From Dictyophora rubrovolvata (taxonomy: Eukaryota; Basidiomycota; Agaricomycetes; Phallales; Phallaceae): a stretch of DNA of 64,000 nucleotides. Under the pieces are notes generated by a model, which was given only the letters and a program-made list of their open reading frames with translations, ran no database searches and was not told the origin of the DNA. Location: the NCBI GenBank assembly GCA_029959195.1, contig CP114119.1, forward strand, positions 744,001-808,000. The letters run 5' to 3'. Every line of letters begins with the position of its first letter. Position 1 is the stretch's first letter. The translations under genes were made by a program, and so were the position numbers. This document shows positions 1 to 64,000 of the stretch, piece by piece.

Positions 1-180
1 CTATTATCGAAAGGTTTGAGCATAGCGCCGGATTATGCATAGTAAATATGTACGTACCCGTAGCTCACTAAAACTAGCAGCTACGAATCCCAATAAATAG
101 GGTATGGAGAAAACGGTTAAATTCTTCGCAACCTCAATGAAGTATGGTGCTAGTTTATCGATTATTGGTGTGTTTATCAT
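1..180 (-). CDS. multipass membrane protein, tandem copy, 5' end only (runs off window)
   Basis: The first coding exon (58-180) starts at an ATG and reads MINTPIIDKLAPYFIEV, then a hydrophobic stretch ending in the family signature SFSELR. It is followed by a gtacgt donor, and the intron ends with an AG acceptor at the very first bases of the window, so the second exon lies outside. The exon is nearly the same as exon 1 of the complete neighbour that starts at 2746, down to intron position and phase. It is therefore the upstream part of a tandem duplicate. Function is unknown. Whether the rest of the gene is intact cannot be seen here. Confidence 0.7.
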
Positions 181-610
181 GGTTGGGGGCTTGAGAAATA
201 ATCACCGTAGACGGCTCGTCTTATATGCCATCATCCAGGCAACCAGGCTGCATGCGACGAAGCTTGACGCGTAACGCTGGTGCCTTGTGCATAGTCGTTT
301 GCAAAATAGTTTTCCGAGTTGAGTTGTCCTCGGCTACGCCTCTACTGAGCGAGGCTAGCCGAGGGAAGCTATTTTGCAAATGAGGCGATCGCCCAGTTAG
401 AAGTTGTCTGCCAAGGCGAGCCGTGTAAGTCACTAAGATCCTCTATGAAAAACAAATGAAAAAAAAATAATGATACACGGACATGAGAACTAGAACAACA
501 ACGAATTGTCTCAACAGTAGAACAAGTATAGGCAAAACGAAAAGAGAGTTTGAAAAGAATGATCAAAAAGTCTGTCTGGTGAGGGTATAAAGCGCAGATG
601 GAAGTTGCCA
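181..610. other. intergenic, duplicated promoter region
   Basis: No gene seen. The stretch matches, with small indels, the region 2747-3198 between the complete membrane gene and glycogenin. It therefore holds the duplicated upstream region of the partial membrane gene and what was the glycogenin 3' flank. Confidence 0.5.
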
Positions 611-936
611 CTACTGAGGCTTAGATACAGCGGCCGCTTGATTATCCCACGAGTTCATTTTTAAGAAGCGGGCAAGGACTTCTTCAGATCCCTTTTTAAA
701 CAATCCAACATCTCTCACAGGATCGAACTTTTGCTCGGGAGGAAGACACTGCTTCTTGTGCGCAGGCGCATGCATAAAGAGAGAGGAAGTAGAAGTAGGA
801 GTGACTGTAGGCTCCTCATTTTTAGGTGCAACACTCAACGTCGCCGTCTGAGGTAAACTCCCACTCACCGTGGCAGATGAAATGCAGGAGAATCAGGAGG
901 ACTACCGGTTCCAGGTTTGTTCACATGACTGCGTTG
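611..936 (-). pseudogene. duplicated 3' scrap of the glycogenin gene
   Basis: This is a second copy of the last ~110 codons of the neighbouring glycogenin gene. It keeps the peptide FKKGSEEVLARFLKMNSWDN and the same SKPQ-stop end (full gene: FLKMDSWDN, then SKPQ-stop). Homology stops abruptly near 936, where glycogenin sequence gives way to unrelated DNA. A small length change near 880 puts the upstream part out of frame, and no promoter, catalytic domain or in-frame upstream ATG is present. I read it as a passenger of the tandem duplication that copied the membrane gene. The retained peptide is the extreme C-terminus, which in glycogenins is the part that contacts glycogen synthase; a function for the scrap alone is unlikely. 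Confidence 0.75.
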
Positions 937-1254
937 TCAGCCAATCCAGAGACCGAGCTAACGACCGAATCTGATAAAAGTGAGGATATGGGCGGCATTG
1001 CACGCCTGAGTCGAGAGCTCAGTTGGATTCAAACTCGAACCCAGTCTTGCACTTGGCGCTGGTGGATGGATAGATACTCTAAAAGGGGCTGTTAAGGCCG
1101 CTGAAAATGTTGGCTGAGATATCGGCATGTGCGTGCAGAATAGTGCATACGGGCACGGATAGTCGGTTCTTCGAAATTTGGAGGCTCATAGGACGTTTTG
1201 CTTGAAGCAATAATTACATGTATCCCTGCAGAACTACAATACGATGTCACCAGA
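937..1254. other. intergenic
   Basis: Lies between the glycogenin scrap and the 3' end of the membrane gene. No gene, repeat or RNA recognised; it contains one breakpoint of the tandem duplication at its left edge. Confidence 0.4.
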
Positions 1255-2746
1255 TTATAACGATATTGCACCTTCAGTTAGAGACAACTTCCAGCCCTCA
1301 CTGTCAGAACAGTCAATACAGCATATCTAAGTAAAAGATCTGAAAAAAACGGACGCACTCATAATTCCACAGTGCTTTAGCCTCCTTCTTGAAAGCCGCA
1401 AATAATGATAATACAATTACGATAACCGGGAACTCGAGTAATAGTGCCATGGCAAACGCTGCATACGGATTTAATACCGGAGGTCCAATTCCGAGGTTTA
1501 AGACGATGATTGTGATTTGAAAGATACTCCATGTAACAAGGGCGACTATAAAATAAGGTTTAAGGAATGCACGAGGAGCCCATTGAGGTATCAGGATTCC
1601 TTCTACTAAATCTTCGTTCTTGTAAAAGATATTGTTGGCAGCAGTAGACACCGGTGCAATGGCCAAAATTATTTCTTGACTGCCGTTGGGGTCGTTGAGA
1701 TGCCTTTGGTAATCAAAGCGAAGCATTCGAGCAATCAATCCACCTGAGAAGGCGGAACACAGCGCAGTTGGTACAAAACGAACGTGGAGCCAGACCGAAG
1801 ATGTCTCCGGCGCATTATTATTGACCTGCTTTTGGTAAATCAACCGTTGCAAGAGAGTAAGGGTTACGATTGCGATCTGAAAACGAGATACAGTCAATAT
1901 ATTGCCTTGTTAGGGAAAGACATTTACTAACTAAGATCAAAATATAGCGTTTAACCATTCTCAGCAATGTCAATTTGCCGAAAGATGAGCTAGAGACGGA
2001 ATGAACTAAGGCCACTGTAACAATGCTGACTGATATTATGTTGCCTGTCGTCCATAAGCCCACAAGCACCAGAAAAAGAAGAGACGCAAAAACAACGAGA
2101 AGGCAGATCCAGGCGTATTCTTTTTTGGAACGACACCGGTGTACACGCTCCAGGTATCCTGCAAGTGAAAACGGTGAACTGGTCTTCTCAACATCTAAAA
2201 ACAAGTTCATACCTCCATCCGGCGTACGATGAACGGCCATTTTGGTTACGCCTAACATATTACTTATAAACTAGGCGCAGAAAAGGCTGAGCCGGGTGTA
2301 CTTGTGAAAAAAAATCGCATGACTTGCCTTGGTCGTCATAAAAAACAAGCCACAGTATAATATACTTTGTAGAGTAGTAAGGGTAATGTTCTGAATAGAT
2401 TTTGTTGAAGGACTCTTGATTATCAAGTTAAATCCGAGGATGCATAGGACCACCAAAGCCACCATGGCAAGAATGATATGCCATTTCCTGCCACGGGACT
2501 CTCGAGACCCGCCAGAAGAAGCTTCATCTAAGGTTGGAGCCGGTATTGCTTTCCTAAGAGCAATCCAAAGCTAATATCGAAAAGTTTGAGCATAACGCCG
2601 GATTATGCACAGTAAACACTTACACGTAGCTCACTAAAACTAGCAGTTATGAATCCCAATAAATAGGGTACGAAGAAGACGATTAAAGTCCCCCCAACAG
2701 CAATGAAGTCTGGTGCTAGTTTATCGATTATCGATGTGTTTATCAT
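1255..2746 (-). CDS. multipass membrane protein, family found twice more in window
   Basis: Complete gene with at least seven exons, starting MINTSIIDKLAPDF and ending EGAISL-stop. Several hydrophobic segments are visible (around FFVPYLLGFITASF, ILAMVALVVLCILGF, ICLLVVFASLLFLVLVG, FAMALLLEFPVIVIVLSLF), giving a protein with roughly seven to eight membrane spans. Conserved loops include KMAVHRTPDGG, ARMLRFDYQRHL and EDLVEGILIPQWAPRAF, shared with the paralogue at 31555-33065. One intron (2271-2327) has a GC donor (AAG|gcaagt), where the paralogue uses GT at the same place. I do not recognise a named family; no enzyme motif is evident. Same strand as and downstream of glycogenin, 452 bp away. 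Confidence 0.75.
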
Positions 2747-3198
2747 GGTTGGTAACTTGAGAGAAATGAGTTTGAAACACTAATCGCTGTGGACAGCTCA
2801 ACTTAGCTGCCATCATCCAGGCTGCGTGCATTGCCACAGACGAAGCTTGACTGACGCTGGTGCCTTAAGCCGATCACCCATTTAGAATGTCTCCCGAAGC
2901 AAGCCGTTTGAGGTCACTAAGACTCGATAAGGAAAGAAATATAATGCTAGTTTCGAAGACACACGGACATATATTATAGCAAAGAAAACTAGAACAACAG
3001 CGAATTGTCGCAACAAAATAAGCAGCATAGGCAAAAAGAAAAGAGAGTTTCTAGTGCGCATGGAGATGAAATGTTTGGAGACATTGTGTGAGCTCATAAA
3101 GAAAAATGCAAGAATCACCATGAGGGTATATGGATAAAGGAAAAGAATGATTAAAAAGTCTGTCTGGTGAGGGTGTAAAGCGCAGAGGAAAGTTGCTA
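2747..3198. other. intergenic between glycogenin and membrane gene
   Basis: Holds the glycogenin 3' flank and the membrane gene promoter region. It is the counterpart of 181-610 in the tandem duplication. No gene seen. Confidence 0.4.
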
Positions 3199-6100
3199 CT
3201 ACTGAGGCTTAGACTCAGCAGCCGCTTGATTATCCCATGAGTCCATTTTTAGGAAGCGGGCAAGGACTTCTTCGGATCCCTTCTTAAACAACTCAACATC
3301 TCTCGCAGGATCGAACTTCCGTTTTGGAGGAAGACGCTGCTTGTGCGCAGGCGCATGTGAAGGGAGTATGTTCGTGCTGCTGAGCGACGAAGTAGGGCTA
3401 GGAGTGACTGTAGGCTCTTCATTTTTAGGTGCAACACTCAACGTCTCCGTCTGAGGTAAACTTTCATTCACTGTGGCAGATGAAATCCGGGGAGAATCAG
3501 GAGGACTACCGGTTCCCGTTCCAGGTTTGTTCACTTTGAGGGAGATTGATCGTGACAGGAATTCTCTTCTGGACGCACGAGAAGACGATCTATATCGCTT
3601 GAAATCTTCAATCTGTACCTGAACGAATTGATTCTTCGTAAGTTTAGGCACTGTCTGTACGCCTACCGTTTTGTATGTCTTGCTATGAATTACCTTTTTG
3701 GATGTTCTCGCAGACTGGCCGACAGAAGCGTGCGGAGAAGATGGCTTGTCGTCATCTTCGTCTTCATCATCTGCATCCGCGTCTCGACTGCTTTCGTCTA
3801 TTCTCTCTTCCCATCTTCCTATACTCCCTTTACTTCCCTTCCTGCTATGCCCAGCGGCCGGCCCCATTGCATGTTTTTGAGGAGTAGGCTTGACCAATCT
3901 TGTTGCATACTTTTGTATGCTGGGTATAGTATCCCACGCATTCTCATACATAGTCGTCCGAGGAAAGTCTTGCGAAAGGATCGGATGTGTGTCTGGCGGG
4001 AAAACGCGAGTAGCTGATCGCCTTTTACTTTCCATTTTACTCTCTATTGAAGGCGGAGGCGCGATTGACGGTGACGAGGGTGGTGGAGGCGACGGAGATC
4101 TCACAGCGACGTAAACAGGAGGGGGACTATCAGTTTGTGGGAACAAGCGTTTTGGTGTTTGACGAGGCTTTTGTTCCCAGGGAAAAACAGGTGTAACTTT
4201 TGAACGGTCCGGACGAGAATAGGAAGGAGACTGATCTTGTTCGGTAGAGACAACCGAATTATGCGATCGGCTTTTTCCAGGATGCACGGCCAGTGGCGAT
4301 TCTTCCACGTTGTGTTTTTCTTCCATATTGACATCCTTTATATTGACATGTTCTCTTATATACCGATCCGGGAGTCGTAGAGGCGATGCAGCCGCCGACG
4401 CTGACTCCTCCACAGTGGACGTCTCCGTCCCACGCAAGCCGGGTCTCTTCTGAAGATGAGGGCTTGGAGAGGAGAAATGACAGGGACTTGATTGAATTTT
4501 CCTTTGTAACGGAGAATCTCCGATAACGGCTTTGTAGTGACCTTCTTTCACCAGCATTTCTGGTATAGGCGGAGGTTCAGGTATGTGAAAAAAATCCAAA
4601 GTGCTTCGGGGTTCCACCAATTGGGCTGGTTCATCCCAGGCATTCTGAAAATACGTATCTCGGAAAATATTGGCGGCCGAAGATGGGACACTAGACGGCG
4701 GCTCTTCTACAGCTGGATTCCATAAAAGAAGCGGAGGGGATGCGCGGCCTGAGGACCGTTGAACCGGGGTAGTGGGAATAGAGGATTGAGGTTCAGGATT
4801 GAAATGAAAACTTGAACTTGCATTCGCATAAGTCGGTGTCTCCGGAGGTAAAGATCCACCCCTGAAGGATGGGGCTGGAGGTAATTCGTTGGGTCCAGGA
4901 GTAGGCAACGTTTGCATTGGGGTATTAGACCGAACAGGTGTTCGCGGACCCTCAGAAGCAAGAACACGCGTGATTTGCGGAATTTCTTTGAGAACGGGTG
5001 GCCTTCGAGGGCGAATTAAATCGACACGCCCCTCCAGTGGTAAAGACACATAGTTGTCTCGCTCGCCTGCAGTAACAATTTTGCTAGAGCCTTCGGTAGC
5101 CAATTTCTTCAACTCATCCAAGTTAAATGGGGCAGGTTTCGGGGGGGGAGAACTTTCAAGGTGCTTTTGGTGACCCTTGGAGTCCCAGATGTTATCATAT
5201 CTTTGTAGAATCGGATCTTGGGATATGTTTGGGTTATTAATAGTTGATAAAATGGTTGATGAAATGGTGAAATCTGGAATAACTTCGGATGGGGCATAAT
5301 GGGTGTCATATACTTGAAACCATTGGTTTAAAAGCGCAGGGTAATCGTACGACGCTAAGTGTGCATCAACTCCGGATGACCGAGAGGATTCGCCGGATGT
5401 CGACCGTGTATGCGACGATATAAATTTCCAGGGTTTCTCTGGTCCAATGAAATGAACATTGCGTATCTGAGTACCAAACCGTTTATATGCAGGCGCATAT
5501 CTATAAACAGTTGAAAGAAAGCTCGGAAGGGAAACGATAAAAACTTACGTGTATATAGCAGTCGGTGTGGTATTATATGTGAAGCTCAAACGGTGCCAAT
5601 TTGAACCAACCCACTCATTAAGAACGCCTTGGTCGCCCCCATCCCAACTGCCTTTTGTTTTGACTACGTCCATAATGCCGTTAAATTTTTCTTGGCCGGG
5701 TTCTAAAACTAAAAAGCCGGAATTAAAAATGTCAGGCCAGCCAACGTCAGGAACGGCTGCAAACGCCGAGGGTAGATGGAATAAATGCGAGATTGGTTTT
5801 ATGGGTAACATATCCGCGTCCATGAATATGATTTTTCGATAGGAAGTCAGTCTGAAAACGTGTAATTTTGTGAGGACTAGTCTAAGATCTGGACGGCCTA
5901 ATTCAAATTGCTCAATGTAATGGCACAAACGTATAGCCGTTAACAGCGTACCTAATAGTCGTAGGCCCTCTTCGTTGTCCTGCTCTATGACTTCTACACC
6001 GACAACGACATCGAAAGCTTGTCGCAGCTGCTTAATTGTGCTGATATCCACTGTTTCAGGCGTTACCAAACAAACAATATGGAATTCTGAGGGTTCGAGT

Positions 6101-6225
6101 TCACTCGAATCTTCTGGAGAAGGCCTATGGATATCGCGCAACGCCGCTGCCACTACCAGGGCACCAGGCAGATAGTGGTCCGAGGTTACGAGAGTTACAA
6201 ATGCATACAAAGGAGCATCTGGCAT
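3199..6225 (-). CDS. glycogenin, self-glucosylating primer of glycogen synthesis
   Basis: GT8 family glucosyltransferase that primes glycogen by glucosylating itself with UDP-glucose. Exon 1 (226 codons) starts MPDAPLYAFVTLVTSDHYLPG, typical of the family, and has the metal/UDP-binding DxD motif in IIFMDADMLPIKPI and the acceptor-side motif WDGGDQGVLNEW. One ~50-nt intron near 5510-5548 leads into YAPAYKRFG...FIGPEKPWK, the conserved end of the catalytic fold. The remaining ~700 residues are a long Pro/Ser-rich, probably disordered tail with several NAWDE/ENAWDT-like short repeats, ending in FDPARDVELFKKGSEEVLARF, the likely glycogen-synthase-binding segment. About 1,000 residues in total, long but usual for filamentous fungi. 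It is divergent with NDUFS4. Confidence 0.9.
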
Positions 6226-6422
6226 GGTTTTTGTAACTCTTCAGTAACGACAGAAGTGATAGCTTTGAAGACGCGGATTTTTTTGTACGGGGTTATTAGG
6301 AACCAAAGAAATAGAACATTGCTTCCCCCAGCTCAGCGATCCTGAAAGTTTCGGAAATCTTACGTAAGCTCGGAAGGAGATTAAGACCAATGCGTCAACA
6401 GGTGTCCACAAGCTTCAAGGAC
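6226..6422. promoter_or_regulatory. shared divergent upstream region, glycogenin / NDUFS4
   Basis: Only about 200 bp separate the two start codons, so both promoters must overlap here. No TATA box or named operator is obvious. An upstream in-frame ATG for NDUFS4 sits at 6390. Confidence 0.5.
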
Positions 6423-7146
6423 ATGTCTACTTTCATCCGCCTTTCAAGGCGGTCAACCGCCATCTCATTTCCTTTAAGAAGCGGAAATGCTTATTTGACA
6501 TGCAGAAATGCAACTACAAATGCAACTCAAGTGCCTACTACTCCGCCGCAAGCATCTAAGGAAGATTCTGGCAGCGTCACTGGCGGCAAATCGCAATCAT
6601 CGTCAGTCGCACCCGTACCGGAAACAAGTGAAGTACCGGTCGCGGCGGAGATTGTTAGTGGTGCTCCAGGTATTCATCCCTTATATGATTTAAATTTTAT
6701 TCCGCATCTCATTTGTCATTCAGTGGAACTTAGACATCGACTCGTAAGAATCTACCAGCCGACACGAAACACAATGCAGAGCGGATTGAAAGAGGAGAAG
6801 TGGAAAATTGATTGGGACGTTCTTCCTGGCGCTGGCAGGTGGCAGAATCCGTTAATAGGATGGGCTAGCTCGTATGTTGAAGTCCTTACCGTATTGTTAT
6901 ATCAAATCTCACAGATACCCAGGGCGGATTACATGCAAGGGACTAGGGTACTCTTCTCGACTAAAGAAGACGCAGTTAGGTTTGCTGAGAAACAGGGTAA
7001 GTTAATCTTCGTTCGTTCCATTATTTTATCTTTGAGCTCATTCTTATTCAGGCTGGGATTATTATATCCAACCCTCAACAATCAAACGCGTCCCACCGAA
7101 AAACTACAGGTATGTCCACTCCGAACAAATTCCCCAACGGCATTGA
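6423..7146 (+). CDS. mitochondrial complex I subunit NDUFS4 (18/21-kDa subunit)
   Basis: Accessory subunit of NADH:ubiquinone oxidoreductase at the matrix arm. Spliced product is about 185 residues. The N-terminus (MSTFIRLSRRSTAISFPLR) is Arg/Ser-rich without acids, as expected of a mitochondrial presequence. Then follow the family landmarks VRIYQPTRNTMQSG, WKIDWDVLPGAGRWQNPLIG, ADYMQGTRV, FSTKEDAVRFAEKQGWDYY and a basic end VPPKNYRYVHSEQIPQRH. Three introns (about 6671-6723, 6871-6922, 6993-7049) all have clean GT-AG borders. I chose the ATG at 6423 because the 11 residues added by the ATG at 6390 fit a presequence less well. It converges on VPS27. Confidence 0.88.
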
Positions 7147-7445
7147 GTTGGTAACGGTGTTCTTTTTTAGTGAAAACTTTGTATATAATCCCAACAAACT
7201 GAGGATCATTCGCACGAAATAATGTATATTATATCATATAGAGCTTCGTCCTCCTATAACCTTGAGTTTAAAACATTAATTCAAGTTTTCACGTCTAAGA
7301 TACAAAGGTAACATTAATACTTATTATTGGCCTGCACTACTATCCCTTTCCATTCACTTCTGCGAAACCAAATGCTGTGAGACTCAAACACACAAAGCAG
7401 AGGTACGGAGCTTGAGCATAGAAAACGAAACAAACTCGATCCTAC
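7147..7445. other. short convergent intergenic region
   Basis: About 300 bp between the converging 3' ends of NDUFS4 and VPS27. AT-rich, with likely overlapping 3' UTRs; nothing else seen. Confidence 0.4.
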
Positions 7446-9962
7446 TATAGATCGATCAATAGCACCTCTTTTTGTTCTGGTTTCTCGAATCCAGCAGGAG
7501 GCGAATACATTGATAGTGAGATAGGATCCGAGGAAGGTGCTGTTGGGAAAGACGGCAATTGAGAAGGCACATGATAGGACTGAGGTGGAACTGGAGAGGT
7601 GGTAACATTGTGATATGATGTTGGATTCATCCCATTGGCCACAGGCGCTGACGCAAAAGAGATTGAAGGTTGTGCTTGTGATAAGGTATTGTGTCTCGAT
7701 AAGGTAGGCATAACGGGTGAAGACAAGTCCTGATGTTGTTGGACAACGGAAGGCGGATACTGCTGTACTTGTGGCTGTTCAGGAACCGGTGAAAAAATCT
7801 GTTGTGGCGGTGGTGCAGGCGCAGCAGACCCTTGCAACTGGGCTTGGGAATACGAAACGAGCGGGGCAGCATTTCCTAATGCACCATGTATTGACTGATA
7901 CTGATTGTTCTGCGGAGGAGACCATCTATCTTGTGGATGTAGCGCTTGTTCTGGCGGCGACTGTAACGAATTCAAGCGAGGTGGCGAAACAGAAACGGGT
8001 GACGTCGGCTGTTGATAAAACTGGTTCTGGGGAACCTCGGGACTATGATACGAGCTCGCTGAGGGTTGGTACGACGGGCCTACCTGAGCAACTTGGGGGG
8101 CAACATACTGTGGCTCCGAATACATACTCGTAGGTCGTGTGCTCATTACGGGTACAGGAGGTGGTGATACCACGTATGTTGCGCTTTGCATCGAAGGATT
8201 CACCTGAGAAGCCGACCATTGCGGTAATGAAGTATATCCGTACGGTTGCTGTTGAGGAATCGGGGGTGACCGCCATCTTGGGCGTGATAACTGTTCAGTT
8301 AATATATTGTCATACAGTTTAACAGCTTCTGATAGCTTTTCATGCATTTCCCCGAGCATCTCTGATAAGAGGCGTAAGCAAACAGCAATCTCAGCCATGC
8401 AATAATCGTTGACTAACCCTCTTTCCGCCCCGTTTCATCCAGACTCAAAGCTAACTTGGGATGCAAACCGCTGGCGTGACTGTACAGCTCATGTATATTG
8501 GGTATTCGCGATAAATCTGAACTGCCCTGTGACCGCGCATCATGTACGGTTTGACTAAAAGTCAAAATAGTATCTGATTCACGAAGTTCCAAATCATGAT
8601 TTGGCAACGACGGCAAAGGAAGTTGAGTTCTGGGTGTTGGCGTCTGATTATCATGGCGGTCTTGGTTAGAGAAATAGTCATTGTGAAGTGCGTAGCCGTT
8701 GTACTGTTCCGATGGAGATGGAGATGTGATAGGAGCACTTGGTTTTGCAGCGTTGGCCTCACGCAAGCTAGCTTGAATCGCTGCCTGAAGTTCTGCGTCA
8801 TCTTCTTCCTCTGTTCGGTGGCGTGGACGGGTCTTGCGATCGTATAGGGGAGGTTCAGATGTCTCCCATGTCGAAGGTTTCGGACTCGAAGCAGGGCCGT
8901 CCTGAAGAGAAAGCTGTATTGCTCGCTGTATGTCCGTATCCGAAAAATCTCGCACGCTACGACGTTTCCGAGAGATCGAGTCCTGTCGAGGATGACTAGC
9001 GTTGCGAGAAAAGTCAACGCTTTGACTGTGATTAATTGTTAACTTTTTTACGAGGTAATGTCTAGGCAATACTCACGGCCTTTCCCTCTCTTTGCTATTC
9101 TTGGTAAGCTTAACATGACAAGGGTCGCAAACTCTGACTTCTTGAGTAATACCGAAATGAGGAAGTGGCATTGTTTTTGAAGAACAACTATGGTCGAATA
9201 CCCCACCGCAGTTGCGGCAATGGTGCTTTCGATTCATGAAAGTAAATGGGTCCCTGCATTTCAAACAAACATCAGAATCTATCCATTCCGGAGCCGTTGA
9301 TGTATCGATCATTGCGGAGTTGGCAAGTGTCAAGTCTTTTGGAGGAAATTGGAACCCTGTGTCGCGACAAATTAGTCAAGGTCATGGTCATGCTTAATAT
9401 GTAACAGACTTGCCTGATGACTTTAGATCCTTATACACCTGACCCACATATCCTAAAGTATATTTTCCTTCGAAAGCAGTCGACCAGTTTTGAATTAACC
9501 TCAAAATTTTATTCTTTACTTCAAAGTTGAGATCCTTAATCTTCAAAACGGAGACGAGGTTGTCCGTGAATTCTTTTGATGCTACTTCGTTTAGAAAATG
9601 ATCACCCCCATTTTTGACGCAAGTATCTATAAGCTTTGAGAATATTAGCTGATTGCCACGCAAATTAACCGAGTGTAGCAATTACCCCTAAGGCTAGTAG
9701 TTGAACGTTGGGGTTCTTATGATTCAGTCGTCGCTTTAGAGCACGAGCTGCATCTTTGGGAGGGACAGACTTCGAGCGTATTTGATCACAAATCTCGAGA
9801 TTTAAAGCGATATCTTCTTCATTCAGTCGTAACTCGGACGTGGCTTTATCTGTGGCAAATGAATAGTAAGTCGACGTACGTGTTGCGAAAGTTTCCTAGT
9901 ATCAACGTACCGACGGCTTCATCGAACTGGGATTGTCCCCAAATTAAAGCACTAAGAGACAT
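7446..9962 (-). CDS. VPS27: VPS27, ESCRT-0 subunit (VHS-FYVE-UIM)
   Basis: Endosomal sorting protein that binds PI3P and ubiquitinated cargo and recruits ESCRT-I. Spliced product is about 745 residues. Order: VHS domain (starts [17 protein letters not shown], then [17 protein letters not shown]); FYVE zinc finger near residues 175-235 with CLKCRDPF, the [10 protein letters not shown] basic patch and CDPCHVKL; two ubiquitin-interacting motifs ([26 protein letters not shown]); a GAT-like helix ([17 protein letters not shown]); a Gln/Pro-rich tail; and a C-terminal LLIDL, a clathrin-box-like end. An intron (9357-9413) uses a GC donor (TCAG|gcaagt). The ATG at 8398 is inside an intron and is not a start. 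Confidence 0.92.
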
Positions 9963-10349
9963 ACTGGTCAATTAGAAGAAGGAAGTCGACGGAAGCCTAT
10001 ACGAATAAAAGCTGATGTTGGTTGAGGTAGTAAGTAGGCGGCTTAAGATGACTAAGCACTACGGCGGAGCCTATCCTCAGCGAACTCGAATCTTCTACTC
10101 ACTACCATCAAATACAATCACAAATTTTGACGACCAGCGCTTTTGGCTCATTATTGTGCCATTTATTATCATGTTACGAGCATTTCTCATTGTCGTATTA
10201 TAAAGTATACAATTCATTTAAGTCTATAACTATGCCATGATAAAAGCAAAGATCCGGAGTACAAATTAGAATGGGGTTATGTGAGAATCTAGCATTTGCG
10301 CATGTAAAAAAGAAGAAAACCTGCTGGGGGAGGTGGCTCTTCCATCTTC
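9963..10349. other. intergenic, VPS27 upstream region
   Basis: Between the VPS27 start and the ISA1 stop (same strand). AT-rich; a short open frame at 10015-10203 has no recognisable features. Nothing else seen. Confidence 0.35.
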
Positions 10350-11208
10350 TTAGATGTTAAAGGATTCCCCACATCCGCAGGCATCTTTGATATTTGGATT
10401 CTTAAAAGCGAATTTAGAGCTAGACAAAATATCAGCCTTCAACGTTTAGTCCTGTAAATAGATTCTGTCGCACCTTAATTTATCCTCTTTCCAATCCATC
10501 TCGCTCCCAATAATCGAGAATAGAGCCTTACTATCAATAAGCACCTTTACCCCATCTTGTTCCACAACTTCGTCGAACTTGCCGGGGCCCTCAACGTAAT
10601 CAAGATGATATGACATGCCTGCACAGCCCTTATTCCGCACGCCAATCCGAATGAGTTGAGGCGTAGGGCCGCTTAAGAGTGCCTGGAGGCGAGAAACAGC
10701 AGCGGGTGTCTGCGCACGCATTTTAATACATAATGTAGCACGGAACCGAGTCACTTTGACTCACCAGACTTATAGCAGCTTTACTGGGGCGTAGTCGGGG
10801 TCGAGGCATTATTGACTTTTGTGCCTGTACAGATGATTTTATTCTGTCCGTCTCGGGTGGCACTTGTCTGGTTGTATTTGCAGACTCTGAGCTTGATGCC
10901 ACACCTGACATTCCCTCGTCCCATTTCGGAATAACAACCGGTGGTGAATCAGCTAACGGTAGCTCCTTCGAACGGTTTGAATGTGATATTGTGGTTGAAT
11001 TATACCGAGATCGTGGATGATGCTGCAAGCGAGATGGGTACAAGCCCGACCCCGAGTGGACTATTGGTCTACAACTCCATGCTTGAGACGTTGCTCTCGC
11101 CTTAGTTCTCAAGAGCCGTCGGCAGGTTGTGGGTCGAAAGAATAACCATAAAGATGTGGGATGTGATAGGACCGACATTGTGTGTTGTCTTGACAAGCTA
11201 ATGGCCAT
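10350..11208 (-). CDS. ISA1: ISA1, mitochondrial A-type iron-sulfur assembly protein
   Basis: Late-acting scaffold/carrier needed for [4Fe-4S] cluster formation in mitochondria, acting with ISA2 and IBA57. Three exons. Exon 1 encodes an Arg-rich presequence (a second in-frame Met, MSVLSHPTSLWLFF, is 10 codons downstream) and a low-complexity linker. Exon 2 encodes the HesB/IscA fold (TPQLIRIGVRNKGCAGMSYH), with the first ligand Cys in GCAG. Exon 3 encodes NPNIKDACGCGESFNI-stop with the paired Cys of the CGCG motif, so all three conserved cysteines are present. The donor of the last intron is gtgcga, close to the exon end at EDKL. The gene is divergent from RPB1, about 890 bp apart. Confidence 0.92.
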
Positions 11209-12095
11209 GCCAGTAAAGAGATGATGTTAAGGAAATCGTGTATAATAATGATGATGATTACGAGAAGAGGCGAGTTTGCCTCGGAAGTATCGATCAATAC
11301 GGGAGAGACTACGGGTGGAGTCAAGTTGTCTTCTGAAGGGACAGAGCCTCAGAAGGATGATGCTGAGTCGGATTACGTAAACATCCACCCTATGTGAGTT
11401 GATCGGAAGAGACTTTTTGTGCTGTTTTACAATACGAACTTTCTTGTATATTTCTTTGTTCACAATGTGAATTCAATACACTCTCAAGTCCGACAAGTTG
11501 GAAGTAAAAACTAGCTCTCCTCAGGAGAGGAAATTGGCGTTGGAGTCAACGCCCCAACGCTTAGGATGTCTTACACATGACAGTATCAATTAAACTGCGT
11601 CCAGGAAAAGCTGTCCTAATGGGACATACGCGATCATCGACATACCTGTGTCCGGCGCGTTCAGTCCCCAATGATGGAGTCGGTGTCCACAGGACCACAG
11701 GACCATGGTGGTGTTTTTTTTTTGAGCGGAGATTGAAAAAGAAGAAACAAACAGGCGTCCTCGTCGCGACGTTCATCATCCCCACCTCTTAGGCCCTGCC
11801 ATTATCGGACTTGCTTTATTCGAAGTAAACTTAACGGGTCTATCGGACTTTACCAACGCGTTTCTACTGGTTTTGCGGCTTTGTTACGCCAAGTCGGTTT
11901 ACAAACTTCGGTGCCACCTCGTGCCCTCCCACCGTACATTTCTTTGTTTTAGGTCTATTTTCGAGTCATAAACCAAGATTTCGCTGTGTTTGGGCTACTT
12001 TTATATTCACATAGAATTTTTTCCTCGGTTTTCGTAAGACTTTTGGCACTACCTTCATTACACTCAGCCGTCATCTTTCCTCCTGTAACTGCAAA
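11209..12095. promoter_or_regulatory. divergent region upstream of ISA1 and RPB1
   Basis: No gene supported. Contains a ~20-bp imperfect palindrome near 11540 (GGCGTTGGAGTCAACGCCCC), a duplicated CCACAGGACCACAGGACCA near 11690, a T9 run with A-rich sequence after it, and a T/C-rich leader just before the RPB1 ATG, typical of highly expressed fungal genes. These elements are seen in the sequence; a regulatory role is inference. Confidence 0.4.
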
Positions 12096-15000
12096 ATGTT
12101 GGGTCATCAATTTGCGTATTCTGCAGCTCCTATTCGCCAGGTCAAAGAAGTTCAATTTAGTATTTTGTCCCCGGAGGAAATTGTTAGTTCAGGCGTAATG
12201 CCACCCGTTTTTATATCTTACGCTAACATGCCGTAGAAAGCATACTCTGTCGCGAAAATTGAACACCCAGAATTATGGGAAGAAGGCACACATAAACCCA
12301 AGATGGGCGGGCTTATGGATCCTCGGTTAGGTACCATAGATCGAAATTTCAAATGTCAGACGTGCGGTGAAGGAATGTCAGAGTGTCCGGGTCATTTCGG
12401 CCATATAGAACTGGCCAGACCAGTTTTTCACATTGGTAAGAAGTGCCGAAATATTTGTGTCGTAGCGTCATTAATATATCTATTCTAGGTTTCATTGTCA
12501 AAGTGAAAAAGATTTTGGAGAGTATATGTGTCAATTGTGGCAAGCTCAAGGCCGACCTTGTGAGTCGACATTACTTTTGCTCTCAACTCGTTTTCGCGCC
12601 CCACCTCTCCAAATTTTCTGGGGGCTCTCCCCATTGAGGGGAACCCCAAACCCGTAGTCGTTTCTTTTTAAGTTGTTGGTGTTCCTTCCTTTGAGGTGGG
12701 GTTGGGCGCGCGACTTCGGTCGCTTGACCGCCGCGTTCAACCGCTGCACACACTTCTTATGGTTGGACCCACGATGCGGGTGAAATGGGGGGCTTTAACG
12801 AGGAGTGCGAAAAAGATGGATTGACCAGACAAAGGAACCTTCTAACGGAAGGCCTCCTTTGTTGTGGTAGTAAACGCACATCTTCACCGGCAAAACTAAG
12901 CATGTTCTTCTTACGTTTTGTCTAATCGTTTGGCCCTTCTTTTGTTTTATATTTAATTAATCCCATATGGGAGTCCGCGAAACAATTGCTAACATACACT
13001 TTTCATATTTTTTTTCTTCTTCCTTGGTCTGTGTCGTGATTTCCCGCCTATTTCACTACACCCATGGTTAGTCTGATCCCTCCTTCGCCGAGAAAGTTAA
13101 GCATTCTCGCGAGGCAAAAACCCGTATGGCTGTGGTTTGGAATTACTGCAAATCAAAAACTGTCTGCGAACTGGATGCAATTGAGGAGAACGAAGCAGAT
13201 GTGCCCGATGAATCGACAGGTGTTAAAAAAGGTCATGGCGGTTGCGGTCATGTCCAGCCTGTTATTCGGAAGGAGGGTTTAAAGCTGTTCCTGCAGTACA
13301 AGAAAACAAAGGATGAAGATGATATGGTGAGTCGGATCCAATGTCTTGACGCCCAAGGCCTAAGAACCTTCGTTCGCGGTAGGACGTCAAATCCACTCAA
13401 CCTGAAAAGCGATTGTTCACGCCGAGCGAATGTTTCAATGTTCTCAAGAAAATTCCTTCTTCCGACATAGCTTTGCTGGGATTAAGCGAAGAATATGCAC
13501 GCCCCGACTGGATGATTCTTACTGTGCTGCCTGTGCCCCCGCCCGCAGTTCGACCTAGTATCGCCGTAGATGGTGGTACAGTGCGCAGCGAAGACGACTT
13601 GACATTCAAGCTAACGGACATCGTAAAGGCATCTGCTAATGTTCGACGGTGCGAACAGGAAGGCGTGCCGGCGCACGTAACGTCGGAGTTCGAGCAATTA
13701 CTCCAAGTATGCCGTTTCTACACACACTATCTTTCTTCTAATATCCTTTTCACAGTTTCATGTCGCCACATACATGGACAATGATATTGCTGGCATCCCC
13801 CAGGCTTTACAAAAGTCCGGGCGCCCGCTAAAGGCGATTCGAGCGCGTCTAAAAGGGAAGGAAGGCCGTTTACGTGGAAATCTAATGGGAAAGCGTGTAG
13901 ATTTCTCAGCAAGAACGGTCATTACTGGTGATCCGAACATCGCTCTCGATGAAGTCGGGGTGCCCAAAAGCATCGCCATGACCTTAACATATCCAGAAAG
14001 AGGTATTGTAGTAGTGCATAGGGATACAGCTTGTCGGCTGATCTTCCTTAGTTACACCATACAACATTGCCTATCTTCAAGAGCTAGTGCGAAATGGTCC
14101 CTTGGAGTATCCGGGAGCACGATATGTAGTCCGAGATACCGGTGAACGAATTGACTTGCGGCATAACAAGCGGGCAGATGCTTTTTTAAATTATGGATGG
14201 ATTGTAGAGCGACATTTGAAAGACGGAGAGTAAGTTGCCATTCCCGCCTTCCTGCTGTCCTAAACTAATATCCCTCAGCTATGTTCTATTTAATCGTCAG
14301 CCCTCTCTTCATAAAATGAGTATGATGAGTCATCGAGTAAAATTAATGCCTTATTCAAGTGAGTTCATTGTTTTCTTTGTTCGAAATATCTATAAATAAC
14401 TCCTTACGTTGAAAGCATTTCGGTTAAACTTGTCCGTCACACCACCTTACAATGCTGACTTTGACGGTGATGAGATGAATATGCAGTAAGTAGTGTTTTC
14501 TTCTTTACGGAGCACTGATTTAATGTTATCCAGCATCCCACAGAGTGAAGAGACTCGAGCAGAGTTGAGCCAAGTTGCTTGGGTACCGCGTCAAATCATA
14601 TCTCCTCAAGCCAACAAACCGGTGATGGGCATTGTCCAAGATACTCTATGCGGTATCAGAAAATTCACACTACGAGATTCATTTTTGGATTGGAATCAAG
14701 TACAAAATATATTACTCTGGGTCCCTGGTTGGGATGGTACAATTCCTACTCCGGCCATTATTAAACCTAAGCCTTTGTGGACCGGTAAACAGTTGCTCAG
14801 TATGACCATCCCTAGAGGTATCAACATTTCCCGGAACGCTGACGACCGGTCTCCAAATCCTGTTTTCGACGACGGCATTCTAGTCGAGAACGGTGATATA
14901 ATCTACGGAATTGTGGAGAAAAAGACTGTCGGTGCTTCGCAGGGTGGTTTGATCCATGTTGTGTTTCGCGAGAAGGGACCAGATGCTTGCGTTACATTGT

Positions 15001-18000
15001 TCACTGGAATCCAATGGATTGTCAATTATTGGCTATTCCACAACGGATTCAGCATCGGTATCGGCGATACGATTGCGGATAAGCGTACTATGCTTATCAT
15101 TAAACACCGCATTACTGAAGCCAAGTCCAAGGTGCAAGACATCCTTCAAGAGGCCTACCAAGATCGCCTTCGTCCATCACCTGGTATGACTATCAGAGAG
15201 TCATTCGAAAGCAAAGTTAACCGGGAGCTGAACGTGGCTCGAGACGAGACTGGACAAGAGGTTCAAAAAAGTTTGAAGGAGGACAACAACGTCAAGCAGA
15301 TGGTGACAGCTGGTTCCAAAGGTTCTTTCATTAACATCTCACAAATGGCAGTCTGTGTGGGACAACAAAGTGTTGAAGGAAAACGAATTCCGTTTGGTTT
15401 CAAACATCGTACACTACCTCACTTCTGCAAAGACGATTTCTCAGCGGAGGCTCGAGGCTTTGTCGAAAACTCTTATCTTCGTGGTCTCACCCCTCAGGAA
15501 TTCTTCTTCCATGCTATGGCTGGTCGAGAAGGTCTAATTGATACGGCTGTCAAGACAGCGGAAACCGGTTATATCCAGCGTCGTCTGGTAAAAGCCTTGG
15601 AAGACGTGATGGTCTGCTACGATGGAACCGTGCGCAACTCGCTGGGTGATTTAATCCAGTTCAGTTACGGGGAAGACGGGATCGACGGTGCCTTCATTGA
15701 ACGTCAATCAGTAGAACCGTTCCATCTCAGCAATAAGGCTTTCGAGCGACGATACAGAGTTGACGTGACAGAGCCCTCCAAAGGATTTTTGCCTGGTACC
15801 CTCCAGTTCGGATTGGACGATAGTTCAATTGAATTGCAGACCAAATTGGATGAGGAATGGAATCAATTGGTCGAAGATCGTCGCGTCCTCCGGGACTTCA
15901 TCTTTACAGCCAACGACGCGACACGGCCACACTATCTACCTGTGAACCTTCGACGAATTGTGCAGAATTCGCAACAAATTTTCCATATAGACCGTCGGAA
16001 GCCCAGTGATCTCCTCCCTGCTTATATCATCGATTCAGTAAAAGCATTGTCTTCCAGGCTAATCATTGTACGTGGCGACGATGTCATTAGTCGCGAAATG
16101 CAAAACAACGCAACACTATTGTTCAACATACACCTTCGGTCAACGTTCGCAACTCGACCCGTACTGGAGGAATACCATCTGAATAGAGAAGCGTTCGAGT
16201 GGGTGTTGGGTGAAGTGGAAACGAAATTTAATCAATCAACCGTTAATCCTGGAGAGATGTGTGGGACACTGGCAGCACAATCTATTGGTGAACCAGCGAC
16301 GCAAATGACATTAAACACCTTCCATTATGCAGGTGTCGCCTCAAAGAACGTCACACTGGGTGTACCTCGATTAAAAGAAATCATCAACGTCGCAACAAAT
16401 ATAAAAACTCCATCGTTGACCGTTTTCCTAACCCCAGATCGAGCCAAAGACGACGAGCAAGCCAAGGCTGTTCAAACGGAACTAGCTTTTACGTCGCTTC
16501 GAACCGTTACTGCAGCAGTGGAGATTTGGTACGATCCCGATCCGACCGCCACTCTAATTGAAGAGGACAAGGACTTCGTGGAAGCCTTCTTTGCCATTCC
16601 AGATCCAAATATTGAATCACAATTACATATGCAGTCGCCCTGGCTCCTGCGTCTGGAATTGGATCGCGCCAAAATGTTAGATAGGAAACTTGAAATGAGT
16701 TTCGTGGCGAGTCGGATTGCCGACAGTTTTGCTCAGGATCTTTTTGCCATTTGGAGTGAAGACAATTCCGAGAAATTGATCATTCGTTGTCGTGTACTTG
16801 GCAGTATGGACAAGGATGAGGAGGGTGTGGCGGCTGTTGAGGAAGACATGTTCCTTCGTCAGTTGGAGAACACTATGCTTAACTCTGTCAGTCTCCGTGG
16901 TGTCGACGACATTCGCCGTGTCTTCTTGATTAAGCATGACAAAGTCACCATTTCGCCGGAAGGGGTCATTGACACTAAAGGCGACAAAGAATGGGTTCTG
17001 GAGACTGACGGCGTCAACTTGAAGAAAGTCATGTGCATCGAGGGAGTTGACTTCCGCAGAACATATTCTAACAGCTGTGTTGAGATATTCAAGGTGTTGG
17101 GTATCGAAGCCGCTCGGGCTGCTTTGTTGAAGGAGTTGCGGTCCGTCATCGAATTTGATGGTTCTTATGTCAATTTCCGCCACCTTGCTTTGCTTTGTGA
17201 CCTCATGACGCATCGAGGATCTCTGATGGCCATCACTCGACACGGTATTAATCGTGCAGAAACAGGTGCCTTAATGAGATGCTCTTTCGAAGAAACAGTG
17301 GAGATTTTGATGGAGGCTGCTGCCATTGGTGAGAAAGACGATTGTCATGGTATCGCGGAAAACGTACTATTTGGTCAAATGGCGCCTATGGGGACTGGGG
17401 CATTCGATGTCGCTCTTGACATGGATATGCTAAAGGATGTCATCGTGGACTCCCGTCTACAGGCGGACACCTTACTCACTGCACACGCTGATGGTGCTAT
17501 GACTCCCGGGCCCGTGGCTATGACGCCGTATGATAGCAATTCGCCAATGTGGGTCGATTCATCGTTCAAGGGTGACGCAGCTGCTTTCTCGCCCCTTGCA
17601 GCTAGTGGCGGAGAAGAGACTGCTAACTACCAGTATCTTGGTTTCGGTCAGAGCCCTTTGGGTGCTGGTGGAATGTCGCCGGCAGGGCCAGCATACAGTC
17701 CATCATCTCCTAATGCATATTCCCCTACGTCTCCATATGTCCCACAATCACCATTTGGCGCCGCAGCAACTTCACCTTTTGCTACATCTCCTTACGCTAC
17801 CTCGCCATTTTATGATCGTTCTCGTGGTGCAACGTCTCCTACTTACTCTCCTACTTCACCGGCATTGAATTTGACTTCACCGGGATACTCGCCTACGAGC
17901 CCTCGTTATTCTCCTACTTCTCCCACATTTTCTCCAACCTCCCCTCGTTACAGTCCACAATCCCCATCATTCAGTCCTACTTCCCCACGGTATTCACCCA

Positions 18001-18659
18001 CGAGTCCCTCGTTTAGCCCAACGTCTCCCAGATATTCCCCGACGAGCCCATCGTTTAGTCCCGCTTCGCCACGCTGTAAGCTTATTTCTTTGTTATAGTT
18101 TCCAGCTACTTATGTTATCTCTGTAGATTCACCAAGCAAGTACCCTTCCTTTTCACTCTACTTCGTTTGTATTAATTTTTTTCGTTTATCTCTTTGAACA
18201 TCTAGCTTGTAAGTTGTTCATCCACGTTATTTCGAAAGCATAACTAAGTCGCCATGTTAGCCCCCGCACATGCGTCCCCCACTTCACCCAAATATTCACC
18301 TACGTCGCCGTTAGCTTCTCCCACATCTCCTAAATATTGTAAGTGTTTCCAAACCCTATTCGTCGGAGAAACATGTCCTTATATTCTCCTTAAGCTCCCA
18401 CATCACCAGCATATTCACCAACTTGTAAGTCAGGTCTTTATCCTTTTCGTCCAGAATCTAAAACGCTTGATCCTTCAGCGCCTACATATTGTAAGTAACT
18501 TTCTTGTTCGAAAGGTGCGCACAAGATTGGCTTATTCCGTTTATTTTAGCCCCCGCGTCCCCTGCCTACAGTCCCACCTCTCCGGTTTGGTCACCATCAA
18601 GCCCCGCCAGAACAAATGGCAAATCAAGTGTTTACAGCACATTACCCTCATGGGAATGA
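12096..18659 (+). CDS. RPB1: RPB1, largest subunit of RNA polymerase II
   Basis: Catalytic subunit of the mRNA-synthesising polymerase. The N-terminus [21 protein letters not shown], the clamp zinc site ([36 protein letters not shown]), the Mg-binding active-site loop [11 protein letters not shown] (split by an intron after AATATGCA), and the trigger-loop/bridge region ([19 protein letters not shown]) are all present. The body is followed by a heptad CTD of about 20 repeats and ends PSWE-stop. The 5' third has about nine introns, one of them 512 nt; a 3.5-kb exon follows; the CTD is cut by six phase-1 introns (see separate entries). The ATG at 12096 gives the canonical start. Exon 1 most likely ends at 12182 so that SPEEI joins [12 protein letters not shown]. 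Confidence 0.96.
12560..13071 (+). other. unusually long RPB1 intron (512 nt)
   Basis: Intron joining KADL to [19 protein letters not shown]. Its donor is gtgagt and its acceptor ggttag. It is about ten times longer than nearly all other introns in the window. It contains GC-rich inverted stretches around 12610-12720 (GGGGGCTCTCCCC; GGTTGGGCGCGCGACTTCG) and a T-rich end. No open frame or known RNA motif is seen. It may hold an old insertion or a regulatory/RNA element. Confidence 0.6.
17692..18620 (+). repeat. RPB1 CTD heptad repeats with micro-exons
   Basis: Repeats of the YSPTSPx type. In the uninterrupted part (about 17860-18075) Tyr and Phe alternate at position 1 and Arg or Ser/Thr at position 7 ([14 protein letters not shown] units). 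The end is split into exons 18127-18135 (9 nt), 18206-18208 (3 nt, CTT), 18261-18338 (78 nt), 18395-18424 (30 nt), 18479-18490 (12 nt) and 18551-18659. Every junction is phase 1, and joining them gives unbroken heptads ([20 protein letters not shown] and so on). The intron at 18136 has a GC donor (gcaagt). The 3-nt exon restores YSPTSP; without it the text would read YSPTPA, also in frame. Confidence 0.8.
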
Positions 18660-20757
18660 TTCGTATGCTATGCAACATACACATCTCGCAATTATAGAAA
18701 AAAAGCAGGTTTCTCATTTACGAACACCACGCGTTTATTCCCAACGATTGTAATATACATATGTCCACTCTGATATTTTTTTATTGGTATTGAAAGTCTA
18801 AAAATACACACTACTTATATTGCTTTCACCCTTAGGCTGATTAGTACATTGTTATTATGGTCGTACTTATAAAAATATGCGATGTAGGTACAAGTTACGG
18901 ACGTAGTTTTTCTCAAATAAAAAGATTTAAACAAAAAGAGGCGCTTCTTAAATATTGGAATTTTGTTCGCAGGCACGTATAATACAAATGTTTATCTACA
19001 GAATAATCATCAATGATCAACAAAAGAAGCGAAGCAACGTTCTATATGTTTAACGGAACTGCTTTTCTCCTGAGAACGGACCCAGCCCAATGATATATCA
19101 AAAATTGAAAAAAAAGTGAAGAACTTGGATTGTGAATTCCAAGCTCCAAGTTTTATTGTGATCAGAATTGGAAAATGCGTTCCATTGGCTCTTGTTAAGT
19201 TGACGGTGATTGTCGGGATTTCAGTGGGGGGGAAGCAGAACTTGCGCGTGGTGCTAAGCTTATTCGTTCCGTCATCTCGCCTAGTACAACGCATCAAGAC
19301 CACGCCAATGCCTAATGGACAGAGATAACGTACCGGCTAAACATGTGTAAAACCAGCAGCCAATAATGGAAGCATGAAAAAGCTGCAGTTTGGCTAATGA
19401 CGATCTGAGGCATCGCAAGGTATCTAAAATCCCCCTCAAATGAAGCTAGACTCCACACATTGCAATACATAAAAGAAGTGTATGCAAGCGTCGTATACTA
19501 CAAGAGCAAAGAGAAAGACAGGGTGTTAAAGGCACAGGACGCATGATCCAAAAAGTTTCGAAGGCAGAGAGGGAGAATGAAATTGATGGAGAATCACGGA
19601 AAGGTGGATGGGAAGGTTAGTGAGAAGAGAAGGAAAACAGGCGAAGGAAAATGGAAGGTAAAGATAGCCACCATAGATACGAAGATATAGCGGTTTAGAA
19701 CATCTCATAAAGAGCCAAATGGCGAAATGAGATTTAGTGACCCTGCAGAGTTCGTACTTTTAGAAAAGAAAAAGGCCGCTTCCTTGAAAAATACCGCGGC
19801 GAGTTTTATATCCGATCGAAAGAGTGTCGGCCCACATATTGCGAAAGGAAAACCGAAAAGGAACGAAAAGACAGGATATATAGGAAATGAGAGACATCCA
19901 TCCACACCATCGACGAAGTTTGAGACGGAAACCGTGTGACCGAAAGTTGAAAGAAGAGGAATTTGTATGCTTGTATATCTTTCTATTCAGCGTGGAATAT
20001 GAATGTGCCAGTGAGATCTCCTGAATGCCGCAATCACCAACCACCTAAAGTTGAAGAGGGCGCAATGCCGTTTTGAAGAGTCGTCTTAGTTATTTTTTTG
20101 GTATGGTTGACGGAAGGCCGAGAGTTCATCGAAATTAGGTATCGGACGAACTTAAAGGATGTGTATACAAGTTGGCTTAAGCATAGACGTTAGGTGGTTG
20201 CATAGACATAAGGCATACGGAGAAGTCAGGGAGGTCATAGGCCGAAGTTGTGAGCGAATTTTATAAATTTTGTTTTTCGGTCTTGGATTGTTGAAGCTTG
20301 AGGACTATCGTGCCATGGATATCTTCAGGAACATTTTTCTGTCTTTTGTAAAGAGGTGTAGCGGCTGCAATCAAGGAGCGAGAGGAAACGATGCTGACTG
20401 CAAAGGGTTTCGAAAGGGAAAGAAAAAGATTACGTTTTGTTGAAGGTTTAAAGGGCAAAGAGGACAACACAGAAAGGAAAAGAGAAGAAGAAGGAAAAAG
20501 TCCATGATGAAAGAAGATAGAAGGGAAAGGAAAAAGGGGAAGGGGGGTCATCATTGATGCGAAAAGAAGTTGGTATACGTAGATATAGATGAGCAAATGT
20601 AATGATGATCTGTCTTGATGAGGATAATGATGCGTTGGTATGGTTTTTTTTTTCAATTGTGAAGACCCGAGAAACATATATTAACAAAAAAGAAACAGGA
20701 GACCGAAATTTCATAACGTGCGAGAGGGGGGTAGATGAAATGAGATGAGATGTTCTT
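18660..20757. other. long intergenic region with strand-asymmetric purine tract
   Basis: No gene supported over 2.1 kb. Left part (to about 19450) is AT-rich RPB1 3' flank. From about 19500 to 20740 the plus strand is strongly purine-rich, so any RNA made from the minus strand, that is a long 3' UTR of the Bni4-like gene, would be pyrimidine-rich. Open frames at 19010-19303 and 20261-20714 look like by-products of this bias. Confidence 0.5.
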
Positions 20758-23700
20758 TCAAACGAAAAATTGCGTGCTAAAAAGAAGTTTAGCTATGTTT
20801 AGAGCTGCAGCGAGTACAAAAGAAGAAAAAAACTCACTGTCCCCGACTCAACGCATGCACCTCCATCTCTTCCATCTTGTATGAATTGAGTTCTTCCTTG
20901 ATCCTTTGCGCTAGCGCAGGCGTTAGCCGATTACATGTGGCAGGTTCACTTCTTCTATCGTACACCGCCGCAGAGAATGTATCGTATATGGATAAGTTAG
21001 CCGCAAAGGCGAGCTTTTTCTGCGAACCTTTGGGACGAATGGTTGTTGCGTTGGTAGAGTGAGACGCGAAGGTAGAAAGTACAGGCGCGGAAGAGTTGAC
21101 GGGGAGACTGAACACGCCGTGCCCCGTGCTGCTTACACTCACGTTGCCCGGACTGGAAGACCTCGGTGGGATGTGTGCATCTTCGAATGTGAATGCGGGG
21201 AGGTGATCGCCGTTAACACCACTTTTTTCGCGGTGGTGTTGTAAACCGTCAATGTGGTCTGGATCGGGGTCTGGAATCCTTGCCAATGGGCCCGGTTCAT
21301 TGATGGATCCGTGGTTGTACGAGTTGGAACGGTATCTGACTAGCGGCACTGGTGTATCATCTGTTGCAATGAATGAGGAAAGGCTGGATAAAAAAGGCGG
21401 GAAATGTGTCGAAAGGGCTTACCGGTTGAAGGGCTTTGCATTTGAAGAAGGATATGTTCCTGGGTATGATCTGCATCTGAGATAAAATGTTATTTTGCGC
21501 GTTCAACCAACCAACAAATTGGGGGGGAGAAAAGACATACTTCTCAAGATCCCTTTCGCCGGACGTTTTATACGTTCAAGGCTCCGGCGAATGCCAACCG
21601 CCCATGCTTCGTCATCTTGCTCGGTGATAGGAAGCATAATCTAAACAGTAAATTATCGTTGATATATTGGATTAATATTCATAAAGTATAGCAAGTAATA
21701 AACGAACGCACTTGACTATTCTGAGTATTCATCCCGCTCGATTGGGAATGAATTTGAGGATGTTGATTAACTCTGATCGTAACGTCTTCGTCGTCGTCAA
21801 GATCCAGGTCCTGCCATCCACGTGAAATCCGTTCCATGTCTCTGTGGCTATGGCCATGTCCGCTATGAGTGCCGTCACTATCATTATCACTACCACTGTC
21901 GGCGGGGTCTCGATGTAATTGATACTGATTAGCCTCATCATCATCGTCCTCGTCATATACATATTCACCTATCCTTTTGCCCTTCTTGTTCGTTGTTCCT
22001 CTTTCCCAGACAGTGACGCTATCCTCGGAAGCCTGTTGTTGTCTCACTCGTTCCTCTTCGGCCTTCTTTCTGGCAGCAGCGGCTTCTTCGTTCTTCTTAA
22101 CCCTTAAGGTATGTTGCCTAACGATCTCAGCTGCGGGACTTAAACCGTCGACACCCATGCGATCTACCTCAGCAGTGGCGTGCGTTACGCTAGCTTGAGA
22201 GGCACTACCGCTGCCGTTGGTATTATTGCCTTTCTTGTCCTTAAATAGGCTAGTGATGCTCATCAGACTGTTCTTTCGTGCCAGTTTGCCAACGCTCAAA
22301 CTGCCCAGTTTACGAATCATGACACTAGCGCTGGAGACGGTCGAAGAAAGGGATATGTTATCTGTAGAAGCATTTATTCTGCTGTTAAAGAGAGACCGAC
22401 GAGGCCGGGAGGACTTGGATGATTCTTGGGGTGACTCTAAGATCGGAGTGCTGGGTGGTGCGTCTTCATCTGGAAGACCTGCGGCAAAACGGGAAGTGCT
22501 CTTGCTATTACTGCTGCTGCTGCTGTTGCTAGCTGGTAATGGGGATGACGACGACGATGATGAGCTGGCATTGTTTTTATTAGCATTGGCAAGAGCTTTC
22601 TTGCGAGAGTTGAGTTTAGTATCCTTCTCGTCTTCGCCCTGTTTGTCAGAGGAGCTGCCTTCTAAAGTGGAAGTGGCGTTAAAAGATAAGGCCCGACGAA
22701 GTCGTCCTTTGAGACCACCAGACCGAACCATCGATGCACTAGGTACTGTAGTAGGCTCGCCCAGTTGGCTATCGTCTTTGCTGATACTAAGTTTTTTCTG
22801 ATGAGTGGGACGTGAAGAGGGGGAGGTTGAAGTGGAGGAAGCGGGAGGAGCTGCTGCCGTAGATGTGGATGAATTCTGCTGACCAGCCGTGGTCGGACTG
22901 AAAGTGACCACTGACTTGGGGGTAGGCGGGGATTCGGCACGAACAGTACTGGAGAAGCTGGTGCGAGATGGGCTCGGACCAGCAGCAGCAGCAGTAATCG
23001 CAGCATTGGTGACGGGCTGGCTCAAGGGACTTGGCTTGGTGGGACGACGGGCGTCGGAGTTGGTAGAGGGAACAGATATAGATCTTACGCTAGGAGGACG
23101 TTCGACAGAGTTGGTAGAGGTACGGGAGGTGGAAGAGACGGTGCGGCCATGGGACACGTTGTTGCTGTTGATGTTGCCGTTGTTGATATTGTTGTTGGCC
23201 GAGGTAGAGGGGGAGGACGCGTTTGAGCCCTTTCTGCTGCGACCTGAGCTGCCTGAATTGAGAGAAGACGAAGAGCCTGCAGCATCGTCGCGTGCGTATG
23301 GCGGATTGGGAGCAGGAACGATGGGGTAGTGGTGGATAAGAGTGTCTGGCTGCGGGGATGACGAAGATGAGGATGATGATGATGATTGGTTGGGGAAAGA
23401 ATGTTGACGCTGTTGGGGACGGCGCGGATAAGGCTGAAAGGGCTCAGAGGAACGTGGAAAATGATCAGGCAGTGGCTGTTGGAGTTGCTGGTGCTGTTGT
23501 GGAGGGGTGGCACTACGCGTCCCTGGTTGTGCGAGCAGCTGAGCTTGTGCAGCGGCCACGGCAACCTGAGCGTGGTGAAACTGAGCCTGTGCCTGGGCTT
23601 GGGCTTGGGCGTTGAACATCATCTGCTGATAGGCCCACTGGGCAAAGTGCTGATTGGGATCGAAATACTGGGTGGGAGAAGCAGCAGCGGGGTGCGCAAA

Positions 23701-23961
23701 AAACGGCGGGTAGGTGGGATAAAAGGGAGCAGCCTGGGGAGAGGGCTGCCACGGGGGCGGATGATGGACAGACGATGTGTTCGACGGCGAGGACGATGAT
23801 GAAGCAGAGGACGGATAGAGTCTGTTGTGCTGAGCAGTCTGGTGATTGGGCTGAGCGTTGACGGTGGCATTGGCAGCAGCAGCAGCAGTAGTATTGCCAG
23901 AGTTACTATTAGTGGTCGAGTTTTCATTGGAATCCATTTGCCAGTCGGCGACGGCAGCCAT
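20758..23961 (-). CDS. Bni4-like scaffold (septin/PP1-associated), low-complexity protein
   Basis: About 990 residues in five exons. The first ~740 residues are low complexity (poly-Ala, Gln, Ser, Asn runs; a Gln/Ala stretch near residue 120), followed by an acidic/His region. The C-terminus carries the conserved block KKLAFAANLSIYDTF (a degenerate RVxF-type PP1-docking site), YDRRSEPATCNRLTPALAQ, IKEELNSYKMEEMEVHALSR, and a last mini-exon (20758-20777) that, spliced through a gtgagt donor, gives the HTQFFV-stop end. This tail is what defines Bni4/Afr1-type proteins, which bind septins and, for Bni4, tether Glc7/PP1 and chitin synthase to the bud neck. The name rests on that tail only; the rest is too disordered to compare. 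It lies head to head with a septin gene. Confidence 0.7.
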
Positions 23962-24210
23962 TAAAAAAATATAAAAAGTAGCTTCTTCGTCGCCGTCCTC
24001 GATGCGCTTGTCGTCGTCGTCGTCGTCGTTGTGGTCGTCGTCGTTGTCCTCTCGGTAAATCGGCGTATCGCGTTTAAAATTCCTATATTAGCCTTTGGGA
24101 ACTCTGATCACGTAAGCACTCCTAGCGCACCCCTCCCATCACACCCACTCCGCCGTCCCTTCCCTCTCTTCACCATACCCGTTAAAAATACCCCACACAA
24201 CAACAGCAAC
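23962..24210. promoter_or_regulatory. shared divergent promoter region, Bni4-like / septin
   Basis: 249 bp between two start codons. Contains a (GTC)n-type run near 24010-24045 and a C/T-rich leader with CCCACACAACAACAGCAAC before the septin ATG. Co-regulation of the two genes is inferred from the spacing. Confidence 0.55.
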
Positions 24211-26011
24211 ATGGCAATGGACTCGTCTCTCGACATGGGCAACGGCAACGGCACAACTCCCCCCATCATCACCAAAAAACTAATGGGCTACGTTGGGTTT
24301 GCCAATCTCCCCAACCAGGTCCACAGAAAAAGTGTGAGGAAAGGTTTCCAGTTCACTGCCATGGTCGTCGGTCAGTAGAAAATAAAAGCAGCGTGTATGA
24401 TTTTAGTGAGAGACGTGTATTTTTTTTTTCTTTCTTTTTTCTCAGGCGAGTCGGGCTTGGGGAAGTCGACTCTTATCAACACTCTCTTCAACACTACACT
24501 ATACCCTCCAAAAGACCCCATCCCTCCCGGCACAGAAAGTCCAAAGACTGTTGCTATAGAGAGCATCAGTGCTGGTATGTATTACACGTGTTCCCTCCCC
24601 AGAAGTCTGGTCTAACGTGTCATCCCCCAGACATCGAGGAAAATGGCGTTCGCCTACGTCTCACTGTCGTAGACACCCCCGGTTTCGGTGATTTTGTCAA
24701 CAACGACAGCAGGCATGTTTTTATAAAAGAAAAAAATAACTCTATAAATGATGATATCTATTAACACCGTCTTATTACTAGCTGGAAACCAATTTTGGAC
24801 AACATTGAAGCTCGTTTTGACGCCTATCTTGAACAGGAAAACCGCGTCAACCGTCAGAAAAGAGTCGACAACCGCGTCCATGCGTGTCTTTACTTCATTC
24901 AGCCCACAGGTCACTCGTAAGTCTCCCACGTTCATTTCATGAAATCGACCTTCTAGTTCCCGTTGCCAATACGACCCTCCTTGTAGCCTCAAACAAATTG
25001 ATATCGAGTTTATGCGTCGACTTCATCAAAAAGTCAATCTCATTCCCATCATCGCCAAGGCGGATACTTTGACTGACGAAGAAATTCTAAGCTTCAAGCA
25101 AAGAGTAAGAAACGACGCGTCCCTGTTCCGTATATTCTTGTCGTCATCATCGTCGTTAATTCTGTTCCTTTACTCAGATCCTCTCTGATATTGCTTACCA
25201 CAACATTGAAATCTTCCAAGCCCCTGTTTATGAGAATGAAGACGAGGAAACCCTCGCAGAAAATGAAGAGATCGCTGTAAGGGCTTTTTGTCTCATTTTA
25301 TTTTTTTACATATTAAATGTCGTTTGGCAGAGAAAAGTACCTTTTGCTGTTGTTGGCTCAAATAATGAAGTTGAAACACCAGATGGTCGTACCGTCAGAG
25401 GGCGATCATATCCCTGGGGTGTCATTGAAGTTGACAATGAAGAGCACTGCGACTTCGTCAAACTAAGACAAATGTTGGTTAGAACTTACATGGAGGAGCT
25501 TCGAGAGAAAACCGACTCGGTTCTATACGAAAAATGGCGTAGTGAGAAGTTGTTGGTTTCGGGCGTTCAGCAAGACGCTAGTATCTTCACTGAAATTAAG
25601 TACGAAATCTCATGTCTCCTTTTTTTTTTTTGATATTATCATTTTTCTTATTTCCTTTTTCTTTTTTGCAGCCCTGCTCTTCGACTTGCTGAGGAACGAT
25701 CCCTTCATGAGCAGAAATTGGCCAAGATGGAAGCCGAAATGAAGGCTGTCTTCACTCAAAAAGTACAAGAGAAAGAGACTAAGCTCAAACAGAGTGAAGA
25801 AGAGCTCTATGCCCGACACAAGGAGATGAAGGAGGCCTTGGAGAAACAGCGACTTGAACTAGAAGACAAGAAGAGGAGAGCGGAAAGCGGCAGACCATTG
25901 ACACCTGACAGAACCGCTGTAAGTATATCTGTCTTCGTGTCATAAAGACCATTTGCATTTGATTAACATTTTTTCAACTACTAGAACAAAAGGAGATTTC
26001 TGAGAACATGA
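24211..26011 (+). CDS. CDC3: septin, Cdc3/AspB group
   Basis: Filament-forming GTPase of the septin ring. About 415 residues over about nine exons. Landmarks: polybasic region before the G domain ([12 protein letters not shown]), P-loop [10 protein letters not shown], switch II DTPGFGD, G4 AKAD, septin unique element ending [19 protein letters not shown], and a C-terminal coiled coil rich in Glu/Lys ([19 protein letters not shown]). The start [16 protein letters not shown] matches the Cdc3/AspB group rather than Cdc10, Cdc11 or Cdc12. The last exon is only nine codons (NKRRFLRT-stop). The neighbouring divergent gene encodes a likely septin-associated scaffold. Confidence 0.9.
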
Positions 26012-26641
26012 AAGGATGTCGAGATACGGACAGGCGTGGTATACCACCCGAGATCTCAACCTCTGTCGACTGTTATAAATGTGTCATAGCTTCCTCCAAA
26101 CGCACGGACGGACATTATCCCCTCAAACCGTATTTACTAGGTTATCGTCAGATAGGCTATTTTGTTTATGCCCTTCTCTCCCTATGCTATTTTTACGCTA
26201 TCCTACCCAATCCATTCATTTCTTGTCCTTTGTTGGACTCTAGGTTCTCTCGTTGATGTAATCTTTTTTTGGCGACGATCGATGACATTCGTTCAGCTAT
26301 TCTTAAAACTGGTCTTCTTCCTCGTACTCGTCTTTACGGTTTTATACCCTCCTTTTCTTCCCTTTTCTCTCTCAGGCTAATGTAGCTACATATCCCAACT
26401 TTTGATAGTTACACATTTCCCACCAATATTGTCAGCATTTCAAATGTTTCCGCCTCCATATTAATACGAACCATTTTTCCTTTATTGCCTTTCTTTCTTT
26501 TATGTCAATAATTGAACAACAAAGGTACCGATCGAGAGTTTATTTAGTGGGACCGCTTGTGACAGACACGACGTGATCCTGCCGTGTAACAGCAACAACT
26601 CTTTACCCTCATCTACATCCACGTCTTACGAGATTTCATTA
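26012..26641. other. intergenic, septin 3' flank and importin promoter
   Basis: T/C-rich; holds the septin 3' UTR and, near 26400-26640, the leader of the importin gene. No gene seen. Confidence 0.4.
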
Positions 26642-29600
26642 ATGACCTCTACACAAACACAAGAAGCCCAAGTCTTGGCTGCATTAGAAGTTTTCAGCAG
26701 CGCTACCGATAAGGACGCAATTAATCGTGTCAATAACTGGCTACTAGATTTCCAGCATTCAGTAAGAACCGCCTTTTGGTTATCCCTTCCCGAACCTCCC
26801 GTTCAGTAATCACGATTTAGTCTGAAGCATGGTCAACTGCGAATAATCTACTTTTAGCATCCGATACCCTCCCCCATGTTCGTCTGTTTGCAGCGCAGAC
26901 GTTTCGTGCAAAAGTAAGATGATTCTTTACTTTACAGATCACGAAACCACATCATCTTCTTGGTTTATAGGTGGTTTTTGACCTCTCTCAAATTCCTTCA
27001 AGTCAGCATCTTCCCTTGCGTGATACTCTTATCACTGCTATGCAATCGATCTCCCAGTCGGGTCCCAAAAATGTCATCACGCACCTCTGCCTTGCTCTGT
27101 CCGGTCTCGCGCTTCAGGCACCGCTATTTGATATTATTGATGTCATGGTCAAAACGTTTGGACAAGATCCCGAAGGTGTTAGAGTTCTCTTAGAGTTTTT
27201 AACAGTCTTCCCAGAGGAGCTTGCCGATAATACAAGGATACCCGTCCCCGTGAGTAGCGTGGGACGTAATGAATCAAGGTCTTCGTTTGTTTTCTAACGG
27301 GGCCGATCTTCTTTTAGTCTGAAGAATATAACGAACGTTTGCCTAAGTTATTGACAGAGCATGCAGCAAAAATCTTAGAACTTTTAACAGTTTACATACA
27401 GAGTCCAGGTGCGCCACTTGCGTCCTTCGCCCTTCTCGCCCCGTTTTCGCTCATATTCGGATTATTGGGTTCTCTTGTGTTAATTCCTTAATTCCTCTCC
27501 CTCCAAAAATGCCACCACCGTAATCAGCCGCGACTATTACCATTCAAAGTCAAGTTTTCAAATGTCTCCGCAGTTGGCTGAGTGCTGGAGAAGTTATGGC
27601 CGTGTCCGTGGCTGAAACTCCCCTTCTCCAATTCGCCTTCGAAGCACTCTCATCGGATGTGTTATTCGATTCCGCTGTCAGTCTAATCGTTGACATCATA
27701 CACGAAACTCAAGAATTGCAAGAGAATATGTCTGTTATCCACATCATTGTGCCTCGAGTCATTGCATTGCAGCCCATGCTTAGTACATGTCAAGACGACG
27801 CGGAAAAGATCAAAGGATATACAAGAATTTTCGCCGAAGCTGGCGAGACATATCGTATTCTCCTTTTGCAAAATCCCCAGGAGTTTCTTCCCATTATTCA
27901 AGCCATTGCTGAATGCACTGCATATCCAGATCTGGATATCGTCCCGCTGACTTTTTCTTTTTGGTGGCGGCTCGCACAAAGCATCGGAAAACGACCTACA
28001 GTTCCACCTGTCTTGCTTGAGGTTTATAATGCCCTTGTTGAAGTTATTATCCGGCATCTTCATTTCCCCACGGATCCGAATAGCATGACTGCTCAAGAAC
28101 AGGATGATTTCAGGTCATTCAGACATACTATGGGCGATACATTAAAGGATTGTTGCCACGTTCTTGGAACCGATAAATGTCTCATGAAAGCTTACGAGAT
28201 GATTGTCGCCGCTTTGTCTGCCAACACTGGATGGCAGGCTATCGAAGCTCCGTTGTTTTCTATGCGTTCTATGGGTGCTGAGATGGATCCTATGGACGAT
28301 CATGTTATCCCTAAGGTTATGGATTTGCTGCCAAAGTTGCCCGATCACCCTCGTGTTAAATATGCTGCGCTTCTTGTCGTTTCGCGCTATACAGAGTGGA
28401 TTAGCAACCACTCGAGTTATATACCATTCCAGCTGCAGTATATCTCGGGAGGCTTTGACGACGTTCATACGGCATCGGATAGTGAAGTGCCTGCTGCTGC
28501 TGGATTGGCGATGAAGTATCTCTGCAAGGACTGTAGACAGGTAATGTTTTCCTTTATTTAAAAACTGGACGGACATTTCGATCTTATTTATCATTTATTT
28601 ATTTATTTTGCTTGGTTATAGCATGTGGTCCCTTACATTTCTCAGTTGCACTCCTTTTTAAACACTGTGGGGACAAAACTTAATCATGCTGATCAGCTGC
28701 AAATTTATGAAGCTGTGGGGTATGTTATATCCTCTATGCCTACGCGGGAGGCGTCTCAAACATTGCGAACGTTCTCGACGGACGTTTTGGCGAGGATTCA
28801 TGCCATAGTCAACAAATCGAGTGTCGCTAGTAAGGATGAGCTGCAGTCGCTAACCCGTGAGTACCAGATATCTCTTGTTAGTTCCACTATTCAAGACTCT
28901 TGCTTCAAGATTATTTGGAACACCTTGAGACTATGTTATACGTGGTGAAAGGCTTTAGCGAAGAGTTGCCCCAAAACTGTCATGAGACAGGCTTAGAAGC
29001 TTGGACGTTGTTCGACACTCTCCTAACCAAGTACGGAGAAAACTTCATGGTATGCGATCGTGCCACGAGGGTATTGCGGCACGGTATAGAACTTTTCGGC
29101 ACTACCGCTCTCCCCTTCGTACCTCAAATCCTTTCTCGTATGACCACTTCATTCGAGGCATGGGGACATGCTGGATACGTTTGGATTGCTGGAAAAACGA
29201 TCGCGAGATTTGGAAATAGTGCCGATCCAGCACTTCGACTGGTTTTTAAGCAGACATACGAAGGGATTAGTGCCAAGGTATTCACGTTGCTGCAAACGGT
29301 TTCTCCGATGAACATTCCAGATGGTAAGTGTCGTCATATCATCAAGTTTTTTTTGTTTCACTATTCTTTTTTGTAGTCATAGAGGACTATCTCCGTTTAA
29401 GTCTTCAGATGTTCGATGTCATACCGGACGTTCTCTTCTTGTCATCACAATTCTCAACTAGTTTCGCGGCATCTATCGCTGGTCTAGCACTCGTTCAGCC
29501 AGAAGTCAATCTTGTTTCTCTCGATTTCATTCAAACAATAATCTCCCATGATTGCCTAAACGCTCCACAACCCGGTGTAGTCCCACCTCCGAATTTCGTT

Positions 29601-30005
29601 CTCTATGCACAAGTCATCCAGGACACATTTTCCAGACAAGGAATGCAACTTTTAGGTTTTCTCTTATCCGGTTTGATCTCAGCTTTTGACGAAGATTCTT
29701 GTCCTATTGTTATTACTATATTCCGGATTATAGGGAAAAATTGGCCAACTGAACTTGTGACGTGGTTGCCCTCGGTTGTGCAACAGCTTCCGAGTTCGAT
29801 ACCAGCAAATGTGAGGGAACAGTTTGTGAATGATGTCACAAGGTATGCACGATCATCTATTTTTGGCTTTATATTGTTTTAACGACAGCGTTATGACTAC
29901 AGGGCTTTGACATCGAATGACTCGGATGGCGTCAAGAATGCAGTCCACTTTCTTCACCGAACTTCGAAGCGCATTAAAGCTAGGAGGACGAACGTTCTGA
30001 AGTAG
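26642..30005 (+). CDS. MTR10: nuclear import receptor of the Mtr10/transportin-3 family
   Basis: Importin-beta family HEAT-repeat protein that, in yeast, carries the SR-like protein Npl3 and takes part in tRNA import. Spliced length about 930 residues, as expected. The N-terminal importin domain reads VLAALEVFSSATDKDAINRV...LLASDTLPHVRLFAAQTFRAK, followed by the Xpo1-like region (FDLSQIPSSQHLPLRDTLI) and a series of HEAT helices (FPEELADNTRIPV; SAVSLIVDIIHETQEL; IFAEAGETYRILLLQNP; LPLFxPQILSRM-like). The end reads HFLHRTSKRIKARRTNVLK-stop. About nine introns; the one near 28860-28896 is very short (35 nt). I chose the ATG at 26642 over 26573 because it opens the first HEAT helix directly. It converges on the next gene. 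Confidence 0.88.
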
Positions 30006-30120
30006 ATAGATATAGGATAGTATTATAACATTGAAGACATGTATCGAATATTATAAGATGGAAATACACTATAAATAATGTTTGTATTTAAAACTCGACG
30101 GTCGGACGGCTTTTCGTATA

Positions 30121-31136
30121 CTAATACCGTCGCATAGAATGACCCATGTTGTTAATAATGGCCATATTAGTTTCATGGCGTACTTGTTCCAATCTCATAC
30201 GCTGTGCAAGGTCTTCTTGAGAAAGCTGTACATTACTCTGGGCAGATGGTTGAGACTGTCCACTGGCGGCCGGTCCGTTCGATCCTTGCTGGGATTTGAT
30301 TCTCTCGGTAAAACCCGCCGCCCATTCGTCGAATGTCTTTTTGACATTTACATCTCCAGACGCCGGAAAAATAACGCGAGGAATCGGTGTAGGAAACGGA
30401 ATTCCTGTGAGAGGATCGGGTAATTTGAGTAGATTTAGAACTTCATTCCAATTCTACAATAATAGCGATAAGCTGTTTGTTAGATCGGATGACGACTACT
30501 TGTTTTTGATAGATATCGCGTACTTACTTGATGGGCTGTTTCGGGGTCGGCGCGTATCTCGTTGACGAGATAATGCAGGAAACCTCGTCTGTCAAGTACG
30601 GCTTCGCGGTTTTGATTCAACTAAAAAAAAACCCAATGAACCCATTGAGAAGGAAGTGATGGAAGAGTGATAACTCACGGTATAAGGAATGCATGTATGG
30701 TAGTAAAGCTGCCTTATATCGAGAAGAGGTGCAATGTTCTTTGTGATTCATCGTCTTTTAGGATAGACAGGAAAAACGGTATGAATTCATCGGCTTACCA
30801 TGTTCATCAGTTTACCGAACGAAGTTTGGCTGTGCCAAAGAAGCTTCTCGGCCTCTATGAAACCACTACCTTGGTTGACTGGACAATTCTTATCCAGATG
30901 GAAGAATAGAGAATCGGACAGCCGACAAAAGAGGTTTGTGGGTTTGGTTGTTGATGGTTCGATTAGCCTGTAGGATATCGAACAATGGAGTTTTTTTGAT
31001 CTGGAAATTTATGAGGAACGGCTCACGTCGAATAAAAGTTATAGCCCCCAGACATGTCTAACGGGGTTGCATAGGATATAGGCGCATAATCAGCGGCGGT
31101 TGTATATCCAGAAAGCGACGGTTGGAAGTTCGACAT
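30121..31136 (-). CDS. unrecognised protein, five exons
   Basis: Start MSNFQPSLSGYTTAADYAP, spliced product about 240 residues. The middle reads LFCRLSDSLFFHLDKNC and FIEAEKLLWHSQTSFGKLM, which has the feel of a helical EF-hand-like pair without clear Ca ligands. Then LDRRGFLHYLVNEIRADPET, NWNEVLNLLKLPDPLTGIPF and a Gln-rich end SMRRY-stop. All four introns have GT-AG borders, and reading frame is kept across them, so I regard it as a real gene. I cannot assign a function. It converges with the importin gene, 115 bp apart. Confidence 0.65.
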
Positions 31137-31554
31137 TGCAAGTTTGATATGTAGTCAAATTGCAGAGAAATGCAAAGTTTGAAGTTTGGAATTCCCATGT
31201 CAATGAGATGGCAGGCCTAGGTACGAGAAAACACAGATTTGGACGGCATCGTGCCGGACGCGGCATGATCATGAACTAGGACATTTCGTCCATTCCAGCA
31301 CATTTTCTTAGCTTTATCGAGAGCTCGTCGCTGCGTGCTTACCCATAACGTACGTCTATTTTATTATGTTTTTATGTTAGAACCGATACTAATATTCCCG
31401 TCATGCCTTATAAGCCAATGCAGTGCATCTCACCTGACATGCCTGGAATGGGCGATCAGCCAAGCGTGAGCGTCTTGTAGCTGTCTTCCTGGACATATAA
31501 GATTCATCTGTCTAAGATGATCACTGTCAGCGTTTTAAAACCCGCTTATGAACC
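31137..31554. other. intergenic between divergent genes
   Basis: 418 bp upstream of both the unrecognised minus-strand gene and the plus-strand membrane gene. No motif recognised. It marks the border between the housekeeping block and the accessory block. Confidence 0.4.
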
Positions 31555-33065
31555 ATGATAAACATACTAGCAATCGATAAACCAGAGCTAACCTTCGTTT
31601 CCATTGTGAAAGCTTTGGTCCTTTTCTTCATACCCTATTTGATTGGATTTATAGTTGCCAGTTTTAGTGAGCTACGCGTAGGTATTTGCTGTGTGTAATT
31701 CGGGATTATGCTTAAGCTTCTGGTGTTAGATTTGGATTTCTCTTAGGAGAGTCATACCGACTCCTCCAGGCGAAACTTCAAGCAACACTCGCAGGAAACG
31801 GTCTAATGTTATCGCCGTTGGGCTTCTACTAGCCCCCTGGATATTCCTTTGTAGTTTGTGCATTATGGCTTCCCTGCCCATGGACCATCGTGGAGAGTTC
31901 GGCCTTGGCATTCTACTTAGTGTCCTATGCAATGGTTTATTCTTGATTACATCCAAAGTAGGTTGTGCAGTCTCACCAGATTTCACCCTGTTTACAGAAT
32001 TATGCCTTCTACTCTTCAGTTTTTACATCAGATATGTGGCGTGAACAAGATGGCTGTTCATCGTACCCCAAATGGAGGTATGAGTTCTCCAATGTTGAGA
32101 ATGTCGATTGACAATTCACCCCGATAGGATTCCTAAGGTGTCTCTACGATCATCGCTCCAGCTGGGGGCATTCCATAACCAGACTTCTAATCATTATTTC
32201 GTCCATATTGGTGGTTTTATACTCGGCGATGGCAGACGGTTCAAGTTGGATCTCAATCATTTCAGTCAGTGTCGCTACAATGGCTTTGGTTCATCCCGTC
32301 TCTGGATCGTCTTTCATGAAATCTCCATTACTAAAAGTTATCGAGTGCTATGTTTTGATATTAGTGAGCGAAATGTTTCTAACCTGGAAACCATAATTTC
32401 ACCTGTTTTCCGCTTTTAGGTTGCAATCGCATTCTTCATTATCTTGAATTGGTTGATTTGCCAGAGGAAAGGCTATGGATGTGTGTTGCCGGCGTTTCCC
32501 CGAAACTGGTACTGCGTTATCTTTGTGCCAACAACGCTGTGCTCCGTCTTCTCGGGCAGCTTCATTGCTCGAATGCTTCGCTTTGATTATCAAAGGCATC
32601 TCGATAAATCTAACGGCAATGAAGAATTAGACTTAGTCACTGTGCCAGCGCCCGCTTTTAACACTTTCTGCTACAACAAAGAGGACTTGGTAGAAGGAAT
32701 TCTGATACCTCAGTGGGCACCTCGCGCATTCTATAAACCATATTTTGCAGTTTCTCTCGTTTTATGGAGCATCGCTCAAATCACGATCTTCGGTTTGTAC
32801 TTTGGAATAGGGTTTCCTGTAGTATCGAATCCGTATGTGGTGTGTGCTCTGGCGCTGCTGCTCGAGTTCCCGGTTATGGTGGTTGTACTACTATGCCTTG
32901 CTGTCGTTAGGAGAGAGGCTAAAACACTATGGAATTATCAGTGCGTTAAATTATTTTAACTTTCCTATTCAAATGCATTGTATTGAACACTCTGATAGGG
33001 AGAGCTGGAGGCTGTCCCCAGCCGAAGGTGTAATATCGTTACCATCTGATAGCAATACACCATAG
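31555..33065 (+). CDS. multipass membrane protein, inverted paralogue of the 1.3-2.7 kb gene
   Basis: Starts MINILAIDKPELTFVSI and ends SLPSDSNTP-stop, with the same exon plan as the gene at 1255-2746. Shared landmarks are SFSELR at the end of exon 1, KMAVHRTPNGG, ARMLRFDYQRHL, EDLVEGILIPQWAPRAF and KTLWNYQ at the last junction. Seven to eight hydrophobic segments are visible (FFIPYLIGFIVASF, NVIAVGLLLAPWIFLCSL, LLIIISSILVVLY, ALALLLEFPVMVVVLLCL). The intron matching the GC-donor intron of the paralogue has a normal gtaggt donor here. Function unknown. Confidence 0.72.
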
Positions 33066-33458
33066 TTCCGGGACGTACATTTTCGTGTCTTTTATTGTAC
33101 CATTATGAAGTGCTCAGCCCCATAATCTCTAAATGCTCTCAATACAATTCGATCTGGATTCGCGACTCGTGTGAAGGCCTCAGATGACAATCCACATCGA
33201 ACGTGGATGCATGAATTCACGACGACAGTTTACTCAGAGAGACGTTTGTTTCAAGTGCTTGCTTTTACACGCCGGTATCATTGATACAGCTTCCCTCAAT
33301 AAGGCTTTTGAGCTACATATCCCGCTATGGTATGGCAAAGAACTTGGGGGGTGGCACTGGTTGTCACATTTGTTCACCTCGCAACCGTTGGTTACTTGTG
33401 CGTGAGCCTACCATAACTTGATTTCTCAAGTCTATTGATTTAATTGTTTTCTCTTCAG
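33066..33458. other. intergenic
   Basis: Between the membrane gene and a broken kinase copy. A 73-codon open frame at 33184-33405 has no recognisable features. The right end resembles the 5' flank of the kinase-like genes. Confidence 0.35.
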
Positions 33459-33608
33459 ACTTGTGTCTCACCGAAAAACAAGCTGCAATTGTCAGGGAGT
33501 GCGATGATGACATTCAGGTTAGCCGCTCCTCGCGTCGTCAAATTTAACGACAGCAATATTCCCAACCAAGGTGATACACAGGCCTTTGTCTATACAGCAT
33601 CTAAATGA
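33459..33608 (+). pseudogene. kinase-like gene, short 5' fragment (copy E)
   Basis: Matches the start of exon 2 of the kinase-like genes (CLTEKQAAIVRECDD region), preceded by an AG acceptor in the same place. It loses frame early, lacks part of the segment before the ATP-lysine region, and stops soon after GDTQAFVYTASK. No kinase core follows; the next 300 bp are instead the 5' flank of the intact copy. It is a remnant of an unequal duplication. Confidence 0.65.
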
Positions 33609-33924
33609 ATTCCAGTCAAGAGATCTCCAACAGGAATCGATGCTACTGAGATTGAGGAAATCAAGCGTGTTCTATAAAACCAATAAATTATAACAACTGT
33701 TCATATCGTAGCGGAGAATTTTTATCAATAAACCACATAGAAAGGTGTGTCGCACTGTGTACAGACGCATGCATTCACTCTGGAACTTGCTGCTAGATGA
33801 ATTGATGAACGTTTGCGTAGCTCCCCAAAAGGTGTCTCGTTACGCATGTCACATTCGATTCCTGCCACCTTTTACCCGTAACTCCTTGGCCAACGTTACA
33901 TTCAATGCTCAAACTCAGTTACTT

Positions 33925-35127
33925 ATGTTGTTACGTGCGTAAAACCATCATGATTACTAGCTAGCCTTTCCTCATTTAATTGTTTTCTTTTTAGACTGGT
34001 GTCTGACCGAAAAACAAGCCGCAATTGTCCGCGAATGCGATGATGTCATGCAGGCTAGGCGCTCCTCTAGCCTTCGTACTGTCCTATGTTTCCACAATTA
34101 CGTCGTCAAATTCGACCAAAACGATATTCATCACCAAGGCGATACACAGGCCTTTGTATATGCAGCATCTAAAAACTCTCCTGGTGCGCCTCGCGTGCCA
34201 GAAGTGTATGAGTGCTTTTGCTGGGATGGTCTGGAATATCTTGTCATGGAACGTGTCGACCATCCAACTGTCGAGTCTTGGATTAACGATCCCACCATCA
34301 ACAAGACTGAGGCCGACTCTCGTTTTGAGATAGCCTGTCGAGCCGTCGCCGATGCCCTTCGCTGGCTTTTCAATCTTACACCTCCTGCAGATGCTGACAT
34401 TGGACTCTTAGGAGGTTCCTATACTCGAACGCTGGGGTGCACGGGTTAGTCTTATGTCGGTCTGCTCCTCGCCCGTTTTTCGCATATACGATCACTCCCT
34501 GCTACTTTAGGTTCTCGTGCACGATGTGGCGTCACTCAAAATTCATTCTTTGGTTACTATGGTGCGCCATTTCGCTACCCCGACGGGGCTGCTCTGGAAC
34601 GACACATAACCAAGGTATGATAACCCCAACAGTCAATATATTCTCTATGTACATAGCTGAGTTTTTATTATTATCACAGGCTCTTAGCAGACGTCCGCTT
34701 CGCGCCCCTCCGCGCGAGGTCAAAATTGCAGACGAACCGTTGATGATGGTTCAGTGCGATATCGAGCCAGACAATTTTCTCGTCGATCCTGAGACGCGCC
34801 AGGTGACTATCATCGACTTCAGCTGTATTTGCGCGCTCCCAAGCTCGTTTGTCGGCTTCGCGATGCATAAGAGAAAATGGTTTACTGAAGGCATCAACAA
34901 ATACTTGAACTGGAAATGGTCTGATAATATTCCAGGGTTGAGAGCGGCTACGGAGATATATTGCATGTCAGCATCTAGTGCTCTTGGTAAGCCACACACA
35001 CACTGCTTGTCTGTTATCATTCATTCGAGTTGACAACAGTTATACTACAGGCCTTGACAAGAATGGTTTTCCAGTGCAAAAAAAAGAAACGTCCACCATT
35101 GCTAGTGCCCTCGCGAAGGCGTACTAG
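33925..35127 (+). CDS. APH-fold kinase-like protein, copy A
   Basis: Protein of about 315 residues in five exons, the first only 10 nt (ATGTTGTTAC). Exon 2 has VVKFDQND (probable ATP-binding Lys), APRVPEVYECF and the hinge YLVMERVDHPTV. Exon 3 has FGYYGAPFRYPDGAALERHI. Exon 4 has the catalytic loop VQCDIEPDNFLVD, in which Asp and Asn are kept and the usual HGD is QCD, followed by the metal-site TIIDFS. This is the aminoglycoside/choline-kinase-type fold, common and mostly uncharacterised in agaricomycetes; the substrate is unknown. The last exon has 8 A's where copies B and C have 7, which changes the tail from QKKKRPP to QKKETSTIASALAKAY. The exact 5' end is less certain than the rest. Confidence 0.7.
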
Positions 35128-36598
35128 AATCAAGATTAGTACCGATTAATTTATGTACTTTTAACACTAACGAACGTGTATTTTGCTCTGTCCTCGTGTA
35201 TTCTCTTCACTGCCTGAGTGATACTCAGTCCTATTTGTTTAATAACAATACATTTATCCCCCCTTTCACCCAGGCTTTCCCTTCCATCTCCACCAAGCTC
35301 TCCAGAGAACTCCCTTAATGTGCCGGTGCCGACTCTTCCCGTTCGCGCGCTCAGCAGATGGTCCAGAGGTTGAGTAACTACCTATGCAGAAGAAAATGCA
35401 CAGTCTAATTATTGCCTCCTTTCGGAATAACTTTATACCACAGCGGGATAGCTCTTTTAAGACGGAATGGGAATAGAGCGCAGGTAGTATAAAATAACGA
35501 GTACCCTTCCCAGGCCATTTTTCCCCTTCCAATCGGACAAAGATAGTCCATTTCTCTAACCAATGATGTGCGTTAAGACGCGGTGAAATTCTTCCCAATT
35601 TATCGAGCTATATTTCCAGAAACCGAGAATGTGCGTTTGTTAAGAGAATTCGACATGAAATTATTCACACAACCAATGGACGGGGATTTGCAACAAATTC
35701 GATCATCTATTGCAAAAAATTGGACTCGGAATGCAAAATTGTGATGATAAAACTGCATTTTCAATGCATCATATTTTATCAATACTTTCCTTCATATGTA
35801 CAATAGCGTCAACTGTGGCCGGTTACAATGCGCAACTGCCCGTGTATATTAGACACATCAATGTTAATGTCCGTAGAGATCGAATGTCATTGCATGAGAT
35901 GACTTCGAAAGAGAAAACGAGACATGCGTGTAGGGACGTCCACCTCGAAATGACCGTTTATAACTCAAACGAAAAGCTGTGAAGCCCGGTTCAACGACTG
36001 AGTTAAGCAACAGGCAAAAGACAACGCTCACTCACAAGACGAACCCCAAGAACCCGTGGCCATATATATGGGTAAGTGGTGGAGATGCCAAGTACTCAAC
36101 TGAAAAAAAGGAAAAAGGAAAGATATATTTACCATGTAAAAGCATCAACGGTCGTTAGACTCAGCAAGCTGAGAATCGACTGGACGCATGAATAAAATGT
36201 TTTCGCTACCCCAGCAAAGCCCCTGTGGGCCTCAAACCAGGGGGGGAAAGCAAACAAGATCTTGGTAGCTAATGGACCACTTACCTATCGTGCTCTTGTT
36301 TGAGAGCACAACCCCAGGCTTGAGCACTGAATAAATAGGTTATTCGACGGTGGCAGGGCCACGGGGAGGAGCCGGTTATCAGTGATCACAAACACACATA
36401 GTTAAAAACGTGTACAAACAACCCGCAGGTTGCTGCATGCCAGTGCAGGGGAACAACACTAGCTCTATTCGTGTAAATGTATTGTTATTAGACAGATAGT
36501 ACTGAGTATCACTCAGGCAGTAAAGGAATACACGAAGCAGAAAGAGAGAACTATAGATACACGCTCGGTAAATTTTGTTACAACTTGTCGGACATAAA
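35128..36598. other. spacer between inverted kinase copies A and B
   Basis: Arms of about 130 bp next to each gene (35128-35255 and 36470-36598) are inverted copies of each other, containing the shared TGAGTGATACTCAGT-like segment and the AATAACAATACAT run. The 1.2-kb middle is unique. It has a 90-codon open frame at 35710-35982 with no recognisable features. No gene supported. Confidence 0.5.
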
Positions 36599-37797
36599 TT
36601 AACCGGTACTAATCTTGATTCTAGTATGTCTTCGCGGGGGCACTGGCAATGGTGGGCGTTTCTTTTTTTGCACTGGAAAGCCATTCGGGTCAAGGCCTGT
36701 AGTATAACTGTAATCAACTCGAATGAATAATAACAAACAAGCAGGTGTGGCTTACCAAGAGTACTAGATGCTGAGAAGCAATATATCTCTGTGGCCGCTC
36801 TCAACCCTATAATATTATCGGACCATTTCCATTTCAAGTATTTGTTGACGCCTTTGATGAAACTTCTGTCTTTATACATCGTAAAACCGACAAACGAACT
36901 CGGGAGTACGCATACACAACTAAAGTCGATGATAGTCACCTGGCGCGTTTCAGGATCGATGAGGAAATTATCTGGCTCGATATCGCACTGAACCATCATC
37001 AACGGCTCATCCGAAATCTTGACTTCGCGAGGGGGGCCGTAGCCTCGTGGTTGTTTGCTAATAGCCTGTGATTAAAAAAAAACTCAGCTATGTACATAGA
37101 AGGTATATTGGGCACTTGAGATTATCATACCTTAATTATGTGTCGTTCCAGAGCAGCCCCGTCAGGGTAGCGAAACGGCGCACCATCGTAACTGAAAGAT
37201 GAACTTGGACTTACACCATATTGTGAATGAATGCCTGAAAAAAAGCAGAAAGTGATCGTACATTCGAAAAACGGCTAGGAAAGGGCCGACATAAGACCAA
37301 CCTGCGCTTCGAGCATACGGACCTTGAATGAGTCCAATATCAGCACCTGCTGGGGGTGTAACACTGAAAAGCCAGCGAAGGGCATCGGCGACGGCCTGAT
37401 AGGCTATCTCCAAACGGGAGTCGGCCTCAGTCGTGCTGATGGTGGGTTCGTCGACCCAAGCCTTGACAGTTGGATGGTCGACACGCTCCATTACAAGGTA
37501 TTCCAAGCGATTCCAGCGGAAGCACTCATGGACCTCTGGGACGCGAGGTGCACCAGGAGAGTTTTTAGATGCTGCATAGACAAATGCCTGCGTATCGCCT
37601 TGGCAGAAAATATCCCTTTCGTTAAATTTGACGACGTGATTGTCGAAGAAGAGGACAGGACGACGTCCAGGGCGACTAGCCTGAATGTCATCATCGCATT
37701 CGCTGACAATTACAGCTTGTTTTTCGGTGAGATATGGCTCTAGATACAGTGATCAGGAAAAGTTAGCGATATGATGGTTTTACACACGCAACGACAT
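36599..37797 (-). CDS. APH-fold kinase-like protein, copy B
   Basis: Tail to tail with copy A. It has the same five-exon plan with a 10-nt first exon (ATGTCGTTGC), then LTEKQAVIVSECDDDIQASR, VVKFNERDIF, YLVMERVDHPTVKAWVDEP, FSYDGAPFRYPDGAALERHI, catalytic loop VQCDIEPDNFLID and TIIDFSCVCVLPSSF. It is the most diverged of the three intact copies and ends QKKKRPPLPVPPRRHTRIKI, a strongly basic tail that could act in nuclear or membrane targeting (inference). All introns have GT-AG borders. Substrate unknown. Confidence 0.7.
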
Positions 37798-37958
37798 TCA
37801 CATAAGTAGTAGGCAGCAAATGGTTGGACAAATGGTGTACTGAGCAAGATCTCCGACAGGAATCGATGCTAAAGATCAAGCGCGCTCCATGAAATCAATG
37901 ATAACAATTATCCATATCTTAGCGCACAGCGTTCATCAATAACTTGAAACCATGCTGC

Positions 37959-38586
37959 TCAGTGCTGGCAACTACTACTATGGATATTGATGCCACTGGT
38001 AGCTTTCGTGATTCCTTCTCTTAGCTGAAACCAATCACACAAATCAGTGTGCAGTACACTTTCATTCTGGTTGACAATTTTCAAGGCAACCGTTTTGATC
38101 CTTACAGCTCTAACCCCGTCCTGCAAGTCGAAGCCTAAGAGTCCAATGTCAGCATCTGCGGGAGGTGTAAGATTGAAAAGCCAGCGAAGGGCATCGGCGA
38201 CGGCGCGACAGGCTACCTCAAAACGAGAGTCGGCCTCAATCTTGTTGATTGTGGGATAAGAGGACGGCGCGACTTTTGGTCGAATTTGACGACGTGGTTG
38301 TGGAAACATAGGACAGCACGACGCCCCGAGGTCTGAATGACATCATCGCATTCGCGGACAATTGCGGCTTGTGTTTCGGTGAGACACAAGCCTAGATACA
38401 TACAGTAATCAATGCAAGTTAGAAATGATAGTGGTTTTACACACGTAACAACATAAGTAGCTGGGTTTGAGCGTTGAGTATAACCTTGGCCAAGTACGGG
38501 GTTATACGGGTAAAAGCTGGCAGGAGTCGAATGTGACATGCGTGACAGCTAAGCTACTTTCTTTTAGTCCGAACGTTCATCGACTC
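37959..38586 (-). pseudogene. kinase-like gene, rearranged fragment (copy D)
   Basis: Closest to copy C, including its 5' flank, 10-nt first exon and intron. The middle of exon 2 is missing: after VVKFDQ the text jumps to a short piece resembling another part of exon 2 (the VLLSHN-coding segment), then resumes at NKIEADSRFEVACRAVADAL. The region carrying the hinge YLVMERV is gone, and no exon with the catalytic loop follows. It therefore cannot make a working kinase. It looks like the product of recombination between near-identical copies. Confidence 0.75.
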
Positions 38587-39055
38587 AGAATTTCGGGTTA
38601 GTGTAATGCGCAGTCATTATTAGCCCACCGTTTCGAGAAATTGACATGTGTGCTCGCTCATCTGAAATGCGGGCTAATATGATCTAAGTAAGGGCCAAGG
38701 CGCGTGCCAGTGAACTTCGCCGGGAAGTCGTAGCGTGGTCGATGATTGACGCAAAGGTCGTTGTTGTCGACAACGAACGAGCTCATCATGCTATGTGCTA
38801 TGAGCTGGCACCGTGGGCCGTGGCAGTTGAACCAGACCGGTCGGAACCCGTGCCGCTCTTAGCGGCCAATTGACACGGCATACTGAGTTGAACCGACATG
38901 CAACGATGCTCAGCGCTGTCAACGCTTGTTCGCAGGAATATCCATCACGCTGTAACTTTACAAGTTTGTTGAGCTGGGCGCTGTTAACATTGGTCGTTTT
39001 GGCAAAGAATGGCTGAGATTACTTAAATTAGCGTCGGGTTTTCTCAATCAGACTC
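38587..39055. other. intergenic
   Basis: Begins where similarity to the flank of kinase copy C ends. No gene or repeat recognised; holds the upstream region of the decayed thioesterase. Confidence 0.35.
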
Positions 39056-40097
39056 ATGTCGTCTTCTGCATCCACTATACAGGTATTTATGTCGCGAATA
39101 TTTCTGTCTCTTTACATTTTTTTATTGTCACTTTCTTCAGGCCTTCAACAGGCATTTCGCGATCCCTCGTCCCCCTTCTATCTCGCAGAAGGAGAAATAG
39201 GTCCCGCATCTCCCGATGAACTTCCTCGTACGACTACGACTACGACTACGACTACGACTGCTACACCCATCCTGAGCCGATCACCCAAATCTGTCTCTAA
39301 TATCACCTCGTCAATCCAAGGTTTTAGTAGTGAAATTGACAAAGAAGCAAGAGAATACGCCCTAAAGAATGGCTACGATCCCGATTCGTTTTACGAGCAC
39401 AAGGTCATGTGGGGAGAAATGGACAGCTTTAGACAAGTCCTTGTGCTTCAATGCTGCAAAAGACAAATAAAAAAATGATTAACTCTTATGTAATATACTT
39501 AGACATGTTAATAACGTCCAATACGGTCAGTTCGTTTTTACTCTGAACGTATTCAAATGTTCACAAATCTCTGTTGGATAGGCAGATATATTAAATCCGT
39601 GAGATCAAGATACCTTTCAAGAAGGGATCTCTATCTCTATTAACGCAAAAATTCTCCACAGTCGTCTTCAACGGCTTACATCTGTCTATCACCAGGTTGG
39701 AGGCCCAGAAGCCTGCGGTCAATAACTTCCTTAAGCTCAAGGAATCTGCCTAATCCTAAAGTCAGTTTTTATCAACTACAAACGTCCAATCTTATTTATA
39801 CCCAGATACAGTGTGTTTTCATTTATTTTTTGTAGTTTTATCATTTATACTCAACCCGCGCCCACCTAGATTTTGATAGCACATCATCTAGTGTCTGTTG
39901 AACCTCCTTCGATCACCCGTTTCAAACATGATGCCATCATTTATTCTTATAATCATCGCAGCGCCGCTGCTACGGGTGAATCCGTCCTCGTCTGGTACAA
40001 TTACGATAAATTGCAGAAGTCACCCCCCTCGGATTCCATGCAGAAAGTCTTAGATGATAGAATGAGAAAGCAGGAAGAACAGAAGAATCAAGCTTGA
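39056..40097 (+). pseudogene. decayed hotdog-fold (4HBT) thioesterase
   Basis: Family landmarks are in order: AFRDPSSPFYLAEGEIGP, YDPDSFYEHKVMWGEMDSFR, the hotdog signature HVNNVQY, RYIKSVRSRYL, VGGPEA, LILKSVFINYKRP and a C-terminal SVLVWYNYDKLQKSP. The pieces are in different frames. The junction after DSFR has no donor that keeps frame, and there are frameshifts around VGGPEA/LILKS with stops between. A pure Thr run (codons ACG/ACT, near 39228-39260) sits in the N-terminal part. I read it as a recently decayed host gene; an unusual splicing pattern is the less likely alternative. Confidence 0.65.
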
Positions 40098-40951
40098 GCA
40101 AAAATCACGTGGCTCGTATGACAAAGTTGAGCCCGAGCCATTGATCTTGTTCCCTAGTACGCAGATATTTAAGTAAAGAAATGGCCAGTTATAGGGAGTT
40201 CCCGTGATCACATTGACAAAAGAGGGAAAGCCATCTATAAGATAAGGACGTCCTTAGGGCAGAGAGGCCCGATTGTCTCCAGCAAGATTCGACTGTCCAA
40301 GATTTTTATCGGGATGTTTATCGATTATCTTGTCATCTCAGACGGTAAATGCCATAACGCCTGTTAATATCGGCTGCTTGAAGTGTGCTTGGCTCACATA
40401 GATACCCCAAATCCGCTGTTGGGCCAGAAGCCCTATCAAATTTTAAACTATGTATGCATCATCGACAGTTTTCGAATGAAAAAGATTTTGGATTCCCTTT
40501 TCATTCGGATACCATAGGAGTTGGGTATTACAAACTTCTTCTCATTAATGCTGGAATCGATTACCAAGTTTGGTCAACTGACACGGTATGTCTACAATTG
40601 GACTTGGTAGTAATGGTTTGCATAAAAACACTCACAACCCACAAATATATAGCACTGGTTCCACCGATGGGGTCATAGGAGAGGATGGGACATCTAAATA
40701 GCTCGAATTCCTGGTGCCTAAATCATTGAATGATGGTCGGCGTCACGAACAAGTCTTTCAGATACCAATCCATTCCATTTGAGCCAAATAGTGAATAGAA
40801 TCCTTCTCGCTTGGCTTGAGGGCATATCAAGCTATGACGCTGAAAAAAGAAAACACCAGTTTTTAGACGCGACCACACACACTCTCTTCATGCTCATCGC
40901 GTCGTATTACTACTAGTAGAACGACATTTCACCTTCCCCCTTTAATTCGAT
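40098..40951. other. intergenic; first copy of tandem-repeat flank
   Basis: From about 40380 the sequence is the 5' flank unit that recurs at about 42766 and, in part, at 46010 (GTGTGCTTGGCTCAC..., then CATTCGGATACCATAGGAGTT). No gene seen. Confidence 0.45.
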
Positions 40952-42752
40952 ATGCCTGGTATCAGAATAGACGTTTCACTCCTCGTTGCAATCATCACAC
41001 AAGCTGTCCTCTTTGGAATTTATCAAGTTCGTAAACAAAAATACCTTGGTCGTTCATGATGGTCTTCTTACTACTCGGACGTTTAGGTTTTATTTTTTGC
41101 ATGCATTTATGTCTTGCTCAACAAGTTGGATCTCACTCGTACTAGTCATACTCAGATTCTGATTTTTGAACAGGAGGAGCGGACATCCCAACTGGCTTTT
41201 TCTTACTACAGCTATTGCTATGGTGGAATGATTGCACTCTTTTAATCCTTGTAAAGCTTACATCGTCCTGCAGTGGATTCTTATAGGCACTTATTTTGGA
41301 GTGAGTTGGAATGGGATCATGGGTGTGTTTCTTGTTGCATTTTTTGTCCTTTGGGTTCGCCGAGAACATACTTTACACCCGGTAGATGCGTTTATCGGTT
41401 TACAATCATCGCTTGGGGAAAATCCGAATGCCATCTCTGAATATTTCGAGAACCTGTCTAGCTGGTAAGTAAAGTGTGTAACTCACTCGAACCGAAGGCT
41501 GAGGTTTTCGTCAGGAAAGAAGTAATGACTTCACTTGTGGAAGTTTAACTCTAAGTTGATCAACCTCTCTTGACAGATGTTTCGTTCCGCAGTTTATCAG
41601 CTTTTGACAGCTGTTGCCGATTCGCTATTTGTGAGCGAGGAATAAACACTGCTTTGTTGGAAAATTTTCAAACATTTAGAAACAGATATACAGGTTATAT
41701 GTAGTTTGGGGTAAGTAACATACATATGTATTTCCATCTGAAAGCGATTTCTTTCAGGTCACAACCGGTATATCGTCATTCTACCTATTTTAATGCTTTG
41801 TGCAAGCATTAGTATGTTCGACCTTCCTTCCGCTTCAAAGCTTGTGTCTCATTCATACGCAGCCTCGGGCATAGCAATGATGATCTTCGTCTCTTCTGCA
41901 TCTTCGCGTGTGAGTCTTCTATCTTTCTGTACTTCTACTCTTCCTCATACACAATGTAGCTCTTCACTCCGACTTTGACAAAGTGGGCAAGAGCCTTTCT
42001 CGCGCTCACGCTTGTTCAGAATGTTTCGACAACTTCTTTAATTATGTGAGTAAATAATATTTTGTCAAACTATATATTATTTGTTACCGATTGCCATTCG
42101 TTCCTGTGTTATGTAGCCTCCGCATTTGGTGGGTTAGCAGCGGCGTTCCTGGTTTAAAAAGTAACTCCCTATGGCCGGCGGTGACTGTTCTTCTCGAAAG
42201 TGGCGCCATTTATTCGAGCACCTTGTTGGTGTTATTGGGGACATATGTCTCCGGAAGCTATGCTGAAAATATAGGTATGGTTCTATGGTATTTCGTCTTT
42301 TTTCTCGTTCGACTGAGCTGATTATGGCCTGTTTAGCAATTGAAATGCTCGTTCCTATCATTGTAGTTCAATTTTCTGGAATTATTTAAAATTGATACTA
42401 ACACTTGTTTTCGATAGGGAATTACATTCAACTTTATCATTGTCCGGGTACCCTTGAATGTCTATTATGCAATTATATAACTTAACTAAAGGTGGTTTTT
42501 TTTCTGTAGGTCGGATTAGGTCTCTCCCACGTTCCAACAATGAATATCAGTCTCATGGTCACTACATGTCCGGCCTTCAACAAGGTACCACTTCGGAGAT
42601 TCACTTCTGACACTGTTACACAGGACGTCCATACATCCCAGGAGACAAATCAGACGAGAACGAACGTGCCGAAAGCGGCGAGTGGTGAAGAAGACGCTTC
42701 TTCAAATACCGGGGAATGGAAAACATCAACGATTAGTGAATATAGGTGTTAG
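40952..42752 (+). CDS. seven-transmembrane protein, tandem copy 1
   Basis: Starts MPGIRIDVSLLVAIITQAVL and ends STISEYRC-stop. It belongs to a large, uncharacterised agaricomycete 7-TM family recognised by the D-S-[LM]-x-Y-R-x-Y-V-V-W-x-R-x-Y motif (here ADSLFIYRLYVVWGHNRYIV across two introns), by FNFIIVRVGLG near the end and by a polar cytosolic tail. About ten short exons; an intron at about 41110-41172 is needed to join LLNK to RSGHPNWLFLTTAIAM. Signalling or sensing is often guessed for this family but not shown. Exon 3-4 borders are the least certain part. Confidence 0.7.
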
Positions 42753-44198
42753 GATACGGGGTGCTCCTTTAAGTGTGCTTGACTCAAATCCGCCGTTGGA
42801 CTAGAAGCCCTATCATCATCAACCAATTTTTGAATTATGTATGCATCGTCCTGTGATATCTACAAAGATTTTAGATTCCCTTTTCATTCGGATACCACTG
42901 GAGTTAGGTACAAACTTCTCACTTGAATCGATTACCGCGTTTGGTTAAACTGACATTCAACCCCCTCGCGTTTACCCATTATTGAAGAAAGTCTAGGTTC
43001 TTCCGGACCTAGACGTAGCGGATATGTATTCGGATATGCACTGCGTGTATGTATGGGTACTTCCGCGAAAGAATATAAGCGACACTACTTAATACTATCG
43101 CACTCACTGCTTATTAGTACGAATTGTTCCAAGAGTTGAATTGTGCACGCTTCCGCCGGACCTGATAAATGAAGAAGACGCTAGTTACGTCGTCAAGAAG
43201 AAGGAAAATGATTTGACTGATGGGAGAACATTCATGTTTTTTCCGAACGATGCATGGTTACAACGCATCAAGCAGCTGCACCACGGGGTTTTCCGTCAAA
43301 TCTCAGCTAAGCTCCTTTGAGTCTCGGAATGGTATGACTGACGATTCTCATGTATCAATAAGACGTGCTCTAGCGTTCTGTCTCCATCTCTGTCTTTGTC
43401 TTAGCACGTCGCTAGCCCGCCATAATTGACAGCTTCGAGCGGCGGTGCCGGCTGAGTGGATACCCGACATCCGCCAGCGTGTCTTTTTTCTCTCGACCAT
43501 GCGCAGTGCAGTGCCTCTGTCTGAGCGCAATTGTGTGTTTGTCGAAATTATGCCCTCATGAAGAAACGTGCCATCGCAACGACAGCAACGACGATCTCAG
43601 GCTTGGCTTGAGCTGTTCCTTGCCAACGAGCTAGTGGCGGTTTTACAATCAGTATTTGTTTTTTTTCGTTATCGATCGATGATCGGCCGTTACGCATTTT
43701 TAATTGTTGTCTCGGATTGAAGACTCGGAGTTCGCGGAAAGCTGCTATTTCGACGGAAATTGCCAGTGTCGTCTCTGTTGAGATCTCGGAATAAGGTTTG
43801 GTTCCGCCCCCCCGGCTCGTGAATTCTTTCACTTACAATTGGGCTTGGTAGTAACGGGTTTACAAAAAAAAACACTCAAAACTTAGAAATCTATCGCACT
43901 GGTTTCATCAACGGGGTCTTGGGAGAGAATAGGACATCTAAATAGCTCGAATTCCCGGTGCCTGCCACTGCAGTGGAATATTGAATCACTGAATGATGGT
44001 CGGCTTTCACGAACAAGTCTTCAATCCATTCCATTTCAGCCGAATAACAAATGGAATCTGTCTCGCCTAGCTTGAGAATATATCAAGCTATGATGCTGAA
44101 AAGGGAACACCGGTTTTTAAACGCGACCTTTCTCTTCATGCTCATCGCGTCATATTAACTACTAGAACGACATTTTCATCTCCCTTTTTTAATTCGAT
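42753..44198. other. intergenic with ~0.85-kb extra segment
   Basis: Flank repeat from about 42766, then an extra segment (about 42985-43835) with no counterpart in the first flank, then the flank resumes (TTACAATTGGGCTTGGTAGTAA). The extra segment starts with a short inverted repeat (GTCTAGGT / ACCTAGAC near 43000) and has no clear coding. It may be an old insertion of unknown type. Confidence 0.45.
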
Positions 44199-46002
44199 AT
44201 GCCTGGTATCAGATTAGACGTTTCAGTCCTTGTTGGAATCATCGTGCAAGCTGTTCTCTTTGGAATTTATCAGGTATGTAAACAAAAATACCTTGATCGT
44301 TCATGATAGTCTTCTTACTACTCGGACTTTTTAGGTTTTATTTTTTGCCTGCATTTATGTCTTGCTTAACAAGTTGGATCTCACTCGTACTAGTCATACT
44401 CAGATTCTGATTTTTGAACAGGAGGAGTGGACATATCAATTGGCCTTTTCTTACTACAGCTATTGTCATGGTAAAAGATGATCACACTCTTTTATTCCTT
44501 CCAAGGCTTACATCGTCCTGCAGTGGATTCTTATCGGCATGAATTTTGGCTTGAGTTGGAGCAGGATCATGGGTGTGTCTTTTTTTGTCCTTTGGGTTCG
44601 CCGAGAATATACTTTACACCCGGTAGATGCATTTATCGGTTTACAATCATCGCTTGGGGAAAATCCGAATGCCATCTCTGAATATTTCGAGAACCTGTCT
44701 AACTGGTAAGTAAAGTGTGTAACTCACTCGAACCGAAGGCTGAGATCTTCGTTAGGAAAGAAGTAATGACTCCTCACTTGTGGAAGTTTAACTCTAAGTT
44801 GATCAACCTCTCTTGACAGACTTTTCGTTCTACAGCTTATCAGCTTTTGACAGCTGTTGCCGATTCACTGTTTGTGAGCGAGGAATAAGCATTGCTTTAT
44901 TGGAAAATTTTTAAACATAGAAACAGATATACAGGTTATATGTAGTTTGGGGCAAGTAACATATGTATTTCTTCGATATTCCCATCTGAAAACGATATCT
45001 TTCAGGTCGTAACCGTTATATCGTCATTCTACCTATTTTAATGCTTTGTGCAACCATTAGTATGTTCGACCTTTCTTCTGCTTCAAAGCTTGTGTCTCAT
45101 TCATACACAGCCGCGGGGATCATAGCAACGGCGATCTTCATCTCTTCTGCGTCTTCGCGTGTGAGTCTTTTATCTTTCTGTACTTCTACTCTTCCTCATA
45201 CACAATGTAGCTCTTCACTCCGACTTTGACAAAGTGGATAAGAGCCTTTTTCGCGGTCTCGCTCGCTCAGAATGTTTTGACAACTTTTTTAATTATGTGA
45301 GTAAATAATATTTTGTCAGAATATATATTATTTGTTACTGGCTGCCATTCGTTCCTGTGTTATGTAGCCTTCGCATTTGGTGGGTTAGCAGCGGCGTTCC
45401 TGGTTTAAAACGTAACTCCTTATGGCCGGTGGTGACTGTTCTTCTTGAAAGTGGCGCCATTTATTCGAGCACCTTGTCGGTGTTATTGGGGACGTATGCC
45501 TCCGGAAGCTATGCTCAATATATAGGTATGGTTCTACGCCACTTTATTTTTTTCATTCGACTGAGTTCATTATGGCTTGTTCAGCGATTGATATGATCGT
45601 TCCTATCATTGTAGCTCAATTTTCTGATTTTTCTTTATAATTGAAACCAACACTTGTCTTTAATAGGGAATTACATTCAACCTTATCATTGTCCGGGTAC
45701 CCTTGAATGTCTATTATGCAATTATATAACTTAACTAAAGGTGGTTTTTTTTTCTGTAGGTCGGATTAGGTCTCTCCCACGTTCCAACAACGAATACAAG
45801 CAGTCTCATGGTCACTACACGTCCGGCCTCTAATAAAATACCACTTCAGACGTTCACTTTTGACATTACACAGCACATCCATACATCCCAGGAGACAAAT
45901 CAGACGAGAACGAACGTGCCGAAAGCGGCGGGTGGGGAAGACAATGCTTCTTCAGATGCCGGGGAATGGAAAGCATCAACGATTAGTGAATATAGGTGTT
46001 AG
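44199..46002 (+). CDS. seven-transmembrane protein, tandem copy 2
   Basis: Direct duplicate of the gene starting at 40952, with the same exon plan. Starts MPGIRLDVSVLVGIIVQAVL, keeps ADSLF|IYRLYVVWG, NRYIVILPILMLCATISMFD, LRIWWVSSGVPGLKRNSLWP and FNLIIVRVGLGLSHVP, and ends STISEYRC-stop. Substitutions are scattered. The piece around 44475-44590 has several small deletions relative to copy 1, so the early exons may be less intact. The C-terminal tail keeps ETNQTRTNVPKAA, which suggests it is still under some constraint. Confidence 0.65.
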
Positions 46003-49000
46003 GACGCGGGGTGCTCCGTGAAGTGTGTTTGGCTTACCTAGATAAATAAATACCTCAAATCCGCCGTTGGACTAGAAGCCTCCTATCATCGTCAGCCAAT
46101 TTTTGAATTATGTATGCACCGCCCTGTGATATCTACGGTTTTCGAATACATTCCCTTTTCATTCGGATACCATAGGAGTTGGGTACAGACTTCTCACTTG
46201 AATTGATCGACGATTACTGGGTTGGGTTAAGCCTCTCGGGTTTACCCGTAAAATAGGCAGGCGCCGGCACGGCACCAACGTCCTGTCGAGCTCGCGGGGC
46301 GGCCAAGTCATCGTGCCAAGCCTAGCAGATCAGCCGATGGCACACACAAGCTACTTCATTACTACCACAGCTGCCAGTGGAATGAACTCGTATAGACACT
46401 CCACGTGGAGTTACCAACACGGAGGGGGACTCATTACCGTGGCCTATTCAGAGCAAGGGGAAAATAATCCTAGTCAGCGATACCAAATTTCATCATGGGT
46501 GTGACAGAGGCAGGTGAGTAGTCAGTTCAGATTTTTATGCACCCCAGTGTGGTTCTGTCTTCGAGTGCGGTGCACTCCATTGTCATTGCCCCTTGAGTCG
46601 AGTGTGCGAAGAGACGGTGTCTCTAAGACCAGTGGGTCATGTTCGAGTGCGGTGCACTCCACGATTCCTCCTCATGTTGAGGGTGCGAAGAGAAAGTGTC
46701 TCTGAGACCAGTGGCCACTGTCGAGCATGGTGCGCTCTACTGTTCCTCCCTCAGGCTGAGGATATGAGGAGGTGTCTCCAGGGCCAGTTCGGCCGCCCGA
46801 TGCTCAGTTCGTGTCAATACCACGCCATAGGAGAGGGCGGCGCATGACTACATATGCTTGTGTGCACCCCGCCTTTTCTTGCTCTAAAGTTTAGTCAAAA
46901 GACAACGCTGACATGCTACTCTCCGGTTACAGTGTAATAACATGAAACTGACAATGTTTCGGTTAAATTAACCGCTACAGACTGGGTCACTGGTGGATGG
47001 CTGTATTACTCTGTACCGATGCTTTGAGTCTAATACACGCGAATTATATTCAAACAGCCGGAGGTCTAACTGAGAAGTCCACCATAGTCCTACCCAGTTG
47101 GGCGAGTTTACTGCAGAGCTGTAATCTAACCCCGCCATCAATGTGGTAAAGTCAGTGAAAGACGAGCTCCGTCACCGCAAGATCATGCTATATATTTGGA
47201 GATCCCTCTAAGCCCAACGTGCACCGGTGCAGAAGGGCGGAGCTGGATGCCTAACACGCCCCCGAGATTGCCGGACATAAACACAATTCCTCGTCGCGCA
47301 TTAATTCCACCCACATAACAACTGCCACTCCTACTTAGCAATTCCCACCCAAGCAACAGCCTGAGACGTAGCTGGATAATCTGGGAATTGGCAATTGTTC
47401 GAGGTTAGAGTGAATTTGGCCTTCCCTAAGCTCAATCACCTCCCCGCGCGGTGCACCCCGCCGAGTAAACAAACTTTGCTAGAATCCCCCGTGTCATTTG
47501 GGCCCGAATGTCTCGCTATCACCTTGAATACCAACACTTGGTTTCCCGCATTCGCAGCCTCGGGGAGACTCCCGTCAGGGCAACACCAGGTCTATCAGTC
47601 CACAATCAAGCGATTACCGATCAATCTGTCATGTTGTATATGGTATAGCCAATGTTTTTTTTACCCGGTTCCATTTGAATGAATGCTCAAGCAGAGCAGA
47701 CAGCAGGCTGCTGCCCCCATACCTTTCCATCCAAGGCGGCGCAAGGCCGGACCCACAACTGGACCCGCCCACGCGTTTCCTCTCAACCTAGTTCTCCGGT
47801 GTTGTGCGCCTCCTCGTTATGCATGTTATGCATGTCCCAGGACTACTCATTCTCTTGTAACGGCCCGGACTATCTGTCTCTCAATATCGGGCTCTCTCCC
47901 GGTGCTGCTGAGTGGGTAACAGCAACCCTCAACAGATCTGCAGCCCAGCATTGCCTCCATGCTTTGGAGCCAGCTTGAAAGCCTACCTCCCGTATTCCCT
48001 TTCACATGGAGCTTAGATGCACACCCAGTGCATTTGGAAAGGCCTTTGCTTGAGCAATGCACGACTATATTCTCAACAGCCTTCGCCCAAATACTTTATG
48101 CAAACTTATAGACCTGTTTCAACAACCTGCCTCAATATCCTACGCAGCTCAGGACAAAGGTGCCATTGAATTGGGGGGTCTTCCCCTCTTTCGGCCTCCT
48201 CGGCATTCCAACATGGCTTTTGAAGTATTATTAATTTTCTTTAGTCCATAATCTGCCTGGTGCACGCTGACCAGAGAACTACCGACCCTCCATGGTGTGG
48301 GTCTATTGGTGCCAACCCTAAATACTCCAGCACTCAGTGCCGGGTTGTCCCCCCAGGTGCGCAGAGACGACAGACGGGTCTGATCTGGTTGACTGCGAGG
48401 CCACCCTCTCGTTCCCACTCGGCCCAATCACCAGTGATGTCTACTCCGATCCGCCACGACTCAACAAGAGGGCCGCTTGCACTGCTGCAGAGGGGAAAGC
48501 CTTACTGAGGAACAGTTCATACAGGGTGTTGGGCCGGTTCCCTGTAAGGGAGAAACTATGCAAATAATTGCCATGAACACGATAGTGTTCCATGGTCCTA
48601 GCGATGTCATCATTGATCCCGCACTCCGCTCAGTATCAAAACCACTTCCATAATGCGTGGCAATAAGGTAAAATGTGTTTTATAACATCGAGACGATGAG
48701 ACTCTAATGCGATACCCATAGCCTGATGGGACCCAGTCAGGATCACGTTACAGTTACTTTTGTAAGCACCCTCAATGATATTTCGCGAGCTGGGGTCAAC
48801 TCTTCAACCTTTCTCGCGATCGAAGAGCGATGTCCGATATGTCATTCCTTCACTTGAGCTATTTACCAATAACCGCGGAGCGGCCAGTTTTTCAAGCAGG
48901 ACTTGCACCCGAGCTAATGACAAGCTCCGCCACATTTGCAAAGGTAGCGACAAACATTGCTAGCAAGAAGTGCAGCCGTATCACGGAATTGCTCCTGTCA

Positions 49001-49356
49001 GCTCTTAGGACGGCGGCCCTCGGTCCTAATTTTGCAGAATTGCCAAGCGCATTGTCTAGTCCTCTGACTGCTAACCTCGTAGAGTCGGACCACCGGCGTG
49101 GTTCAGTTTTTATTTAATATGCCGATTTGTCCAATACATAATGTACTTCGCAGTTTAGATCATTTGGTCAAATTTTCTTCAAGGTCGACACCATTAGCAG
49201 ATATCGTGAAACTGCCCCGCACATTCCATTCAACGCCATCCATCTACTCCCATGCGTAGTCAACTCCTTCACATGGACACATCTTCGTCTCGAATATGAG
49301 AAAAGCAACAGAGAAGGGCAGGGGTACTCAAAAGAGATAGACACTAATCTTGATTC
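46003..49356. other. 3.3-kb region without supported genes
   Basis: Begins with the third 7-TM flank copy (to about 46230). From about 46250 the DNA is more GC-rich and unlike its neighbours. It holds a ~78-bp tandem repeat (separate entry) and several open frames of 60-100 codons (47395-47682, 47679-47978, 48260-48567, 48830-49117), none with recognisable motifs or consistent splice signals. A degraded mobile element is possible but I see no terminal repeats, transposase or polymerase motif. Confidence 0.4.
46557..46790. repeat. three imperfect tandem repeats of about 78 bp
   Basis: Each unit contains TCGAGTGCGGTGCACTCCA (third: TCGAGCATGGTGCGCTCTA), then a Pro/Leu-like C/T stretch, a TGAGG-type segment, GTGCGAAGAGA and GTGTCTCTRAGACCAGTGG. 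The GTGCGGTGCAC core is nearly palindromic. Confidence 0.65.
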
Positions 49357-50548
49357 TACGCCTTCACGAAAGACTCTGGCGGGGGTGGACGTTTCTTTTT
49401 TTGCACTGGAAAACCATTCTTGTCAAGGCCTGTAGTATAACTGTTGTCAACTCGAATGAATGATAACAGACAAGCAGTGTGTGTGTGGCTTACCAAGAGC
49501 ACTAGATGCTGACATGCAATATATCTCCGTAGCCGCTCTCAACCCAGGAATATTATCAGACCATTTCCAGTTCAAGTATTTGTTGATGCCTTCAGTAAAC
49601 CGTTTTCTCTTATGCATCGCGAAGCCGACAAACGAACTTGGGAGCGCGCAAACACAGCTAAAGTCGATGATAGTCACCTGGCGCGTCTCAGGGTCGATGA
49701 GGAAATTGTCTGGCTCGATATCGCACTGAACCATCATCAACGGTTCGTCTGCAATTTTGACCTCGCGCGGAGGGGCGCGAAGCGGACGTCTGCTAAGAGC
49801 CTGTGATAAAAATAAATAAAAAACTCAGCTATGTACATAGAGAATATATTGGCTGTTGGGGTTATCATACCTTAGTTATGTGTCGTTCCAGAGCAGCCCC
49901 GTCGGGGTAGCGAAATGGCGCACCATAGTAACCAAAGAATGAATTTTGAGTGACACCACATCGTGCAGGAGGGCCTAAAGAAGCAGGGAGTGATCGTATA
50001 TGCGAAGAATGGGCGAGGAGCAGACCGGCATACATAAGACTAACCTGTGCACCCCAGCGTTCGAGTATAGGGACCTCCTAAGAGTCCAATGTCAGCATCT
50101 GCAGGAGGTGTAAGATTGAAAAGCCAGCGAAGGGCATCGGCGACGGCCCGACAGGCTACCTCAAAACGAGAGTCGGCCTCAGTCTTGGTGATGGTGGGAT
50201 TGTTAATCCAAGACTCGACAGTTGGATGGTCGACACGTTCCATTACAAGATATTCCATGCCATCCCAGCAAAAGCACTCATACACTTCTGGGACGCGAGG
50301 TGCACCAGGAGAGTTTTTAGATGCTGCATATACAAAGGCCTGTGTATCGCCTTGGTGATGAATATCGTTTTGGTCGAATTTGACGACGTGATTGTGGGAT
50401 AAGAGGACGGCGCGACGGCCAGAGGTCTGAATGACATCATCGCATTCGCGGACAATTGCGGCTTGTGTTTCGGTGAGACACAAGCCTAGATACATACAGT
50501 AATCAATGCAAGTTAGCAATCATAATGGTTTTACACACGTAACAACAT
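49357..50548 (-). CDS. APH-fold kinase-like protein, copy C
   Basis: Same five-exon plan as copies A and B with a 10-nt first exon (ATGTTGTTAC). Landmarks: CLTETQAAIVRECDDVIQTS, VVKFDQND, YLVMERVDHPTVESWINNP, FGYYGAPFRYPDGAALERHI, catalytic VQCDIEPDNFLID, TIIDFSCVCALPSSF and NKYLNWKWSDNIPGLRAATE. The tail is QKKKRPPPPESFVKA-stop, with the 7-A run. It is much closer to A than to B in most exons, although A lies 15 kb away and points the other way. All splice borders are GT-AG. Substrate unknown; a pseudokinase role is unlikely because catalytic Asp, Asn and the metal-site Asp are kept. Confidence 0.72.
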
Positions 50549-51457
50549 AAGTAGCTGGGTTTGAGCGTTGAATATAACCTTGGCCAAGTACGGGGTTATA
50601 CGGGTAAAAGGTGGCAGGGATCGAATGTGACATGCGTGACAGCTAAGCTCATAAGCTACTTTTCTTTTAGTCCGAACGTTCATCGACTCATCCAGCAGCA
50701 AGTGAATGGTTTCAATGTGCTGCATGCGTCCGAGTCTGTACACAGTGCGACACACCTTCACATGTGGTTTATTTATTGATAAAAATTCTGCGCTACGATA
50801 TGAACAATTGTTATAATTGGTTTTATAGAGCACGCTTGATCTCAGTAGCAGAGATCTCTTGGCTGGAATTCATCACAATTCACACTCAAAGCTTAAAGCT
50901 TAAAGAACCGACGTGTTATGTTAAATGAGGGAGCAGCACCCGCTATTTACGCACACACACAATCCGATCTCAACGGTGAACACCATTCGACCATCTTAAT
51001 CCATAAGGCCCGAGTCTCCATAACTCTGAGGTGGCAGGGACTTGGATTTCGACTTTGGACTTCCACAAGTAGCGAGGCGATCTAATTCTATTACATATAT
51101 CAACGGCTGGCAAACGTCTAAGAGGAGATTCAGTATCTCCTTCCCCACCTGGTAAGAATGTCATCGAAGTATACGTAGGCCAACTCAATATACTGTCGTT
51201 CCGTCTGTCTGGGAGGATAATGTAGTGGTGTGTATCTCGTCAATCTATAAAGCTTGAAAGCTCGGCTTTTTGTCCTAGGCATGTTGTTATCGACGGAAGG
51301 GGCGGTCTGAGCCCCCCGGGGGTCTTCGCTCGATATCAAGTTGGGATTATGCGGGTTTAACGAGGATGAATTGGTGGCCAATATTTAGCTTGTGCTGTCT
51401 TCTTTTTGTCAACCTGGTACACCACCACGCTTTCGTCCCTCAATCCTAACTTCCTAC
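50549..51457. other. intergenic; kinase 5' flank then unique DNA
   Basis: The first ~330 bp match the 5' flanks of kinase copies A and D (TTTAGTCCGAACGTTCATCG, AGAGATCTC). The rest is unique, with a GGGGGCTCAGACCGCC-like G/C segment near 51310. No gene seen. Confidence 0.45.
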
Positions 51458-52474
51458 ATGTCCACCGTCTTTTCGTCCCCCTTTGACGATCTCGAGGAGT
51501 TCAGCTGGACCGCGCGTGAAGGTCCCGCTACGTCGCTTCCAGACCTGCTGAGGGCCATGCCGCTCAAATCGACATGGAGGGTGGAGCTTCTGTACCTTGA
51601 GGGCGACAATGCCAATGCGGGAAACCATTTAGTTTCCTCTGTCACGTTTGAAAAGCCGCTCCGAGTCTACTTTAACGAAGGTGTAGTTATAGACCGTGAC
51701 AGTAGGGAGATAATTGGTTTTTACGAATGGGAGGGACCGAACATTGCCAAGAGTGAGGATTTTGTTGGTGCCAGGGTCTCCATGGAGTTCCTGAAAGCTT
51801 CATCGAGGTCGTAGATGAGGTCGACGAAACTGGTCAGCCTGAGGTGAGCGACGGAAACGAACTACATATCATCACAGATCGAGAGCGGCTGTCTCTGATT
51901 CCACCCTTTTCCAGCCCGGGTCGTACTTCGACGGATCCCTCGTACCCGGGGACGATTATTATACTGGCCGGTTCACCGTCAAGCTCCTCACGTATGAAGG
52001 TGAATCGAATAAATCTCTCAAGAACTTTACGTTCACATTCACCGAGTCGCTCACGCTCGGTGACCTCGTTGATTTCGTCATCGACGAACGTATGGATGAG
52101 TTCGTATTCCTTTCATACGGGAAGAAGTGGAAGGGATGTCGCGACTTCATGTGCGCTTTTTTTTCATCTCTTCAATTCATACTGTATGCTGAAATAACCA
52201 TTTTTTTTCCCTTTTGCTCCTTGTCTTGACATCGGCTTTCAGCATGCAATTGTGGGCTCTGCTTGTTAGTCGCGGCAAGCTCGAAAAACTCGCTGAGGGC
52301 GAGGACACGCTTCTCAGTGAGGATATTCGGGCTAGCTACCATTCCAAAGCCGACTCCGGATTCGTTGTACGCCCCGTCCGGAAGGGCTGCTGGGTCCGCT
52401 GGGAGCGCCTGACCGACGACGTGGATGGTTTAGTCCCTCTCCACGTCTACAGCACCCAGAAGCCAGATGGTTAG
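51458..52474 (+). CDS. unrecognised basidiomycete-type protein, possible frameshift
   Basis: Starts MSTVFSSPFDDLEEFSWTAR and ends YSTQKPDG-stop. Parts: EGPATSLPDLLRAMPLKSTW, VTFEKPLRVYFNEGV, then FIEVVDEVDETGQPE joined by an intron with acceptor cccttttccag to PGSYFDGSLVPGDDYYTGRF, FTFTESLTLGDLVDFVIDER, FLSYGKKWKGCRDF, and after a second intron IMQLWALLVSRGKLEKLAEG. The first part and FIEVV are in different frames near 51790 with no intron long enough between them, so either one frameshift has occurred or the sequence has a one-base error there. The GCRDF followed by a helical end resembles a widespread agaricomycete family of unknown function. Confidence 0.5.
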
Positions 52475-55400
52475 GAGCTCTGGCCCCGGTATTCACCTCC
52501 ACCCTCCCCTTCGTACCCCTCTTTGTTCGCCCTCTTTGTTCGCCCTCCTCCCTGTTCGTCCCCTTCATCCGTTTCACCGATACCTACCGGACCCCCAGGT
52601 CGCCGTTGTCATATGGGTCAACAGCGAGTACATAGCAAAGCATCATGCTCTAGGCAAGTAAAAATAATGTGAGTTCTTGGTCCAGCCGATATGATTATAC
52701 ACACAAAATAGCTCCGTGAAAAGCAATATGGCGTACCTCGGATTAATGTGTCCCAAATGCAACGATAAAGGAAAAGGGAAAAGACCCAGTAATTATTTCT
52801 ACATTTTTATACATTGCATTTTAAGGTCTGGAATTTTTTAGCCATTGAAGGTGCTAGAAATGTGAAAGAGCAAGAATTTATTGAGAAAGGGAAGAGTATG
52901 CCCAATAACCACGGATCATTTTTTCCCTTAAGGACAACGTGATGAAGAGGTACGGTTGTTATAGTCTTAACCTTTGTCAGAATTCCGCATTGACATCCGA
53001 TTATCAGTCCGAAATCCCATCAATGGATGATCATGAAATGATGTTTACTCAAAAAAGTGAGCGATTCATTTGAACGGTCTGAAAATGACATACACACCTA
53101 CTTGCCAGTTTCTTCTCAGATACCTTTCTCGGATTCATTCGCGCTCTATTTAATGTCCATGCACGCACACTAGCTATTTTATTACCACCAAAAAAACCCC
53201 TACTTGCCTCGGGACAGCTCCTGGCACCCTCACGAACTCGCTCATTCCCTCATTTCTCTCCTTTCTAGAACTTTGCTCCACTGATCTTTGTCCTTTTCTC
53301 CCTCCTCCTCCAAGTACCTCGTGCTTTTCGACCTCCAATAACAAGCACCTCCCACGTTCCTATTGTTTTGTGCGACCTCCTTTTCCTACTTTTTCGTCGA
53401 CACAACTTACTGCTGAATTCTGTGTGGGAACCTAGCCAGCCAGTGGAACCCCCCCCCCCCCAACCAGCATATATCGGATGGTAGCATCAACATTCCGTCG
53501 CAACGGCTACGATCTACCGCGATGATGGATGGTGGCCCATATCCGTGAAGCTCAGGTTCGTATTGGAATCGAACGATTCCGGGCAGCAAAGGAGATGGGT
53601 TGAAAGCAAAGGAGAGCTGGAGTTCCCGAACGACGTCGACGGACCCAGGTGCGGACGACCATATTACTCGGGTTTTTTGGGCTTCGATTCAACAAGCGGC
53701 GTACGGTCCACAATCATTCTCAACATCTCGCTTTTGTTTTTATGATGTTGCCATTATACCTCTTTCATCTGCCTGGTCCGAGTCTCTATCGTTTTTGGCT
53801 CAAGTGTTGTGCATACATACACACAGAATGGCCATTCGTATTCTCAAGAGCCTTGAACGTAATCAACAATAGATCCTGGCAACTCAAACAACCAATTTCA
53901 AAAAAGATTGAGAATAATTTCACGGTCTGCTCGTTTTTGTTTTTGATTGGTTTAAATTGTATGCTGACTACTGACTGCGCCTTGGTAGATTCGGCCTCGG
54001 AGAATAATGAGTGCAAGAGAATTGCGACCTACGTACTTTAGAGGTTTTTCTTTTTTCTCTTGCAAAGACTAATGTCGTTGAAATGTGAGCAGGTGACCAT
54101 TGAAGGTTAGGGTTTGTGTAAAGTGCACATCGTCAGTACATATCTTTTTCTTGAATCGGCAGTCTTTGTCATTTGTTTAGGATTTCTTCCTAATGATAGG
54201 GCCCCTCACGTTCACCACGGTGTTGGATCAGAGTTTTCCGAATAAAAAAGGCCACCTCGCAGATTTAGTTGGGTCATAATGAGAATGTCACTGTGGATAA
54301 GCCTCCAGAGGACTCGAGTCACCAGGCGAAGATTGACCCCAGTGTAAGGTTTAAGCCTCAGTCCTCCCAAGTTACGCCTTTTAGATCGTAAATTTTGAAT
54401 GAGCTGCTTTCCAGATTTCTGATCGTCCTTTGACCTGAGTACGCCGGGCATTGTACTCGAATACAAAGTTGTGCCCTAGGGTTCGGATACATTCACACTG
54501 TCAGGGTTAGAGCAAACGTTCGTATCCCTGGGATTTTACACGCATCAATGTAAGCATTTCCATCAAGAAGTGCGGTCTCTAAACGGGACCGGGACCAGTG
54601 ACGACACATACCTTCAGTAATATGGCGTTCTATAAAATAAAAATGTCTAAACGGGAACACCTTTTTCGAAGCTAGGATGATTTTCATAGAGTAACTTCTG
54701 GGTAGTGAAGCAAGGGCATTGGTGCCTCTGTAAGTTCGTGGCTCTGTCCCGTTATCATACGGAAGGTTAGCCAGTTGGCTGTAGGCATAAAAATGCTGCT
54801 GTTAGTCACTTCGGTTGAGTGTTTGGTCATTCAGTCAGAGGTCTACAAAGTGTTGACAGTCTGTGCAGACTTCAAGCTCTGTATTGGGAGGGGTTTTTTC
54901 AACCAACTTATTTGTAGCAGATAAAGCACTCTCAAGACTCAGTAGTAGGTATAGAAGAGAGTACTAAAGAAAGTTTTTTTTTCACACATTACGTAGATGT
55001 TGAGGCTGATCGTCCCAGCACTTTCGCGGGCGTCAATCGTAGTTTACTCGTCAACACGTCATTTTCCGCTCTTACTTTTTTCTAGAAACTCTTCTTTTTC
55101 TTACGCCTTAGCGGACTTGAAAGCACTTGCGAGTAATACGAATGCCCATTTACAGTAATTTTGTGTTGTCCATGGTTTGTGTAATCTAATTGCGTCATGA
55201 TTGTCGACCAAATCTGCAGAAATACAGCTGTCCCCAGCCGTTGATCAGACTCGGACGTCCATAATTGTATCTATCTTTCGAGTAACATGGGATCTAGTTG
55301 AAGCCGAAAGTTTTGTTCTTCCAAGTGAAATCTCAAACTTTCAACATCTTACTGCAGCAATTAGTAGGACGACAACCCATGACTAATTGCCCATGTTAAT

Positions 55401-55732
55401 TGGCAATGGATTTAAATTCGATGAGAAAGCAAAGGAAATTAAACGAGAAGGAGAACTTTGTGAATGGTTTGATGTATAACTTTATCTCCTCTTCCTCAAT
55501 CTACGCACTCACCTTTCTTTTCAAGCTCTTCACCTACGGCCTTCCAGTTTTTAGAGCGTGGCACGAGGTATTGACCTTGTAAACTTGGAGGAATAAGTTG
55601 GGGGGCATAGACAAGAATGCTTCGTATCTCCAAAAGAAATCAGCCTTAAACGTTGAACACCAGTCTGTATAATAATAGCCAATAGTACATCATTAACATT
55701 ATAATACAATCGTAAAAACCATGTTGTCGTCT
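52475..55732. other. 3.2-kb gene-poor region
   Basis: No gene supported. Notable points: a T/C-rich stretch at 53200-53400 that looks like a fungal promoter, a run of 13 C's at 53449-53461, and a short open frame after it (MVAHIREAQVRIGIERFRAA, from about 53532) that ends quickly. Frames at 53600-54041 and 54212-54687 show no motifs. Confidence 0.4.
53449..53461. repeat. C13 homopolymer
   Basis: Thirteen consecutive C's, the longest C run I noticed in the window, between a T/C-rich stretch and a short open frame. It may vary in length between strains or be a sequencing artefact. Confidence 0.6.
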
Positions 55733-58700
55733 TTACAACTGCTCCCACCCACCAACATCCATAATCGCATCCACCTTGCGAGTAATGTAGGAAGGAATAT
55801 TATGATTCAACCAAAGCTTGCGTATTTCTTCATACCGGATATCATGCATACTCTGGCGGCGTCCTCTTCTAAACAAATCATCAACGCATATTAGTTTGCT
55901 TCTTGAAAAAGAGAAAATAAACTCAAACCTTAAACTGTAATCTACCTCTCCATGTGCGTCTAAATACGGAGCAGGCGCAAAGGAACCGCTTCCATCGAAT
56001 AGATAAAGAACGGTACATCGTTTGACCACAAAATATGCTCCAATAACACCGGCACAGCTGTCGGGGGTAAACACGATAAACAAAAAAACAATCAAAAGAG
56101 AGAGAGAAAAAATTCTTCACTAACTCTCGTGTGTGTAAATTGCATTCGCCTCGATTGCGGTTTTCCGCATCAACACAACAATGACTGGAGAAGCATACGG
56201 TCGAACCACAGATCAAACAAATAGCAGGATCGGCTGGAGCAGTATTACAACGCGCACATGTCATCTCCGGATTCTTATGTCCGAATAAATCGTCTAGATA
56301 AGATGGCAACTGAGCAAGGTGATACATGGTCGGATATTCCAAAGGAATGTTACAGTCCAAAGGATGACTGCCATGCATGAAGCCGTAATGGGCGCACCAT
56401 CCGGACAAGGCGTTCTGAATAGTATCGTAATTGGAAAGCTCGGCTAAAGGAGGAACACCGAGGACATGCAATAAACGGTTATATTCGTCCATATCTTCGT
56501 CCATAGGCGGCACTGGTGAAAGAGATGATGGGTGAACTGCTTTTCGAAGGAGAACAGCCTTGCGTAAAAAGAGCAGTGAGTAGTTATACAATAATTTGGC
56601 GAATCTTTCCTCTCCAAACGCTTCTAAAACCAACTCTGCCGTGTGTTCCAGTAAATTGGAATGGCGGACGACAGACATCACAAACGTGCTGAGAGTACCG
56701 AACGTTTGTCGATAGTTGGGATAACTTGGCACATGTAGCTGAAGATGTTGAATTTTAATCAAAGCCTGAACAATTCCGATGGTAATTCTGGCCAGAGCTG
56801 CATAATACGATAGGATAGTCACATAACGAAGACTCTCCGGAGAAACGGCAGACATTTCAACTAAGATCGCGAACGGGTCCCGTAACAACAGAGGACTATT
56901 AAACGCAGGCTCTCTACGCCATTCGGGCAATAACCGTTTGACGATAGCTTGACGAATCGCATTTTGACCACCATCCGCCCGATCTCTGAAAGTCAGAGCC
57001 GCCAATTTGGTAAGGCAAGTAATCAGTCCTCGAATCAACAACACTTGAAAGTCGGTCAACTGATCGGCCACATATTTTCCGGGAAGGGTGGCGACCCCTC
57101 GTAGCGTTACTTCTATTGAGGAAATCGTATACCCTACGAGCTCCTCCGGCAAATACATTCCAACGCCACGTTCTCCCGGCTCCTGCTCTATCCGATCACG
57201 AAGACGTCGAGACTGAGATGAAATTATCCTCGTAGCGAACATGACACTATCAACCATCTTATGTATATCGGTAGGATCGACTCGGTCGGTATTCCTCGGG
57301 AACGACTGGTAACCAAAGTCCTGTGCAGACCAAAACACGAATTCGCCCGATCCGCTCTTAAAATGCAACGACTCCATCAATCGATCCGGGGTAGAACGTA
57401 AAAGACTTATGCCCGTCGTACGAACCCAATCCGGAAAGGATAAAGCATTGGTGGTCACGTTGCTTACGACCGAGTTGACTGGTATAATGACATTACCCAA
57501 ACTCTTGCACAGAGGGCAGATGAACTCTTTCCTCTGAATCTGTTCAGGATGATTCCTCTGCGCTTGTGTTTTATGACGCTGTCGAACTGCGTTGGCATAT
57601 GTGGCAAAGCAATTGAGATGTATCATATGTCCGCATGAAGAACCGTACATTCCAAAGCGAACGTTACTCCGAGGCATAGCGTTGAAAGGCATGTGTGTCG
57701 GTTCTGTAGGAAAAGGTGATGGTGACGTTGCTTTCTTTTTCCCTTGGTGGTCTGACTGATCGACACGATCCCACGAGCGGTTGCTTTCCAGAACGGTGTT
57801 GAGATGACTTTGAGAACTAGGGGTATGGTCGGGAGAATACCGGAGAAGCTTGCTTGCTTGGATAAAACCTAAATTACCGAATGGCCGCGTAGAATCGAGA
57901 GGCTCTTGACACACAATACAAGGACCATACGACTGAAAAGATGAAACAGGATCACCAGCATCCGCCATCTCTTCATCTTCATCTTCATCATCGAAATTAT
58001 CTAAAAAGTTCTTCTGGGCAACGGCAAACTGTTTCATAATCGCATCTTGACGAGCTTTGGCAGCACGCTTCTTAGGATCGCCTGTAGAATCCTTCGCCAC
58101 CGCCGTTTCGAGGATTTTACGCTTTTCAGACACCGCCGAAGATTCATGTACAGCCATCTTGTCTAAGCACCACTGAATTTTACTTTTCAAAGATGAAAAT
58201 GCTTCGTTGTGTTCAAGTAAACAGAGCGCCTCGATTAAAGTGTAATCGTTCCCTCGTTTGTATGTCACGACAGCAGACAACCGTGAAAAGGCCCGCGGCT
58301 GTTCTACTAAGCCCAACATTATGAGATGCAGAGACTGATCCAGAATAGCCTCTGCGTAGACCGAAGTCATCTGCCCTTTGTTTTGACAAACGTTATAAAT
58401 CGCGAAGAATATGATTTGGTGAAGCACCGTGGATTGGAAAGCATTGGTCAGAGCCGTGAAAGGTCCCGAACGTACATTCAACGGTTGCGGGACATATATG
58501 TACTCGGTTTTAGGATTCCTCTTCTTTGCACGCGCCTTCAGAATACCTTCAGCCTCTTCCCGTTTATTTCTTGCATAGTGATAGAAGTAAGGGTTGACCT
58601 CGTCGTAGAACTTGTCTTTAAGCTCGTAAACACCCGAGTCTGTGGTAGTTTCCGGCGACTTGAATGTGGCAACCTCCAATAGAATGTTCTCAAAGGAGAC

Positions 58701-61507
58701 ATCCTCCACCAATCTTTCAGCAACGCGTTTGCAAATATCCGTGAATCCGCACGGTCCAACGGCGAGGGCGTGTATTAGTTCCCTACGAATGGCATCCCGT
58801 ATAGACAGGTGTTTTGCGTTTCCATACTCGCTAAGGCAAGTTATGATAACGTATAGGAATTCTTCGACCATGCAGGATAACTGATTGTCATCATATAAGG
58901 CGGAATCCATATCTCCAGAAAACCATCCCAATAATTGGAATCGGTCCAACGCACTGACAAGCACGATATTGGGGTCTAAGATGACGAAGGCTGACTGTAA
59001 AATGAACAGGTCCTGATCGTAGCAAAGCTCCCGTAACATGAAATCCCGGTAGTGGAGAAGCTGACCCCGTACAGCAAATCCATTTCGTACCCAAAGACCG
59101 GCACGAATTTGAGCAATCATGGTGATCACTGATAACTTGATTCAGCTGAATAATCTAACGGTTTTTGAGGGGACAAACGTTTACCTCTCAAAGGAAAGTC
59201 GATCAATGTTAGGACATCCAAATCTCCACCATTTCGAAGGAGAACGTCCCGTAAACTTCGATATCCAATGGTTTGAAGAGATTCGGAGCTCAGCAACTCA
59301 ACGTGCTTGAAGAGCTCCGATAATAACCAATGCAATCCCTGATGAAAACTAATCCATCCTTCTAAAACGTCAAAATTTACAACTTTATAAGTCGCGTTGT
59401 TGAATTCCACCACGTGGGGTATTATTGACCTGTACTTTAGTCGATCGAGTCGGGGTTCTTGAAGCGTACATACAGACATCGTGTGTCGGATGACCTCTGT
59501 GATGGCGTCGACTAGTTGAGAAACCGTAGCTTTGCTGTAAGCTTCCCCGTAAGCTTTGATCACCCGTGAGAGCGAAAGTGTAACGTTGAACACGTTTATC
59601 CAAGTGTCGGATTCGTATTCAACATGTGTCTGTTTTACGCGTTGATTCGGATTGATGCCCATAAACATCTGGCACATTTTGCAAAACCCGATAATGAACT
59701 CCTTGTTTTGAACGACTATCTCCTGCACGGTGGGATTCGAGCAAAGATAGCGCAGGTCTGCGAAAATAGGCATAAATCTTTTTGATTTAAACGCCTTTGA
59801 TTCTGGATCGACGATACGAGTTGGTTCAGGAGGGAAAATGATGCGAGTATCTTCTATTTGTTCTGTTGAAAATGCAGTGATGATTGCCAAGAGACGAGGT
59901 ATGAGATTGTATGTGCGAACGACATGTGAGGCGATGCTTGGAACAGTGAAAAGTTGTAATGCAAAATATTTGACGGAAGTCTCAGCTTCCCGGTCAATCA
60001 ACAAGAATGAATCAATAATACGGTTGTAGATGGCTGCAAAATGAGAGGCTAATGAAACTAAAGTTAATATATCTGTTGTGCGAGCAAGAACTTGAAACGA
60101 ACCTATTATTAATTTGTGTTCGTGATTTAATGTGATCATGGATACGTATAGTTGTTTGAGATTGAGACGAGGCTTTTTCCATAGTCGAGTATGGTACAAG
60201 AACAGCCAGTCCAGACGAGATGGAAATTCAGCCTCTGTATACGATTTAAGTTGTAGCTGATTAGAATATAACGTGTTCCCTCTTTTTCTCGGATGTAATA
60301 GTTCAGGACAAATGAGTTCTCGTAAAACTGTGGCATCTGTTCCCACTCGACACCGAGTTAAATCCAAGAGCCATTCAATCATAATGCCGGAAATTTCTTC
60401 TCTAAAGGTATCAAAGCTACGCCGAATCGTGACACCAAGATCGATCTGGTGTAGTCTGGTACCAACATCAAGAAGCTTTGCAAAATCGTCGCTCAGTTCG
60501 ATAATATCTCGCCCCTATTGGCATGGACAGATGAATTGGTTATTAATCGAATGTAAGGTCCGACCTACCTCTTCATCTATTCGATCTACTGAGCGGGATA
60601 CTTCAGCTACGTTTGCGCCTGTCGCCTCGCGTACATTGTTAATCACCTCATCAAAAGAGTGTTTGTCATCGTTCCAAAGCAATACAGCGTAGAGATCATT
60701 TTCATAAGGGTCGGCCGTCTGTTGAGCGCGTAATGCGGCAATCTCCACAGGCGGAACAGCATCATCAGGGGAAAAATCTAGAGTATCCAGGATATAATCG
60801 AGAACATATGCAATGGTTTTTGTAATGGATTCTTTCAATTCGTTTGGGAAGGTGGAACGAGTTGGGTGCCTGGTTGGTGACCAGACATCAGGAAGTTTGG
60901 GGGTACCTTGTGTTACAGTGGGTCGGGTAGTCGTGGCGGTGGCGGTAGATGGAGGATGGTAAGGGCAATTGGGACGAACACGCCAAGACTCGCTATCGCC
61001 ACAATCACAGCAGCCTCCGGGCTGATGGCTGATGTAAAAAGTGACATTATGTCCTTCATGTTGGGTGGCTTTGAAACAACGGAAGCACATGACAGAGCTG
61101 TCGTCCAAAGCACAATCTCTAAGCACATTATGATCAGCCAATGGAATATGAAAGAACTATATATCATTTAACTTGCAACGGTAACAGCATTCGCCTTTCT
61201 GAAAAATGTGTCCGCACGACCGACCTGGAATTGGTTGTTCGTTTATTGGGTGTTTGGCTTGGAGTTCCGAAAGCAAACTCCTCACGTGTGGCACGTTTGA
61301 AGCAGTAGGAAGAAACAGTCCGACATATGAACCCCAAAATGCTTCGTACAGTGCTATCAAGACTTCCACTCGCATCTGCGATGGCGAGTAGGACCGTTTC
61401 GAGGTCAGGACATTTTCCACAGTATAGCGAAGCCGCGTAAACGAATCGGAGGACTTCTCTCGTGAATTTATAGAACCTAGGAAGTTTTTCATTGATGCCA
61501 AAGACAT
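55733..61507 (-). CDS. UBR1: UBR1, E3 ubiquitin ligase of the N-degron pathway
   Basis: Large N-recognin that binds proteins with destabilising N-terminal residues and ubiquitinates them with an E2 of the Rad6 type. About 1,830 residues, six exons. The UBR box spans the first intron: CGHIFQKGECCYRCK|DCALDDSSVMCFRCF, HEGHNVTFY, GGCCDCGDSESW. The ClpS-like region follows with YAVLLWNDDKHSFDEVI. The RING-H2 finger is near the middle (CIVCQEPLDS, then CGHMIHLNCF and FICPLCKSLGNVIIP) after an acidic DDEDEDEE run. The C-terminal UBLC cap has CARCNTAPADPAICLICGS and CVDAENRNRGECNLHTRE. The end is VGGWEQL-stop. All motifs of an active enzyme are present. Confidence 0.95.
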
Positions 61508-62525
61508 GTCACTCGTTATTCCGACGATGAAATACGGCCAAGTATTGTGAACAAAGCTGAAGATTTGGAGGGCTTAGGTAACCGCCGGCCGAACGCGCCT
61601 CAACGACACGGTCTACAAGGTCACGGTAGGACTAGTGTCACGGCCTCAGTGAGGCTTGCACCAGTCCAAGCCAAGAATCAGTCGACATCCTCTGTCTGTA
61701 TTTCGCACTATCACGCTCGATGTTCGCGGCTTATTCGCTATTATTGTTTTCGAATGGGTCCTTCGCGTTGACGCTAACTGAGTTTGATATGTATTATGAT
61801 GATCTGTTAAGGAGCATTCAGTATTCAATATTCAGTGCTTGACTTCTTCCATTAGATCAATGGTACTTAGTCTGAGACTCTGTGGACTCTGTCAGTAATC
61901 ACCACCCTCCGAGTCTCCACTGCCATGTTACACAACGTCGTATCTTTTTGTTGGCAGCCAAAACAATCATATAAGTTTACTCATATAGTTGGTAAAGTGG
62001 CGCAGTAATCATTTGATATTCCTCAACTGCGATCAAGGAAGACTTCCAAGTTGTTTTAATAAGCCCCAACCTGTCCATTGTGTAGTATGTTTCAATCATC
62101 ACTTCGATTTATGTTCACATGACGATCACCATTCCCCCAGCAGTATGTCCGAGTTTAGTGAATGCCAAGAATGTAATGATAGTGAACTGCGCTCAGAGTA
62201 GCTGCGCCGTAGACATACATACGCCCTCACTGCGCTATTCTATCCGGTAATCTACAGTGAGCCCGTGGTTAATTACTGACCCAGGTTTGGTGAGTTAGCC
62301 GTCTAACTTCACTTTTTATGTCAACACTGTGACGTGAATTTGTATTGGCCGCATGAACGATTCTTATAGTACACACCCGGCTTACACTCTAGCGACTACG
62401 TGACGTACTCCTTTGCCGGAGACATTCGTAATCCACTCCCTGGCAGGCCCTGAAACGCTAACTTGGAGATTTAAACTCGAAGTAGGACCGCGTATGCTCT
62501 CTGCCTTTGTACTAGCAGTTTCATC
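61508..62525. other. intergenic
   Basis: About 1 kb upstream of both UBR1 and the SDR gene. No gene, tRNA or repeat recognised. A small inverted repeat (GCCTCAGTGAGGC) lies near 61644. Confidence 0.4.
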
Positions 62526-62582
62526 ATGGCACACATCCTAAACAATATCCTGGCTCGCTGTGCTCCGAATTCTGAGCTATCG

Positions 62583-64000
62583 ATGACGATACTTCCTCCC
62601 CCTAGAACATTTATTCCACGCCGTGATTTACCTGACCTTTCTGGAGAGGTATGTACCTATCCCGAGACATTACAAACTACTACATAACATAATATCCATT
62701 CAGATCATTTTTATCACCGGCGGAAATACTGGAATTGGCTACGAGACCGTCAAAGAGCTTCTATTGAAGAATGCCAAAGTTTACTCGGCATCTCGTTCAG
62801 TCGAAAAGGCCCAAAAGGCAGCTGACAAGTTAAAAGAGGATACGGGAAAAACTCCCGTTTTAATTCAGCTAGACCTGGGGGACATTCCAAGTGTTAAAAG
62901 AGCTGCTGCTGAGTTTTTGAGCCAGGAGGATAGATTGGATGTCTTGTTCAATAGCGCGTGAGCCAAATTTCAGTGAATGTCAGTAAAAATTGACGAGGTT
63001 CTCATATAGAGGCGTGATGTTGCCACCAACAAATGAACTTACTGCGCAAAAATTCGATCTTCGTAAGTACTTTGTTTTTTGGTACCAGACACATCCTTTC
63101 TAATTTATTCAAGAATTTGGTATGTTTTTGTACCCAATTCCTAATTTTTTTTCTTATGCGGCGGAAAGGTACGAATACTCTGGGTCATTATTATTTAACG
63201 GTAAGGCCTTTTTTCATCTTCAAATGACAGCTCCAAAGATAATATTATATCCTAGACATTATTACTTCCGGCCTTGAAACAATCAACATCTACTCAAGGA
63301 CATAAGGCTCGAATTGTTAACGTTTCGTCTTCCGGGCACGCATTTGCTCCGGGAAACGGTATTGATTGGAGCGTCCTGAAAGATAGTCCAGAACGTACTG
63401 CAAAGATTAAAGAATGGGGGCCATCCAAAGTCCCTGGAAGTGGTGCTCAATGGCATCTTTACGGCATCAGCAAAATAGTATGAACAAATACACTTTTGTG
63501 GTACGAAGGAACCACACCTTATCACGATTTTAGGGCAACATTATGCTAACGGAACTATTTAATCGTTATTATCACGAATTTACTGCGTCATACTCTGTCC
63601 ACCCGGGGGGAATTCGTACCGAGCTTCAAAGGTAAGCGTGTCTTGAGTCTTCTTTTCCCGTCTAAGCTAACATCCGTACTTTGGCAAGATACAGCAGCGT
63701 AGCAGTGAGAGCCGTCAGATTCCTGTTATTTCCTTCTGAGTGGGGATCTGATTTCTTTGCTCACCTGGTTGTCACTAAAGTATAAATTTAAGATACGGTC
63801 CTATTAATCAATTATGGGCAGGAATTATGCCCGAAGCTGAGGGTGCAGTTGGAGCCGTAAGTTATTATGATAAATTGTACAAGAATCTATTGTGTTGCTC
63901 ACGGTTGGCTGTCTTGCAGTATATCATTCCCTGGGTTAGAATCTGGCAGCCCGATCCTAGGTCGAAAAATAAAGAATTGCAAGGAGAATTAAAGCAATAT
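62583..64000 (+). CDS. short-chain dehydrogenase/reductase (SDR), 3' end beyond window
   Basis: NAD(P)-dependent oxidoreductase of the retinol-dehydrogenase/WWOX-like fungal group. Cofactor motif TGGNTGIG, NAD-side LDLGDIPSVKRA, LFNSAGVMLPP, the catalytic Ser in IVNVSSSGHAF, and YxxxK in HLYGISK are present; the C-terminal INQLWAGIMPEAEGAVGAYI and IPWVRIWQP follow. At least seven exons with GT-AG introns. The start could also be the in-frame ATG at 62526, which adds 19 residues; the family start (about 10 residues before a PPK-type motif) does not decide between them. Substrate unknown. The frame is still open at the window end. Confidence 0.85.

Follow-up and report, generated by a model that had tools for sequence, protein, structure and literature searches.

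Very short coding exons have been described in several fungal systems. In the P450 genes of Phanerochaete chrysosporium, exons encoding 2–10 amino acids, the shortest of which is 6 bp, were reported between introns of 45–55 bp, and alternative splicing of these genes was suggested by the authors (PMC1184071). The size range of micro-exons is worded as 3–30 nt or as up to 36 nt (PMC11121469). For stwintrons, a form of tightly packed fungal introns, a connection with the skipping and loss of exons was drawn by the authors (PMC6616335). Among the titles and abstract openings listed by searches of open-licence literature, no description was found of a CTD whose length is set by alternative splicing. 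Fungal micro-exons are already known, and what the RPB1 tail described here adds is a predicted case of an exon of 3 nt.

The RPB1 gene is located at positions 12096–18659 on the forward strand of the window, which is the whole 64-kb stretch of DNA that was analyzed, and was modeled from start to stop with 15 introns and a product of 1764 amino acids, the core of which was matched to solved chains. The 5′ introns were positioned by means of the reading frame and the splice consensus. In the open frame at 14490–18074, the core matches solved RPB1 chains, with 3h0g_A, which we take to be fission yeast Pol II RPB1, on top at 1605.8 bits, and Pfam Rpb1 domains 3–7 together with the C-terminal repeat (PF05001) are found within the same frame. 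The motif [YFW]SP[TASQ]SP occurs 19 times in the model; 12 copies precede the first tail intron and belong, together with the core, to an intron-free exon of 3542 nt (14534–18075, forward strand), and the other 7 follow that intron. This long exon separates two clusters of RPB1 introns. The introns of the gene model measure 48–70 nt with the single exception of intron 3 (12560–13071), which at 512 nt is about ten times as long as the others and may hold an insert. Two neighbors in the window resemble a transportin-3/importin-13 type karyopherin (27524–28558, forward strand) and a UBR1-type E3 ubiquitin ligase (55926–59141, reverse strand). Rfam and tRNA scans across the 64 kb returned no matches.

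The end of the heptad tail is proposed to be interrupted by six introns on the forward strand, each in phase 1, and the heptad position of each can be read from the junction residues. Tail intron 1 (18076–18126, 51 nt, GT-AG) interrupts a heptad at Y1 and is followed by a 9-nt exon, ATTCACCAA (18127–18135), for which chain enumeration and shuffles are given below. Tail intron 2 (18136–18205, 70 nt, GC-AG) lies at T4 and is separated by the 3-nt exon CTT (18206–18208) from tail intron 3 (18209–18260, 52 nt), which lies at S5. After an exon of 78 nt (18261–18338), tail intron 4 (18339–18394, 56 nt) is found at S2, with an alternative in-frame acceptor that ends at 18409. An exon of 30 nt (18395–18424) then leads to tail intron 5 (18425–18478, 54 nt, at S5), the 12-nt exon CGCCTACATATT (18479–18490), tail intron 6 (18491–18549, 59 nt, at S2) and the last exon, which carries the stop (18550–18659). 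The putative exons of 9, 3, 30 and 12 nt are of micro-exon size and have GT or GC and AG boundaries. On a hand-set consensus score, the GC donor of intron 2 (CAA in the exon, then GCAAGT) is the weakest of the six at 2.06, and the others score 4.58–5.30.

An earlier note on this DNA had given the same six introns and internal exons of 9, 3, 78, 30 and 12 nt, and its coordinates and sizes proved exact; the common phase of the introns and the symmetry of the internal exons, all multiples of 3, were borne out as well. Its description of the joined tail as clean YSPTSP units was nearly right, but two irregular spots are present in the 78-nt exon. The placing of CTT among the smallest exons possible was fair; the shortest exon reported from the Phanerochaete P450 genes measures 6 bp (PMC1184071). 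Phase 1 is shared by all six tail introns vs 3 of the 9 upstream RPB1 introns (one-sided Fisher p 0.017), a uniformity that chance gain alone does not explain and that counts against the explanation preferred below. RNA folding of the CTT region, run without a shuffle control, gave nothing usable.

Whether such a chain exceeds chance depends on how many chains the region can form. Candidate donors at 18000–18650 were defined by the pattern G[TC]RNG, with GC counted only as GCAAGT; seven were found, six of which are used by the proposed chain. By combination of the seven donors with any AG acceptor at intron lengths of 45–200 nt, 1506 chains were enumerated, and the proposed chain was the sole top scorer with 54 heptad-covered residues, ahead of nine chains at 48. 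The micro-exons were examined further with dinucleotide shuffles of 18082–18256 (n = 20000, introns of 45–80 nt). An equivalent heptad path via exons of 9 and 3 nt arose in 0/20000 shuffles, and in 4/20000 when the GC donor and the exon of 9 nt were held constant, vs 584/20000 for open in-frame paths of any sort. Openness alone is therefore weak evidence, and the heptad pattern is strong evidence. At the level of sequence, the observation of six introns and micro-exons in the tail is confirmed.

The same region was also scored by a model blind to heptads, which combined a hand-set consensus with codon usage trained partly on the large exon of RPB1 itself and included a fixed penalty for introns longer than 200 nt; a self-trained gene finder was discarded because it drifted from 153 to 272 introns across three rounds. 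The heptad-blind gene finder recovered five of the six tail donors, missed the GC donor at 18136 and took the acceptors ending at 18136 and 18409. Eleven structures were scored, in which the single-exon skips were those of the 9-nt, the 3-nt and the 12-nt exon. The proposed chain obtained 171.71, and values of 171.82 with acceptor 18409, 172.59 with acceptors 18136 and 18409 together and 171.25 with tail intron 5 retained were obtained for in-frame variants. The proposed chain is thus level with or just under the variants that use acceptor 18136, acceptor 18409 or both, and its exact form rests on the heptad pattern. The most direct competitor is a different exon structure in which an intron at 18076–18136 is followed by a 72-nt exon (18137–18208), so that the 9-nt and 3-nt exons disappear. 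This structure is open, in frame and picked by the heptad-blind finder, with a score of 172.47, but it would bring a hydrophobic run into the CTD with the loss of YSPT, and the shuffles described above produced open in-frame paths of some sort in 584/20000 and the heptad path through the 9-nt and 3-nt exons not once. On balance the 72-nt exon is distinctly unlikely.

The 9-nt exon, the CTT exon or both could instead be skipped as a rule with the rest of the tail unchanged, by means of introns at 18136–18260 (CTT skipped, 125 nt), 18076–18205 (9-nt exon skipped, 130 nt) or 18076–18260 (both skipped, 185 nt). The codon frame would be kept in each form, to read RYSPTPAHASP, RSSPAHASP or RSPAHASP, respectively, and a 3-nt exon would no longer be needed. 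However, the three forms score 167.45, 170.66 and 168.45, all under the proposed chain, their introns are longer, and in two of the three the strong GTAAGT directly after CTT would stand idle; routine skipping is consequently very improbable. As occasional events the small variants are another matter. Several of them lie within about 1 log unit of the proposed chain, so that leaky isoforms arising from acceptor 18136 or 18409, from retention of intron 5 or from a skip of exon 2 are plausible.

The earlier note had gone further and proposed that the number and order of heptads in Pol II could vary by alternative splicing or by exon duplication. Regulated splicing of symmetric micro-exons as a way to tune the heptads would draw on the six phase-1 introns and internal exons divisible by 3, on the weak GC donor at exon 2, on the in-frame variants that score within about 1 log unit and on the skips between introns 3 and 5 or 4 and 6, which would preserve the register, and a precedent for a fungal micro-exon switch is provided by Xlr2 of Trichoderma virens (PMC11121469). 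The heptad register argues in the opposite direction. Any single-exon skip keeps the codon frame and breaks the 7-residue register (e.g., YSPTPAHASP or YSPTYSPASP), because the flanking introns sit at different heptad positions; an exon acting as a heptad module would have the same heptad position on both flanks, and this is the case for none of the five single exons. Of the 15 possible intron pairs, only two coincide in heptad position, namely introns 3 and 5 at S5 and introns 4 and 6 at S2. The corresponding double skips, of the 78- and 30-nt exons and of the 30- and 12-nt exons, would yield clean heptads and keep the register, but they require introns of 270 and 211 nt, vs 48–70 nt for all RPB1 introns of the model except the one of 512 nt. 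Their scores, 150.03 and 151.64, respectively, are the lowest among the 11 structures, partly because of the fixed penalty above 200 nt; a skip of the 12-nt exon scores 164.93. The symmetry noted earlier therefore stands, and the clean variation drawn from it is mostly unsupported.

Intron retention offers few further products. If tail intron 1, 2, 3 or 6 were retained, an early stop would follow, which for intron 1 lies at 18096–18098 and leaves a CTD with 12 motifs; in yeast, more than 12 CTD repeats were reported to be required for normal growth (PMC5940151). Retention of tail intron 4 shifts the frame. Tail intron 5, with 54 nt that are stop-free in frame, would add 18 residues on retention; an exitron would show both retention and removal in addition to a stop-free length divisible by 3. 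Mutation of the distal CTD of budding yeast was reported to be without observable phenotype (PMC5940151), which, if transferable, would make the distal tail a poor site for a dial. Regulated tuning of heptad number and order is accordingly very unlikely: a tunable CTD length is possible, though unsupported, and the unshared heptad register speaks against its simple form.

An extended version of this idea involves feedback. The CTD itself promotes splicing, and a polymerase whose CTD length is controlled by splicing could regulate its own tail. Such a dial would depend on weak and nearly tied splice choices, above all on the GC donor at exon 2. The acceptors at 18136 and 18409, a retained intron 5 and the double skips between introns 3 and 5 or 4 and 6 would also contribute, and CTDs that differ in heptad number would result. 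The chance that it operates at this locus is very slim.

The likely explanation, in our view, is that the micro-exon tail is spliced essentially one way and that its introns were gained in a loosely constrained repeat. The six short tail introns would be removed by intron definition to leave essentially one product, which would read RYSPTSPAHASP in spliced form and encode a single CTD with about 19 heptads, of which the split tail would supply 7. The CTT exon may have been left when one intron landed three bases before another, and the two introns that flank it would be removed successively rather than simultaneously, because there is no room for both at once. Isoforms from leaky acceptors or from retention of intron 5 would probably be low-level by-products and not a regulated dial of CTD length. 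In favor of this constitutive chain are its first place among the 1506 enumerated chains, the shuffle results (0/20000 and 4/20000), the blind recovery of 5/6 donors, the RPB1 identity given by solved structures and Pfam, the clustering of introns in the tail, the register breaks on skipping and the precedent of the Phanerochaete P450 genes. The weak GC donor at intron 2 and the heptad-blind ties count against it.

The clustering bears on the origin of the introns. The final 4.6% of the coding sequence contains six of the 15 RPB1 introns (binomial P 3e-5), and the 3542-nt exon that precedes them has no intron. When introns are lost through cDNA, those at the 3′ end should disappear before the others, and for this reason we infer that the tail introns were gained, in a loosely constrained repeat. 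The gain would have been late, as suggested by the position of the introns 3′ of a 3.5-kb intron-free stretch, and would have taken place in a repeat that is tolerant of changes in length and wording.

Alternatively, the tail introns could be copies of one another, either by duplication of heptads with their introns or as introner-like elements, in which case their common phase would come from copying. Tail introns 3 and 5, both at S5, are preceded by 13 identical spliced nucleotides, TATTCACCAACTT, followed by GTAAGT (18207–18214 for intron 3 and 18417–18430 for intron 5); such a match for some intron pair was obtained in 23/5000 synonymous shuffles. Introns 4 and 6, both at S2, are each preceded by ATATT. 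The shared 13 nt hint at a copied segment that was later split by intron 2, and to that extent the exon duplication suggested previously receives some encouragement; nevertheless, the copied-segment reading was not relied on because the bodies of introns 3 and 5 are unrelated (p 0.22). Among the six tail introns no convincing pair was found by body similarity (p 0.65 for introns 4 and 6), the best of the 15 pairs being introns 3 and 4 at an uncorrected p of 0.03. A comparison of the tail introns with the eight short 5′ introns of RPB1 likewise showed no convincing likeness (best of 91 pairs, uncorrected p 0.003), and introns alike over their bodies, as expected of introners, were not seen among the RPB1 introns compared. 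The tetranucleotide TTCG is present in five of the six tail introns (introns 2–6; 18136–18549) vs 14 of 78 others (Fisher p 0.002), a weak observation in that the motif was chosen post hoc and the 78 control introns are unverified predictions. Mutual copying of the tail introns is thus unlikely, and gain in the repeat remains the preferred origin.

Two further ideas were rejected. Intronized heptads are disfavored in that all six tail introns are unlike heptad-coding DNA (p 0.09–0.94), a result that also weighs against duplication of heptads with their introns. The idea that the introns serve to fragment repetitive DNA found no support: the mean pairwise DNA identity of the heptad cores is 0.61 in the unsplit array vs 0.65 in the tail. 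In the genomic sequence, exact repeats reach 11 nt at most in the unsplit array and the tail alike.

Searches of viral and prokaryote contigs with the RPB1 core gave 7 and 16 pattern stretches, respectively, and no confirmed relative. With the heptad DNA pattern, four stretches were found in the viral collection and three in the prokaryote collection, six of which (L001–L006) match by tblastn; with approximately 30–47% identity outside the heptads, none is close enough for a comparison of intron positions. L001–L004, from the viral collection, carry YSPTSP heptad tails, and L001 and L002 match the RPB1 core at about 32–47%; the four look like candidate giant-virus RPB1 genes with a CTD. L006, on a contig filed as a Gemmatimonadaceae MAG, has an RPB1-like core of approximately 30% identity and YSPTSPA heptads that run to the contig end, and probably derives from a eukaryote or a virus, its contig having been placed in a bacterial bin.

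If the tail is merely constitutive, it represents a compact case of how intron gain may cut an essential repeat domain into exons of 3–12 nt. It would offer a hard test for gene-model software, as the heptad-blind finder missed it, and a test for ideas on how the spliceosome handles a 3-nt exon beside a GC-AG intron. If the isoforms were regulated, CTD length, usually considered fixed per species, would become variable within one cell.

Compared with known systems, the repeat contraction and expansion reported for the budding yeast CTD is likewise a route to an altered repeat number, but it operates at the DNA level and not by splicing, and the word "intron" is absent from the main text of that report (PMC4882425). 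Stwintrons resemble the RPB1 tail as tightly packed fungal introns that are removed successively, although in a stwintron one intron interrupts the splice signal of another, whereas RPB1 tail introns 2 and 3 have their own signals with a 3-nt exon between them (PMC6616335). In the chain enumeration, separate introns in simple succession were enough to explain the tail sequence. Xlr2 of Trichoderma virens shares with the RPB1 tail an in-frame fungal micro-exon; its inclusion was reported to be glucose-dependent and to alter function (PMC11121469), in contrast to the RPB1 tail, which is described from sequence. The nearest likeness in architecture is found in the P450 genes of Phanerochaete, a wood-decay basidiomycete, where tiny coding exons also lie between introns of about 50 nt (PMC1184071). 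Unlike those genes, with their shortest exon of 6 bp, the RPB1 tail contains a putative exon of 3 nt, located among the heptads of a polymerase subunit that is essential.
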